From positions 1-39,999 of the forward strand of contig JAGCLA010000002.1 of the NCBI GenBank assembly GCA_017647225.1: a stretch of DNA of 39,999 nucleotides, written 5' to 3'. Shown piece after piece: positions 1-39,999 of the stretch (within the stretch, counting starts at the first letter, position 1; every line of letters begins with the position of its first letter). A program made the translations under genes and the position numbers. A model generated the notes under the pieces. The model saw nothing but the letters and a program-made list of their open reading frames with translations, had not been told where the DNA came from and did not search any database. The stretch comes from Bacteroidaceae bacterium. Its GTDB lineage: Bacteria > Bacteroidota > Bacteroidia > Bacteroidales > Bacteroidaceae.

Positions 1-1227
1 ACAAAGGTTACAAAGACTTCGTTCCGTTTCTTGCAGACACTTTACAACCTCGGACCTTCACCCGAGCCTAATATGACCGTACTGTGGAGCAACGAGCTTC
101 CTCAGGGCTTCAAAGAGTATTGCGCAAAGGTTTCTATCGATACATCTTCAATCCAGTACGAGAACGATACTTTGATGCGTGAGGTTCGCGAGTGCGACGA
201 CTACGGTATTGCATGTTGCGTATCTTACCAGGCTGTAGGTAAGCAGATTCAGTTCTTCGGTGCACGTTGTAACCTTGCTAAGGCTCTCTTGCTTGCTATC
301 AACGGTGGACGTTGCGAGAACACAGGTACTGTAGTTGTTAAGGGTATTCCTGTATTGTCAGGTGACCTCTTGAACTACGAGGAGGTTCTCTCTAACTACA
401 AGAAGGTGCTTATGGAGATTGCTCGTGTTTACAACGACTCTATGAACATCATCCACTACATGCACGATAAGTACTACTACGAGAAGGCTCAGATGGCGTT
501 CATCGATACCGATCCTTCAATCAACCTCGCATATGGTGTTGCAGGTCTTTCTATCGCTATCGACTCACTTTCTGCTATCAAGTATGGTAAGGTTACTGTA
601 AAACGTAACGAGCTCGGCTTGACAGAGTCTTTCGAAATAGAGAACGAATTCCCATGCTTCGGTAATGATGACGACCGTGTTGACCACCTCGGTATCGACT
701 TGGTTTACTTCTTCAGCGAGGAACTCAAGAAGCATCCTGTTTATAAGAATGCTCAGCCTACATTGTCACTCCTTACAATTACTTCAAACGTAATGTACGG
801 TAAGAAGACAGGTGCTACTCCTGACGGTCGTGCTAAGGGCGTTGCTTTCGCTCCTGGTGCTAACCCAATGCACGGACGCGACAAGAAGGGTGCTGTTGCA
901 TCTTTGAGCTCTGTTGCAAAGTTGCGTTATCGTGACTCTCAGGACGGTATCAGTAACACATTCTCTATCATACCAAAGTCACTCGGTGTTGATGAGGAGA
1001 CACGTGTAGAGAACCTCGTTACTTTGATGGACGGTTACTTTACAAAGGGTGCTCACCACCTCAACGTAAACGTTCTTAACCGTGAGATGCTTATGGATGC
1101 TATGGAACATCCTGAGAAGTACCCACAGCTTACAATCCGTGTATCAGGTTATGCTGTAAACTTCATCCGTTTGAGCCGTGAACATCAGCTTGAGGTTATC
1201 TCACGTTCGTTCCACGAGCGCATGTAA
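1..1227 (+). CDS. pflB: Pyruvate formate-lyase (formate C-acetyltransferase), 5'-truncated
   Basis: This is the C-terminal part of the glycyl-radical enzyme that converts pyruvate and CoA to acetyl-CoA and formate in anaerobic cytoplasm. The open frame runs in from base 1, so the gene starts outside the window; an internal TTG at 31 is not the start. The adjacent active-site cysteines (YGIACCVS) are encoded at 214-219, and the radical-bearing glycine of RVSGYAVNF at 1147-1149, close to the C-terminus as is usual. The segment TPDGRAKG, typical of the family, is also present. Codon use is strongly biased to a few codons (AAC, GGT, CGT, ACA), which fits high expression. The activase gene follows 66 bases downstream, after a hairpin. 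Identification is very secure; only the N-terminal part cannot be judged. Confidence 0.98.
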
Positions 1228-1248
1228 TAACAATATAATGTTAATGGA

Positions 1249-1280
1249 AATAGGCTGGCTTTTTGGCCGGCCTATTTTTT
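1249..1280 (+). terminator. Hairpin with T-tract between pflB and pflA
   Basis: An 11-bp stem (AATAGGCTGGC at 1249-1259 against GCCGGCCTATT at 1266-1276, one G-T pair) is followed directly by a run of T ending at 1280. It has the form of an intrinsic terminator but lies between two genes of one pathway. It probably ends part of the pflB transcripts, giving less activase than enzyme, or acts as a 3' stabiliser for the pflB message. Confidence 0.75.
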
Positions 1281-1293
1281 CAAATGAGCAAAA

Positions 1294-2025
1294 ATGAATA
1301 TTAGAGTACATTCATACGAATCTTTGGGTACTTTTGACGGTCCCGGTGTGCGTCTTGTCATTTTCCTTCAAGGCTGTAATTTCCGTTGCCTATATTGTGC
1401 CAACCCCGATACAATAGACCCAAAGGGAGAGAGCAAGGAAACTGACATCGAGGATATCGTTCGTCAGGCTGTGAATGAGAAGGCTTTCTTCGGCAAGAAG
1501 GGTGGTGTGACTTTCAGCGGTGGCGAGCCAACATTCCAGGCAAAGGCTCTTGTTCCGCTTGTGAAACGTCTGCAGGAGAACGGAATACATGTCTGTCTGG
1601 ATACAAACGGCAGTATATGGAACAGTGATGTCGAGGAGCTTCTGTCAATTGTTGATTTGGTATTGCTCGACGTCAAGCAGTTTAATCCTGAACGTCACAA
1701 GACGCTTACCGAACGCAGCAATGAACAGACATTGAAGACTGCAAAATGGTTGCAGGACAACGGTAAACCGTTCTGGTTGCGTTATGTGCTTGTTCAGGGG
1801 TATAGTGCGTTTGAAGAGGATATCCGTGCGCTTGGCGAACATTTCAAGGATTACGATATGATAAAGCGTATCGAGGTGTTGCCTTATCACACTTTGGGCG
1901 CACACAAATATGAGCCTCTTGGCATGGAATATAAATTGAAAGGTGTGAAGGAGAATACTCCTGAACAACTCGACGAGGCAAAGGCTATATTTGATGAATA
2001 CTTCGATTGTGTCTTTGTAAACTAA
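1294..2025 (+). CDS. pflA: Pyruvate formate-lyase activating enzyme (radical SAM)
   Basis: A radical-SAM enzyme of 243 residues, the usual length for PflA. It uses a 4Fe-4S cluster and S-adenosylmethionine to install the glycyl radical on PflB. The cluster motif CxxxCxxC is visible as C28, C32 and C35 (GCNFRCLYC). The N-terminal SLGTFDGPGVR and the glycine-rich TFSGGEP segment near residue 73, which contacts SAM, are typical. The gene sits just downstream of its substrate gene pflB, separated by a terminator-like hairpin. The ATG at 1294 fits the family N-terminus. A strong hairpin terminator follows the stop codon. Confidence 0.97.
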   Translation: MNIRVHSYESLGTFDGPGVRLVIFLQGCNFRCLYCANPDTIDPKGESKETDIEDIVRQAVNEKAFFGKKGGVTFSGGEPTFQAKALVPLVKRLQENGIHVCLDTNGSIWNSDVEELLSIVDLVLLDVKQFNPERHKTLTERSNEQTLKTAKWLQDNGKPFWLRYVLVQGYSAFEEDIRALGEHFKDYDMIKRIEVLPYHTLGAHKYEPLGMEYKLKGVKENTPEQLDEAKAIFDEYFDCVFVN

Positions 2026-2031
2026 AGCATA

Positions 2032-2070
2032 GAAAAAGGGGGTGAACAAATTTTGTTCACCCCCTTTTTC
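2032..2070. terminator. Bidirectional terminator between pflA and DUF2147 gene
   Basis: A perfect inverted repeat with 19-base arms around a single central base runs GAAAAAGGGGGTGAACAAA and back. An A-run on the left and a T-run on the right make it work on both strands. It lies between two convergent genes (stops at 2025 and 2084) and should end both transcripts. Confidence 0.92.
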
Positions 2071-2083
2071 ATCTTTTATATTG

Positions 2084-2539
2084 TTACTTTATTTTATCCC
2101 AATAGACTTTCTTGCCTATTCCAAGGATATTTCCGAAAAGTTTCAATCTTGTAGGGCTGATAAATTCTACATCAACGCTTACTTTCATTCCCATTGTCGG
2201 GTCGTAGATGTCGGCACCGCTCCATTCTTTATCTTTTGCATCATATTTCAATCCGCTGATAAGAACAACCTGGTCGATATCGACATTACGCAGGCTCTTG
2301 TCCGGGTTCTTGACGTCCTTGCGTTTGTTGCCGTTCTTGTCAAGTGCGTTTTCCACCCAATATACTTGTGCCGAATATGTTCCGTCTTCTGCTTTTGTTA
2401 CTCTGATTTTGCTTAAGCTTCCGCCACGGTCGCTTGTGTATTCACCGATAATGTTGTCGCCGTTTGAATTCATGTCTTGCGCAAATGCTGTCAAAGAGAA
2501 TGTCATTGCGCATAGTAAAGTAAAGAGAATCTTTTTCAT
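2084..2539 (-). CDS. Exported DUF2147-family protein
   Basis: A small exported protein of 151 residues. Residues 1-20 form a signal peptide (MKKI..., hydrophobic core, cut after AFA-Q). The mature part matches the DUF2147 pattern: an opening of the type G-x-Y/W-x-S-D-x-G (GEYTSDRGGS), then I-x-V-x-x-x-x-D-G-T-Y-x-A-x-V, a charged K-D-x-x-N-P-D segment, and a late block G-x-D-I-Y-D-P near residues 108-113. Family members are predicted to fold as a lipocalin-like beta-barrel. The function is not known. The gene appears to be monocistronic, with its own promoter at 2569-2601 and a shared terminator downstream. Confidence 0.85.
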   Translation of the reverse strand: MKKILFTLLCAMTFSLTAFAQDMNSNGDNIIGEYTSDRGGSLSKIRVTKAEDGTYSAQVYWVENALDKNGNKRKDVKNPDKSLRNVDIDQVVLISGLKYDAKDKEWSGADIYDPTMGMKVSVDVEFISPTRLKLFGNILGIGKKVYWDKIK

Positions 2540-2568
2540 TTTGTACTTGTTTATTGTTTGATTATGTA

Positions 2569-2601
2569 CAAAAGTAGCGCTTCATGTGCTTTGCCGCCAA
2601 A
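2569..2601 (-). promoter_or_regulatory. Bacteroidetes-type promoter for the DUF2147 gene
   Basis: On the minus strand a TTTG (2598-2601) is separated by 21 bases from TACTTTTG (2569-2576). This matches the Bacteroidetes -33/-7 consensus TTTG and TAnnTTTG exactly. The -7 box lies 29 bases upstream of the start codon at 2539. Confidence 0.75.
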
Positions 2602-2689
2602 AAAACAACTGATTATTTGGTTAAAATTGCGCAAGTTTAACCTTTGCGTGCAGTAAAAGAACATTCCTTGGCTAAAATATACTCTTTTT

Positions 2690-3913
2690 CTATTCCTTTA
2701 CATATTCATACCCCATTTGGTTGATTGTGTGAATAACCTTTTCTTTATCTATTCTCTCTCCTTCAAGGTATGCTGTTCCTTCAGTCAAATCGACATGTAC
2801 CGAACGTACTCCTTCTATTGATGAGAGTGCCTTCTCGACATTCGCCTTGCAGTGGTTGCACATCATACCTTTGATTTTGAAATTCTGTTGCGTTGTGACA
2901 GTTTTCTTGTCTTTTCTGAATTTTAGAACAAAACCATTAATCAACAATATGACAAAAATTATGCTTGATGTTGTCTGCCACCATGGTGTTATGTTGTCAC
3001 AGCATCCGGCTACGTGCTTGTGTATAATGTTACTGAACCATTCTGTAGGTAGTGCGTAGTCTATAAATATACCGAAGCCAATAGCTCCTGCCATTATTGT
3101 TGCAAGGTAGGTGATAAGTGTTTTGCGCCCAAGTACTTTGTTTATGACAAGCATGGTTGCCATATTGGTAGCCGGTCCTGCCATTAGTAGTACTAAAGCT
3201 GCTCCCGGTGAGAGTCCTTTAAGCATAAGTGCAGCAGCAATGGGAATAGAGCCTGTAGCACATAGATACATAGGCATTGATACTGCAAGTATAGTTAGCA
3301 TGTTCAATAATGGATACTTATTAAGTGTAAAAAAGAAATCGTTAGGCAATAATACTGTAATAATTGCAGCAACAACAAGGCCAATAACAATCCATTTGCC
3401 TATATCCTGTATCATCTCTATGAATCCATAATGCAATGCTCCTGTTAATTTCCTTAAGAATTTTCTTGAGTTGCTTTGTTCCTGTTGTAAATGTCTGACT
3501 TCGTTTCCGTCTTTGCATATGCGATTTGTAATAACACCTCCTGTTATTGCTGTTATAAATGCGACGACAGGGCGTATAATGGCAAATGGCAAACCGATAA
3601 CTGAAGCTGTGGCAAGTATTGAATCAACTCCAGTCTGTGGTGTAGAAATCAGGAATGATACGGTTGCTCCCTTTGATGCTCCTTCGCGATAAAGTGATGT
3701 TGCTGTAGGGATAACTCCGCATGAACACAACGGAAGAGGTATTCCGAAAAGTGCTGCCCAAAGTACAGAACTGAAATTCCTGCGTGATAGCTTGTCTGCA
3801 TATATGCGACGTGGAACAAACTCGTGTAGTAAACCTGCTATAAGAAAACCAAGTAACAGGTAAGGTGTCATTTCGTTAAGCAGGTCAATAAGTGGGGTTA
3901 TATACTCTTTCAT
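2690..3913 (-). CDS. Copper/zinc-type efflux permease (SO_0444-like) with C-terminal HMA domain
   Basis: A 407-residue inner-membrane permease of the DUF318/ArsP-like group, close to the SO_0444 type of putative Cu/Zn exporter. Residues 1-325 hold about eight hydrophobic segments. The signature GIPLPLCSCGVIPTA lies at residues 58-71, with C63 and C65, and a second related block (AGPATNM) near 240-250 suggests internal duplication. A loop around residue 300 has the metal-ligand-rich run HKHVAGCCDN. Residues 344-407 form a heavy-metal-associated domain with MMCNHC (C352, C355). So a metal-binding chaperone-like domain is fused to the transporter, whereas HMA domains are best known from P-type ATPases. 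The metal is not decided by sequence. A 30-bp palindrome lies just upstream. Confidence 0.85.
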   Translation of the reverse strand: MKEYITPLIDLLNEMTPYLLLGFLIAGLLHEFVPRRIYADKLSRRNFSSVLWAALFGIPLPLCSCGVIPTATSLYREGASKGATVSFLISTPQTGVDSILATASVIGLPFAIIRPVVAFITAITGGVITNRICKDGNEVRHLQQEQSNSRKFLRKLTGALHYGFIEMIQDIGKWIVIGLVVAAIITVLLPNDFFFTLNKYPLLNMLTILAVSMPMYLCATGSIPIAAALMLKGLSPGAALVLLMAGPATNMATMLVINKVLGRKTLITYLATIMAGAIGFGIFIDYALPTEWFSNIIHKHVAGCCDNITPWWQTTSSIIFVILLINGFVLKFRKDKKTVTTQQNFKIKGMMCNHCKANVEKALSSIEGVRSVHVDLTEGTAYLEGERIDKEKVIHTINQMGYEYVKE

Positions 3914-3920
3914 ATATTAA

Positions 3921-3950
3921 ATCTTTGCATAGTAATTACTATGCAAAGAT
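3921..3950. promoter_or_regulatory. Perfect 30-bp palindromic operator candidate
   Basis: The half-site ATCTTTGCATAGTAA is followed at once by its exact reverse complement, with no spacer. The palindrome ends 8 bases before the permease start codon at 3913. On the minus strand a -7-like box TATCTTTG (3944-3951) overlaps its upstream edge, so a dimeric repressor bound here would cover the likely transcription start. No regulator gene is adjacent. A convincing -33 box is not visible. Confidence 0.65.
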
Positions 3951-3995
3951 AATTTGTTTTATAAAAAACTGTTGTCGCAATTTGTTGTTAAATTG

Positions 3996-5144
3996 CTATT
4001 TTTTATTGTTTCTTTCGATGATGCTGAGGTTTACCAATGCCTGTTCATCGCCCATCTCTGCAGCTTTTGTAAATGCACGTTCTGCTGCATGGCGGTGATG
4101 ACGGCGGTACTCGATGACTCCTTGCAGGTTGAGTACACGCGGGTCGTCCTTGTGCTTTTTCAACTCATCAATCATTTTGCGGTAGTCCGGGTCGGGGTTG
4201 TTTATAAGTTCATCGACAATCTCATTTAAGGCAAGAGTGGTGCTGTCCTGTTCATTATTATAATATATACCTGTGCAGCAGGCATAACGCTCCGCAGGTG
4301 CCATCTCTTTTCCTTTTCCGCCGTCGGCTATCTCGAAAATGGAATCAGGCAAACTGTGGTGTTTTCTTATATGGTCACGCATAGCCTTTGCCCGTGCATA
4401 GCCAAGTCCTTTCTTCGAGTCTTCGGAGCCGTCGGGCGATGTGTAGCCCACAAACTGAATTGCCTCAATTGTTGTTGTGCTGTCTGCAAGGACATCGTTT
4501 ATTATATCCATGAGTTCCTCAATGGAGTTCGCGTTTTGCAGATATTCGGGGTTGAGCTTTGAACTGTTGGTGGCATAACGCACTATGCTGGGTGTTATAG
4601 CCATTTCAGCGGCGTTTTCATCGGTCAATGGGGTATAGTGGCTTATTCTTTTCACATGCGGGTGTTCCATTGCTATATGGTCGGCAATGCTTAGCCTCGG
4701 CTGAATCCTGTGGCAGCTCATGGATGGTGCTTCGGGCATGCATATGGCAACAGTGTCATATTTTTGATAAAAGCCGTTCCTGTCGCTGTATTCGCAATAT
4801 GTAACACCCAATACGGTGTCGTTGATTGCTGTTTCCGGTATGCTCAACGTGCAACATTCAATGCCTGCCGGTGACAATTGTGGCGAATTGCCGAATCTCT
4901 TGACATATCTTTTGTTGTAACGCTTGCCATGATAGTGGCGGGCAGAAGTGCTTATGCAGGTGTCGGGGGTGCATAAGTGAGTGACTACAAGCATGCCGTC
5001 ATTCGAAGGTATTTGAGGTATGTCGTAATCGAAAGTGAAATACCAGCAACTGTCGCTGTGTGTTGTGCTGTATTTCTCCGGGGTTATCTGTGCTGAAGCA
5101 GCGCACGCAAACAATAACGCAAAAAAGAATAGCTTGAATTTCAT
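3996..5144 (-). CDS. Exported OmpA-like domain protein with TPR-like C-terminus
   Basis: A 382-residue exported protein with a signal peptide at residues 1-18 (cut at ASA-Q). The N-terminal half is cysteine-containing and resembles no family I can name. Around residues 185-290 is an OmpA-like region: ATNSSKLNPEY followed by IQFVGYTSPDGS and a helix with YARAKAMRDHIR, the usual strand-turn-helix pattern of peptidoglycan-associated OmpA domains. Residues 320-380 contain a TPR/Sel1-like pair of helices (ALVNLSIIER). A role in anchoring an envelope structure to peptidoglycan is inferred. It follows the HAD gene by 56 bases and may be the last gene of that operon. The exact family is uncertain. 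Confidence 0.7.
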   Translation of the reverse strand: MKFKLFFFALLFACAASAQITPEKYSTTHSDSCWYFTFDYDIPQIPSNDGMLVVTHLCTPDTCISTSARHYHGKRYNKRYVKRFGNSPQLSPAGIECCTLSIPETAINDTVLGVTYCEYSDRNGFYQKYDTVAICMPEAPSMSCHRIQPRLSIADHIAMEHPHVKRISHYTPLTDENAAEMAITPSIVRYATNSSKLNPEYLQNANSIEELMDIINDVLADSTTTIEAIQFVGYTSPDGSEDSKKGLGYARAKAMRDHIRKHHSLPDSIFEIADGGKGKEMAPAERYACCTGIYYNNEQDSTTLALNEIVDELINNPDPDYRKMIDELKKHKDDPRVLNLQGVIEYRRHHRHAAERAFTKAAEMGDEQALVNLSIIERNNKK

Positions 5145-5175
5145 AAGGGTATGTTTTAGAGTTATTTACCCTTAT
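5143..5175 (-). promoter_or_regulatory. Inverted repeat covering the start of the OmpA-like gene
   Basis: In the minus-strand transcript ATAAGGGTA (5167-5175) can pair perfectly over 9 bp with TACCCTTAT (5143-5151), leaving a 15-base loop. The 3' arm includes the first two bases of the ATG at 5144. Folding would therefore occlude translation initiation. Whether it is used is unknown. Confidence 0.4.
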
Positions 5176-5200
5176 AAAACAGATATCTTGCCTTTTAGGT

Positions 5201-5917
5201 TTAGAATTGCTCTATTATTTGTGGGATATGTTCTATGCTGTTTGTAATGAATGTCGCTTCATTGCCTTCAACGACAGGCTCCTCTTCCCAACAGATATCC
5301 TTCAGCCAGATAGTTCTGCAACCGAGGGTGCTTGCAGGGTATATGTCCTTGCGGTATGAGTCGCCTATGACAACAATTTCCTGTGGCTTTAGTCCGAGTG
5401 CCTCTACGCCAAGCGCAAAAAGAGCAGGGTCGGGCTTACGCAAACCAACGACAGACGATTCGACTATCTCCTTGAAATATCCCGACAGGTTGAACTCTTT
5501 TAGTACAGTCGGCATATTCCCGTAAAAATTGGTTACCAGAACTATTGGGTAGCGAATTGACAGTTCCTCGATGACTTTGCATGCTGTTTTCAGGGTATTC
5601 TCCACATTCTTATAGCATGCGTCGGCTATCTCTACAGCCTTGCTCTCTTTGAATTCTGTTTCGGGCTGTGTGTCACGAAGGTAGTCGAAGTGAATGGCAA
5701 GTTTCTTCCTTAATAATGTATGGAATGTGTCTGTCGGCTCTATGACAGGGTTCTTTGCGAGAAAACGTTCGCCATGCACGTATGCTTCGCGGTATTTTTC
5801 GCGTGTGATGTCAATGCCGGCCTTCCTGTACTCCTCCCAGATGAATTCTCCCCAGTGTATTCCGTTGGTGTCTATAGTGCCACCATAATCGAAAATTATG
5901 CCCTTAATTGAATTCAT
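5201..5917 (-). CDS. HAD-superfamily hydrolase of the head-group cluster
   Basis: A 238-residue HAD-like hydrolase with a cap domain. Motif I is FDYGGTID with nucleophile D10. The second aspartate of the usual DxD is replaced by G12, a variant known in HAD subfamilies. Motif II is VTNFYG (T at the end of a strand near residue 129). Motif III/IV are the lysine of GLRKPDPALF and GDSYRKDI near residues 158-195. Its start overlaps the end of the CDP-alcohol transferase gene by 14 bases, so it should be co-translated. In this context it would dephosphorylate a polyol phosphate or phospholipid phosphate. The substrate is not decided by sequence. Fold assignment is secure; role is inference. Confidence 0.85.
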   Translation of the reverse strand: MNSIKGIIFDYGGTIDTNGIHWGEFIWEEYRKAGIDITREKYREAYVHGERFLAKNPVIEPTDTFHTLLRKKLAIHFDYLRDTQPETEFKESKAVEIADACYKNVENTLKTACKVIEELSIRYPIVLVTNFYGNMPTVLKEFNLSGYFKEIVESSVVGLRKPDPALFALGVEALGLKPQEIVVIGDSYRKDIYPASTLGCRTIWLKDICWEEEPVVEGNEATFITNSIEHIPQIIEQF

Positions 5918-6857
5918 AGCCCTCTTCTATTTTACGTGTCAATTTCTTACAGAGCGTCTCGTGTCTGTATTGGGTATAAAAGAATAGTGCCATGAGTATT
6001 ACCATCTCAAAGACGATGTAAAGCCATAGCTGCCCTATAAGCATTGTGATGCAGAGTGTTATTGCACGCGAATTGAATGTCAGTATGTTTGTGTATTTCA
6101 TCAGTGGCAGGCTGCCCTTGCGGAACTCCTGACGCAGTTGCTCGGGGATGTTTGTTCCGTACTTTGCGTGTACTACCTTTATGAACTTTTGGAAATTGGG
6201 CGACATTCTCTCCTGATTTTCAACATATGCCACATAGAAGAGAAGGAACAGCTTCCAAAAGAATGTTTTACGCCACGATGTGTTTTCAAACTCTTTCTTC
6301 TCCATTACCGAATTATGGAACTCGTTACCGTTCTTCTCGTTGCAGAAATACATGTGTATGTTCCTGTAATAGTCGGCAAGCTGGCATTGTGAGCCGTGTA
6401 TCCAAAAACCGCAGAATGACAATAGAATCCATATTATTACACCCCAATTGTATTCAGGGGCAAATGGTATCGGGCGGTCTGTCTCGCGTACGGCAATGGC
6501 AAGGTATATGAAGAAGAACCAGCAATCACCGGCAAAGCCGTCAAGAATGCGTCCCCATCGTGTCTTTTGTCCTGTGATACGTGCGAGCTGGCCATCGGCG
6601 CTGTCATACAGGTTTGCCCAAACCAACAACAGCATGCCGAACATGTTCCAGTATATGTTGTTCTGCATGAAACAGATACCTGCTGCAACGCCAAGAAAAA
6701 TCGAAGCAATGGTGATTATGTTGGGGTGAACGCCTCGGTTGCGGAAAAACAGCGCGCAATGGAAACCCAACGGGCGGTAGAACCACATGTCGAGAAGTTC
6801 CTCGGTATCGGCTGACTTTATCGACGCTCTGTATAACTCTTTGTCTTTCTCTTTCAT
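5904..6857 (-). CDS. CDP-alcohol phosphatidyltransferase-family membrane protein
   Basis: A 317-residue integral membrane enzyme that should move a phospho-alcohol from a CDP carrier to an acceptor. The family motif is visible at residues 85-111: D85-S-A-D88-G-Q-L-A-R93, eight residues, G102, D106. The fourth aspartate, expected at position 110, is a glycine, with D111 next to it. Hydrophobic segments lie near residues 47-63, 72-84, 112-122, 134-153 and 260-295. A long charged insert at about 165-255 sits in the middle of the membrane region, making the protein longer than PgsA or PssA. It starts one base after the ATP-grasp stop codon. The neighbouring nucleotidyltransferase suggests the donor is a CDP-activated polyol such as CDP-inositol. 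Confidence 0.88.
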   Translation of the reverse strand: MKEKDKELYRASIKSADTEELLDMWFYRPLGFHCALFFRNRGVHPNIITIASIFLGVAAGICFMQNNIYWNMFGMLLLVWANLYDSADGQLARITGQKTRWGRILDGFAGDCWFFFIYLAIAVRETDRPIPFAPEYNWGVIIWILLSFCGFWIHGSQCQLADYYRNIHMYFCNEKNGNEFHNSVMEKKEFENTSWRKTFFWKLFLLFYVAYVENQERMSPNFQKFIKVVHAKYGTNIPEQLRQEFRKGSLPLMKYTNILTFNSRAITLCITMLIGQLWLYIVFEMVILMALFFYTQYRHETLCKKLTRKIEEGYEFN

Positions 6858-6858
6858 A

Positions 6859-7674
6859 TCATTTGCTGTTCATTATGAATTCGGCAATTTTCTTCGCGGC
6901 TTCATCTCTTACCGGTGAAAAACTCGGGAAATCGTTCAAATCAATCAATTGTATATCTCCGTTGTTGTTGACGATGCAGTCGCCGCCATATATGTCAAGT
7001 CCTACGGCATTTGCAGCTTTTGTAACAATATCGCGCATCGTGTCAATGGAGAAATGGTAGTGCTTCGCTTCGCCGTTTATCTTCTCAAGCCCGAATTTCG
7101 TGCTGTCGGCAACAGGGTAGCAGTATGTGAAAAAGCTATTCTTGACACCGTAGAATTTGATAATGTCACCTTCGCAGTGGCTGGAATGTATAAAGCTGTC
7201 AACACCTCTTTGCATCATGCTGCCGATAACGTTCATTGCCTCTTCGCTGTTAGTGACATAAGATACATCGTCCTTATGGCAACTCCAGCCGTTTCCTCTT
7301 TTTATCCATGCAGGGAACCGAAGGCTATTGAAATTCTCGGTTTTTTCTACAACATGGAACTGTGGTTGAGGAATACCGTTTTTCTCTAATATGCGCATGA
7401 ACTCGATGCGTGAGCAATTTTCTACGGCCTCGGGTGAATTTATGACTTTTATACCGGCTCTTTCAGCCTCCTTCAACTTTTTCAAGACCTCGGGAGTCCT
7501 TGACATGTGGCACACAATGTCTGCGTTCTCAGGAATATCCTCAGTCGCGCCTATTGCCGAAACAACAGCACCCATTCTGCGGAGTTCTTCTGTTATACGT
7601 TCCAAAATGGCCGCGTCGTTCGTGGTCATGTTGGGGGAGTTCTCCGGGTTGCGTGCTATCGTTACGATTTTCAT
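6859..7674 (-). CDS. ATP-grasp enzyme, possibly a polyol (inositol) kinase
   Basis: A 271-residue soluble protein with an ATP-grasp layout. Residues 1-80 form a Rossmann-like domain. Residues 119-131 (RFPAWIKRGNGW) carry the nucleotide-binding lysine strand, D170-IIKFYGV a central strand, and D232 plus D245-L-N247 the Mg-binding strand. The end of that strand, DLNDFPSF, resembles the D-[IV]-N-x-F-P-G-Y ending of inositol trisphosphate 5/6-kinases, which share this fold. RimK-like ligases also fit. The start overlaps the nucleotidyltransferase stop by four bases. In this setting a kinase that supplies the phosphorylated polyol for CDP activation is the most economical reading, but amide ligation cannot be excluded. 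Confidence 0.75.
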   Translation of the reverse strand: MKIVTIARNPENSPNMTTNDAAILERITEELRRMGAVVSAIGATEDIPENADIVCHMSRTPEVLKKLKEAERAGIKVINSPEAVENCSRIEFMRILEKNGIPQPQFHVVEKTENFNSLRFPAWIKRGNGWSCHKDDVSYVTNSEEAMNVIGSMMQRGVDSFIHSSHCEGDIIKFYGVKNSFFTYCYPVADSTKFGLEKINGEAKHYHFSIDTMRDIVTKAANAVGLDIYGGDCIVNNNGDIQLIDLNDFPSFSPVRDEAAKKIAEFIMNSK

Positions 7675-8369
7675 CTTTCTGCAATAAATTGTTCTGCTTT
7701 GAGAATATCTTCAGCGTGGTCTATGTCTATTATCTTTCCAAGCGGAAATGCCTTCAGTTTCATGCCGCTCTCGACAAGACGTCGCTGGAAGTTACGCATG
7801 CGGTGTACGCCTTCCTCCATGCATTGGTCGAGAATATCCAATGCCTTTGGCGATAGTCCGTAAATTCCACCCGAAATGAATTTTGTTTCAGCTGTCGGTG
7901 TGTCGCAAAAAGCCGTTATTTGCATATTTTCGTCGGTGGCTATATACAAAGGCTTTTCGTCGTCGATGTAATCGGTAACAGCCATGATGCCGTCGCCCTC
8001 GAATTTCTCCAACTCCTTTATATAGTGCGCGAACTCATCTTCGTGGAAGAGAGTATCGACTGTTGTAAGGCAGAATTTGTCGCCACGCAGAAATTCACTC
8101 AATGCATGCATGCTGTGCATTGAACTTGGTGTGCTTTTGACAACGATGTTTATTTTGCATCCGGCATCGATGTTCCTGAGGAATTCTATTGTGTCCGGTT
8201 GCTTCTCGTTTACAATAATGCTTATGCTGTTTGCTCCGTTGCGGGCAAAAATCCTTATGAGGCGTTCTATTATGGGAACACCATTCAGCTCAACCAACGG
8301 TTTGGGCTTGACAACCCCTTCGTTGGCAAGTCTTGACCCCTCGCCGGCTGCTATTATTGCAAAATTCAT
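7671..8369 (-). CDS. Sugar/polyol-phosphate nucleotidyltransferase
   Basis: A 232-residue single-domain NTP transferase. The N-terminal signature AIIAAGEGSRL is followed by VKPKPLVELNG, the glycine-rich nucleotide loop and the lysine of the family. A TTVDTLF segment near residue 100 supplies the metal-binding aspartate, and the C-terminal IDIDHAEDI is the second metal-binding block. It has no hexapeptide-repeat C-terminal domain, unlike GlmU. The ATG at 8367-8369 is preferred over the TTG one codon upstream because it overlaps the pdxA stop (TGATG). Together with the downstream CDP-alcohol transferase it recalls the inositol-1-phosphate cytidylyltransferase/DIPP synthase pairing. The substrate is inferred from context. 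Confidence 0.88.
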   Translation of the reverse strand: MNFAIIAAGEGSRLANEGVVKPKPLVELNGVPIIERLIRIFARNGANSISIIVNEKQPDTIEFLRNIDAGCKINIVVKSTPSSMHSMHALSEFLRGDKFCLTTVDTLFHEDEFAHYIKELEKFEGDGIMAVTDYIDDEKPLYIATDENMQITAFCDTPTAETKFISGGIYGLSPKALDILDQCMEEGVHRMRNFQRRLVESGMKLKAFPLGKIIDIDHAEDILKAEQFIAER

Positions 8370-9466
8370 CAATCTTCGTTGTCTGCTTGTTGCAAGTTCA
8401 GGCGGTTGCTGTCATCGCGTTTCTCGAAATACATCTTACGCAACGGGTTACGGCGTGCGTAGTCGTACATATTGCGGTTGCGCTGTATGTCGATGGCTGT
8501 GTATATTGCCTGACGGAATGAGTTCTCGTCGGCAAGGCCTTTACCGGCAATGTCGAATGCTGTGCCGTGTGCAGGTGATGTACGTACAATAGGGAGTCCG
8601 GCTGTGAAGTTTACTCCGTCGTTCATGGCAAGAGCTTTCAGTGGTGCAAGTCCCTGGTCGTGATACATGGCGAGTATGGCATCGAAAGAGGCGTATTTGC
8701 CACTGCCCATAAAACCGTCAGCCGCAAACGGACCATAGCAGAAGATACCGTTGTCGTTCATCTTGCGTACTGTCGGCGCAATAACCTCCTGTTCTTCTGT
8801 TCCGAGCAAGCCGTTGTCGCCGGCATGAGGGTTGAGGGAGAGAACGGCAATTTTTGGAGCGTCGATGTTGAAATCCCTTTTTAAGCTGTCGTTCAACAAT
8901 GTCAGTTTCTCTTCAAGCAACTCGGGGGTGATTGCGTCGGGGATATCGCGCAAAGCCATATGTGATGTGGCTACGGCAACCTTCATGTCGCCGCTGCAAA
9001 GAATCATTAAAGCCTTGTCGCCTTCACCGCAACGTTCTTGCAGATACTCTGTGTGGCCGGGGAAACTGAAATCCTTGCTTTGTATGGCACTCTTGTTTAT
9101 TGGTGATGTGACAAGGACATCGATGTGTCCGTCCTGAAAATCCTTTATGGCTCTTTCGAGAGCCTGAAAAGCTGCCATACCGGCTTCGCCTGTTGCAACA
9201 CCCAACTCTATATGCAATTCGTCGCTGTTGCAGTTTATTATGTTCAATTTACCGGCCTGTGCCTCATTCGCATTGGCAATGGCATTATACGGTGTTTCCA
9301 TTTCAATGGCTTTGCGATGGTATGCCGCCGCTTTTGGCGAGCCATAGATAATGGGGGTGCATATATCGAACATCTCATGATTGTCGAACGTCTTGAAAAT
9401 TATTTCATATCCGACACCGTTTATATCGCCTTGTGTAATACCTACACGGATATTCTTATCGTTCAT
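8369..9466 (-). CDS. pdxA: 4-hydroxythreonine-4-phosphate dehydrogenase
   Basis: A 365-residue PdxA, close to the usual 330-residue length with a short C-terminal extension. It oxidises 4-phosphohydroxy-L-threonine in the DXP-dependent route to pyridoxal phosphate. Visible marks are the N-terminal GITQGDINGVGYEI, the metal and substrate site FPGHTEYL near residue 138, and AMYHDQGLAPLKAL near 270 with the conserved histidine. The C-terminal RTSPAHGTAFDIAGKG block is also typical. It lies 26 bases after the DUF4837 gene and its stop overlaps the nucleotidyltransferase start, so it links the housekeeping half of the operon to the lipid-type half. Confidence 0.97.
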   Translation of the reverse strand: MNDKNIRVGITQGDINGVGYEIIFKTFDNHEMFDICTPIIYGSPKAAAYHRKAIEMETPYNAIANANEAQAGKLNIINCNSDELHIELGVATGEAGMAAFQALERAIKDFQDGHIDVLVTSPINKSAIQSKDFSFPGHTEYLQERCGEGDKALMILCSGDMKVAVATSHMALRDIPDAITPELLEEKLTLLNDSLKRDFNIDAPKIAVLSLNPHAGDNGLLGTEEQEVIAPTVRKMNDNGIFCYGPFAADGFMGSGKYASFDAILAMYHDQGLAPLKALAMNDGVNFTAGLPIVRTSPAHGTAFDIAGKGLADENSFRQAIYTAIDIQRNRNMYDYARRNPLRKMYFEKRDDSNRLNLQQADNED

Positions 9467-9492
9467 TCTGTATGGTTTTTGTAATTGTCCTA

Positions 9493-10545
9493 TTATTCAT
9501 TTTTGTTCTCCTCGGTAGCGTCTATGACTACTTGAGGTATGTGTATGCTGTTTTCAATAAGTTTGTCGGCAGGCAACTTCAAAGTGTATAGCGCGGCTTC
9601 AAGTTTTCTTATAAACTTGCCTTTCTTCTGTCCTGCGGCATATACGAATGCTTCTGCAACAATCACTCTGTTGTTCAGCTCGTCAACCACCGAGTGTGAA
9701 ACAAACGGGCCTCCCATCATGTCGTTCTCCATGTACCACAAGCCTCTTGCGACCTGCAAATAACGGTCTTTATATGATGTTTCTGTAATGTTTACATACT
9801 CCTTTTCGGTTTGAATGTATTGTCCCTCTTTTCCGCCAGGCATGTTAATCTTCATTACAGAGTCACGTTTCTGTATGTAATTCTCAAGTGAGAAATTTTC
9901 AACCGATGTGTATGGGTAACTGTATATTGCAAAGCTTAGAATTTCGGGCCTTGTCGAATTGAAGTCGGATAACCAAACGAAATCCTTACCACGTTTCTCG
10001 CCGTTCATCTCAACGGGAATCATCAATTCGCAACCGAACAATTCCTTTACTGTCGCGAGAGCGCTGGTGTTGTGCTTCTGTTTCAGGTTGTCAATCTCTC
10101 TGTTCATCTCTACCGATGTGAAGAAATCGACAATTACCTGTGCGTTGTCTGTAACATATTTCTCAAACTCTTCTCTTGAAGGTGACTGTATTGTCATTAC
10201 CATCTGCGGCTTTGCGAAAATGTCCTTTGAATACTTGAACAGGGTTCTTGAATAAAGACGGTGGTCAATGTCAATGTTTATTATGTTACGGAACGGCTTG
10301 GTGAGGTTGCTCAATTCTGTGGTTCTTGATATTCTGAAAGAACGTTCCGACTGTGGCAATCCGGGGATATCGGTGTCAAGTACATTCTCCAATGCTCTGC
10401 CGGCCGGTGAATCCCAGAACTCCTGAGTGCAAACGACAAGTACTTCGTATGGGTTACCGACAGCACTGCGCTTGAAGGTCGTGTCTGTTCCGCTACAAGC
10501 TGTCAATATTATTGCAGATACTAAAAACAATAGAATTTTTTTCAT
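9493..10545 (-). CDS. DUF4837-family lipoprotein
   Basis: A 350-residue lipoprotein with a signal peptide and lipobox LTAC (lipidated cysteine 17). The rest shows the DUF4837 pattern known almost only from Bacteroidetes: an early YEVLVVC, then SERSFRISRT, and a conserved YPYTS near residue 219. No catalytic motif is evident and the function of the family is not established. It lies 11 bases after rlmN and 26 bases before pdxA on the same strand, which indicates co-transcription. Confidence 0.85.
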   Translation of the reverse strand: MKKILLFLVSAIILTACSGTDTTFKRSAVGNPYEVLVVCTQEFWDSPAGRALENVLDTDIPGLPQSERSFRISRTTELSNLTKPFRNIINIDIDHRLYSRTLFKYSKDIFAKPQMVMTIQSPSREEFEKYVTDNAQVIVDFFTSVEMNREIDNLKQKHNTSALATVKELFGCELMIPVEMNGEKRGKDFVWLSDFNSTRPEILSFAIYSYPYTSVENFSLENYIQKRDSVMKINMPGGKEGQYIQTEKEYVNITETSYKDRYLQVARGLWYMENDMMGGPFVSHSVVDELNNRVIVAEAFVYAAGQKKGKFIRKLEAALYTLKLPADKLIENSIHIPQVVIDATEENKNE

Positions 10546-10556
10546 GGTTTTTATCT

Positions 10557-11597
10557 TTATTCTTTATTCGTTTTTTCTTGCTTCAGTGTAGATAACATTC
10601 CGCATGCTGCAAAAATGTCTTCACCACGCGAAGCTCTTATTGTTGTGAACAATCCGTTCTTTGTAAGGTAGTCCCTCAACTGTATCATACCGTTTTCGTC
10701 AACTCCTTCAAGTGGTACTCCGGGTATGGCGTGGTATCGTATGAGGTTTATACGGCAATCGATGCCTTCCAACAGCTTTAGCAATTTGCGTGCATGGAAC
10801 TGCGATTCGTTTATTCCCTTGAATACGATATACTCGAAGGTGAGCCTTCTCTGGTGGCTGAAATCGTATTCGCGTAGCAGGTCGAGCATCTCCATTGTCG
10901 GGAATCCCTTCTCTGCAGGCATTATTTCAGCACGTTTCTCGGGTATGGGGTGGTGAAGGCTTATTGCTATGTGGTAGTCGCCTGAATCGAGCAGTCGTTT
11001 CAGGCCTTTGCGTATGCCGACAGATGAAACCGTCAAGCGGTGAGGGCTCCATGCAAGAGCATAATCGGCTGTCAGAATTTCTATGGCCTGCAACAGGTTG
11101 TCGAGATTGTCACAAGGCTCGCCCATGCCCATAAAGACAATGTTTGTCAGCCTTTCGAATTCCGGCAGAGCCAATATCTGGTTAACAATTTCATTGGCTG
11201 TAAGGTTTGCAGTGTATTTCTGTTTGCCGGTCATGCAGAATAGGCAGTTCATCTTGCAACCGACCTGCGATGATACGCAAAGCGTAGCGCGGTCACCGTC
11301 GGGAATGAATACAGCCTCTACAAAATGACCGTTCTCAACTTCGTAGAGATATTTGACAGTGCCGTCAACCGATCTTGCAGCATCGGCAGGCTGTTTGTAT
11401 CCAACCTCAAAAAGTCCTTTCAAAAGTTCTCTGTTCTTGAGTGAAATGTTTGACATTTCGTCAATTGAACGTACTCGCTTTTTATATATCCAATCTGCAA
11501 TTTGCTTGGCTGTGAACGTGGGCATGCCAACCTCCTTGACAGCTTCTTTAAGCATGTCAAGTGTCATACCCGCCAATTTACGTTTGCTGTAATCCAT
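10557..11597 (-). CDS. rlmN: Dual-specificity rRNA/tRNA methyltransferase RlmN
   Basis: A 346-residue radical-SAM methyltransferase that makes 2-methyladenosine in 23S rRNA (A2503) and some tRNAs. The cluster motif is C114, C118 and C121 (CKMNCLFC). E94 in FVEAVFIP corresponds to the catalytic glutamate, and C332 in RGEDIFAACG to the cysteine that carries the methyl group. The frame is open further upstream to 11711, but ATG at 11595-11597 begins with the family N-terminus (MDYSKRKLAGMT) and is preferred. It is the first gene of a minus-strand operon that runs through pdxA to the HAD gene. A -7-like TATCTTCG lies at 11650-11657 on the minus strand without a clear -33 box. Confidence 0.96.
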   Translation of the reverse strand: MDYSKRKLAGMTLDMLKEAVKEVGMPTFTAKQIADWIYKKRVRSIDEMSNISLKNRELLKGLFEVGYKQPADAARSVDGTVKYLYEVENGHFVEAVFIPDGDRATLCVSSQVGCKMNCLFCMTGKQKYTANLTANEIVNQILALPEFERLTNIVFMGMGEPCDNLDNLLQAIEILTADYALAWSPHRLTVSSVGIRKGLKRLLDSGDYHIAISLHHPIPEKRAEIMPAEKGFPTMEMLDLLREYDFSHQRRLTFEYIVFKGINESQFHARKLLKLLEGIDCRINLIRYHAIPGVPLEGVDENGMIQLRDYLTKNGLFTTIRASRGEDIFAACGMLSTLKQEKTNKE

Positions 11598-11729
11598 TTT
11601 TTCAGTTTTCTTGTAAATCAAGATAATTTCCGGAATATAAACAATGTTACGAAGATAATGCAAAAAAGTGGTATAATCTCTATAATAATTAATTAAAATA
11701 TAATTTATCAATTAATAAATCCGGCTCTT

Positions 11730-11761
11730 GTTGTGAATTTACTCCGCTTTTTATAATTTCG
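11730..11761 (+). promoter_or_regulatory. Possible promoter for the GT2-DUF4922 gene
   Basis: GTTG (11730-11733) is followed after 20 bases by TAATTTCG (11754-11761), each one base away from the Bacteroidetes consensus. It lies 19 bases before the start codon, in the 183-base divergent region shared with rlmN. That region is otherwise AT-rich and holds no further gene. Confidence 0.45.
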
Positions 11762-11780
11762 CATAAAACGCGGTATTTCT

Positions 11781-14198
11781 ATGAACGGATATAAGATAGA
11801 ACTTTTTATGCCGGTTAATTCGGCTTGTGATATACAGAAACTGACAGAGTGCTACAAGAAAAATCGCCCATTTGTTCATATGTGGTTCTGGGCTGCAGAA
11901 CAATATGGCGGAAATCTTCCTGAGAATACGACATTGCTTACCGTTGACTCCTTGACCTCTTCTTCTCTGTTCAAGGATATGGCAGAGCGGGCAACGGGCG
12001 ACTTTGTGCTTTTTGTGGCAAAACCGAATGTCGAATTGTTTGATGAGGCTTTTTCTGCAATGCTTGCGGCTCTGCCCGACGATGTGGCAATGGCTTATGC
12101 GAACTATGCCAAGAGCGTGGACGGTGCTGTTGTCGATGCGCCTACAATAGAGTGTCTTGACGGTAGTTTGAGAAATGATTTTGACTTTGGCCCTGTACGT
12201 CTTTTTAGAACTGCGGCTCTCAAGCAATATCTTGATATGGAACTTGAAAGCTACGAATATGCCGGGCTTTATCAGTTGCGTCTTGCTTTGTCCCGTATAG
12301 GAAGAATATACCGTTTTGACAAGGTTGTTTCGTTGGAACGTGAGAGCGACAATCGCAAGAGTGGCGAAAAACAGTTCGATTATGTAAACCCGGCACAACG
12401 TGCCGTGCAAGTGGAGATGGAACGTGCTTGTACTGCACATCTTAAGGCTGTAGGTGCGTGGCTTCCACCGTGTAAGTATAAGGATATAGACCTCTCCAAT
12501 GGCGATTTTCAAGTGGAAGCGTCTGTCATAATCCCTGTGTTGAATCGTGAATCGACCATAGCAGATGCCATTGCGTCTGTATTGGAACAAAAAGCATCTT
12601 TCAGTTATAACATACTTGTCGTTGACAATCATTCAACAGACAGGACTGGCGAAATAATCGACTCCTTTAATGACGGTAGAGTAGTGCATATTGTGCCGGA
12701 ACGTAAGGACCTCGGCATAGGCGGTTGTTGGAATATGGCGGTCAATGATAGCCGTTGCGGACGTTTTGCCGTGCAGCTTGATAGCGATGACCTGTATAGC
12801 GACTGCAATACATTGCAAAGAATAGTAGATGAATTCTATATGCAAAAATGCGCAATGCTTGTCGGTACATATCGTATATGCGACTTTGAACTGAATACAT
12901 TGCCTCCCGGTGTTATCGACCACCGCGAATGGACCGAAGACAACGGACGTAACAACGCCTTGCGTATAAACGGACTTGGCGCTCCGCGAGCATTCTTTAC
13001 CCCTGTCATACGTGAGGTCGGTTTTCCGAACGTAAGCTATGGCGAGGACTACGCCGTGGGGTTGCAGATTTCGCGCAACTATCGTATTGGCAGAATATAT
13101 GATGTCCTGTATCAGTGTCGTCGTTGGGGCGGTAATTCTGATGCGGCTCTGTCGCACGAAAAGGTAAATGCCCATAATTTCTATAAAGATACGTTGAGAG
13201 ATGCCGAATTGAAGGCGCGTAAGGCTGTTGTGAAAGCATTGGAAATCCCCTCATGGCAGGAACTTGAACAATTTTTTGAAAGACAGTTGAATGCCTGGCC
13301 CGATGCTGCAGAACGCTATCGCGGTTTGGAAAAAAATAATCAGCGTTGTTTGACCAACGGGCTGAAATTGCAGCATAATCCCTCAAGAATAGTTTCTACA
13401 TCGGCAAAGGTGGACAGTGAGTCTGTGAAGTTACGCAGCTGTTTCCTTTGTGCCGAAAATCATCCTTCCTGCCAATCTGCAGAAAATGCTTTGGGGGTGT
13501 TTGACGTATTGGTCAATCCATATCCTATCCTGCCTTTCCATTTTACATTGCCATTGAAAGAGCATACCCCGCAACGACTTGCGGTTATGTATCCCGATAT
13601 GTTGCTTCTTGCAGGCAGGTGGCGCGATATGGCTCTATTCTACAATGGAGCGAAATGCGGTGCTTCGGCTCCCGATCATGCTCATCTTCAGGCTGTACGC
13701 AAAAATGATATACCGCTATTGGGAACGGAGTGGAAAGAACTCTTGTCTCAAGGTGTGGAACCGTTGCTGGTTAATGCAGGTAACGGCATATATAAAGTGA
13801 ATGATTATGTCGTTCCGCTTTTTATGATACAGGCAAACAGTGTCAGCGGATCTGTCGATATGCTTGCCCGTTTGTTGCTTGCCTTGCCGTGTTGCACAGA
13901 TGAGGCTGAACCACGTATGAATGTTATATGCAGCTACGATAGCGAAGAAGGGTATATTACATTTGTGTTTCCACGTTCAGTACATCGTCCCTCTTGTTAT
14001 AGCGTTGTAGAGGGTAGTGGCCGTATGGTTAGTCCGGGAACGCTTGATATGGCAGGTCTTATGGTTACTCCACGTCAAAATGATTATCTTGATATGACGG
14101 CAGAAGAGGCTGCATCAATACTCAAAGAGGTTGCCATTGATGAAGAAATGTTTGAAACAGTGGCTGAAAAATTAGTTGCATCTCATGAGGAAAATTGA
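11781..14198 (+). CDS. Two-domain glycosyltransferase fused to DUF4922 (GalT/HIT-like) domain
   Basis: An 805-residue cytoplasmic multidomain protein. Residues 1-230 resemble a GT-A fold without a DxD motif, so probably an inactive or structural copy. Residues 247-450 are a clear GT2 domain: ASVIIPVLNRE, VVDNHSTDRTG, and the metal-binding DSDD at 334-337. Residues 545-800 match DUF4922. CFLC (C554, C557) may bind zinc, and PDHAHLQ has H633, H635 and Q637 in the HxHxQ pattern of galactose-1-phosphate uridylyltransferase and Ap4A phosphorylase-type HIT enzymes. So one chain may release or transfer a sugar phosphate and make a glycosidic bond. It overlaps the next gene by 14 bases. Domain calls are good; substrates are unknown. 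Confidence 0.8.
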   Translation: MNGYKIELFMPVNSACDIQKLTECYKKNRPFVHMWFWAAEQYGGNLPENTTLLTVDSLTSSSLFKDMAERATGDFVLFVAKPNVELFDEAFSAMLAALPDDVAMAYANYAKSVDGAVVDAPTIECLDGSLRNDFDFGPVRLFRTAALKQYLDMELESYEYAGLYQLRLALSRIGRIYRFDKVVSLERESDNRKSGEKQFDYVNPAQRAVQVEMERACTAHLKAVGAWLPPCKYKDIDLSNGDFQVEASVIIPVLNRESTIADAIASVLEQKASFSYNILVVDNHSTDRTGEIIDSFNDGRVVHIVPERKDLGIGGCWNMAVNDSRCGRFAVQLDSDDLYSDCNTLQRIVDEFYMQKCAMLVGTYRICDFELNTLPPGVIDHREWTEDNGRNNALRINGLGAPRAFFTPVIREVGFPNVSYGEDYAVGLQISRNYRIGRIYDVLYQCRRWGGNSDAALSHEKVNAHNFYKDTLRDAELKARKAVVKALEIPSWQELEQFFERQLNAWPDAAERYRGLEKNNQRCLTNGLKLQHNPSRIVSTSAKVDSESVKLRSCFLCAENHPSCQSAENALGVFDVLVNPYPILPFHFTLPLKEHTPQRLAVMYPDMLLLAGRWRDMALFYNGAKCGASAPDHAHLQAVRKNDIPLLGTEWKELLSQGVEPLLVNAGNGIYKVNDYVVPLFMIQANSVSGSVDMLARLLLALPCCTDEAEPRMNVICSYDSEEGYITFVFPRSVHRPSCYSVVEGSGRMVSPGTLDMAGLMVTPRQNDYLDMTAEEAASILKEVAIDEEMFETVAEKLVASHEEN

Positions 14199-15468
14199 TA
14201 TAGGAATCTTGTGTGCACCGCAGATAAAGTTCGATTTTATCGGAACTTTTTGCCTTGACTCCGCCACTTGCCCTAAGGAAAATATGGTTTCCGTCAAGAA
14301 TGGCAAACTGTATTACAACGGCAACTTCTACGAAAGACTTGCATTTGTTCCATTCGATACGGAATCGATGTTTACATTGCACGATGTTGTGATTGGTGTC
14401 AATTTCCATTGGCAAAGAAAAGAATCACAGACCTTCAAAGGGGAACTGCATTTTATTCTGGAAGAAGGTAAAGTGCGGGCGATAAACAGAATTGATGTTG
14501 AAGAATATCTTGTAAGTGTCATTTCAAGCGAAATGTCTGCAACATCATCGTTGGAATTCCTGAAGGCTCATACCATCGTTTCGCGCAGTTGGCTGTATGC
14601 GCAGTTGATGCGCCGGGAAAAAGTGGAACAGGGTACTCTCGGTTGGGAAAATGATGATGAGATTGTGCGCTGGTACGCAAGGGAAGATCATACTCTGTTC
14701 GACCTTTGTGCCGATGACCATTGTCAACGTTATCAAGGAGTTACCCGTGCGCATAACCCGAATGTGGAGCGTGCCGTAAAGGATACGGCCGGCCTTGTCC
14801 TGAAATTTGACGGAGAGGTGTGTGACGCCCGTTTCAGTAAGTGCTGCGGTGGCGTGACGGAGCTGTTTTCTTCGTGCTGGGAGAATGACGATTATGGTTA
14901 TTTGCGTGCCTTGCGGGATTGTGAGAGTGGTGAATCTTTGCCTGTACTTTCAACCGAGGAAGGGGTGCGCTATTGGATAGAAAACATGCCGGTTTCGTTC
15001 TGCTCGACGAATGACAACGCTGTGCTGTCGCAAATCCTCAACGGGTACGATCGCGAAACAAATGATTTCTATCGCTGGAAGGTCGAGTATTCGCAAGAAA
15101 AACTATCTGCAATCATCGCAGAACGTTCGGGAATAGACTTTGGCGTTATTGAAGACCTTGTTCCCATAGAACGAGGCCCGTCGGGGCGAATAACGCGTTT
15201 GCGTGTTGTCGGAAGCAAGGCAGTGCGTGTTGTCGGTAAAGAACTCGAAATACGTCGTTGGTTGTCCGATACACACTTGTATAGTTCTGCTTTTGTCGTT
15301 GATAAGCAAGTAAATGGAACTTCTGTCGTTTTTATTCTTAAAGGTGCCGGATGGGGACATGGCGTAGGGCTTTGTCAGGTCGGTGCTGCCGTTATGGGCG
15401 AAAAAGGTTATGACTGTCGCCGGATACTCTCGCATTATTATCCCGGAACGGTCGTGGAATTGGTCTGA
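14185..15468 (+). CDS. SpoIID/LytB-domain protein without signal peptide
   Basis: A 427-residue SpoIID-fold protein; in spore formers SpoIID is a lytic transglycosylase acting on peptide-free peptidoglycan strands. E116 in VISSEM matches the catalytic glutamate, and the C-terminal GAGWGHGVGLCQVGA is the family signature. H169, C175, H179 and C180 resemble the zinc-binding H/C cluster described for clostridial SpoIID. The usual SSGG segment reads SKCCGG. The ATG at 14185 is chosen over an upstream TTG. Unlike SpoIID it begins straight with the domain (MRKIDIGILCAP), with no signal peptide or membrane anchor, so it looks cytoplasmic. It is translationally coupled to the GT2-DUF4922 gene. Confidence 0.88.
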   Translation: MRKIDIGILCAPQIKFDFIGTFCLDSATCPKENMVSVKNGKLYYNGNFYERLAFVPFDTESMFTLHDVVIGVNFHWQRKESQTFKGELHFILEEGKVRAINRIDVEEYLVSVISSEMSATSSLEFLKAHTIVSRSWLYAQLMRREKVEQGTLGWENDDEIVRWYAREDHTLFDLCADDHCQRYQGVTRAHNPNVERAVKDTAGLVLKFDGEVCDARFSKCCGGVTELFSSCWENDDYGYLRALRDCESGESLPVLSTEEGVRYWIENMPVSFCSTNDNAVLSQILNGYDRETNDFYRWKVEYSQEKLSAIIAERSGIDFGVIEDLVPIERGPSGRITRLRVVGSKAVRVVGKELEIRRWLSDTHLYSSAFVVDKQVNGTSVVFILKGAGWGHGVGLCQVGAAVMGEKGYDCRRILSHYYPGTVVELV

Positions 15469-15525
15469 TAGTTCTCTGTATAGTCGTATTTTGTTGGTTT
15501 ATCGGGTATTTGGGCTATGAAATGC

Positions 15526-15556
15526 TTTTTTCTAAAGAAAAAAAGTGTTTACTTTG
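15526..15556 (+). promoter_or_regulatory. Possible promoter of the polysaccharide operon
   Basis: TTTT (15526-15529), 19 bases, then TTACTTTG (15549-15556) lie 59 bases upstream of the sugar transferase start. Each box has one mismatch to the Bacteroidetes pattern. The same stretch contains a 9-bp A/T-rich inverted repeat (CTTTTTTCT and AGAAAAAAG, 15525-15545). The 146-base gap after the SpoIID gene shows nothing else. Confidence 0.35.
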
Positions 15557-15614
15557 CAATAATTATGTAATTTGTAAGTTATATTTAATATAAAATACCT
15601 TAAACACAAAATAT

Positions 15615-16226
15615 ATGGTTATCCAAGATGGTATGAATCGTTTTGAACGTTTCATCAAGCGAATGTTCGATTTCCTATGTTCGTTTGTTGGTCTGATTCT
15701 ATTATCTCCGGTGTTCTTGTTGGTTAGCATCAGTCTATTGTTGCAGAATAAAGGCAGTATTATTTTCAGTCAGGAGAGAATCGGTTACAAAGGTAAACCT
15801 TTCAAAATATTCAAATTCAGGACTATGCATGTCGATTCGGAACATGAAGGCATGCCCAAATTGGCAGTCAAGGGTGATGAGCGTCTTACAAAAGTCGGAA
15901 AATTCTTACGCGAACATCATCTTGATGAATTACCGCAACTTTTCAATGTGCTTATAGGAGATATGTCTTTTGTCGGTCCAAGACCGGAACGAAAGTATTT
16001 CATAGATATGATAAAGAAGGAAACTTCCGACTATGATTACATATATCAGATGCGTCCGGGATTGACTTCTATGGCAACTATCTACAACGGATATACCGAT
16101 ACAATGGAGAAAATGCTGATACGCCTGCGTATGGATTTGGATTATCTGCAGAAGCGTTCTCTCTTTCTTGACTTGAAAATAATTTTTACAACAGTCTTAT
16201 ATATTCTTACAGGTAAAAAATTCTAA
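15615..16226 (+). CDS. Undecaprenyl-phosphate sugar-phosphate transferase (initiating)
   Basis: A 203-residue bacterial sugar transferase of the short (WbaP C-terminal/PglC-like) type. It should start repeat-unit synthesis by moving a sugar phosphate from a nucleotide sugar to undecaprenyl phosphate at the inner membrane. Residues 12-38 form the re-entrant hydrophobic helix. The family blocks follow in order: FSQERIGYKGKPFKIFKFRTM, the H-x-x-D-E-L-P-Q-L-x-N-V segment near residue 107, and DMSFVGPRPE near 120-128. It lacks the long N-terminal membrane region of WcaJ. It opens a plus-strand operon whose next gene is 10 bases away. The sugar cannot be told from sequence. Confidence 0.93.
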   Translation: MVIQDGMNRFERFIKRMFDFLCSFVGLILLSPVFLLVSISLLLQNKGSIIFSQERIGYKGKPFKIFKFRTMHVDSEHEGMPKLAVKGDERLTKVGKFLREHHLDELPQLFNVLIGDMSFVGPRPERKYFIDMIKKETSDYDYIYQMRPGLTSMATIYNGYTDTMEKMLIRLRMDLDYLQKRSLFLDLKIIFTTVLYILTGKKF

Positions 16227-16236
16227 ATCAGCTTTT

Positions 16237-18699
16237 ATGGCCAGAAAAATATTATTATTGCTTTCGTTTGTGTTTTGTTTGCAGTTTGTTGTTGCTCAGA
16301 CTATGAGCGATGAGCAAATTATACAATTTGTGATATCGGAACAGGAAAAAGGTGCAAGCCAGAATGAAATAGCTTCCAAGCTTGTGCAGAAAGGTGTTTC
16401 TCCAAATCGTCTTCTTGATTTGAAGAGCAAGTTTGAATCAAACGGCTCTTTATTTGGTGGAGCAACAACTACTGTCACCAACGTGAATCGTTCTCGCGTA
16501 AATGACGAAACGAATAAAAATGGTCAGACAAACAGTGCTGCCAAACCTGCTGACAGTCAGAAAAAGGCCGAAAATGCTGAGCCTGCAAAGCAGAACCCTG
16601 TGAAGAAGACACCGGTTTTTGGCCGTAATATATTCAACAATAAACTGTTGACATTTGCTCCATATATTGATATGCCTACTCCTGACGACTATGTTTTAGG
16701 AGCTGGTGATTATGTCTATATTGACGTATGGGGTGCTTCTCAAAATATGGTAGAAGGCAAAATTTCTCCTGACGGTACAATTATCGTTGAAGGCGTCGGC
16801 CCTTTATATCTTTCAGGTAAAACGGTTAAGGCAGCCAATGAATATGTCAAAGAGGTTTTGGGTAATGTATATGCCGGCTCTGACGTGAATCTGTCGGTCG
16901 GTAAAACCCGTTCTATAATTGTTCAGGTAGTTGGAGAGGTTGTCACTCCGGGCAGTTATACCATGAGTGCTCTTTCTACAGCATTCAATGCGTTGTATGC
17001 AGCAGGTGGTATTACAGATGTCGGTACATTACGTTCGATAAATGTTTTCCGCAATGGAAAGAAAATTGCTTCAATTGACGTATATGACTATATCTTCAAT
17101 GGTAAATTGGAGGGTAATGTGCGCCTTCAGGATAATGATGTCATAAGCGTTGGTACATACGATGCCATTGTCAATATCCAGGGTAAGATAAAACGCCCGA
17201 TGAAGTATGAGATGAAAGGAAAAGAACCACTTTCAAAACTCGTGCAGTTCTCGGGTGGTTTTGCAGCTGATGCCTATAATGAAAAACTACGTGTTGTAAG
17301 AAAGACAGGCAGAGAATTCTCTCTCTTTACTGTTGACCGTAAGAATATGGGTTCATTCACAATGTGTGACGGTGACTCTGTATATATTGATTCTGTAATA
17401 CAACGTTTTTCAAACATGGTAGAGATCAATGGTGCAGTATTCTTCCCCGGGCAATACCAATATAGCGAGGAAATCAACTCTGTATCTGAACTTATTGCTG
17501 CCGCAGGCGGTGTTCGTGAAGATGCTTTCTTGAACAGAGCTGTTCTGCATCATAGAAATCCCGACAATACAATCGAGGCAAAGTCAGTAGATGTAAACGG
17601 TATAATCAACGGAACAACTGCCGATGTCGTATTGCGTAACAATGATGTACTGTTCATTCCAAGCGAAAGCGACATGAAGGGCAACCAGACTGTGACAGTC
17701 GGTGGAGAGGTTAATTTTCCGGGTGTGTATAAATTTGCCGAGAATACGACAATAGAGGATATTATTCTGCAGGCCGGCGGTTTGACACGTGCCGCATCAA
17801 AAGCGAAGGTTGATGTATATCGTCAGCTCCATGATCCAATGGCTTTGGAAGAGGCAGAAACAACTGCCGAGACATTCTGCTTTGAAATAAAGGACGGCTT
17901 TGTGGTTGACGGCGAGAACAATTTTGTATTAATGCCTTTTGACGAGGTCTTTGTTCGTCGCAGTCCGTATCATAGAGAAATTCAGAATGTTGAGATAAAG
18001 GGTGCAGTCAATTTTGAGGGTGAATATGCTCTATCATCAAAGAATTACAGAATAAGTGACCTTGTAAATGCTGCAGGAGGCCTTTCTAATCAGGCTTATG
18101 CAAAAGGTGCTTATCTTTTCCGCGAAATAACAGAGGAAGAGCTTGTTCAGCGCGATTTGCTCCAGACTCTTTCTCACGTTGAACTGTACGAGGAAATTCT
18201 ACGTAACGACAGAAGTACAAACATGGCTGTGCTTGATTCTTTGTATAAGACAAAAATCAATGCCGGCAACATGTATCCTGTGGCAATAGACCTTGAGAAG
18301 GCTGTGAAAGAACCAGGCAGCCATCACGATATAATACTTCGTGCCGGTGATGTCATCACAGTTCCTGAATACACCTCTACAATAAAAATCAGAGGTGAAG
18401 TGAAGTATCCTACAACTGTCAACTGGCAGAAAGGCAAGTCTTTGCGTTATTACATTGACCATGCAGGTGGCTTTGGCAATATGGCAAAGAAAAGAGGTGT
18501 TTATGTAATTAACATGAACGGAACAGTCAAAAAGATATCAAGATGTTCAAAGAAGGCTATACAACCGGGTAGCGAAATTGTAATTCCACGTAAGTCTGCC
18601 CGTAAAATGAGTACATCGGAAATTATGGCTATCGGAACATCGGCAATCTCATTGTCAACAATGATTGTGACACTTGTGAATTTGATAGATAAAGATTAA
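16237..18699 (+). CDS. Wza-like polysaccharide export protein with multiple SLBB domains
   Basis: An 820-residue outer-membrane-associated export protein. Residues 1-20 are a signal peptide (cut at VVA-Q, no lipobox). Residues 25-70 form a short helical domain (EQIIQFVISEQEKGASQNEIA). Around 145-230 is the polysaccharide export domain (YVLGAGDYVYIDVWG). Then come about six SLBB repeats, recognisable by repeated V-x-G-E/A-V-x-x-P-G-x-Y and A-G-G signatures. A hydrophobic stretch lies near the C-terminus (residues 795-815). It is about twice as long as E. coli Wza, the form common in Bacteroidetes. It should form the periplasm-spanning channel for the polysaccharide, with the Wzz-like gene 16 bases downstream. 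Confidence 0.93.
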   Translation: MARKILLLLSFVFCLQFVVAQTMSDEQIIQFVISEQEKGASQNEIASKLVQKGVSPNRLLDLKSKFESNGSLFGGATTTVTNVNRSRVNDETNKNGQTNSAAKPADSQKKAENAEPAKQNPVKKTPVFGRNIFNNKLLTFAPYIDMPTPDDYVLGAGDYVYIDVWGASQNMVEGKISPDGTIIVEGVGPLYLSGKTVKAANEYVKEVLGNVYAGSDVNLSVGKTRSIIVQVVGEVVTPGSYTMSALSTAFNALYAAGGITDVGTLRSINVFRNGKKIASIDVYDYIFNGKLEGNVRLQDNDVISVGTYDAIVNIQGKIKRPMKYEMKGKEPLSKLVQFSGGFAADAYNEKLRVVRKTGREFSLFTVDRKNMGSFTMCDGDSVYIDSVIQRFSNMVEINGAVFFPGQYQYSEEINSVSELIAAAGGVREDAFLNRAVLHHRNPDNTIEAKSVDVNGIINGTTADVVLRNNDVLFIPSESDMKGNQTVTVGGEVNFPGVYKFAENTTIEDIILQAGGLTRAASKAKVDVYRQLHDPMALEEAETTAETFCFEIKDGFVVDGENNFVLMPFDEVFVRRSPYHREIQNVEIKGAVNFEGEYALSSKNYRISDLVNAAGGLSNQAYAKGAYLFREITEEELVQRDLLQTLSHVELYEEILRNDRSTNMAVLDSLYKTKINAGNMYPVAIDLEKAVKEPGSHHDIILRAGDVITVPEYTSTIKIRGEVKYPTTVNWQKGKSLRYYIDHAGGFGNMAKKRGVYVINMNGTVKKISRCSKKAIQPGSEIVIPRKSARKMSTSEIMAIGTSAISLSTMIVTLVNLIDKD

Positions 18700-18715
18700 T
18701 CAGGGTATATAGAAA

Positions 18716-19801
18716 ATGGAAGAAACTAAGAATAAGAAAAATATAGAAACAGATTTTATCGGGCTTTTGCTTTTACTTTGGAATAAGCGTAAGCTTCTTA
18801 TTAAGAACTGTTTTATTGGTGGCGTTTTGTCAATTATTATTGCTTTCAGCATCCCTAAGGAATATACATCAACAGTGATTCTTGCACCGGAGAACTCTTC
18901 AGGTACAAGTATCTCCGGCAGTATAGGCGCTTTGGCATCAATGGCCGGTTTCAGCCTTGATGGGCTTACTGGTGGTGAGGATGCATTGTATCCCGAACTG
19001 TACCCACAGATAGTGTCATCAACACCATTTTTATGCGATTTGATGAATTTACAGGTTGAAACAAAGGATGGCGAATTAAAGACAACCTTGTACAACTATT
19101 TGGATGAATATGCAAAAATGCCTTGGTGGAGTTATATCGTAACGGTGCCAGTCAAGAAACTTAAAGAACTATTTGATGAAAGTGCCTCTGATACAATTGT
19201 TCCAAAAGCTACTGATATGAATTTGACACGTAAGCAATTTCTTATGTTGGAATCGTTGGCCGATAGGATTGAAGTAATGGTCGATAAGGGTAATTCTGTC
19301 ATAACATTGGATGTAACAATGCAGGACCCTAAAGTGTCGGCTTATGTGGCAAGTGTTGTTGCTGATAATCTTCAGGAACACATTGGTTTATACCGTTCGG
19401 CAAAGGCACGTAAGGACTTGGCCTATATAGAAACATTGTATAAGGATGCACAGGAGAAATATTACACAGCACAACAGGAATATGCCAAATATCTTGATCA
19501 GCACCAAGGCGTGGTGAAAATGTTGTATCAGATAGAATTGGAACGTTTGGCAAACGAACAGGAACTTACATTTAATGTGTATAATCAGATAGCTCAGCAA
19601 CTTGAAATGGCACGTGCAAAGGTGTCGGAAAGTATTCCTGTATGTGTAATGATGCAACCGGCTATAATACCTATCAAGGCTTCTTCTCCAAAGAAAATAA
19701 TGATGGGCTTGTTGTTCGTTTTCTTGGCTTTCTTTGGAACATCAGCCTGGATAATCATAAAAGAACGTATTATAGGTGTAAGGAACTTGGCAAAAGTGTA
19801 A
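18716..19801 (+). CDS. Wzz-family chain length determinant protein
   Basis: A 361-residue polysaccharide co-polymerase. A first membrane helix lies at about residues 32-48 and a second near 325-347 (MMGLLFVFLAFFGTSAWIII). Between them is a large periplasmic part with a coiled-coil-prone stretch (AYIETLYKDAQEKYYTAQQEYAKYLDQHQG, residues about 240-270). The P-rich segment before the second helix (PIKASSPKK) is typical. There is no cytoplasmic tyrosine-kinase domain, so it is the Wzz/PCP-1 type. It should set polymer length with the Wzy-like protein encoded next. The start at 18716 is the first ATG. Confidence 0.88.
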   Translation: MEETKNKKNIETDFIGLLLLLWNKRKLLIKNCFIGGVLSIIIAFSIPKEYTSTVILAPENSSGTSISGSIGALASMAGFSLDGLTGGEDALYPELYPQIVSSTPFLCDLMNLQVETKDGELKTTLYNYLDEYAKMPWWSYIVTVPVKKLKELFDESASDTIVPKATDMNLTRKQFLMLESLADRIEVMVDKGNSVITLDVTMQDPKVSAYVASVVADNLQEHIGLYRSAKARKDLAYIETLYKDAQEKYYTAQQEYAKYLDQHQGVVKMLYQIELERLANEQELTFNVYNQIAQQLEMARAKVSESIPVCVMMQPAIIPIKASSPKKIMMGLLFVFLAFFGTSAWIIIKERIIGVRNLAKV

Positions 19802-19825
19802 TGCCTGGTCAATCACAAGAACTGG

Positions 19826-21094
19826 ATGGGTGATATTCAAGACATACTGATACTGCTATCATTCCTGTTGGAGGTTGCTGTGCTTTTTTATTTGGAGATG
19901 AAAGCATGGAAATCTTTATATACACCACTTGTCTTCTTGATGTTACCATATACTATTGTGCTGCTGATTACAATAGCTATATCCGGCAATTATGGTTTTG
20001 TTGATTTCTATTATCCCAGTATCCTGTTCTGGAGTGCAGGACTCCTGATATTTGCAATTCCGAGCTATGTTTTGGCTTATATACTGCAAAAACATAATTG
20101 TCCTCTTGAAAGCAAACTGCATGAAACCCGAATGCCCAAAATCCTGGTTTATATTGCGACAATTATAATCCTCTTGTTTGCATATCGGTTGAAGTCGGTT
20201 CTCGGAGGCGAATTCGCTATCGGATCAGAAGATTTTGGTGAAGAATTCTGTGGAGTTGGATTATGGGGACATCTACGACTCTTGTTGTTGCCGATATTGA
20301 TGATGGCAATATATTTTCTTGATAAGAACAGCAGGTGGTTGTGGTTCATAATAATCCCAATGTTTATTGTTGCACTTTTGTATCAAGTCTTGGGATGGGT
20401 TGTAATCCCATGCCTCGCCGCCATCTCACTCAGACTATATACCGGTAAAACTAAACTGCGACTCTCTTTGTTGCTTTATGTTCTTTTGGGCGTTGCAATT
20501 GTTTTTATGGGCTCGTATGTAATGGTTCTGGTTATAGCAGGCGACACTGAACTGAATAATGAGGTCTTCTCATTCATCTTCAGGAATTTTGTCCACTATC
20601 TCACCAGTGGCACGTTAGGTTTTAGTGTAGATATGCAACAAGGATTTCCAGACAAGGGCGTTTTTGACATAGTGATTGCCCAATTTGTAAATATCGGAAA
20701 ACTCATCTCTGGTGATGGCGAGATGTTGAGTGCACTTAATCAATTGTTCTATAATACAGGTGTCAATTGGACAAATGTCAGAACTCTTTTCGGAACAGTT
20801 TTTATCAATTCAGGATATCTGATTTTTGCGATATTCGTCTTTGTACTGAGCTGTATAATGTATTTGTTGAAGCTTGCTACCATACGATATAATAATGTTT
20901 TTGTTTACATTATCTATTTCTTTGAATGTGGTCTGCTGTTTATGGGATGGTTCGATTCCTATTTTGCAAGCCTTTCCATTATAGAGATTCCTATATGGTC
21001 GTTGGTTCTACTGCTGTTGTGTAGAATGTGTAGTCCAATGATCGAAAACAAAACCTTGATAGATGCGACTGAAAAGATACAGACAGGTAATTGA
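19826..21094 (+). CDS. Candidate Wzy-type polysaccharide polymerase
   Basis: A 422-residue protein with about eleven hydrophobic segments spread over its whole length and a periplasmic loop of moderate size around residues 280-330. It has no conserved catalytic motif that I can name, which is normal for Wzy polymerases. The call rests on topology and position: it lies between the Wzz-like gene (24 bases upstream) and the flippase gene, which it overlaps by 32 bases. It should join repeat units in the periplasm. An acyltransferase-like membrane protein is less likely. Confidence 0.7.
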   Translation: MGDIQDILILLSFLLEVAVLFYLEMKAWKSLYTPLVFLMLPYTIVLLITIAISGNYGFVDFYYPSILFWSAGLLIFAIPSYVLAYILQKHNCPLESKLHETRMPKILVYIATIIILLFAYRLKSVLGGEFAIGSEDFGEEFCGVGLWGHLRLLLLPILMMAIYFLDKNSRWLWFIIIPMFIVALLYQVLGWVVIPCLAAISLRLYTGKTKLRLSLLLYVLLGVAIVFMGSYVMVLVIAGDTELNNEVFSFIFRNFVHYLTSGTLGFSVDMQQGFPDKGVFDIVIAQFVNIGKLISGDGEMLSALNQLFYNTGVNWTNVRTLFGTVFINSGYLIFAIFVFVLSCIMYLLKLATIRYNNVFVYIIYFFECGLLFMGWFDSYFASLSIIEIPIWSLVLLLLCRMCSPMIENKTLIDATEKIQTGN

Positions 21095-22313
21095 GAATTT
21101 CTTTTCGCTTTCTATTCTGAACGCGTTGAATGTGTTGTTGCCATTGGTGACATTGCCCTATATCTTGCATGTAGTGGGAAAGGCCAACTATGGTGCCTAT
21201 TCTTATGTATATACAGTATTGCAATATGTGATAATGTTCAGTACATACGGATTCAACTTTTCTGCAACAAAACAGATATCGCAATGTCGTGATGACAAAG
21301 AGGCTGTTTCGCGTATATATAATGCAGTAATAGCCTGCAAGGGTGTTATTGCAATTCTTTTGTCTGCCATTCTTTTTTTCTCATCCCGCATAGTCTTTAA
21401 GGATGAGGCCGGGCAGCATATGTTCCTGTATGGCCTGGGAATGGTAGTCGGTGATATCTTTACACCAGTATGGCTCTTTCAAGGCATGGAAAAGATGAAG
21501 TATATGACTCTGGTAAATGCTTCTTCAAAAGTGATGTTTACCGTGCTTATATTTATAGTCGTACGTGAACGGGATGATTTCGGTCTGCTTATCCTGCTGA
21601 ATTCATTCGGCTATCTGTTGGCAGGTCTGTTGAGTCTGATATTGGTCTATCGTCAGTTCCATATCCGCTTTTGTCGTACAACTATCAAAGAACTACTCTT
21701 TCAAATAAAGGAGGGTGGAGCAGTCTTTGGTTCGACATTCGGTATGAACCTGTACCGTAATGCAAATGTGATTATTCTGAAGCAATTCGTTTCGGACGAT
21801 CTGGTAGGTATATATTCTGCTGCTGAAAAAGTAATAAAAGGTTTCCAGTCGCTTATCTCTCCTGCCGCACAGGCCCTGTTCCCTCATCTAAGCCTACGCT
21901 TTAAGGGTAAAACCGTAAAGGATAATGTAAAACTGTTGCGTAAGATATCCATACCGTTTACGGCTGTTGTTGTAGCGGTGACGGTTGGGGTTTATCTGTT
22001 TGCCCCGATGATTTCAAATATTCTGTGCGGTAAGGAATTTGTTGCTTGTGTACCACTTATCCGCATAATGACATTGGTGATTCTGTTTGGCGAAATAAAC
22101 TATCTGCTCGGTATTGTCGGCCTTATTAATATGGACGGACAACGCTATTTCTTCCGTTCGGTCTTGATTACCGGAATCTTTAGCGTGGTGTTCATGTTGC
22201 TGATGACTCCATGTCATGGAGTTTACGCAGCGGCCTGGGCAATGTCGATGTCCGAGATACTGTTGTTTATGTTGTGCCTATTGAGTCTATATCGGATAAA
22301 TAAAAGGAAATGA
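21063..22313 (+). CDS. Wzx-type oligosaccharide flippase
   Basis: A 416-residue protein of the MOP/PST family with about 12 membrane segments. The N-terminus FFSLSILNALNVLLPLVTLPYILHVVG (given here as positions 13-39) shows the P-x-x-x-x-P-Y-L/I-x-x-x-x-G pattern of Wzx proteins, followed by YGAYSYVYTVLQYV. It moves lipid-linked repeat units across the inner membrane. The gene begins inside the 3' end of the polymerase gene (32-base overlap). The assignment is firm at family level; substrate specificity is unknown. Confidence 0.92.
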   Translation: MRLKRYRQVIENFFSLSILNALNVLLPLVTLPYILHVVGKANYGAYSYVYTVLQYVIMFSTYGFNFSATKQISQCRDDKEAVSRIYNAVIACKGVIAILLSAILFFSSRIVFKDEAGQHMFLYGLGMVVGDIFTPVWLFQGMEKMKYMTLVNASSKVMFTVLIFIVVRERDDFGLLILLNSFGYLLAGLLSLILVYRQFHIRFCRTTIKELLFQIKEGGAVFGSTFGMNLYRNANVIILKQFVSDDLVGIYSAAEKVIKGFQSLISPAAQALFPHLSLRFKGKTVKDNVKLLRKISIPFTAVVVAVTVGVYLFAPMISNILCGKEFVACVPLIRIMTLVILFGEINYLLGIVGLINMDGQRYFFRSVLITGIFSVVFMLLMTPCHGVYAAAWAMSMSEILLFMLCLLSLYRINKRK

Positions 22314-22314
22314 G

Positions 22315-22365
22315 AGCTATCCCAAAATGGAAGATTCTCTTATGTGAATCTTCCTTGCGGTAGCT
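22315..22365 (+). other. Intergenic hairpin in the polysaccharide operon
   Basis: GGAAGATTC (22329-22337) pairs perfectly with GAATCTTCC (22346-22354) over an 8-base loop. AGCTA and TAGCT (22315-22319, 22361-22365) can close an outer stem. There is no T-run, so it is not a normal terminator. It may be an RNA processing or stability element. Confidence 0.45.
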
Positions 22366-22401
22366 GGACAGGAAAAAGGATTTATAGTTTATAATGTAAG
22401 T

Positions 22402-23349
22402 ATGACGGCGATAATAATACTTAATTGGAACGGTGCCAATGATACACTTGCGTGTCTGGAGTCTCTAGCTAAGGCTGAAGGGGATTTCCGTACCTATGTC
22501 GTAGATAATGGTTCATCTGACGACTCGTTGCAACGTATCGAGGCGTGGCTTGGAACACATCCTACGTTTGATGGCCGCTTGATTCCTTTGGACAGGAACT
22601 ATGGGTTTGCATGCGGTAACAACAAGGGTATTGCTGTCGCACGTGAAGATAATCCAGATTATTATCTGTTGCTTAATAATGATACAGAGGTAACACCTGA
22701 TTTTTTGGTTCGCCTTCAGGAATTTGCTATAGCTCATCAGGAATACAAAGTGCTGACTCCAAAGATAAATTATTTCTTTGACAAGCATAAAATATGGAAT
22801 TGTGGAGGAAGGCTGTTTTTTGGTTTCCGCAAGTATTTTTATGCCGGTTCTTATGATTCTGAAGTTAAAGAAAACGGATACATCAATATATCTTTTGTTA
22901 CCGGGTGTGCGTTATTCTTTTCTCAGGAAATGTTGGGTGGTGAAGACGGTATTTTTACAGAACGTTTCTTTTTTGGTGAAGAGGATTTTGATTTTTCGAT
23001 GAGAATGAAAAAGAATCGACAGAAGATGGCTTGCGTATTGAATGCGCTTATTTATCACAAGGTCGGTGCTTCTATAAATCGTGTTTTATATGCTCCTAAA
23101 ATCTATTTATACTATCTGAACCGTTTTATCAATATACGTTTGAATTTGGGGAAAATTAAATATCTCTTTTGGACGATGTTGAATATCCCATTGCTGATGT
23201 ATTATTTCCATAAATCAACTGGAAGTGCTAAACTTACATATAAATTAGTGAGAAATCTTTTGAAGGATGCAAGGAGAAAAGATCGTGTCACATATGATGA
23301 TTTTAAGAATTTATTGTTAGAAAAGAGTTATTTTGATTTTGAGATATGA
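22402..23349 (+). CDS. GT2-family glycosyltransferase (rhamnosyltransferase-like)
   Basis: A 315-residue inverting glycosyltransferase with a GT-A fold. Visible marks are AIIILNWNGANDTLACLESL at residues 3-22, VVDNGSSDDS near 33-42, N-x-G-F-A-x-G-N-N-K-G near 68-80, and the metal-binding LLLNNDTEV around 91-99. The later GEEDFDFSMRM near residue 192 gives the catalytic-region acid. This layout is that of GT2 enzymes such as WbbL-like rhamnosyltransferases. It adds one sugar to the lipid-linked repeat unit on the cytoplasmic face. Codon use here and in the next gene is more AT-rich than in the neighbours, as is common in capsule loci. Its stop overlaps the next start by four bases. Confidence 0.9.
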   Translation: MTAIIILNWNGANDTLACLESLAKAEGDFRTYVVDNGSSDDSLQRIEAWLGTHPTFDGRLIPLDRNYGFACGNNKGIAVAREDNPDYYLLLNNDTEVTPDFLVRLQEFAIAHQEYKVLTPKINYFFDKHKIWNCGGRLFFGFRKYFYAGSYDSEVKENGYINISFVTGCALFFSQEMLGGEDGIFTERFFFGEEDFDFSMRMKKNRQKMACVLNALIYHKVGASINRVLYAPKIYLYYLNRFINIRLNLGKIKYLFWTMLNIPLLMYYFHKSTGSAKLTYKLVRNLLKDARRKDRVTYDDFKNLLLEKSYFDFEI

Positions 23350-24218
23350 AATATATACGAATTTTGTCATCATATATATTAGGTCTTTTATATACAGCTC
23401 TGATGCTTGTTTTACCAAAGAAACCTTTAAGACATGTTGAAGATGCTGCAAAGCCTTGTTTGGTCGTTACATTTACAAGCTACGGCAGGCGTGTCAAAAA
23501 AACGGTCATTCACGTGCTAAGATCCTTATTGTTACAGAGCTATAGACCTGATAGAATTATATTATGGCTCGACAATTCTAATTTTTCATCAGATAATGTG
23601 CCATCAAATCTCGCAAAATTCTGTCGTAAATATGGTGTTGAAATACGTTTTTGTGACGATATACGTTCCTACAAAAAGCTTGTTCCGGCTTTAGAACTCT
23701 GCCCGAATGATATTTTGGTTACCGTTGACGACGATATTGTTTATAAACGTGGCTTCCTGAAGTGTTTATATGATGCACATTTAAAGTATCCCAACCATGT
23801 CCTTTCGACGTTGGCCCATTGTCCTGTAGTTGAAGATAAACAATTCCTTCCATATAAGAATTGGAAACATAATATAACAAGAATGGGAAATGAAAAAGTA
23901 TTCCCTTTGGGCTGTGGTGGAATATTGTATCCTCCAGCTTCCTTATACAAGGATGTCGTATGTAAGGACTTGTTTATGAAATTTGCACCACAAGCTGATG
24001 ATGTGTGGTTCTGGGCTATGGCAGTTATGGCCGGAACAAAACACCGCTTGGTGGACTTTGGCTATTCTTTCTATCACATAGATTTATTGTATCAGAAACT
24101 TCATAAGGGCTCTTCATTGATGTCATCTAATCTGCATGAGGATTGTAATGATGTGCAAATAAAGAGGGTAATGGAATATTATGATGTTCTGTTTGATAAA
24201 TGGTCGGAACAAATTTGA
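23346..24218 (+). CDS. Putative GT-A glycosyltransferase with N-terminal membrane segment
   Basis: A 290-residue protein. Residues 4-24 are hydrophobic and may anchor it to the membrane. The following CLVVTFTSYGRRV strand, the repeated L-x-S-L-L-x-Q-S-Y-x-P-D helix and LWLDNSNF fit the first half of a GT-A domain. VTVDDDIVY near residues 125-133 provides a DxD-type metal site. A later block FAPQADDVWFWAMAV near 210-224 resembles the acceptor-side acid. I do not know the exact CAZy family. It overlaps the previous glycosyltransferase gene by four bases and ends four bases before a convergent gene. It probably decorates or extends the repeat unit. Confidence 0.75.
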   Translation: MKYIRILSSYILGLLYTALMLVLPKKPLRHVEDAAKPCLVVTFTSYGRRVKKTVIHVLRSLLLQSYRPDRIILWLDNSNFSSDNVPSNLAKFCRKYGVEIRFCDDIRSYKKLVPALELCPNDILVTVDDDIVYKRGFLKCLYDAHLKYPNHVLSTLAHCPVVEDKQFLPYKNWKHNITRMGNEKVFPLGCGGILYPPASLYKDVVCKDLFMKFAPQADDVWFWAMAVMAGTKHRLVDFGYSFYHIDLLYQKLHKGSSLMSSNLHEDCNDVQIKRVMEYYDVLFDKWSEQI

Positions 24219-24222
24219 TATA

Positions 24223-24675
24223 TCAGTATTTACGCAACACAATTCTTGTTCTCTCGGAATTCAGTATCAATGATTTGCTGTCCAACCTTTCAACAAGGAA
24301 TGTGTTGAATTCTTCGTGTAAGCCGAACTTTTCAAGTTGTGACAGTGGCGTCTGTTTCCCATTCTCCAGGTAAATTCTAAAATCTGTCATTATAATAGAA
24401 TCGTTCTCGTAGGTAAAGTATGCTATGTGATTCTCTTTCATCTGTCCCTCGGGTATATCGGGCGAAACGTATGAAATCAGCACCAAATCACGCTGGAACG
24501 AATAATAGATGTCGCCTTCGCATTCGGTTATATCGCCACTCTGCTTGTTCTCGATGCTTGTTACTTGCCAGAAACCATCCAAATCGCCATGAATGAGATA
24601 GCTCTCGCACGATGCAAGCATAATTGTGAGTAATACGAGTGTTTTGTATATGTATTTCTTCATCTTCTGATTCAT
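24223..24675 (-). CDS. Lipocalin-like lipoprotein
   Basis: A 150-residue predicted lipoprotein with lipobox LASC (cysteine at residue 23). The mature part starts with DLDGFWQVTSIE, the opening typical of lipocalin-like lipoproteins in Bacteroidetes, followed by alternating beta-strand patterns. No binding or catalytic motif is visible and the function is unknown. A second ATG at 24663 (MKKYIYK) would give an equally good signal peptide. It lies 38 bases after the Wzi-like gene on the same strand, so the two may be co-transcribed. Its end is only four bases from the convergent glycosyltransferase gene. Confidence 0.7.
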   Translation of the reverse strand: MNQKMKKYIYKTLVLLTIMLASCESYLIHGDLDGFWQVTSIENKQSGDITECEGDIYYSFQRDLVLISYVSPDIPEGQMKENHIAYFTYENDSIIMTDFRIYLENGKQTPLSQLEKFGLHEEFNTFLVERLDSKSLILNSERTRIVLRKY

Positions 24676-24713
24676 TTTTTTGTTTGTTACATACGCAATC
24701 TGTAAAAAGCGCC

Positions 24714-26252
24714 TTACTTTTTACTTAACCAACCTCGTCTGCAAATGGTGAACTGTCCACCAATGTTGTTGCCGATAAGTTTACTGTGGTCGTATGCTAT
24801 GGTTGCTGTAAATATCCAGCCATTCAATCTCTTCGGAGCGAAATTGATTTCCGCCATTGTACTTAATTGTGCAAGTGGGGTAGGGAGAGGGTCTTCGTAT
24901 GACCCCCAATACCTGGTCCAAGAGGCCATTATGCGATAAGTGAGTTGCTCAATAGGCTTTCCGTCAATACCGATGTGATGTGAACGTAAGCGCGAGTATG
25001 GCATGCTCATATTGGGCTGCTCGTTATATAATGGAGATAAGAAGTGGGGGTTACACATTGCCATTCCCCAGTGTTGCCACGATTGGTAATAGCTGTGTGT
25101 GTAATACCAATCCTTACCACCGGCTTGTCCCATCATATCACCTGTGGGGTTCTGGAGTATCGGGCCACTTTGCTCACGTGAAGTGATATATTCATACACA
25201 ATGGTATTGACAATTCTGTTCTTTGGAATAGTTACCTCCAAACCAAAGAGTCCGTCTTTCCAAGGGTGGTAGGTAATCCATGTTTTCTTTCCTTCGCGGT
25301 TGTAGTGGTAGTCTAATCCGAACAGGCCGGAATGGTCTTCATAGTAATGCTCGTAGTAGGCTCTTATACTCCATTTGTCAGTCTGGTAATTCAGCGCAAA
25401 ATGCCAGCTGCCGAGAACATTGCCATTGACATTTGTCTGGTCCATTTCGGTCGATTCGCTACCACCAGCCAAAGGAATAAATGCCTTGAAGTATTCCTTA
25501 TATGAATGTGGAAGGTCGTGGATCAAACTGTCGCCTTCGGCACGCTTCTCCCAAACTTGTCCGCCAAATTGGGTATACATCTCCAATCCGGCTTCTACCG
25601 ATACGGGTGTCTTTGCCTTATTGCCAATTTTGATGAATCCGCTTTTCTCATGGAACAGCACATTCTTTATGTATCTGCTTCTCAATGCGGCATTCTTCAT
25701 GTGTGCGTGTTGGAATCCTCCATCGGTTTGCCATCCGTAGCTTAGGTGTCCTTTCACATGCAGCCACCCTTTGAACAACCAGTTGATAGGGGTGTACTCA
25801 TTGATGCCGAAGCGAATCTGCGGAATGGGACGTGCGTTTGGTGAGAAGGTCAAGCCACCGCCACTCAAAGTCTTGTGTTTGCCTTCGGACCACCTCTCTT
25901 TTATGCCGAAGCTCAATTCCCAACAGTTGTATTTTATGTCGGCATAAAGTTGTTGAATGTGAAATGGCGATGTGTAGTTCCATGCTCCGGCAAATTCTGC
26001 TCCATAAGCCCAGGTGAACCCTCTTTTCTTGTCAAAGTCGCGAAATACTCCGGCACTAAGGTTGCCGTTGTAATTTTCCAACGATGACAAGCCATGCCTG
26101 TTGCTTACCAACCAGAAAGGGGCATGCTTCCCTTTTGATACGACAACATCGGTCTGTACTTCGTATCTTATTTTGCCCCATTCGCTCTTTTGTGCTTGTA
26201 CCGGCAGTACAAACAGCAGTATGGGCAGTATCAATTTTAAGGTAAGGCTCAT
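24714..26252 (-). CDS. Wzi-like capsule assembly outer-membrane protein
   Basis: A 512-residue outer-membrane beta-barrel candidate with a signal peptide at residues 1-20 (cut at VQA-Q). It matches the Caps_assemb_Wzi pattern: an early YEVQTDVVVSKGKHAPFWLVSNRHG, then SLENYNGNLSAG, FTWAYGAEFAGAW, and later repeated amphipathic strands rich in W and Y (WSIRAYYEHYYEDHSG). In E. coli Wzi helps attach capsule to the cell surface; Bacteroidetes homologues are taken to do the same. It lies inside the polysaccharide locus but on the opposite strand, between the protease gene and the lipoprotein gene. Confidence 0.85.
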   Translation of the reverse strand: MSLTLKLILPILLFVLPVQAQKSEWGKIRYEVQTDVVVSKGKHAPFWLVSNRHGLSSLENYNGNLSAGVFRDFDKKRGFTWAYGAEFAGAWNYTSPFHIQQLYADIKYNCWELSFGIKERWSEGKHKTLSGGGLTFSPNARPIPQIRFGINEYTPINWLFKGWLHVKGHLSYGWQTDGGFQHAHMKNAALRSRYIKNVLFHEKSGFIKIGNKAKTPVSVEAGLEMYTQFGGQVWEKRAEGDSLIHDLPHSYKEYFKAFIPLAGGSESTEMDQTNVNGNVLGSWHFALNYQTDKWSIRAYYEHYYEDHSGLFGLDYHYNREGKKTWITYHPWKDGLFGLEVTIPKNRIVNTIVYEYITSREQSGPILQNPTGDMMGQAGGKDWYYTHSYYQSWQHWGMAMCNPHFLSPLYNEQPNMSMPYSRLRSHHIGIDGKPIEQLTYRIMASWTRYWGSYEDPLPTPLAQLSTMAEINFAPKRLNGWIFTATIAYDHSKLIGNNIGGQFTICRRGWLSKK

Positions 26253-26277
26253 GCGATTGGGGCTTTGTTTGTGTGGA

Positions 26278-29200
26278 TTATCTTACCACCTTTTTGCCGT
26301 TAATAATATAAACACCTCTTTGCATTTTTGTTACACGACGGCCTTGCAAATCGTATATGATTGTCTCTTGAACATTGTCACTTGCTTGTGGTAGCAATAT
26401 GCCGGTAGCATCGTCCGGTTCTATCACTTCAAGCTTTTGATATCTCAATGCAAAGCTTTGTATTGCCATACATGATTGACCGCTCATATTTACCAAAAGA
26501 CCAAGGCTGACTGTTGAATTCTCCAATAGATAGAACTCTAAAATGTTGTTGCCCTGTCCTTTTGGAACCATCGCCTTGTAAGCAATACTTTCCTTCAAAT
26601 CATCGTTTATCGGCAACGTTTCTCCGAGTGCAGCAACCATATAACTGCCTCCACATGTTCCTTCATAAGTGTTGTCATATGTTACTTCAAAATAGTAATA
26701 TCCGGCAGGTAGTTCTATTGTCTGATAAACCTTGTGGTTGGATAATGTCGTAGCAAAGTTATCCCACCCGGTAGTTACTGTAAAACAGTAATTCTTTTCG
26801 GTATCCACATGTGCTCCGGTTATGGTGTTTCCTGAAACCATCGTGTTTTCAAGAGTCCAATCCTTTAATGCAAATGTACGTGTTGATAGAGCTGGATTAA
26901 CGCATTCATTGGAGTTGTATTGGAAATTGGCTCTGTAATTCTTAAGATAGGTTGCCGAAACATCGCTACTCTGTTTTCCTGCGAAGTTTAGAGAGAACAC
27001 GCCTTTTGACAATCCCCATGCATCACCGTCAGGGCCAAAATTGTTTCGGATACCATGATTCCCGTTTAATGTTGCATCCTGTACGTTTCCGCCGGTTTGA
27101 TTAAACTGATAGTATATCAACAAACCGTCAGACTGTACATTGCTTAATGGCGCATTTACAATTGAGCGCAGTTTTAGTCTGCTAAGCACTATGTTCCACA
27201 CGCGGAATTCGTCGATAGAGCCGCAGAACGGAGCGGATGTACCACCAATGTTGAACGAATTCATTTCCGGTACAGAGTTTACCGTATGTGTTTTTGATGA
27301 AAAGACCTCTGCGTCGCGGTAAAATTTTACAGTTCCTGCGTTATATGTGACAGCATAGTGATGCCACTCATCTGGTATTACGTAATCGGCTGCACTCATA
27401 ACCACTTCATCACCAATGAAAAGGCTCATACTCTTGTCGCTGTTTGTCCTTAATATCATTGTTGACTCGCTGTCGCCTATTCCATTACATGAACTTGTAG
27501 GCCATGCCGCATTCATCCACCAATCGATTGTGAATGTCTCCTCTCCCGGCTCAAACGGTACATCTGTTGTAGTTATAGAGCCTGAACCGTTACCGAAGTT
27601 AAGTCCGTTCTTACTGTCGGCATTGCATACGATAAGAGCACGTTCACGTGTCAATTTACTCTTGCCCTCTCCGTTGGCAACGTTCAATGTAACATCATAT
27701 ACTCCCGGTTCATTCAAAACCATAGTCGTATCACTTGCAAAAACAAGATATTTGAGTTCGTTGCTTCCCAATATCCAAGACCATTCCAATGGATTGTAAA
27801 GAGATTCATCTGTCAAGTCAAATGCTTCGCCTTTCAGTACAACTGCCGGAGAAATGTTGAATGAGGCTTTGGGAGCAACTTCCATAATAGTTATGGTTTT
27901 TGAAGATGTCTTCTTTTTGCCATCAGGTGCGGTAACTGTAAGTTCAACGGTGTAATCTCCATAATCACTATAAACAGTTCCGACACTTGTCGCCTTGAGG
28001 TATTCTTTTTCTGCTCCCGGAAGATTCCACTCATATATATATCCCGGAGTTGGGTTATTTGCAAGGAATGATACTCGTTCTCCCGCAGGAATGATATCTG
28101 CTGTCATAATGAACGATGCATCAATTTCGGGTGTGGCAAGAACTTCAACATTGTATGTCGCGGTTGCGACTTCTCCACCGGTTGCTGTGGCTTTAACCTC
28201 AATTGTGTATGTACCGGCTGTCGGGAATGTGACAGAAGGACTTGCGGTTGAAAGTCCGGCGATACCGGCATTTGCAACAGTCCATTCCAATTTGTTTACC
28301 GATGAGTTGTATGTTGCTGTAAAATCAACGGGTATTCCTGCAAAAATGTCATCTTGCGGAGCATTGATGCTTACGGTTGGGGCATCTTTCGATGTTCCCA
28401 AAGTCGGTAAATTATTACTTACAATGCTGTATTGATTATTTAAGAATGTTGCATGGTTTCCTCCGACGCAATCTCTAAGGCGCTCAATACCGTCAGCACC
28501 GGTAATCATGTCACCTTTGAAATATGCCAATAAGTTATTTGGTAGTACATAACCAGAGTATTCTATATTCTTGGCTGCATTTATCTGCTCTTGGGTAAGC
28601 GCTTTGTTCCAGATGCGTATTTCATCATATACGGCATTCTGCTCGTGGTAGCTGCTGGAAGAAAAGACCAGATCGCCAAAACCGCCTATTCCGCTATATT
28701 CCGATGATTCTACATTGCCTTTCTCAACACCGTTTACATATAATTTAATTTTGTTGTTATCCACAACTACGGCAACATGTGCCCATTGTCCAACATTCAG
28801 GACATTATATTTTGTTTCGCAAAGATGGTCGTTGGCATAGTTCCAACCAAATTGAATACTTCCACCCCAACCGGAATGAAACATGAAACCATTTCCCCAG
28901 CCCGGGCCAAAGCTTTGATTGTAGTACTCTAAAATAGTTGGCTTAATCCAATATTCGATTGTCGCTTGTTGGAACTTTGTGTTGAAAACGTTAGGAATAG
29001 AAAAACCGGAATAGTTAAAATTAACGCCCTTGTTTGGTGTTTGTGTGCTTACAGGAAGAATAACTTTTGTGATTGTTGACTCATTCCCGTCTGCATATAC
29101 GGCACTTACACCGTACTCTCCCGATGTAGCAACATTCTCCGGTGTGTATGTACTTTTGTTTGCCGGAACATTTGCTATTAATGTTCCATCGAAATATATA

Positions 29201-30792
29201 TTATACGATTCGACTGTATTCGAAGAACGTACAGGGGGCTGCCAGCTTAAACGGCTGTCGGCAAAAGATACATTTTGCGGTGCATAGTAGCTACTGCCAT
29301 TTACGACAACTGAAATTATAGTCCTGTTGCCGTTTGTTTTTATTCTGACTCCGTTCTCTCCCAGATCAAATGGAGTTTCTATACCTTCTTTGTCATACTC
29401 ATAATCAATGATAGAGGCTTTATGTATTTTCCCGCTTCCTTGTGCCCAAGACCTCTGTTCTATAATGAAAAAGTATTTGAGAGGCTTGTTTTTGTCATAA
29501 TTGGCAGAAAGGTCGGTCAAGTCATATCCGAACTCCATGGGCTCTGAGTGTAATTCACCATCGGCCCAACGTCCCAACATGGGGACTTTAGGAGCAGGGT
29601 TGCTGTTGCCGTAGTTTCCATCTCCTGCATATGTGAAGTGTACAAACGGAATTGTTGCGTCTGGCTCTTCCGCATTGATGTCGTCACTTATACCTGCCAC
29701 AAGTGCAATCTCGCTGCGTCGTGTATATTCCATCTCTAATTTTATCGTACGCAATGGTCTGTAGTCCTTGCGTACATGATAGACTTCAGGTGCCCAAAAT
29801 TCGCCCTTGAAGCCATACCCTCCGGAATCTGTCTTGCGAAAAGCTGGTCCTGCATAGGCATAAGGGCAATAAATAAATCCGTTGTTACACCATTCACCCC
29901 ATGAATTTACGATAATCCATGCTCCTCGCTCATCCTTGTCTGCTTCACCAAATTTTCCGTTGTTGTCAAGGTCGAACTCTATGCGGTCATCATAACCGAC
30001 AATGGTAAGTGCATGGTCAACAGTCTCGCCCCATCGTTGCACATAGTACTTATTGGTAACGCCTATCTTGTCGTTTACATCGGTGCTTTTTATTTTAGCC
30101 CATTCACCGCCTGAAGCAACACCTATACCGCATATACCTCCACTCTTGAAAGAATCGTCACCGTTGTGGTTCCATAGCCAATTCTTTACAGCTTCGCGTC
30201 CCTCTTCTGTTCCAAGTGTTTTTGGAAAATTTGTAGGCTTTAGCATGCGGTTATGCATTGCTTCATACCATTTGTCATATCCCTGCATCCAACCGAAATC
30301 GTTGTCGCTTTCAGCCTGATTGCCGAATAGTGAAGAATATGTCTGTCCTCCGTATGTAGCAGCAGACGGCACACCTACACTCTGGACAAAATGGTCTTTA
30401 CCTTGGCTACCTGGTGAATTTGTGTGCAGCCAGACAAAGTGAGAAGGGTAGTAGTTCTCTGCTTTTGAACCGTCTAAATCGCGATAAGCAGCCAGCTCAT
30501 AGCTGAACATGTAACATATTCGTGATGCAGAACCGCAAGAACCTCCGTCCTGGTTGAATACAGGTGGAAAATGGCGTGTCTCGGCATTGTTGACATATTC
30601 CGGTCGTTTTGCAGCGTTTGCCGAACGTGTGTTGATACCTCCCATTGGTTTCATCAAGGAGTAGTCGGGATTAATCTCACTGCTGTAATCGGGGTATTTG
30701 CTGCGATCTACCTCTACGGCAACTTGCGCCGGAGATATTGACGGACAAACAAAAGCCAATGCCAAAAGAATGTTTACAATACGGAGTCTCAT
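26278..30792 (-). CDS. Large exported papain-family (C1) protease with LamG and PKD domains
   Basis: A 1504-residue exported protease. The frame is open to 30960, but ATG at 30790-30792 starts a good signal peptide (residues 1-22, SPA-Q). The C1 domain spans about 65-330: oxyanion Q81, nucleophile C86 in GGSCGSAS, H260 in VDHALTIVGYDD, and N296 in NSWG. Between H260 and N296 an EF-hand-like loop (D274, D276, N278, D285) is inserted. Then follow a beta-rich part to 500, an FN3-like domain (505-580), a LamG-like domain (588-790), three PKD-like domains (about 800-1080), a second LamG (1085-1290) and a beta-sandwich. The C-terminus IYDLQGRRVTKMQRGVYIIN resembles a short type IX secretion sorting tail. 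Confidence 0.88.
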   Translation of the reverse strand: MRLRIVNILLALAFVCPSISPAQVAVEVDRSKYPDYSSEINPDYSLMKPMGGINTRSANAAKRPEYVNNAETRHFPPVFNQDGGSCGSASRICYMFSYELAAYRDLDGSKAENYYPSHFVWLHTNSPGSQGKDHFVQSVGVPSAATYGGQTYSSLFGNQAESDNDFGWMQGYDKWYEAMHNRMLKPTNFPKTLGTEEGREAVKNWLWNHNGDDSFKSGGICGIGVASGGEWAKIKSTDVNDKIGVTNKYYVQRWGETVDHALTIVGYDDRIEFDLDNNGKFGEADKDERGAWIIVNSWGEWCNNGFIYCPYAYAGPAFRKTDSGGYGFKGEFWAPEVYHVRKDYRPLRTIKLEMEYTRRSEIALVAGISDDINAEEPDATIPFVHFTYAGDGNYGNSNPAPKVPMLGRWADGELHSEPMEFGYDLTDLSANYDKNKPLKYFFIIEQRSWAQGSGKIHKASIIDYEYDKEGIETPFDLGENGVRIKTNGNRTIISVVVNGSSYYAPQNVSFADSRLSWQPPVRSSNTVESYNIYFDGTLIANVPANKSTYTPENVATSGEYGVSAVYADGNESTITKVILPVSTQTPNKGVNFNYSGFSIPNVFNTKFQQATIEYWIKPTILEYYNQSFGPGWGNGFMFHSGWGGSIQFGWNYANDHLCETKYNVLNVGQWAHVAVVVDNNKIKLYVNGVEKGNVESSEYSGIGGFGDLVFSSSSYHEQNAVYDEIRIWNKALTQEQINAAKNIEYSGYVLPNNLLAYFKGDMITGADGIERLRDCVGGNHATFLNNQYSIVSNNLPTLGTSKDAPTVSINAPQDDIFAGIPVDFTATYNSSVNKLEWTVANAGIAGLSTASPSVTFPTAGTYTIEVKATATGGEVATATYNVEVLATPEIDASFIMTADIIPAGERVSFLANNPTPGYIYEWNLPGAEKEYLKATSVGTVYSDYGDYTVELTVTAPDGKKKTSSKTITIMEVAPKASFNISPAVVLKGEAFDLTDESLYNPLEWSWILGSNELKYLVFASDTTMVLNEPGVYDVTLNVANGEGKSKLTRERALIVCNADSKNGLNFGNGSGSITTTDVPFEPGEETFTIDWWMNAAWPTSSCNGIGDSESTMILRTNSDKSMSLFIGDEVVMSAADYVIPDEWHHYAVTYNAGTVKFYRDAEVFSSKTHTVNSVPEMNSFNIGGTSAPFCGSIDEFRVWNIVLSRLKLRSIVNAPLSNVQSDGLLIYYQFNQTGGNVQDATLNGNHGIRNNFGPDGDAWGLSKGVFSLNFAGKQSSDVSATYLKNYRANFQYNSNECVNPALSTRTFALKDWTLENTMVSGNTITGAHVDTEKNYCFTVTTGWDNFATTLSNHKVYQTIELPAGYYYFEVTYDNTYEGTCGGSYMVAALGETLPINDDLKESIAYKAMVPKGQGNNILEFYLLENSTVSLGLLVNMSGQSCMAIQSFALRYQKLEVIEPDDATGILLPQASDNVQETIIYDLQGRRVTKMQRGVYIINGKKVVR

Positions 30793-30872
30793 AATATCGT
30801 TTTTTATTTTTTGCGATTTGTAAAAACAGTGCAGTACACTTTTTCCCAAATTAATGAAAGTGTTTCTAAAAG

Positions 30873-30903
30873 CAAAAGTAATATTTGTTTTTTTATATAT
30901 AAA
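30873..30903 (-). promoter_or_regulatory. Probable promoter of the papain-family protease gene
   Basis: On the minus strand TTTA (30900-30903), 19 bases, then TACTTTTG (30873-30880) fits the Bacteroidetes pattern with one mismatch in the -33 box. It predicts a leader of about 75 bases. The 219-base divergent region up to wecC is otherwise very AT-rich, with no convincing plus-strand promoter. Confidence 0.5.
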
Positions 30904-31011
30904 GAGGTATAAATAACTTTTTGTAAAAAAAGTGAAGTAAAAAAATAAAGAGTGTGTCATTTTTTCTTAATTTAGCGGAAATTATGGTTAAAGTCTAAAA
31001 AAGAAGCTTTT

Positions 31012-32217
31012 ATGAAAGCATGTTTCATGGGGTTGGGATACATAGGTCTGCCTACTGCAATTATAGTAGCCAAGCATGGCGTAGAGGTCGTAGGAGTCGA
31101 TGTAAACCAAAGTGTTGTTGATAAGACAAATTCGGGTAATCTTCATGTTGTAGAAGATGGCCTCGAGGATTTGTTACGCGAGGTAATAGCTTCGGGAAAT
31201 TTCAAGGCTTATACACGTCCGCAAGAGGCTGATGCCTATTTTATTGTAGTTCCCACCCCTTTCAAAGGTGAGCATGAACCGGATATCTCTTTTGTGGAAG
31301 CGGCAACAAGAATGGTGCTTCCCTTATTGAAAGCTGGCGACCTATATGTCATAGAATCCACTTCACCGGTTGGTACAACCGAGAAGATGGCAAATCTGAT
31401 ATTCAATGAGCGACCTGAGCTCAAAGGTAATATACATATAGCATATTGTCCTGAGCGTGTGTTGCCGGGAAATATAATCTACGAACTTGTGAACAACGAC
31501 CGTGTCATAGGTGGTATAGATGAGGCTTCTACCGAAAAAGCTAAGGAGTTCTATTCTACTTTTGTCAAAGGAGAATTGCACTCAACCAATTGCCGTACGG
31601 CCGAAATGTGCAAGCTTACCGAGAACGCTTCTCGCGATGTGCAGATAGCCTTTGCAAATGAACTGTCGTTGATTTGTGACAAGGCCGGCATAAATGTGTG
31701 GGAACTCATAGAACTTGCAAACAAGCATCCGCGTGTCAATATCTTGCAGCCGGGTTGTGGAGTGGGAGGTCACTGTATTGCCGTTGACCCATATTTTATA
31801 TCTTCGGCCTATCCTTCGGAGTCGCGTATTATATCTGAGGCTCGTGAGGTCAATAATTACAAAGCCGAGTGGTGTGCTGAAAAGGTGCGTAGAGTAATGC
31901 TTGAATTTGAACTTGAAAATCATCGTGCGCCGGTTGTGGCAATGATGGGCTTGGCTTTCAAACCCAATATTGACGATTTGCGTGAATCACCTGCCAAATC
32001 AATTGCATCGCGTGTTTTGCAGTCGTGCAACAATGATAATGTGATGGTCGTTGAGCCGAACATAAAGGAACATAATGTTTTTAAGTTGACAAATTACAGA
32101 ACAGCATACGAAACTGCCGATATTGCCGTTTTCTTGGTAAACCATCGTGAGTTTGCAGAACTGGACTATCGTACCGATATCCGAATTATCGATTTCTGCG
32201 GAGTCTTTAAGAAATGA
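31012..32217 (+). CDS. wecC: UDP-N-acetyl-D-mannosamine dehydrogenase
   Basis: A 401-residue nucleotide-sugar dehydrogenase that oxidises UDP-ManNAc to UDP-ManNAcA with two NAD+. The N-terminal GLGYIGLPTA (residues 7-16) binds NAD. K201 and N205 in CKLTENASRDVQIAFANE and C255 in GVGGHCIAVDP are the catalytic residues. The pattern after the cysteine (VDPYFI) and LPGNIIYELVNNDRVIGG favour the WecC branch over UDP-glucose dehydrogenase. The epimerase WecB is not in this window. The product would be an acidic sugar for the capsule. It is followed 30 bases later by a glycosyltransferase gene. Confidence 0.92.
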   Translation: MKACFMGLGYIGLPTAIIVAKHGVEVVGVDVNQSVVDKTNSGNLHVVEDGLEDLLREVIASGNFKAYTRPQEADAYFIVVPTPFKGEHEPDISFVEAATRMVLPLLKAGDLYVIESTSPVGTTEKMANLIFNERPELKGNIHIAYCPERVLPGNIIYELVNNDRVIGGIDEASTEKAKEFYSTFVKGELHSTNCRTAEMCKLTENASRDVQIAFANELSLICDKAGINVWELIELANKHPRVNILQPGCGVGGHCIAVDPYFISSAYPSESRIISEAREVNNYKAEWCAEKVRRVMLEFELENHRAPVVAMMGLAFKPNIDDLRESPAKSIASRVLQSCNNDNVMVVEPNIKEHNVFKLTNYRTAYETADIAVFLVNHREFAELDYRTDIRIIDFCGVFKK

Positions 32218-32247
32218 GAATTGTGAATTTGGCTGTGTTGTGATTTC

Positions 32248-33435
32248 ATGAAAGTACTTGTCGTTTCGTATTATTATGAACCGGAACTTGGTGCTGCTCC
32301 GAGCCGTATGACAAACCTTGTAAAAGGGTTGAAGGCTTCGGGCGTGGAAGTCGACGTACTTACATCTTTTCCAAATTATCCTAAAGGCCGTATTTTTGAC
32401 GGTTATCGCAGGCGTTTTTCAATAAAAGAAACGGTTGATGGCGTAAATGTGTATCGCTATTGGACATACGCTACCGTATCGAGGAATCCAATTAAACGTG
32501 TTCTTGCAATGACGTCATACGCGGTTTCCATGTGGGCTTTCGCGTTCAAGCGTAAACTTATAAAAGGGTATGACCGTGTAATCGTGCAATCTCCTCCCAT
32601 TATGGTTTCCGCCTCGGCCGTACTGCTCTTTAAGAAACTTTTCGGGAAAAATACAATCCTTAATGTGTCCGATTTATGGCCGGGCTCTGCTGTGGAACTC
32701 GGTTTTGTACGCAAAGGGAGTCTGTACTTTAAGGTGCTTTCCTCTTTGGAGCGTTTTATATACAGGAATGCCAATTCCGTTATGGGACAGTCCCAGGAGA
32801 TTGTAGAACATGTCTGTGATATGTTCCCCGATAAGCGTACATTCTTGTATCGTAATCTTCAACCGCTTGACGGAACTCCACTTCCTGTGCGTAAAAGGAA
32901 TGAACGGCTGAAAATTGTGTATGCCGGCCTTTTTGGGGTGGCTCAAGATATGCTTTCTTTGCTGAAATCGGTTGATTTCAAAGCGCTTGGTGTCGAAATG
33001 CATTTGTATGGAGGTGGTAATCAGATGGACGATGTTCTTGCCTATGTAAATGAGGGTGATAAGAATATATGGTATCATGGTTATGTCTCCAAGCAGGAAA
33101 TGAATGAGGAACTTAAAAAATATGACTTGTCAGTCATTCCTCTTGCCGCACCTATCTATGGCGCAGTTCCTTCAAAAATTTTCGATCTTTTGCCGGCGGG
33201 TATCCCTATACTTTTCAGCGGTGAGGGTGAGGGAGCGCGAATTGTCGAGCAATTCGGTTTAGGACTTGTTTCAAGACATGGAGATTATGAAACCTTGGAG
33301 CGCAATATAAAGACATTTGCCGAAATGTCGCTTGATGAATACTTCAAGTATTCAACCAATTGTCTTGGTGCGGCATCCGATTCTTTTTCTTTCTCAAGGC
33401 AGATGGAGCGTTTTTGCGAGTTCTTGAACAAATGA
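32248..33435 (+). CDS. GT4-family glycosyltransferase (WbuB-like)
   Basis: A 395-residue retaining GT-B glycosyltransferase. The N-terminal half has VVSYYYEPELGAAPSRM and VEVDVLTSFPNYPKGRIFDGY, the hallmark of WbuB-like (L-fucosamine or related amino-sugar) transferases. The central SDLWPGSAVELGF is also typical. In the C-terminal half the donor-binding region reads YAGLFGVAQDM near residue 230 and PSKIFDLLPAGIPILFSGEGEGARIV near 308-333. It probably adds an amino sugar or uronic acid supplied by the upstream wecC product. A T-rich stretch follows the stop codon without a clear hairpin. Confidence 0.9.
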   Translation: MKVLVVSYYYEPELGAAPSRMTNLVKGLKASGVEVDVLTSFPNYPKGRIFDGYRRRFSIKETVDGVNVYRYWTYATVSRNPIKRVLAMTSYAVSMWAFAFKRKLIKGYDRVIVQSPPIMVSASAVLLFKKLFGKNTILNVSDLWPGSAVELGFVRKGSLYFKVLSSLERFIYRNANSVMGQSQEIVEHVCDMFPDKRTFLYRNLQPLDGTPLPVRKRNERLKIVYAGLFGVAQDMLSLLKSVDFKALGVEMHLYGGGNQMDDVLAYVNEGDKNIWYHGYVSKQEMNEELKKYDLSVIPLAAPIYGAVPSKIFDLLPAGIPILFSGEGEGARIVEQFGLGLVSRHGDYETLERNIKTFAEMSLDEYFKYSTNCLGAASDSFSFSRQMERFCEFLNK

Positions 33436-33504
33436 GTTTTTCTTAATATTGCCGTTTTTTTGTTTTTTTTACACTGTTAGTAAAAACCTTTCGTTCAAAT
33501 TGCA

Positions 33505-33512
33505 TACCTTTG
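33505..33512 (+). promoter_or_regulatory. -7 box of the ruvX-def-TPR operon
   Basis: TACCTTTG matches the Bacteroidetes -7 consensus TAnnTTTG exactly and lies 24 bases before the ruvX start. A good -33 TTTG is not present at the standard distance; TTAG lies 24 bases upstream. Confidence 0.5.
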
Positions 33513-33536
33513 CGTGGTAAATATAATATATGATAT

Positions 33537-33965
33537 ATGGCAAGGTTATTGGCAATTGACTATGGAAAAAAAAGAACGGGGTTGGCTGTTACCGATGAGT
33601 TGCAACTCATTGCGAATGGTCTGACAACGGTGCCTACCGCCACACTTGTCGATTTTATCCTTGATTATGTAGCTAAAGAGCCTGTTGAGCGTATAATCGT
33701 TGGCTTGCCTAAACAGATGAACAATCAGCCTTCGGAAAACATGTGCCGTATCAGACCATTTGTCGGACGTTTGCGTAATCTGCTACCTGAAATTCCTGTT
33801 GAATATCACGATGAGCGTTTTACATCGGTACTTGCGCACCAGGCGATACTCGCTTCGGGTATAGGAAAGATGGCGCGTCGCAATAAGGAACTTGTCGATG
33901 AAATCAGTGCTACCATAATTCTGCAGTCATATATGGAAAGCCGCAGAATGTCATGTAAAGAATAA
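33537..33965 (+). CDS. ruvX: YqgF/RuvX-family RNase H-like nuclease (putative Holliday junction resolvase)
   Basis: A 142-residue RNase H-fold protein of normal length for YqgF. D8 in LAIDYGKKRTGLAVTD, E at YHDERFTS near residue 92 and D in VDEISATIILQ near 122 are the three metal-binding acids. Homologues act in 16S rRNA 5' processing or are proposed as Holliday junction resolvases; the sequence does not choose between them. def begins 16 bases after the stop, so the two genes share a transcript. Confidence 0.93.
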   Translation: MARLLAIDYGKKRTGLAVTDELQLIANGLTTVPTATLVDFILDYVAKEPVERIIVGLPKQMNNQPSENMCRIRPFVGRLRNLLPEIPVEYHDERFTSVLAHQAILASGIGKMARRNKELVDEISATIILQSYMESRRMSCKE

Positions 33966-33981
33966 TTTAAACAAAAATATA

Positions 33982-34539
33982 ATGATACTACCTATTTATT
34001 TGTACGGTCAGCCCGTGTTGAAGAAGGTTGCAGAGGATATAACTCCCGATTATCCTCAGCTTTCAGAACTTATCGATAATATGTTTGAAACAATGCATAA
34101 CGCCGAGGGTATTGGTCTTGCCGCTCCACAGATTGGTTTGGCCATTCGTCTGGTTGTTGTTGATCTTGATGTTCTTGCCGAGGATTATCCCGAATACAAA
34201 GAATTCCGCAAGGTCTATATCAATGCGCATATAATCGAAGGCTCTGATGAAACCGATTCTATGGAAGAGGGTTGTTTGAGTCTTCCCGGCATACATGAGA
34301 AGGTAACCCGTCCTTCACGCATACATGTCAAATATCTTGATGAGAATTTCGTGGAACATGACGAATGGGTTGACGGTTTTCTTGCGCGTGTGATGCAGCA
34401 TGAATTTGACCACCTCGAAGGTAAGGTGTTCTCGGACCGTCTGTCACCTCTTCGCCGTCAGATGAATAAGAACAAACTCTTGAACCTTGCCAAAGGAAAA
34501 GCAAGTTGTGCTTATAAGACAAAGCGCGTGCTTCGATGA
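33982..34539 (+). CDS. def: Peptide deformylase
   Basis: A 185-residue metalloenzyme that removes the formyl group from new proteins. All three family motifs are intact: GIGLAAPQIG near residues 43-52, EEGCLSLPG with the metal-binding cysteine near 96, and QHEFDHLEG with two metal-binding histidines and the catalytic glutamate near 137-145. Its length is usual for the type 1 enzyme. The last four bases (ATGA) overlap the start of the TPR gene. Confidence 0.97.
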   Translation: MILPIYLYGQPVLKKVAEDITPDYPQLSELIDNMFETMHNAEGIGLAAPQIGLAIRLVVVDLDVLAEDYPEYKEFRKVYINAHIIEGSDETDSMEEGCLSLPGIHEKVTRPSRIHVKYLDENFVEHDEWVDGFLARVMQHEFDHLEGKVFSDRLSPLRRQMNKNKLLNLAKGKASCAYKTKRVLR

Positions 34540-36539
34540 AAATAGCAAAAGCGGTAGTTCTGCACTTTTTGCTGTCATTGTCGTTACTCTGCAATGCCCA
34601 GCTTAATACAGCGAGAATGATGGAAATAGGGCGCAACGCGCTCTATTTTGAGGACTATGTGCTTTCTATACAATACTTCAATCAGGTAATAGATTCTAAA
34701 CCTTACCTGCATGAGCCATATTTTTTTCGTGGCTTAGCAAAGTTCTATCTCGACGACTTTGTAGGTGCTGATGAGGATTTCTCGGTTGCCATTGCAAAGA
34801 ATCCATATATAGCGCAGTGTTACCAATTGCGTGGAATGTGTCGTGCAAGAATGGATAGTACGGTTTTGGCCGAGCGCGACTTCAGAATGGCAATAAAATA
34901 CGACCCCCAGAATCCTAATCTGTGGCAGAATCTTAGTGTGCTTGCCATGCAGGAGAATGATTGGGATAAGGCATCGCAGGTGGTCGATTCGTTACTCCTC
35001 TTTTCTCCGCGTAACAGCGGAGCGTATATGTTGCGCTCAAGAATCTCTCTTAATCTTGGCGATACCCTGCATGCTCTTTCTATGGCGGAAAAGGCGGTGG
35101 TAAATGATAAATTCTCAGCCGACGTGTATGATGCAAGGGCTATGGTCCATTACGAAATGGGAAATTACGAGTCGGCAGAGGCTGACCTTGACCGTGCCGT
35201 AGAACTGATGCCTGCGCGCAGCAATAGCTATATCAGTCGTGCTCTTGTCCGTTATCATCGGAATAACCTGCGTGGAGCAATGAACGATTACGATATGGCA
35301 TTGTATGTCGAGCCGGGTAGCTTCTATGCCCATTACAATCGAGGATTGTTACGTATGAATGTCGGAGACGACAATCTTGCCATTGAGGATTTTGACAAGG
35401 TGCTGGATATTGACCCTGACAATACCATGGCGCGTTTCAACCGTGCCTTGTTGCGTGATGCTGTGGGTGATTATAAAGGAGCCATAGAAGACTATTCAAG
35501 GGTAATCGAAGATTATCCGAATTTTGAATATGCATATGCTTGTCGTGCCAAGTCGCGTCGTAAATATGGTGATAACAAGGGTGCCGATGCCGACGAGAAA
35601 TGGCTTTTCAAACGTCAACTCGATATCTATAACAAAGGAATTGATGCTGTCAAAGAGGAGTATTCTGCCGAAAACGACAAGACTCGTAAGCGTTCCGATA
35701 GTAATGTGCGTAACTATAATAAAATGGTTGTGGCAGATGACGCATACTCTAAACAATACACGACAGAGTATCGCGGTAAGGTTCAGGACCGTAACGTCTT
35801 TGTCGAACTTGAACCGATATTTGTGCTTACATATTACAGGAACGATGGCGAACTCGAAACACTGCCGCATTATTGCAAACCGCTTGAGGAACTGAATAGT
35901 CAACTCAATACCTCGTTGCTTATCACTAATGACGAGCGTGCTTTATCTGCTAATGAGGCAGAACGTCGTTTTGACAATATAAATCTCTTGTCAAAAAGTA
36001 TTGCTGACAATCCGGATGTTGCCAATGGCTTGCTGTTGCGTGCAATAGACTATTATCTCGTGCAGGATATGGAGACGGCAATGGCCGATTTGGATAAAGC
36101 AATCCTTCTGAACAACGCCTCGTGGGAACTCTATTTTATACGTTCTTTTGTGCGTTACAGGCTGCTTGAAACAGAACAGATGGGTGATGGCCATGACGGT
36201 ATTCTGCTCAAGCAGGACAGCCGTTTGCCGAGTCTTGACTATCGTCTGGTAAAAGATGACCTTGACAGGGTGGTGGAACTGCAATCCGATTTTGTCTATG
36301 CTTATTTCAATCGTGCCAATGTGTCGGCCAAACTCAGCGATTTCAAGTCTGCAATCGTGGATTATTCAAGAGCTATAGAACTCAATGACCGCTTTGCCGA
36401 AGCATATTTTAATCGTGGTCTTGCACGTCTTTATACCGGTAATGCCGAAGTCGGTGTGGCCGACTTGAGCAAAGCCGGTGAGCTTGGTATCTTCCAGGCG
36501 TATAATGTCATTAAACGTTTTGCAGCAGTCGTCAAGTAA
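34536..36539 (+). CDS. Exported TPR-repeat protein
   Basis: A 667-residue protein with a signal peptide (residues 1-21, CNA-Q). Residues 25-360 hold about nine tetratricopeptide repeats (YFFRGLAKFYLDDFVGADEDF, AHYNRGLLRMNVGDDNLAIEDF and similar). A non-repeat region of about 360-485 with charged, Y-rich sequence follows, then further repeats to the C-terminus (ELYFIRSFVRYRL, YFNRANVSAKLSDFKSAIVDY). Such proteins act as periplasmic scaffolds; no partner can be named. Its start overlaps the def stop. The conserved ruvX-def-TPR order in Bacteroidales suggests a housekeeping role. The region before thrS carries a new promoter. Confidence 0.88.
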   Translation: MKIAKAVVLHFLLSLSLLCNAQLNTARMMEIGRNALYFEDYVLSIQYFNQVIDSKPYLHEPYFFRGLAKFYLDDFVGADEDFSVAIAKNPYIAQCYQLRGMCRARMDSTVLAERDFRMAIKYDPQNPNLWQNLSVLAMQENDWDKASQVVDSLLLFSPRNSGAYMLRSRISLNLGDTLHALSMAEKAVVNDKFSADVYDARAMVHYEMGNYESAEADLDRAVELMPARSNSYISRALVRYHRNNLRGAMNDYDMALYVEPGSFYAHYNRGLLRMNVGDDNLAIEDFDKVLDIDPDNTMARFNRALLRDAVGDYKGAIEDYSRVIEDYPNFEYAYACRAKSRRKYGDNKGADADEKWLFKRQLDIYNKGIDAVKEEYSAENDKTRKRSDSNVRNYNKMVVADDAYSKQYTTEYRGKVQDRNVFVELEPIFVLTYYRNDGELETLPHYCKPLEELNSQLNTSLLITNDERALSANEAERRFDNINLLSKSIADNPDVANGLLLRAIDYYLVQDMETAMADLDKAILLNNASWELYFIRSFVRYRLLETEQMGDGHDGILLKQDSRLPSLDYRLVKDDLDRVVELQSDFVYAYFNRANVSAKLSDFKSAIVDYSRAIELNDRFAEAYFNRGLARLYTGNAEVGVADLSKAGELGIFQAYNVIKRFAAVVK

Positions 36540-36568
36540 AATGCTTAAATAAAAATCTATTATAGCAT

Positions 36569-36599
36569 TTTGCCACTTCTCTATTTTTCATTATCTTCG
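36569..36599 (+). promoter_or_regulatory. Promoter of thrS
   Basis: TTTG (36569-36572), 19 bases, then TATCTTCG (36592-36599) fits the Bacteroidetes pattern with one mismatch in the -7 box. Transcription would start near 36606, leaving a leader of about 45 bases. That leader opens with a small hairpin (36608-36624, arms around AGGCT and AGCCT, loop AAT). Confidence 0.65.
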
Positions 36600-36652
36600 C
36601 ACATTAAAGAGGCTAATAGCCTTTGTTTGAGTATAAATTAAAAAACTACAAT

Positions 36653-38611
36653 ATGATTAAAATTTCATTCAGTGGCGACATTCGTGAGTTTGCAGCCGAG
36701 GGTAAATCGTATATCGAAATAATTTCTTCGGTTGACCCTAAGTTGCTCAATAATTATGTCGCAGTAAAGGACGGTGAAAACGTTATCGACCTTCGTGATG
36801 TTCCTGCCGATGGCGCATGTGTGGAACTTGTGGGCATAGAGTCAAAGGAGGCTCTTCATGTTTTGCGTCATACCGCTACACATATTATGGCCGAGGCAGT
36901 AAAGCATCTCTTCCCAGAGGCTAAACTGACAATCGGTCCGGCTACAGAAACCGGCTTCTTCTATGACTTTGAGTGTGCACCTTTTACAAAGGAGAACTTG
37001 GAGGCCATAGAAAAGGAAATGAAGAAAATCATCAAGTCCAGCCCACGTATCGAGCGTCAGGTCGTTACACGCGAAGAGGCTATTGCTATGATGAAAGCAA
37101 AGAACGAGCCATACAAGCTTGAACTTATCGATGCAATTCCTGGTGATGACAGAATCACAATCTACTCGCAGGACGATTTTGCCGATTTGTGTATGGGACC
37201 TCACTTGTTGAATACCCGTCTAATTAAAGGCTTCAAGCTTTTGTCGACATCGACAGCATATTGGCGCGGTGACAAGAATAATGCTTCGCTTGCACGTATT
37301 TATGGTACAGCATTCTTTACCAAAGAGGATTGTGAGGCTTATCTTGCACACCTTGAGCATATCAAGAACATCGACCACAACAAAATCGGTCGTGAAATGG
37401 AACTCTTTACAACTGTTGATGTTATTGGTCAGGGATTGCCTTTGCTCATGCCTAAGGGCGCAAAAATCATTCAGACCTTGCAGCGTTGGATAGAGGACCT
37501 CGAAGACAATGAATGGGGCTATATCCGTACAAAGACTCCTCTTATGGCGAAGAGCGACTTGTATAAAATTTCAGGTCACTGGGATCATTACAAGGAGGGT
37601 ATGTTTGTTCTCGGCGACGAGGAGAAGGATAAGGAGGTCTTTGCATTGCGTCCAATGACTTGTCCATTCCAGTATTATGTATATAAGGCAACACATCACT
37701 CTTATCGTGACTTGCCTTTGCGTTATAGCGAAACATCAACTCTTTTCCGTAACGAGGATTCAGGCGAGATGCACGGTTTGACACGTGTGCGTCAGTTCAC
37801 GATCAGCGAGGGTCACCTTATTGTCCGTCCCGACCAGATGGTTGAGGAGTTCAAGAAGTGTCTTGCTCTTGCAAAGCATGTTATGGAAACTCTTGGTCTG
37901 CAGAACGATGTTACATACGTTCTTGCAAAATGGAATCCGGAAAACCGTGCCAAGTATATCGGCGATGCCGAGGTGTGGGAGGAAACGCAGGAGCATATCC
38001 GTCAGATGCTTAAGGAACTTGAGATTCCTTTTGTTGAGGAAGTCGGTGGTGCTGCATTCTATGGCCCAAAGGTCGATATCAATGCCAAGAATGTGTATGG
38101 CAAGGAAGATACAATGATTACGGTGCAGTGGGATGCTTTGTTGGCTGCACAGTTCGATATGTATTATGTCGATCAGAATGGCGAAAAGGTGCGTCCTTAT
38201 ATCATTCACCGTACAAGTATGGGTTGCTACGAGCGTACTCTTGCTTGGCTTATCGAAAAGTATGAGGGTAAATTCCCTACATGGCTTGCTCCTGAACAGG
38301 TGCGAATTCTGCCTATTTCTGAGAAATATGGCGATTATGCCGAAGAGGTAGCTAAGGAGTTGCGTAAGAACGGTGTGCTTGTGCATGTCGATAACCGCTC
38401 GGAGAAAATCGGTTACAAGATTCGCGAAGCACGTAACAATCGTGTACCTTACATGCTTGTTCTCGGTCAGCAGGAAGAGGAAAATCGTACTGTAGCAGTG
38501 CGTAGCCGTTATGCTGGTGATGAGGGTGTCAAGCCTGTTGCAGAATTCGTTTCGGCAATATGCGAAGAAATTCGTACACGTACAATTCGTAAAGAGGTAG
38601 TTGCCGAATAA
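36653..38611 (+). CDS. thrS: Threonyl-tRNA synthetase
   Basis: A 652-residue class II synthetase of usual length. ATG at 36653 gives the TGS-domain N-terminus MIKISFSGDIREF and is preferred over an upstream TTG at 36623. Domains in order are TGS (1-60), editing domain with HTATHIMAEA (about 72-81), catalytic core with the zinc-binding cysteine of MTCPFQ, class II motif 2 (RNEDSGEMHGLTRVRQFT), motif 3 (HRTSMGCYERTLAWLIE), and the anticodon-binding domain from about 540. It has its own promoter and a strong terminator before infC, so it is a separate unit although it sits directly upstream of the infC genes. Confidence 0.98.
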   Translation: MIKISFSGDIREFAAEGKSYIEIISSVDPKLLNNYVAVKDGENVIDLRDVPADGACVELVGIESKEALHVLRHTATHIMAEAVKHLFPEAKLTIGPATETGFFYDFECAPFTKENLEAIEKEMKKIIKSSPRIERQVVTREEAIAMMKAKNEPYKLELIDAIPGDDRITIYSQDDFADLCMGPHLLNTRLIKGFKLLSTSTAYWRGDKNNASLARIYGTAFFTKEDCEAYLAHLEHIKNIDHNKIGREMELFTTVDVIGQGLPLLMPKGAKIIQTLQRWIEDLEDNEWGYIRTKTPLMAKSDLYKISGHWDHYKEGMFVLGDEEKDKEVFALRPMTCPFQYYVYKATHHSYRDLPLRYSETSTLFRNEDSGEMHGLTRVRQFTISEGHLIVRPDQMVEEFKKCLALAKHVMETLGLQNDVTYVLAKWNPENRAKYIGDAEVWEETQEHIRQMLKELEIPFVEEVGGAAFYGPKVDINAKNVYGKEDTMITVQWDALLAAQFDMYYVDQNGEKVRPYIIHRTSMGCYERTLAWLIEKYEGKFPTWLAPEQVRILPISEKYGDYAEEVAKELRKNGVLVHVDNRSEKIGYKIREARNNRVPYMLVLGQQEEENRTVAVRSRYAGDEGVKPVAEFVSAICEEIRTRTIRKEVVAE

Positions 38612-38623
38612 TGACCATAGAGT

Positions 38624-38653
38624 AAAAGTGGGACGCTGTTTCCCACTTTTTTT
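38624..38653 (+). terminator. Terminator after thrS
   Basis: AAAAGTGGGA (38624-38633) pairs perfectly with TCCCACTTTT (38641-38650) over a 7-base loop, and the T-run continues to 38653. It lies 13 bases after the thrS stop and separates it from infC. Confidence 0.9.
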
Positions 38654-38683
38654 ATTCTTTTTTGAAAAAAAAGGTCAAACCTC

Positions 38684-38714
38684 TTCGTAATGTGATAAAT
38701 ATGTGATACATTTG
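38684..38714 (+). promoter_or_regulatory. Promoter of infC-rpmI-rplT
   Basis: TTCG (38684-38687), 19 bases, then TACATTTG (38707-38714) fits the Bacteroidetes pattern with one mismatch in the -33 box. It predicts a leader of about 75 bases before infC. That leader contains two small potential hairpins (CCC/GGG near 38738-38749 and GGTT/AACC near 38748-38757) and a late AAAGGAA ahead of the start codon. Confidence 0.65.
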
Positions 38715-38797
38715 CAACCGATTTTGAAAAGTTATGCCCGTATGTGGGGTTTTAACCGTCAGAATTGGTAAATTAAAGAAAGGAACTTATATAATTA

Positions 38798-39379
38798 ATG
38801 AAGAACGACAATCTGAAGAACCAGTATCGTGTAAACGAACAGATCCGTGCCAATGAGGTACGTATAGTAGGCGATGACATCGAGTCTGTGGTTATGCCCC
38901 TGCATAAGGCATTGGCTCTTGCCGAAGAAAAAGAGTTGGACCTTGTGGAAATATCTCCAACAGCCAACCCGCCCGTTTGCCGTTTGATTGAATACTCTAA
39001 GTTCCTTTATCAAATGAAAAAACGCCAGAAGGAACAGAAGGCAAAGCAGGTTAAGATTGATGTTAAGGAAATACGTTTCGGTCCTCAGACTGACGAACAT
39101 GACTATAACTTCAAACTTAAGCATGCAATCAGTTTCTTGCAGGACGGCGATAAGGTAAAGGCTTACGTTTTCTTTAAGGGACGTTCAATTCTATTTAAGG
39201 AGCAGGGTGAGATATTGCTTCTCCGCTTTGCAAAAGACCTTGAGGAATATGGTAAGGTTGATATGATGCCGGTACTTGAAGGAAAGCGTATGACAATTAT
39301 GATTTCAGCAAAGAAGGCAACTCCGGCTAAGAAAGAAAAGCCTGCAAAGCCTGCTGTTGAAAAGGTAAAAGAAGACTAA
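38798..39379 (+). CDS. infC: Translation initiation factor IF-3
   Basis: A 193-residue IF-3, which binds the 30S subunit and checks start codon-anticodon pairing. The N-terminal domain begins with [18 protein letters not shown] and includes [22 protein letters not shown]. The linker is lysine-rich, and the C-terminal domain carries [22 protein letters not shown] tail of about 25 residues rich in K, A and P extends beyond the usual end, a feature often seen in Bacteroidetes IF-3. The start is a normal ATG rather than the rare AUU of E. coli infC, so the start-codon autoregulation known there does not apply. Confidence 0.98.
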
Positions 39380-39387
39380 AAAAGCGA

Positions 39388-39409
39388 GTAGTGTTGGATA
39401 GTACGCTAC
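39388..39409 (+). other. Small hairpin between infC and rpmI
   Basis: GTAGTG (39388-39393) can pair with CGCTAC (39404-39409), with one G-T pair, over a 10-base loop. It lies in the 61-base infC-rpmI gap. There is no T-run; it may be an RNA structure in the leader of rpmI. Confidence 0.3.
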
Positions 39410-39440
39410 CGATAATTGTTAACTAATAATTTTATAAAAA

Positions 39441-39638
39441 ATGCCAAAAGTTAAGACTAACTCCGGTGCCAAAAAAAGATTCGCTCTTACCGGAACAGGT
39501 AAAATCAAAAGAAAGCATGCTTATCACAGTCACATCCTGACTAAGAAGACAAAGAAGCAGAAGAGAAACCTTGTACACTTTACAACTCTCGACCCTGCTA
39601 ATGTTAAGAGTGTTAAGGAATTGTTGTCATTGCGTTAA
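39441..39638 (+). CDS. rpmI: 50S ribosomal protein L35
   Basis: A 65-residue, strongly basic protein of normal L35 length. It starts [31 protein letters not shown] in the typical way (residues 1-31) and ends in [18 protein letters not shown]-like sequence. It lies in the universal infC-rpmI-rplT order, 61 bases after infC and 78 bases before rplT. Confidence 0.98.
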
Positions 39639-39655
39639 GTATTGAATTATTAACC

Positions 39656-39700
39656 GAATGTATTAGCAAAAAAGTTCGCAAAACGGCGACGCTAACATTC
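39656..39700 (+). promoter_or_regulatory. Hairpin in the rpmI-rplT gap
   Basis: GAATG-TTAGC (39656-39667, with a two-base TA bulge) pairs with GCTAACATTC (39691-39700). The loop between them is 23 bases. It ends 16 bases before the rplT start. It has no T-run. It could be a binding site for L20 autoregulation, or simply a spacer fold. Confidence 0.4.
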
Positions 39701-39716
39701 AAAAGATTTTAAAACT

Positions 39717-39999
39717 ATGCCAAGATCAGTAAATCACGTTGCTTCAAGAGCAAGAAGAAAGAAAATTTTAGGTTTGACCAGAGGTTACTTTGGTGCAAGA
39801 AAGAACGTATGGACCGTAGCTAAGAATACTTGGGAAAAAGGTTTGACATACGCATTCCGTGACCGTCGTAACAAGAAACGCGAATTCCGTGCACTATGGA
39901 TTCAGCGTATCAATGCTGCGGCTCGTCTCGAGGGTATGTCTTATTCTCAGCTTATGGGTGCTTTGCACAAGGCTGGTATCGAGATTAACCGTAAGGTTC
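39717..39999 (+). CDS. rplT: 50S ribosomal protein L20, 3'-truncated by window end
   Basis: The first 94 codons of L20, cut by the window end. The translation begins [19 protein letters not shown] and continues with [20 protein letters not shown] and the [19 protein letters not shown] block that holds the conserved RNA-binding core. L20 is needed for early 50S assembly and in several bacteria represses its own operon. The reading frame is intact up to base 39999; roughly 20 more residues are expected outside. Confidence 0.97.

Follow-up and report, generated by a model that had tools for sequence, protein, structure and literature searches.

Judged by gene content, a four-gene cassette in a Bacteroidaceae genome very probably corresponds to a putative inositol-lipid cluster known from B. 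vulgatus and Prevotella, the "alternative" cluster of Heaver et al. 2022 (PMC9246714). It contains a gene for an ATP-grasp protein, as constant as the other three, which the published three-enzyme scheme omits. Sequence comparisons lean towards this protein being a kinase that acts on an inositol phosphate. As such it would offer a bacterial relative of the ITPK family, whose known members come from eukaryotes and Lokiarchaeota (PMC8024741), and would make the pathway testable, with a phosphorylated inositol lipid predicted to appear when the HAD gene is deleted. In gut Bacteroidota, inositol lipids influence fitness in the host (PMC9246714), and the inositol reading of the cassette is supported and largely known already.

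Gene order and the published cluster

The window is the whole stretch of 39,999 nucleotides that was analysed. Four genes packed with overlaps of 1 to 14 bases or a single-base gap had been described from the sequence, and ORF coordinates and junction sequences confirm this packing on the minus strand (Table 1). The nucleotidyltransferase and ATP-grasp genes overlap by 4 bases (ATGA), 1 base separates the ATP-grasp gene from the CDP-alcohol transferase gene, and the transferase and HAD genes overlap by 14. The end of pdxA at 8369 is also the first base of the nucleotidyltransferase ATG, a 1-base overlap, and the run is thus one of five genes. pdxA precedes the nucleotidyltransferase in 15 of 38 related loci and is a neighbor that is not thought to be part of the inositol-lipid pathway. 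The ORF list places the nucleotidyltransferase start at a TTG at 8372, the ATG being at 8369.

Table 1. Genes of the overlapping run, with predicted roles and the matches behind them
Gene	Position	Strand	Basis
pdxA (4-hydroxythreonine-4-phosphate dehydrogenase)	8369..9466	-	TIGR00557, 364 bits, cut-off 290
Nucleotidyltransferase (NTP), predicted inositol-phosphate cytidylyltransferase	7671..8369	-	PF00483
ATP-grasp enzyme, predicted inositol-phosphate kinase (ITPK-like)	6859..7674	-	PDB sequence/profile matches, D-x-N
CDP-alcohol phosphotransferase relative, predicted (phospho)inositol-phosphate transfer from CDP to lipid	5904..6857	-	PF01066
HAD hydrolase, predicted phosphatase on lipid product	5201..5917	-	PF00702

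Matches to the ATP-grasp protein were found in 41 of 295 genomes and 39 were kept, leaving out G019 (E 5.7e-5) and G029 (E 1.9e-4); these strong genomes minus the window's own gave 38 loci for comparison. The transferase matched in 65 of the 295, with 43 kept at E < 1e-40. Matches below 28% identity were excluded from the locus comparison, MIPS excepted. In a wider phylum sample, 54 of 395 genomes matched, of which 12 new strong ones (13 loci) were used, 3 were already known, and 39 weak ones (E >= 8e-9) were left out. The order nucleotidyltransferase, ATP-grasp, transferase is found in 35 of the 38 other loci of the same order (Bacteroidales), and because it recurs in this way the arrangement is not due to chance. 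A relative of LPG_synthase_TM is present in 17/38 loci, and many read nucleotidyltransferase, ATP-grasp, transferase, LPG_synthase_TM, HAD. The nucleotidyltransferase is fused to the ATP-grasp protein in 3/38 loci and to both ATP-grasp protein and transferase in 1/38. One genome (G684) has a split cluster, with nucleotidyltransferase and ATP-grasp genes together in one place (L152) and transferase, HAD and MIPS genes together in another (L156). This split and the fusions suggest that the cassette consists of two modules, nucleotidyltransferase/ATP-grasp and transferase/HAD. An apparent cassette without the ATP-grasp gene (G039, L119) was read as decayed, its fused ORF matching the transferase only from residue 93, beyond most of the motif.

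The published cluster (PMC9246714) encodes an NTP transferase, a CDP-alcohol transferase (PF01066) and a HAD protein together and in the same order as here, with MIPS linked; the unclustered MIPS of our genome matches the situation in P. copri. The B. vulgatus tags given there are RS13095 (nucleotidyltransferase), RS13105 (transferase) and RS13115 (HAD), and the one spare tag between each pair fits the five-gene order with ATP-grasp and LPG_synthase_TM genes. The clusters differ in the ATP-grasp gene, which stands between the first two genes in 35 of our 38 relatives, and in the quoted search motif (...GX3DX3D), only partly kept in the transferases here. The transferase is without the last Asp of the motif that had defined the published search, which takes a little from our confidence in the identification. 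In the main text of PMC9246714 the words "grasp" and "RimK" are absent, and the single instance of "kinase" belongs to the title of a reference. According to the same source, B. vulgatus and P. veroralis make phosphoinositol dihydroceramide, and the P. veroralis HAD is fused to the transferase. P. copri also produces phosphoinositol dihydroceramide. In Prevotella the alternative cluster is commoner than the other type. We found no paper reporting enzyme tests of the alternative cluster in the open-access literature. The inositol-lipid route for Prevotella that the sequence-only reading had brought up is supported, and the sequence of steps it read from the cassette (phosphorylation, activation, transfer, dephosphorylation) would agree with the findings here; its placement of CDP on the head group rather than on diacylglycerol matches the Heaver et al. 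route, and its choice of inositol as head group is supported by the cluster match and by the linkage to MIPS.

Inositol supply

The sequence-only reading had observed that no inositol-phosphate synthase (MIPS) gene lies in the window, which is correct, and had proposed that the ATP-grasp enzyme phosphorylates free inositol in place of an absent synthase. The synthase is not absent: its sole match in the genome lies on another contig (C27), apart from the cassette. Nor do cassette genomes generally lack it, MIPS being present in 35 of the 39 ATP-grasp genomes and in 14 of the 256 others (Fisher p 1.4e-29, to be taken as a guide since the genomes are related), and within the fetched locus in 29/38 relatives. 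All five MIPS-less cassette genomes examined (G289, G211, G293, G270 and G484) carry a PfkB kinase similar to TM0415, a proven myo-inositol kinase of PfkB type, and in G484 and G270 it directly follows the HAD gene, twice in place of MIPS. The search for this kinase covered 16 genomes, these five and 11 hand-picked MIPS-bearing ones, of which 3 contain it (Fisher p 0.026). Relative to the acceptor site of TM0415, the G289 protein keeps N78 and L116, while I76 is replaced by F and S89 by Q. A hand count on the alignment shows its pyrophosphate residues changed (R229 to A, R232 to C, F221 to Y), making ATP the likelier donor. The ATP-grasp enzyme does not replace MIPS. Apart from the location of the synthase outside the window, which speaks for it, a free-inositol kinase role for the ATP-grasp enzyme runs against the genome's own synthase, the strong MIPS co-occurrence and the PfkB kinases of the MIPS-less genomes examined, and we regard it as highly improbable.

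The cassette enzymes

Conserved residues were read from alignment rows hand-picked from 42 loci, 36 for the ATP-grasp enzyme, 32 for the nucleotidyltransferase and 34 each for the transferase and the HAD protein, leaving out truncated, fused or doubtful copies. The nucleotidyltransferase matches NTP_transferase (PF00483, E 3.7e-13), with R13, K23 and D105 invariant (32/32). Its PDB profile search ranks sugar-nucleotide enzymes first and includes two IPCT structures (4jd0, 2xme) as well as 4mnd, a DIPP enzyme; the substrates of the listed enzymes range over phosphocholine, glucose, mannose, heptose and inositol. Choline, ethanolamine and sugar were considered as other head groups; the profile by itself leaves the choice undecided, and it is because of the MIPS linkage, not the profile, that we take the head group to be inositol.

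The ATP-grasp protein has no Pfam match at 1e-3. Among NCBIfam models it matches RimK and MptN (E 1.9e-10 and 7.4e-12), both far below cut-off, and at 40.6 bits against 143.4 for TIGR00768 (RimK family) it does not reach the curated RimK threshold. Its top PDB match by phmmer is ITPK1 (2odt, E 4e-4) and its top PDB profile match is inositol 1,3,4-trisphosphate 5/6-kinase (1z2n, E 1.2e-9), entries whose source organisms we take to be human and Entamoeba. Besides these best sequence matches it shares with ITPK1 and PF05770 the ATP-grasp fold and a D-x-N followed by P-[GS]-[FY], here D245-x-N247-D248-x-P250-S251. The D-x-N is kept in 36/36 aligned and 17/17 further copies (53/53), whereas the ligases 7drm, 7qyr, 5zct and 4iwx have E-x-N at the corresponding site, a comparison that covers the PDB chains in the listed alignments. 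The relation to ITPK is a remote one: PF05770 (Ins134_P3_kin) is matched by 5 of the 36 members (best E 6.4e-6) and not by the window protein at 0.01. The predicted structure has an ATP-grasp fold (pLDDT 91.7), and by alignment the folds nearest to the model are RimK, the model appearing slightly closer to RimK ligases.

The transferase matches CDP-OH_P_transf (PF01066, E 1.9e-12, above cut-off), and its profile is nearest to AF2299 (E 4e-13), then to CEPT1 and CPT1, and then to DIPP and PIP synthases. Its motif reads D85-SA-DGQLAR...G102-RIL-D106-GFA-G110-D111, with the last Asp shifted by one. The first seven of the eight motif residues (D85, D88, G89, A92, R93, G102, D106) are kept in 34/34, while the expected last Asp of DX2DGX2AR...GX3DX3D is replaced by Gly in 34/34 and in 13/13 further transferases. 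The residue after this Gly is Asp in 27/34 and 2/13 and Asn in the rest; BT_1523-like genes keep the last motif Asp in 4/4. We therefore describe the protein as a PF01066 relative that carries an altered motif and is predicted to function as CDP-alcohol transferases do.

The HAD protein (PF00702, E 1.3e-16) has motif I as D10-x-G12-x-T14, the second Asp of DxDx[TV] being replaced by Gly in 34/34 and 13/13. D10, G12, T14 and D16 are invariant in 34/34, and D-x-G-x-T is found in the 13/13 further copies. The remaining motifs are present (II Ser/Thr, III Lys, IV acidic GDS...D), with K161, G185, D186 and D191 invariant in 34/34 and VTN in the window copy. A HAD protein with Gly at the second-Asp site can be an active phosphatase, as is E. 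coli YihX. The absence of the last motif Asp from the transferase and of the second Asp from the HAD protein counts against a simple reading of the cassette.

A possible route and its alternatives

We tentatively propose that the cassette makes inositol lipids by head-group activation, in five steps that would end in phosphatidylinositol and/or phosphoinositol dihydroceramide. MIPS, encoded elsewhere in the genome, would supply 1D-myo-inositol 3-phosphate, to which the ITPK-like ATP-grasp kinase would add a second phosphate. The nucleotidyltransferase would convert this added phosphate to a CDP group, giving CDP-inositol phosphate, from which the CDP-alcohol transferase would move phospho-inositol-phosphate to diacylglycerol or dihydroceramide. 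The HAD protein would then strip the leftover phosphate; that its step comes last is a little less likely than not. The observed part of the model is gene content, order, fusions, MIPS co-occurrence, PfkB kinases in the MIPS-less genomes examined and family assignments; we infer which substrate each enzyme takes and how steps two to five follow one another. That Bacteroidota make inositol lipids via CDP-inositol-phosphate, through an ITPK-like kinase, CTP activation, an altered-motif transferase and HAD dephosphorylation, is more doubtful. If true, it would add a third way of making phosphoinositol lipids, it would give a bacterial inositol-phosphate kinase a metabolic job, and it would overturn the published claim that the alternative route has no phosphorylated-lipid intermediate.

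The phosphate could instead be relocated, with the HAD protein removing the MIPS 3-phosphate, the ATP-grasp enzyme re-phosphorylating free inositol elsewhere (such as D-1), the nucleotidyltransferase making CDP-inositol and the transferase producing the inositol lipid directly, without a phosphorylated lipid intermediate. The HAD gene does adjoin MIPS in many loci, and 8 of the 13 phylum-sample loci (L141-L148) hold relatives of the Gfo/Idh protein and class III aminotransferase of L141, which would need free inositol; the best NCBIfam model of this Gfo/Idh protein is inositol 2-dehydrogenase (TIGR04380), below cut-off. Free inositol would need another source in a genome without inositol monophosphatase (PF00459), and none was found here while 14/14 controls have one, a weak negative in a genome 88% complete. 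Against relocation, MIPS-less genomes retain the HAD gene and carry the PfkB inositol-kinase relative, which relocation would render superfluous, and the HAD gene stays with the transferase in the split cluster, as it does in the P. veroralis fusion (Heaver et al., PMC9246714). We consider relocation unlikely. Still less likely is that the ATP-grasp enzyme is a RimK-like ligase that puts an amino acid on the head group or on a lipid, the inositol route being as published: the motif is D-x-N and not E-x-N throughout, lipids reported from cluster species are plain phosphoinositol lipids with no free amine, and the gene adjoins and fuses to the cytidylyltransferase.

The scheme put forward by Heaver et al. 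(PMC9246714) has the nucleotidyltransferase taking the MIPS product directly, the transferase making PI-DAG and the HAD protein acting as phosphoinositol-dihydroceramide synthase, which would leave the ATP-grasp enzyme as an accessory. Thermotoga IPCT does use inositol 1-phosphate, and a HAD protein without the second motif I Asp suits something other than an ordinary phosphatase. HAD enzymes, however, usually act on phosphate monoesters and not on lipid phosphodiesters, no HAD step would be needed if ceramide received its head group straight from CDP-inositol, and so constant an ATP-grasp gene is given no role. We consider this scheme rather improbable.

Among other known systems, the five-step route resembles the di-myo-inositol-phosphate route (IPCT, DIPP synthase; 4jd0, 2xme, 4mnd) in placing a cytidylyltransferase before a CDP-alcohol transferase. 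MIPS is upstream in that route too; its product is soluble, it has no ATP-grasp or HAD enzyme, and our nucleotidyltransferase profile has better matches than IPCT. CpgD, the Caulobacter phosphoglycerate cytidylyltransferase for a ceramide lipid (PMC12275187), is a proven enzyme that provides a CDP-activated head group and is needed for a bacterial sphingolipid, but the head group differs, and CDP-alcohol and ATP-grasp are absent from the main text of that paper. The BT-like cluster (BT_1522-1526) shares end products and the MIPS first step, and differs in carrying CDP on the lipid (PIP synthase BT_1523) and in its PIP phosphatase (BT_1525) and PI-DHC synthase (BT_1522). No BT_1523-like gene was seen among the genome's PF01066 matches, which are the cassette gene and one other, the neighbor of a phosphatidylserine decarboxylase-like ORF (L005, by eye). 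The one PAP2_3 match above cut-off (31.4 bits against 27) is a PAP2-type ORF of 234 residues on contig C37, compared with 305 positions in the PI-DHC synthase model. By eye, this ORF lies downstream of TPR and Bat-like ORFs.

Gene content and constancy of the cassette

The four cassette genes lie at the positions given in the sequence-only reading. All are on the minus strand; two junctions overlap, by 4 and by 14 bases, one has a single-base gap, and pdxA overlaps the first gene, that of the nucleotidyltransferase, by one base. Family scans matched three products to PF00483 (nucleotidyltransferase), PF01066 (CDP-alcohol transferase), and PF00702 (HAD hydrolase); the second protein matched only the MptN, RimK, and LysX ATP-grasp models, all far under cut-off. 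The same five-gene run is present in L007-L009, which come from the closest named relatives, three water buffalo and roe deer MAGs assigned to Bacteroidaceae.

Heaver et al. 2022 (PMC9246714) describe a putative alternative inositol-lipid cluster of an NTP transferase, a CDP-alcohol transferase, and a HAD hydrolase, mostly adjoining the inositol-phosphate synthase (MIPS) gene and common in Prevotella. Its gene functions are putative there, and phosphoinositol dihydroceramide production is shown for B. vulgatus and P. veroralis. P. copri also makes this lipid (PMC10865984), and a 2023 review restates the same scheme as an in silico prediction (PMC10191378). Judged on gene content, the window cassette is this cluster plus one gene, which supports the earlier reading as the inositol-lipid route proposed for Prevotella, and the locus is a member of an already known, putative kind of cluster. 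What deserves attention is the overlooked constant gene, encoding the ATP-grasp protein, and its consequences for the pathway. The words "grasp" and "RimK" are absent from the main text of PMC9246714, figures and supplements aside, and an ATP-grasp protein or inositol-phosphate kinase in this cluster is named in no paper found in the open-access literature, most subscription papers lying outside it.

Of 295 genomes sampled from the order, the window's own among them, 41 have an ATP-grasp match, which is strong in 39. We called genes in the neighborhoods from the strong genomes minus our own (38 loci), and the order nucleotidyltransferase, ATP-grasp, transferase holds in 35. The other three are L106, whose contig ends before the nucleotidyltransferase; the genome of L096 and L109, with its cluster in pieces; and G139 (L102), where ATP-grasp stands ahead of a cluster like BT_1522-1526, the other known inositol-lipid gene set, in which CDP is on the lipid. 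PhinosDhcerSyn scored above cut-off there and PIPSynBT1523 below; the BT_1524-like call is a match to L124-L126. L102 has no extra ORF of at least 100 residues in between, so the small MIPS-adjoining gene of L124-L126 is absent. Across the 38 loci, HAD is present in 35, MIPS in 29, and pdxA, ahead of the nucleotidyltransferase, in 15; a PLP enzyme starts sphingolipid synthesis, which may or may not account for pdxA here.

Nucleotidyltransferase and ATP-grasp are fused in L072 and in two loci of the same genus, L104 and L107; the fusion in L101 also takes in the transferase and is 821 residues long. A phylum sample added 12 genomes with strong ATP-grasp copies at 13 loci, all with nucleotidyltransferase and ATP-grasp and 12 with transferase and HAD. 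The remaining locus belongs to G684, where the genes fall into two groups: nucleotidyltransferase with ATP-grasp (L152), and transferase with HAD and MIPS (L156).

Positions of features in the window and in related loci
Feature	Stretch	Positions	Content
Cassette	Window	5201-8369	Nucleotidyltransferase, ATP-grasp, transferase, HAD
pdxA	Window	8369-9466	At head of cassette
ORF pair	Window	31-2025	Pyruvate formate-lyase-like ORF, then radical-SAM activating-enzyme-like ORF (by eye, ORF list)
Hybrid locus	L102	134-4968	ATP-grasp, then BT_1524-, PIP synthase-, and phosphoinositol dihydroceramide synthase-like genes, then MIPS
Extended cluster	L141	4437-15674	Inositol-lipid cluster with added genes
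G142 locus	L108	6756-9552	pdxA and CDP-alcohol transferase (44% identical) left; IspD-like gene next

Source of inositol phosphate

The ATP-grasp protein had been read as a kinase on free inositol, filling in for a missing inositol phosphate synthase. This reading is not supported. The window's own genome (2.13 Mb, 56 contigs, rated 88% complete) encodes MIPS on contig C27 (PF01658, E 1.8e-35), by eye next to ArgR- and ArgC-like ORFs and outside the cluster. The proposed check of whether cassette-bearing genomes keep the synthase shows that they mostly do (35/39 ATP-grasp genomes versus 14/256 others). In ten genomes searched with our MIPS protein, G684 and G422 had a match, and none was found in the cassette-bearing G289, G211, G293, G270, and G484 (G211 and G293 being only 86 and 89% complete), nor in G142, G039, and G121.

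A PfkB kinase directly follows HAD in G484, at the usual place of MIPS, and likewise in G270 (L109); phmmer found this kinase in none of the remaining cluster loci scanned. Its top PDB matches are TM0415 (E 4e-26), which makes inositol 1-phosphate from inositol and pyrophosphate; MI3K, an archaeal relative, uses ATP and yields inositol 3-phosphate (both as described in PMC5931981). Among 16 genomes searched, with matches of 50 bits or fewer left out, PfkB relatives occur in 5/5 MIPS-less genomes (29% identity in G270, 45-100% in the others) and 3/11 MIPS-bearing ones (52-57%; adjoining MIPS in G258). The G289 copy is without two of the arginines that bind pyrophosphate. In species unable to make inositol phosphate, the PfkB enzyme may phosphorylate imported inositol. 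Since such species still keep ATP-grasp and HAD, this argues that ATP-grasp acts on something other than free inositol.

Predicted route and its rivals

The nucleotidyltransferase has invariant R13, K23, and D105 (32/32), spaced much like R16, K26, and D112 of Thermotoga IPCT as quoted in PMC12275187, a pattern that supports a nucleotidyltransferase but not inositol specifically. The same paper covers Caulobacter CpgD, whose role as cytidylyltransferase for the head group of a sphingolipid is proven. The transferase profile is closest to AF2299. Only weak matches follow: CEPT1 and CPT1, whose head group carries the CDP, rank next, ahead of the DIPP enzyme and, last, PIP synthases. The motif DX2DGX2AR...GX3DX3D is complete but for the last Asp, which is Gly in 34/34 and 13/13 copies; the residue after this Gly is Asp (27/34 and 2/13) or Asn (7/34 and 11/13). 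The last Asp is retained in four BT_1523-like genes. Heaver et al. report using that motif in their search for the B. vulgatus gene (PMC9246714); either this gene differs at the last Asp or the full motif was not demanded. HAD motif I reads D-x-G-x-T in 34/34 and 13/13 copies, missing the usual second Asp with the other motifs intact, and judging from these residues the protein is possibly a phosphatase, though not of the textbook type.

The likeliest order is a predicted second phosphorylation, followed by what would be activation with CTP, transfer, and dephosphorylation. This order would explain three things: a kinase-like enzyme and a HAD enzyme are found together, the nucleotidyltransferase pairs with ATP-grasp and the transferase with HAD, and genomes without MIPS have an inositol kinase. 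Alternatively, HAD could free inositol from the MIPS product and ATP-grasp re-phosphorylate it at another position ahead of CDP-inositol, which would account for the missing monophosphatase (no PF00459 found in our 88% complete genome versus matches in 14/14 controls) and for an inositol-dehydrogenase-like gene in relatives. ATP-grasp could also be a RimK-like ligase attaching an amino acid to the head group or lipid, which would account for its fold ranking.

Extended and sister clusters

G142, of the same genus as G028 and G237, both with the full set, has no nucleotidyltransferase, ATP-grasp, or HAD relative in L108. The cluster is extended in L141-L149 from other Bacteroidota, where only L141 proteins were scanned and the others assigned by match to them. 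MlaE, ABC ATPase, and MlaD relatives occur in L141-L147 and L149. L141-L148 have a class III aminotransferase together with a Gfo/Idh protein, for which inositol 2-dehydrogenase is the top NCBIfam model, at a score below cut-off; ATP-grasp is present as two tandem copies in L141-L144. The extended cluster may make an amino-inositol lipid and supply a dedicated transporter for it.

A sister cassette in L110-L114, L116, and L117 has a CDP-alcohol transferase 37-40% identical to ours, partnered by an acyltransferase and by relatives of two L110 genes, one CTP_transf_like and one for a short-chain dehydrogenase, and probably serves a different CDP-activated head group. An LPG_synthase_TM gene lies in L110, L112, L113, and L117, and our genome has one such gene, on contig C51.
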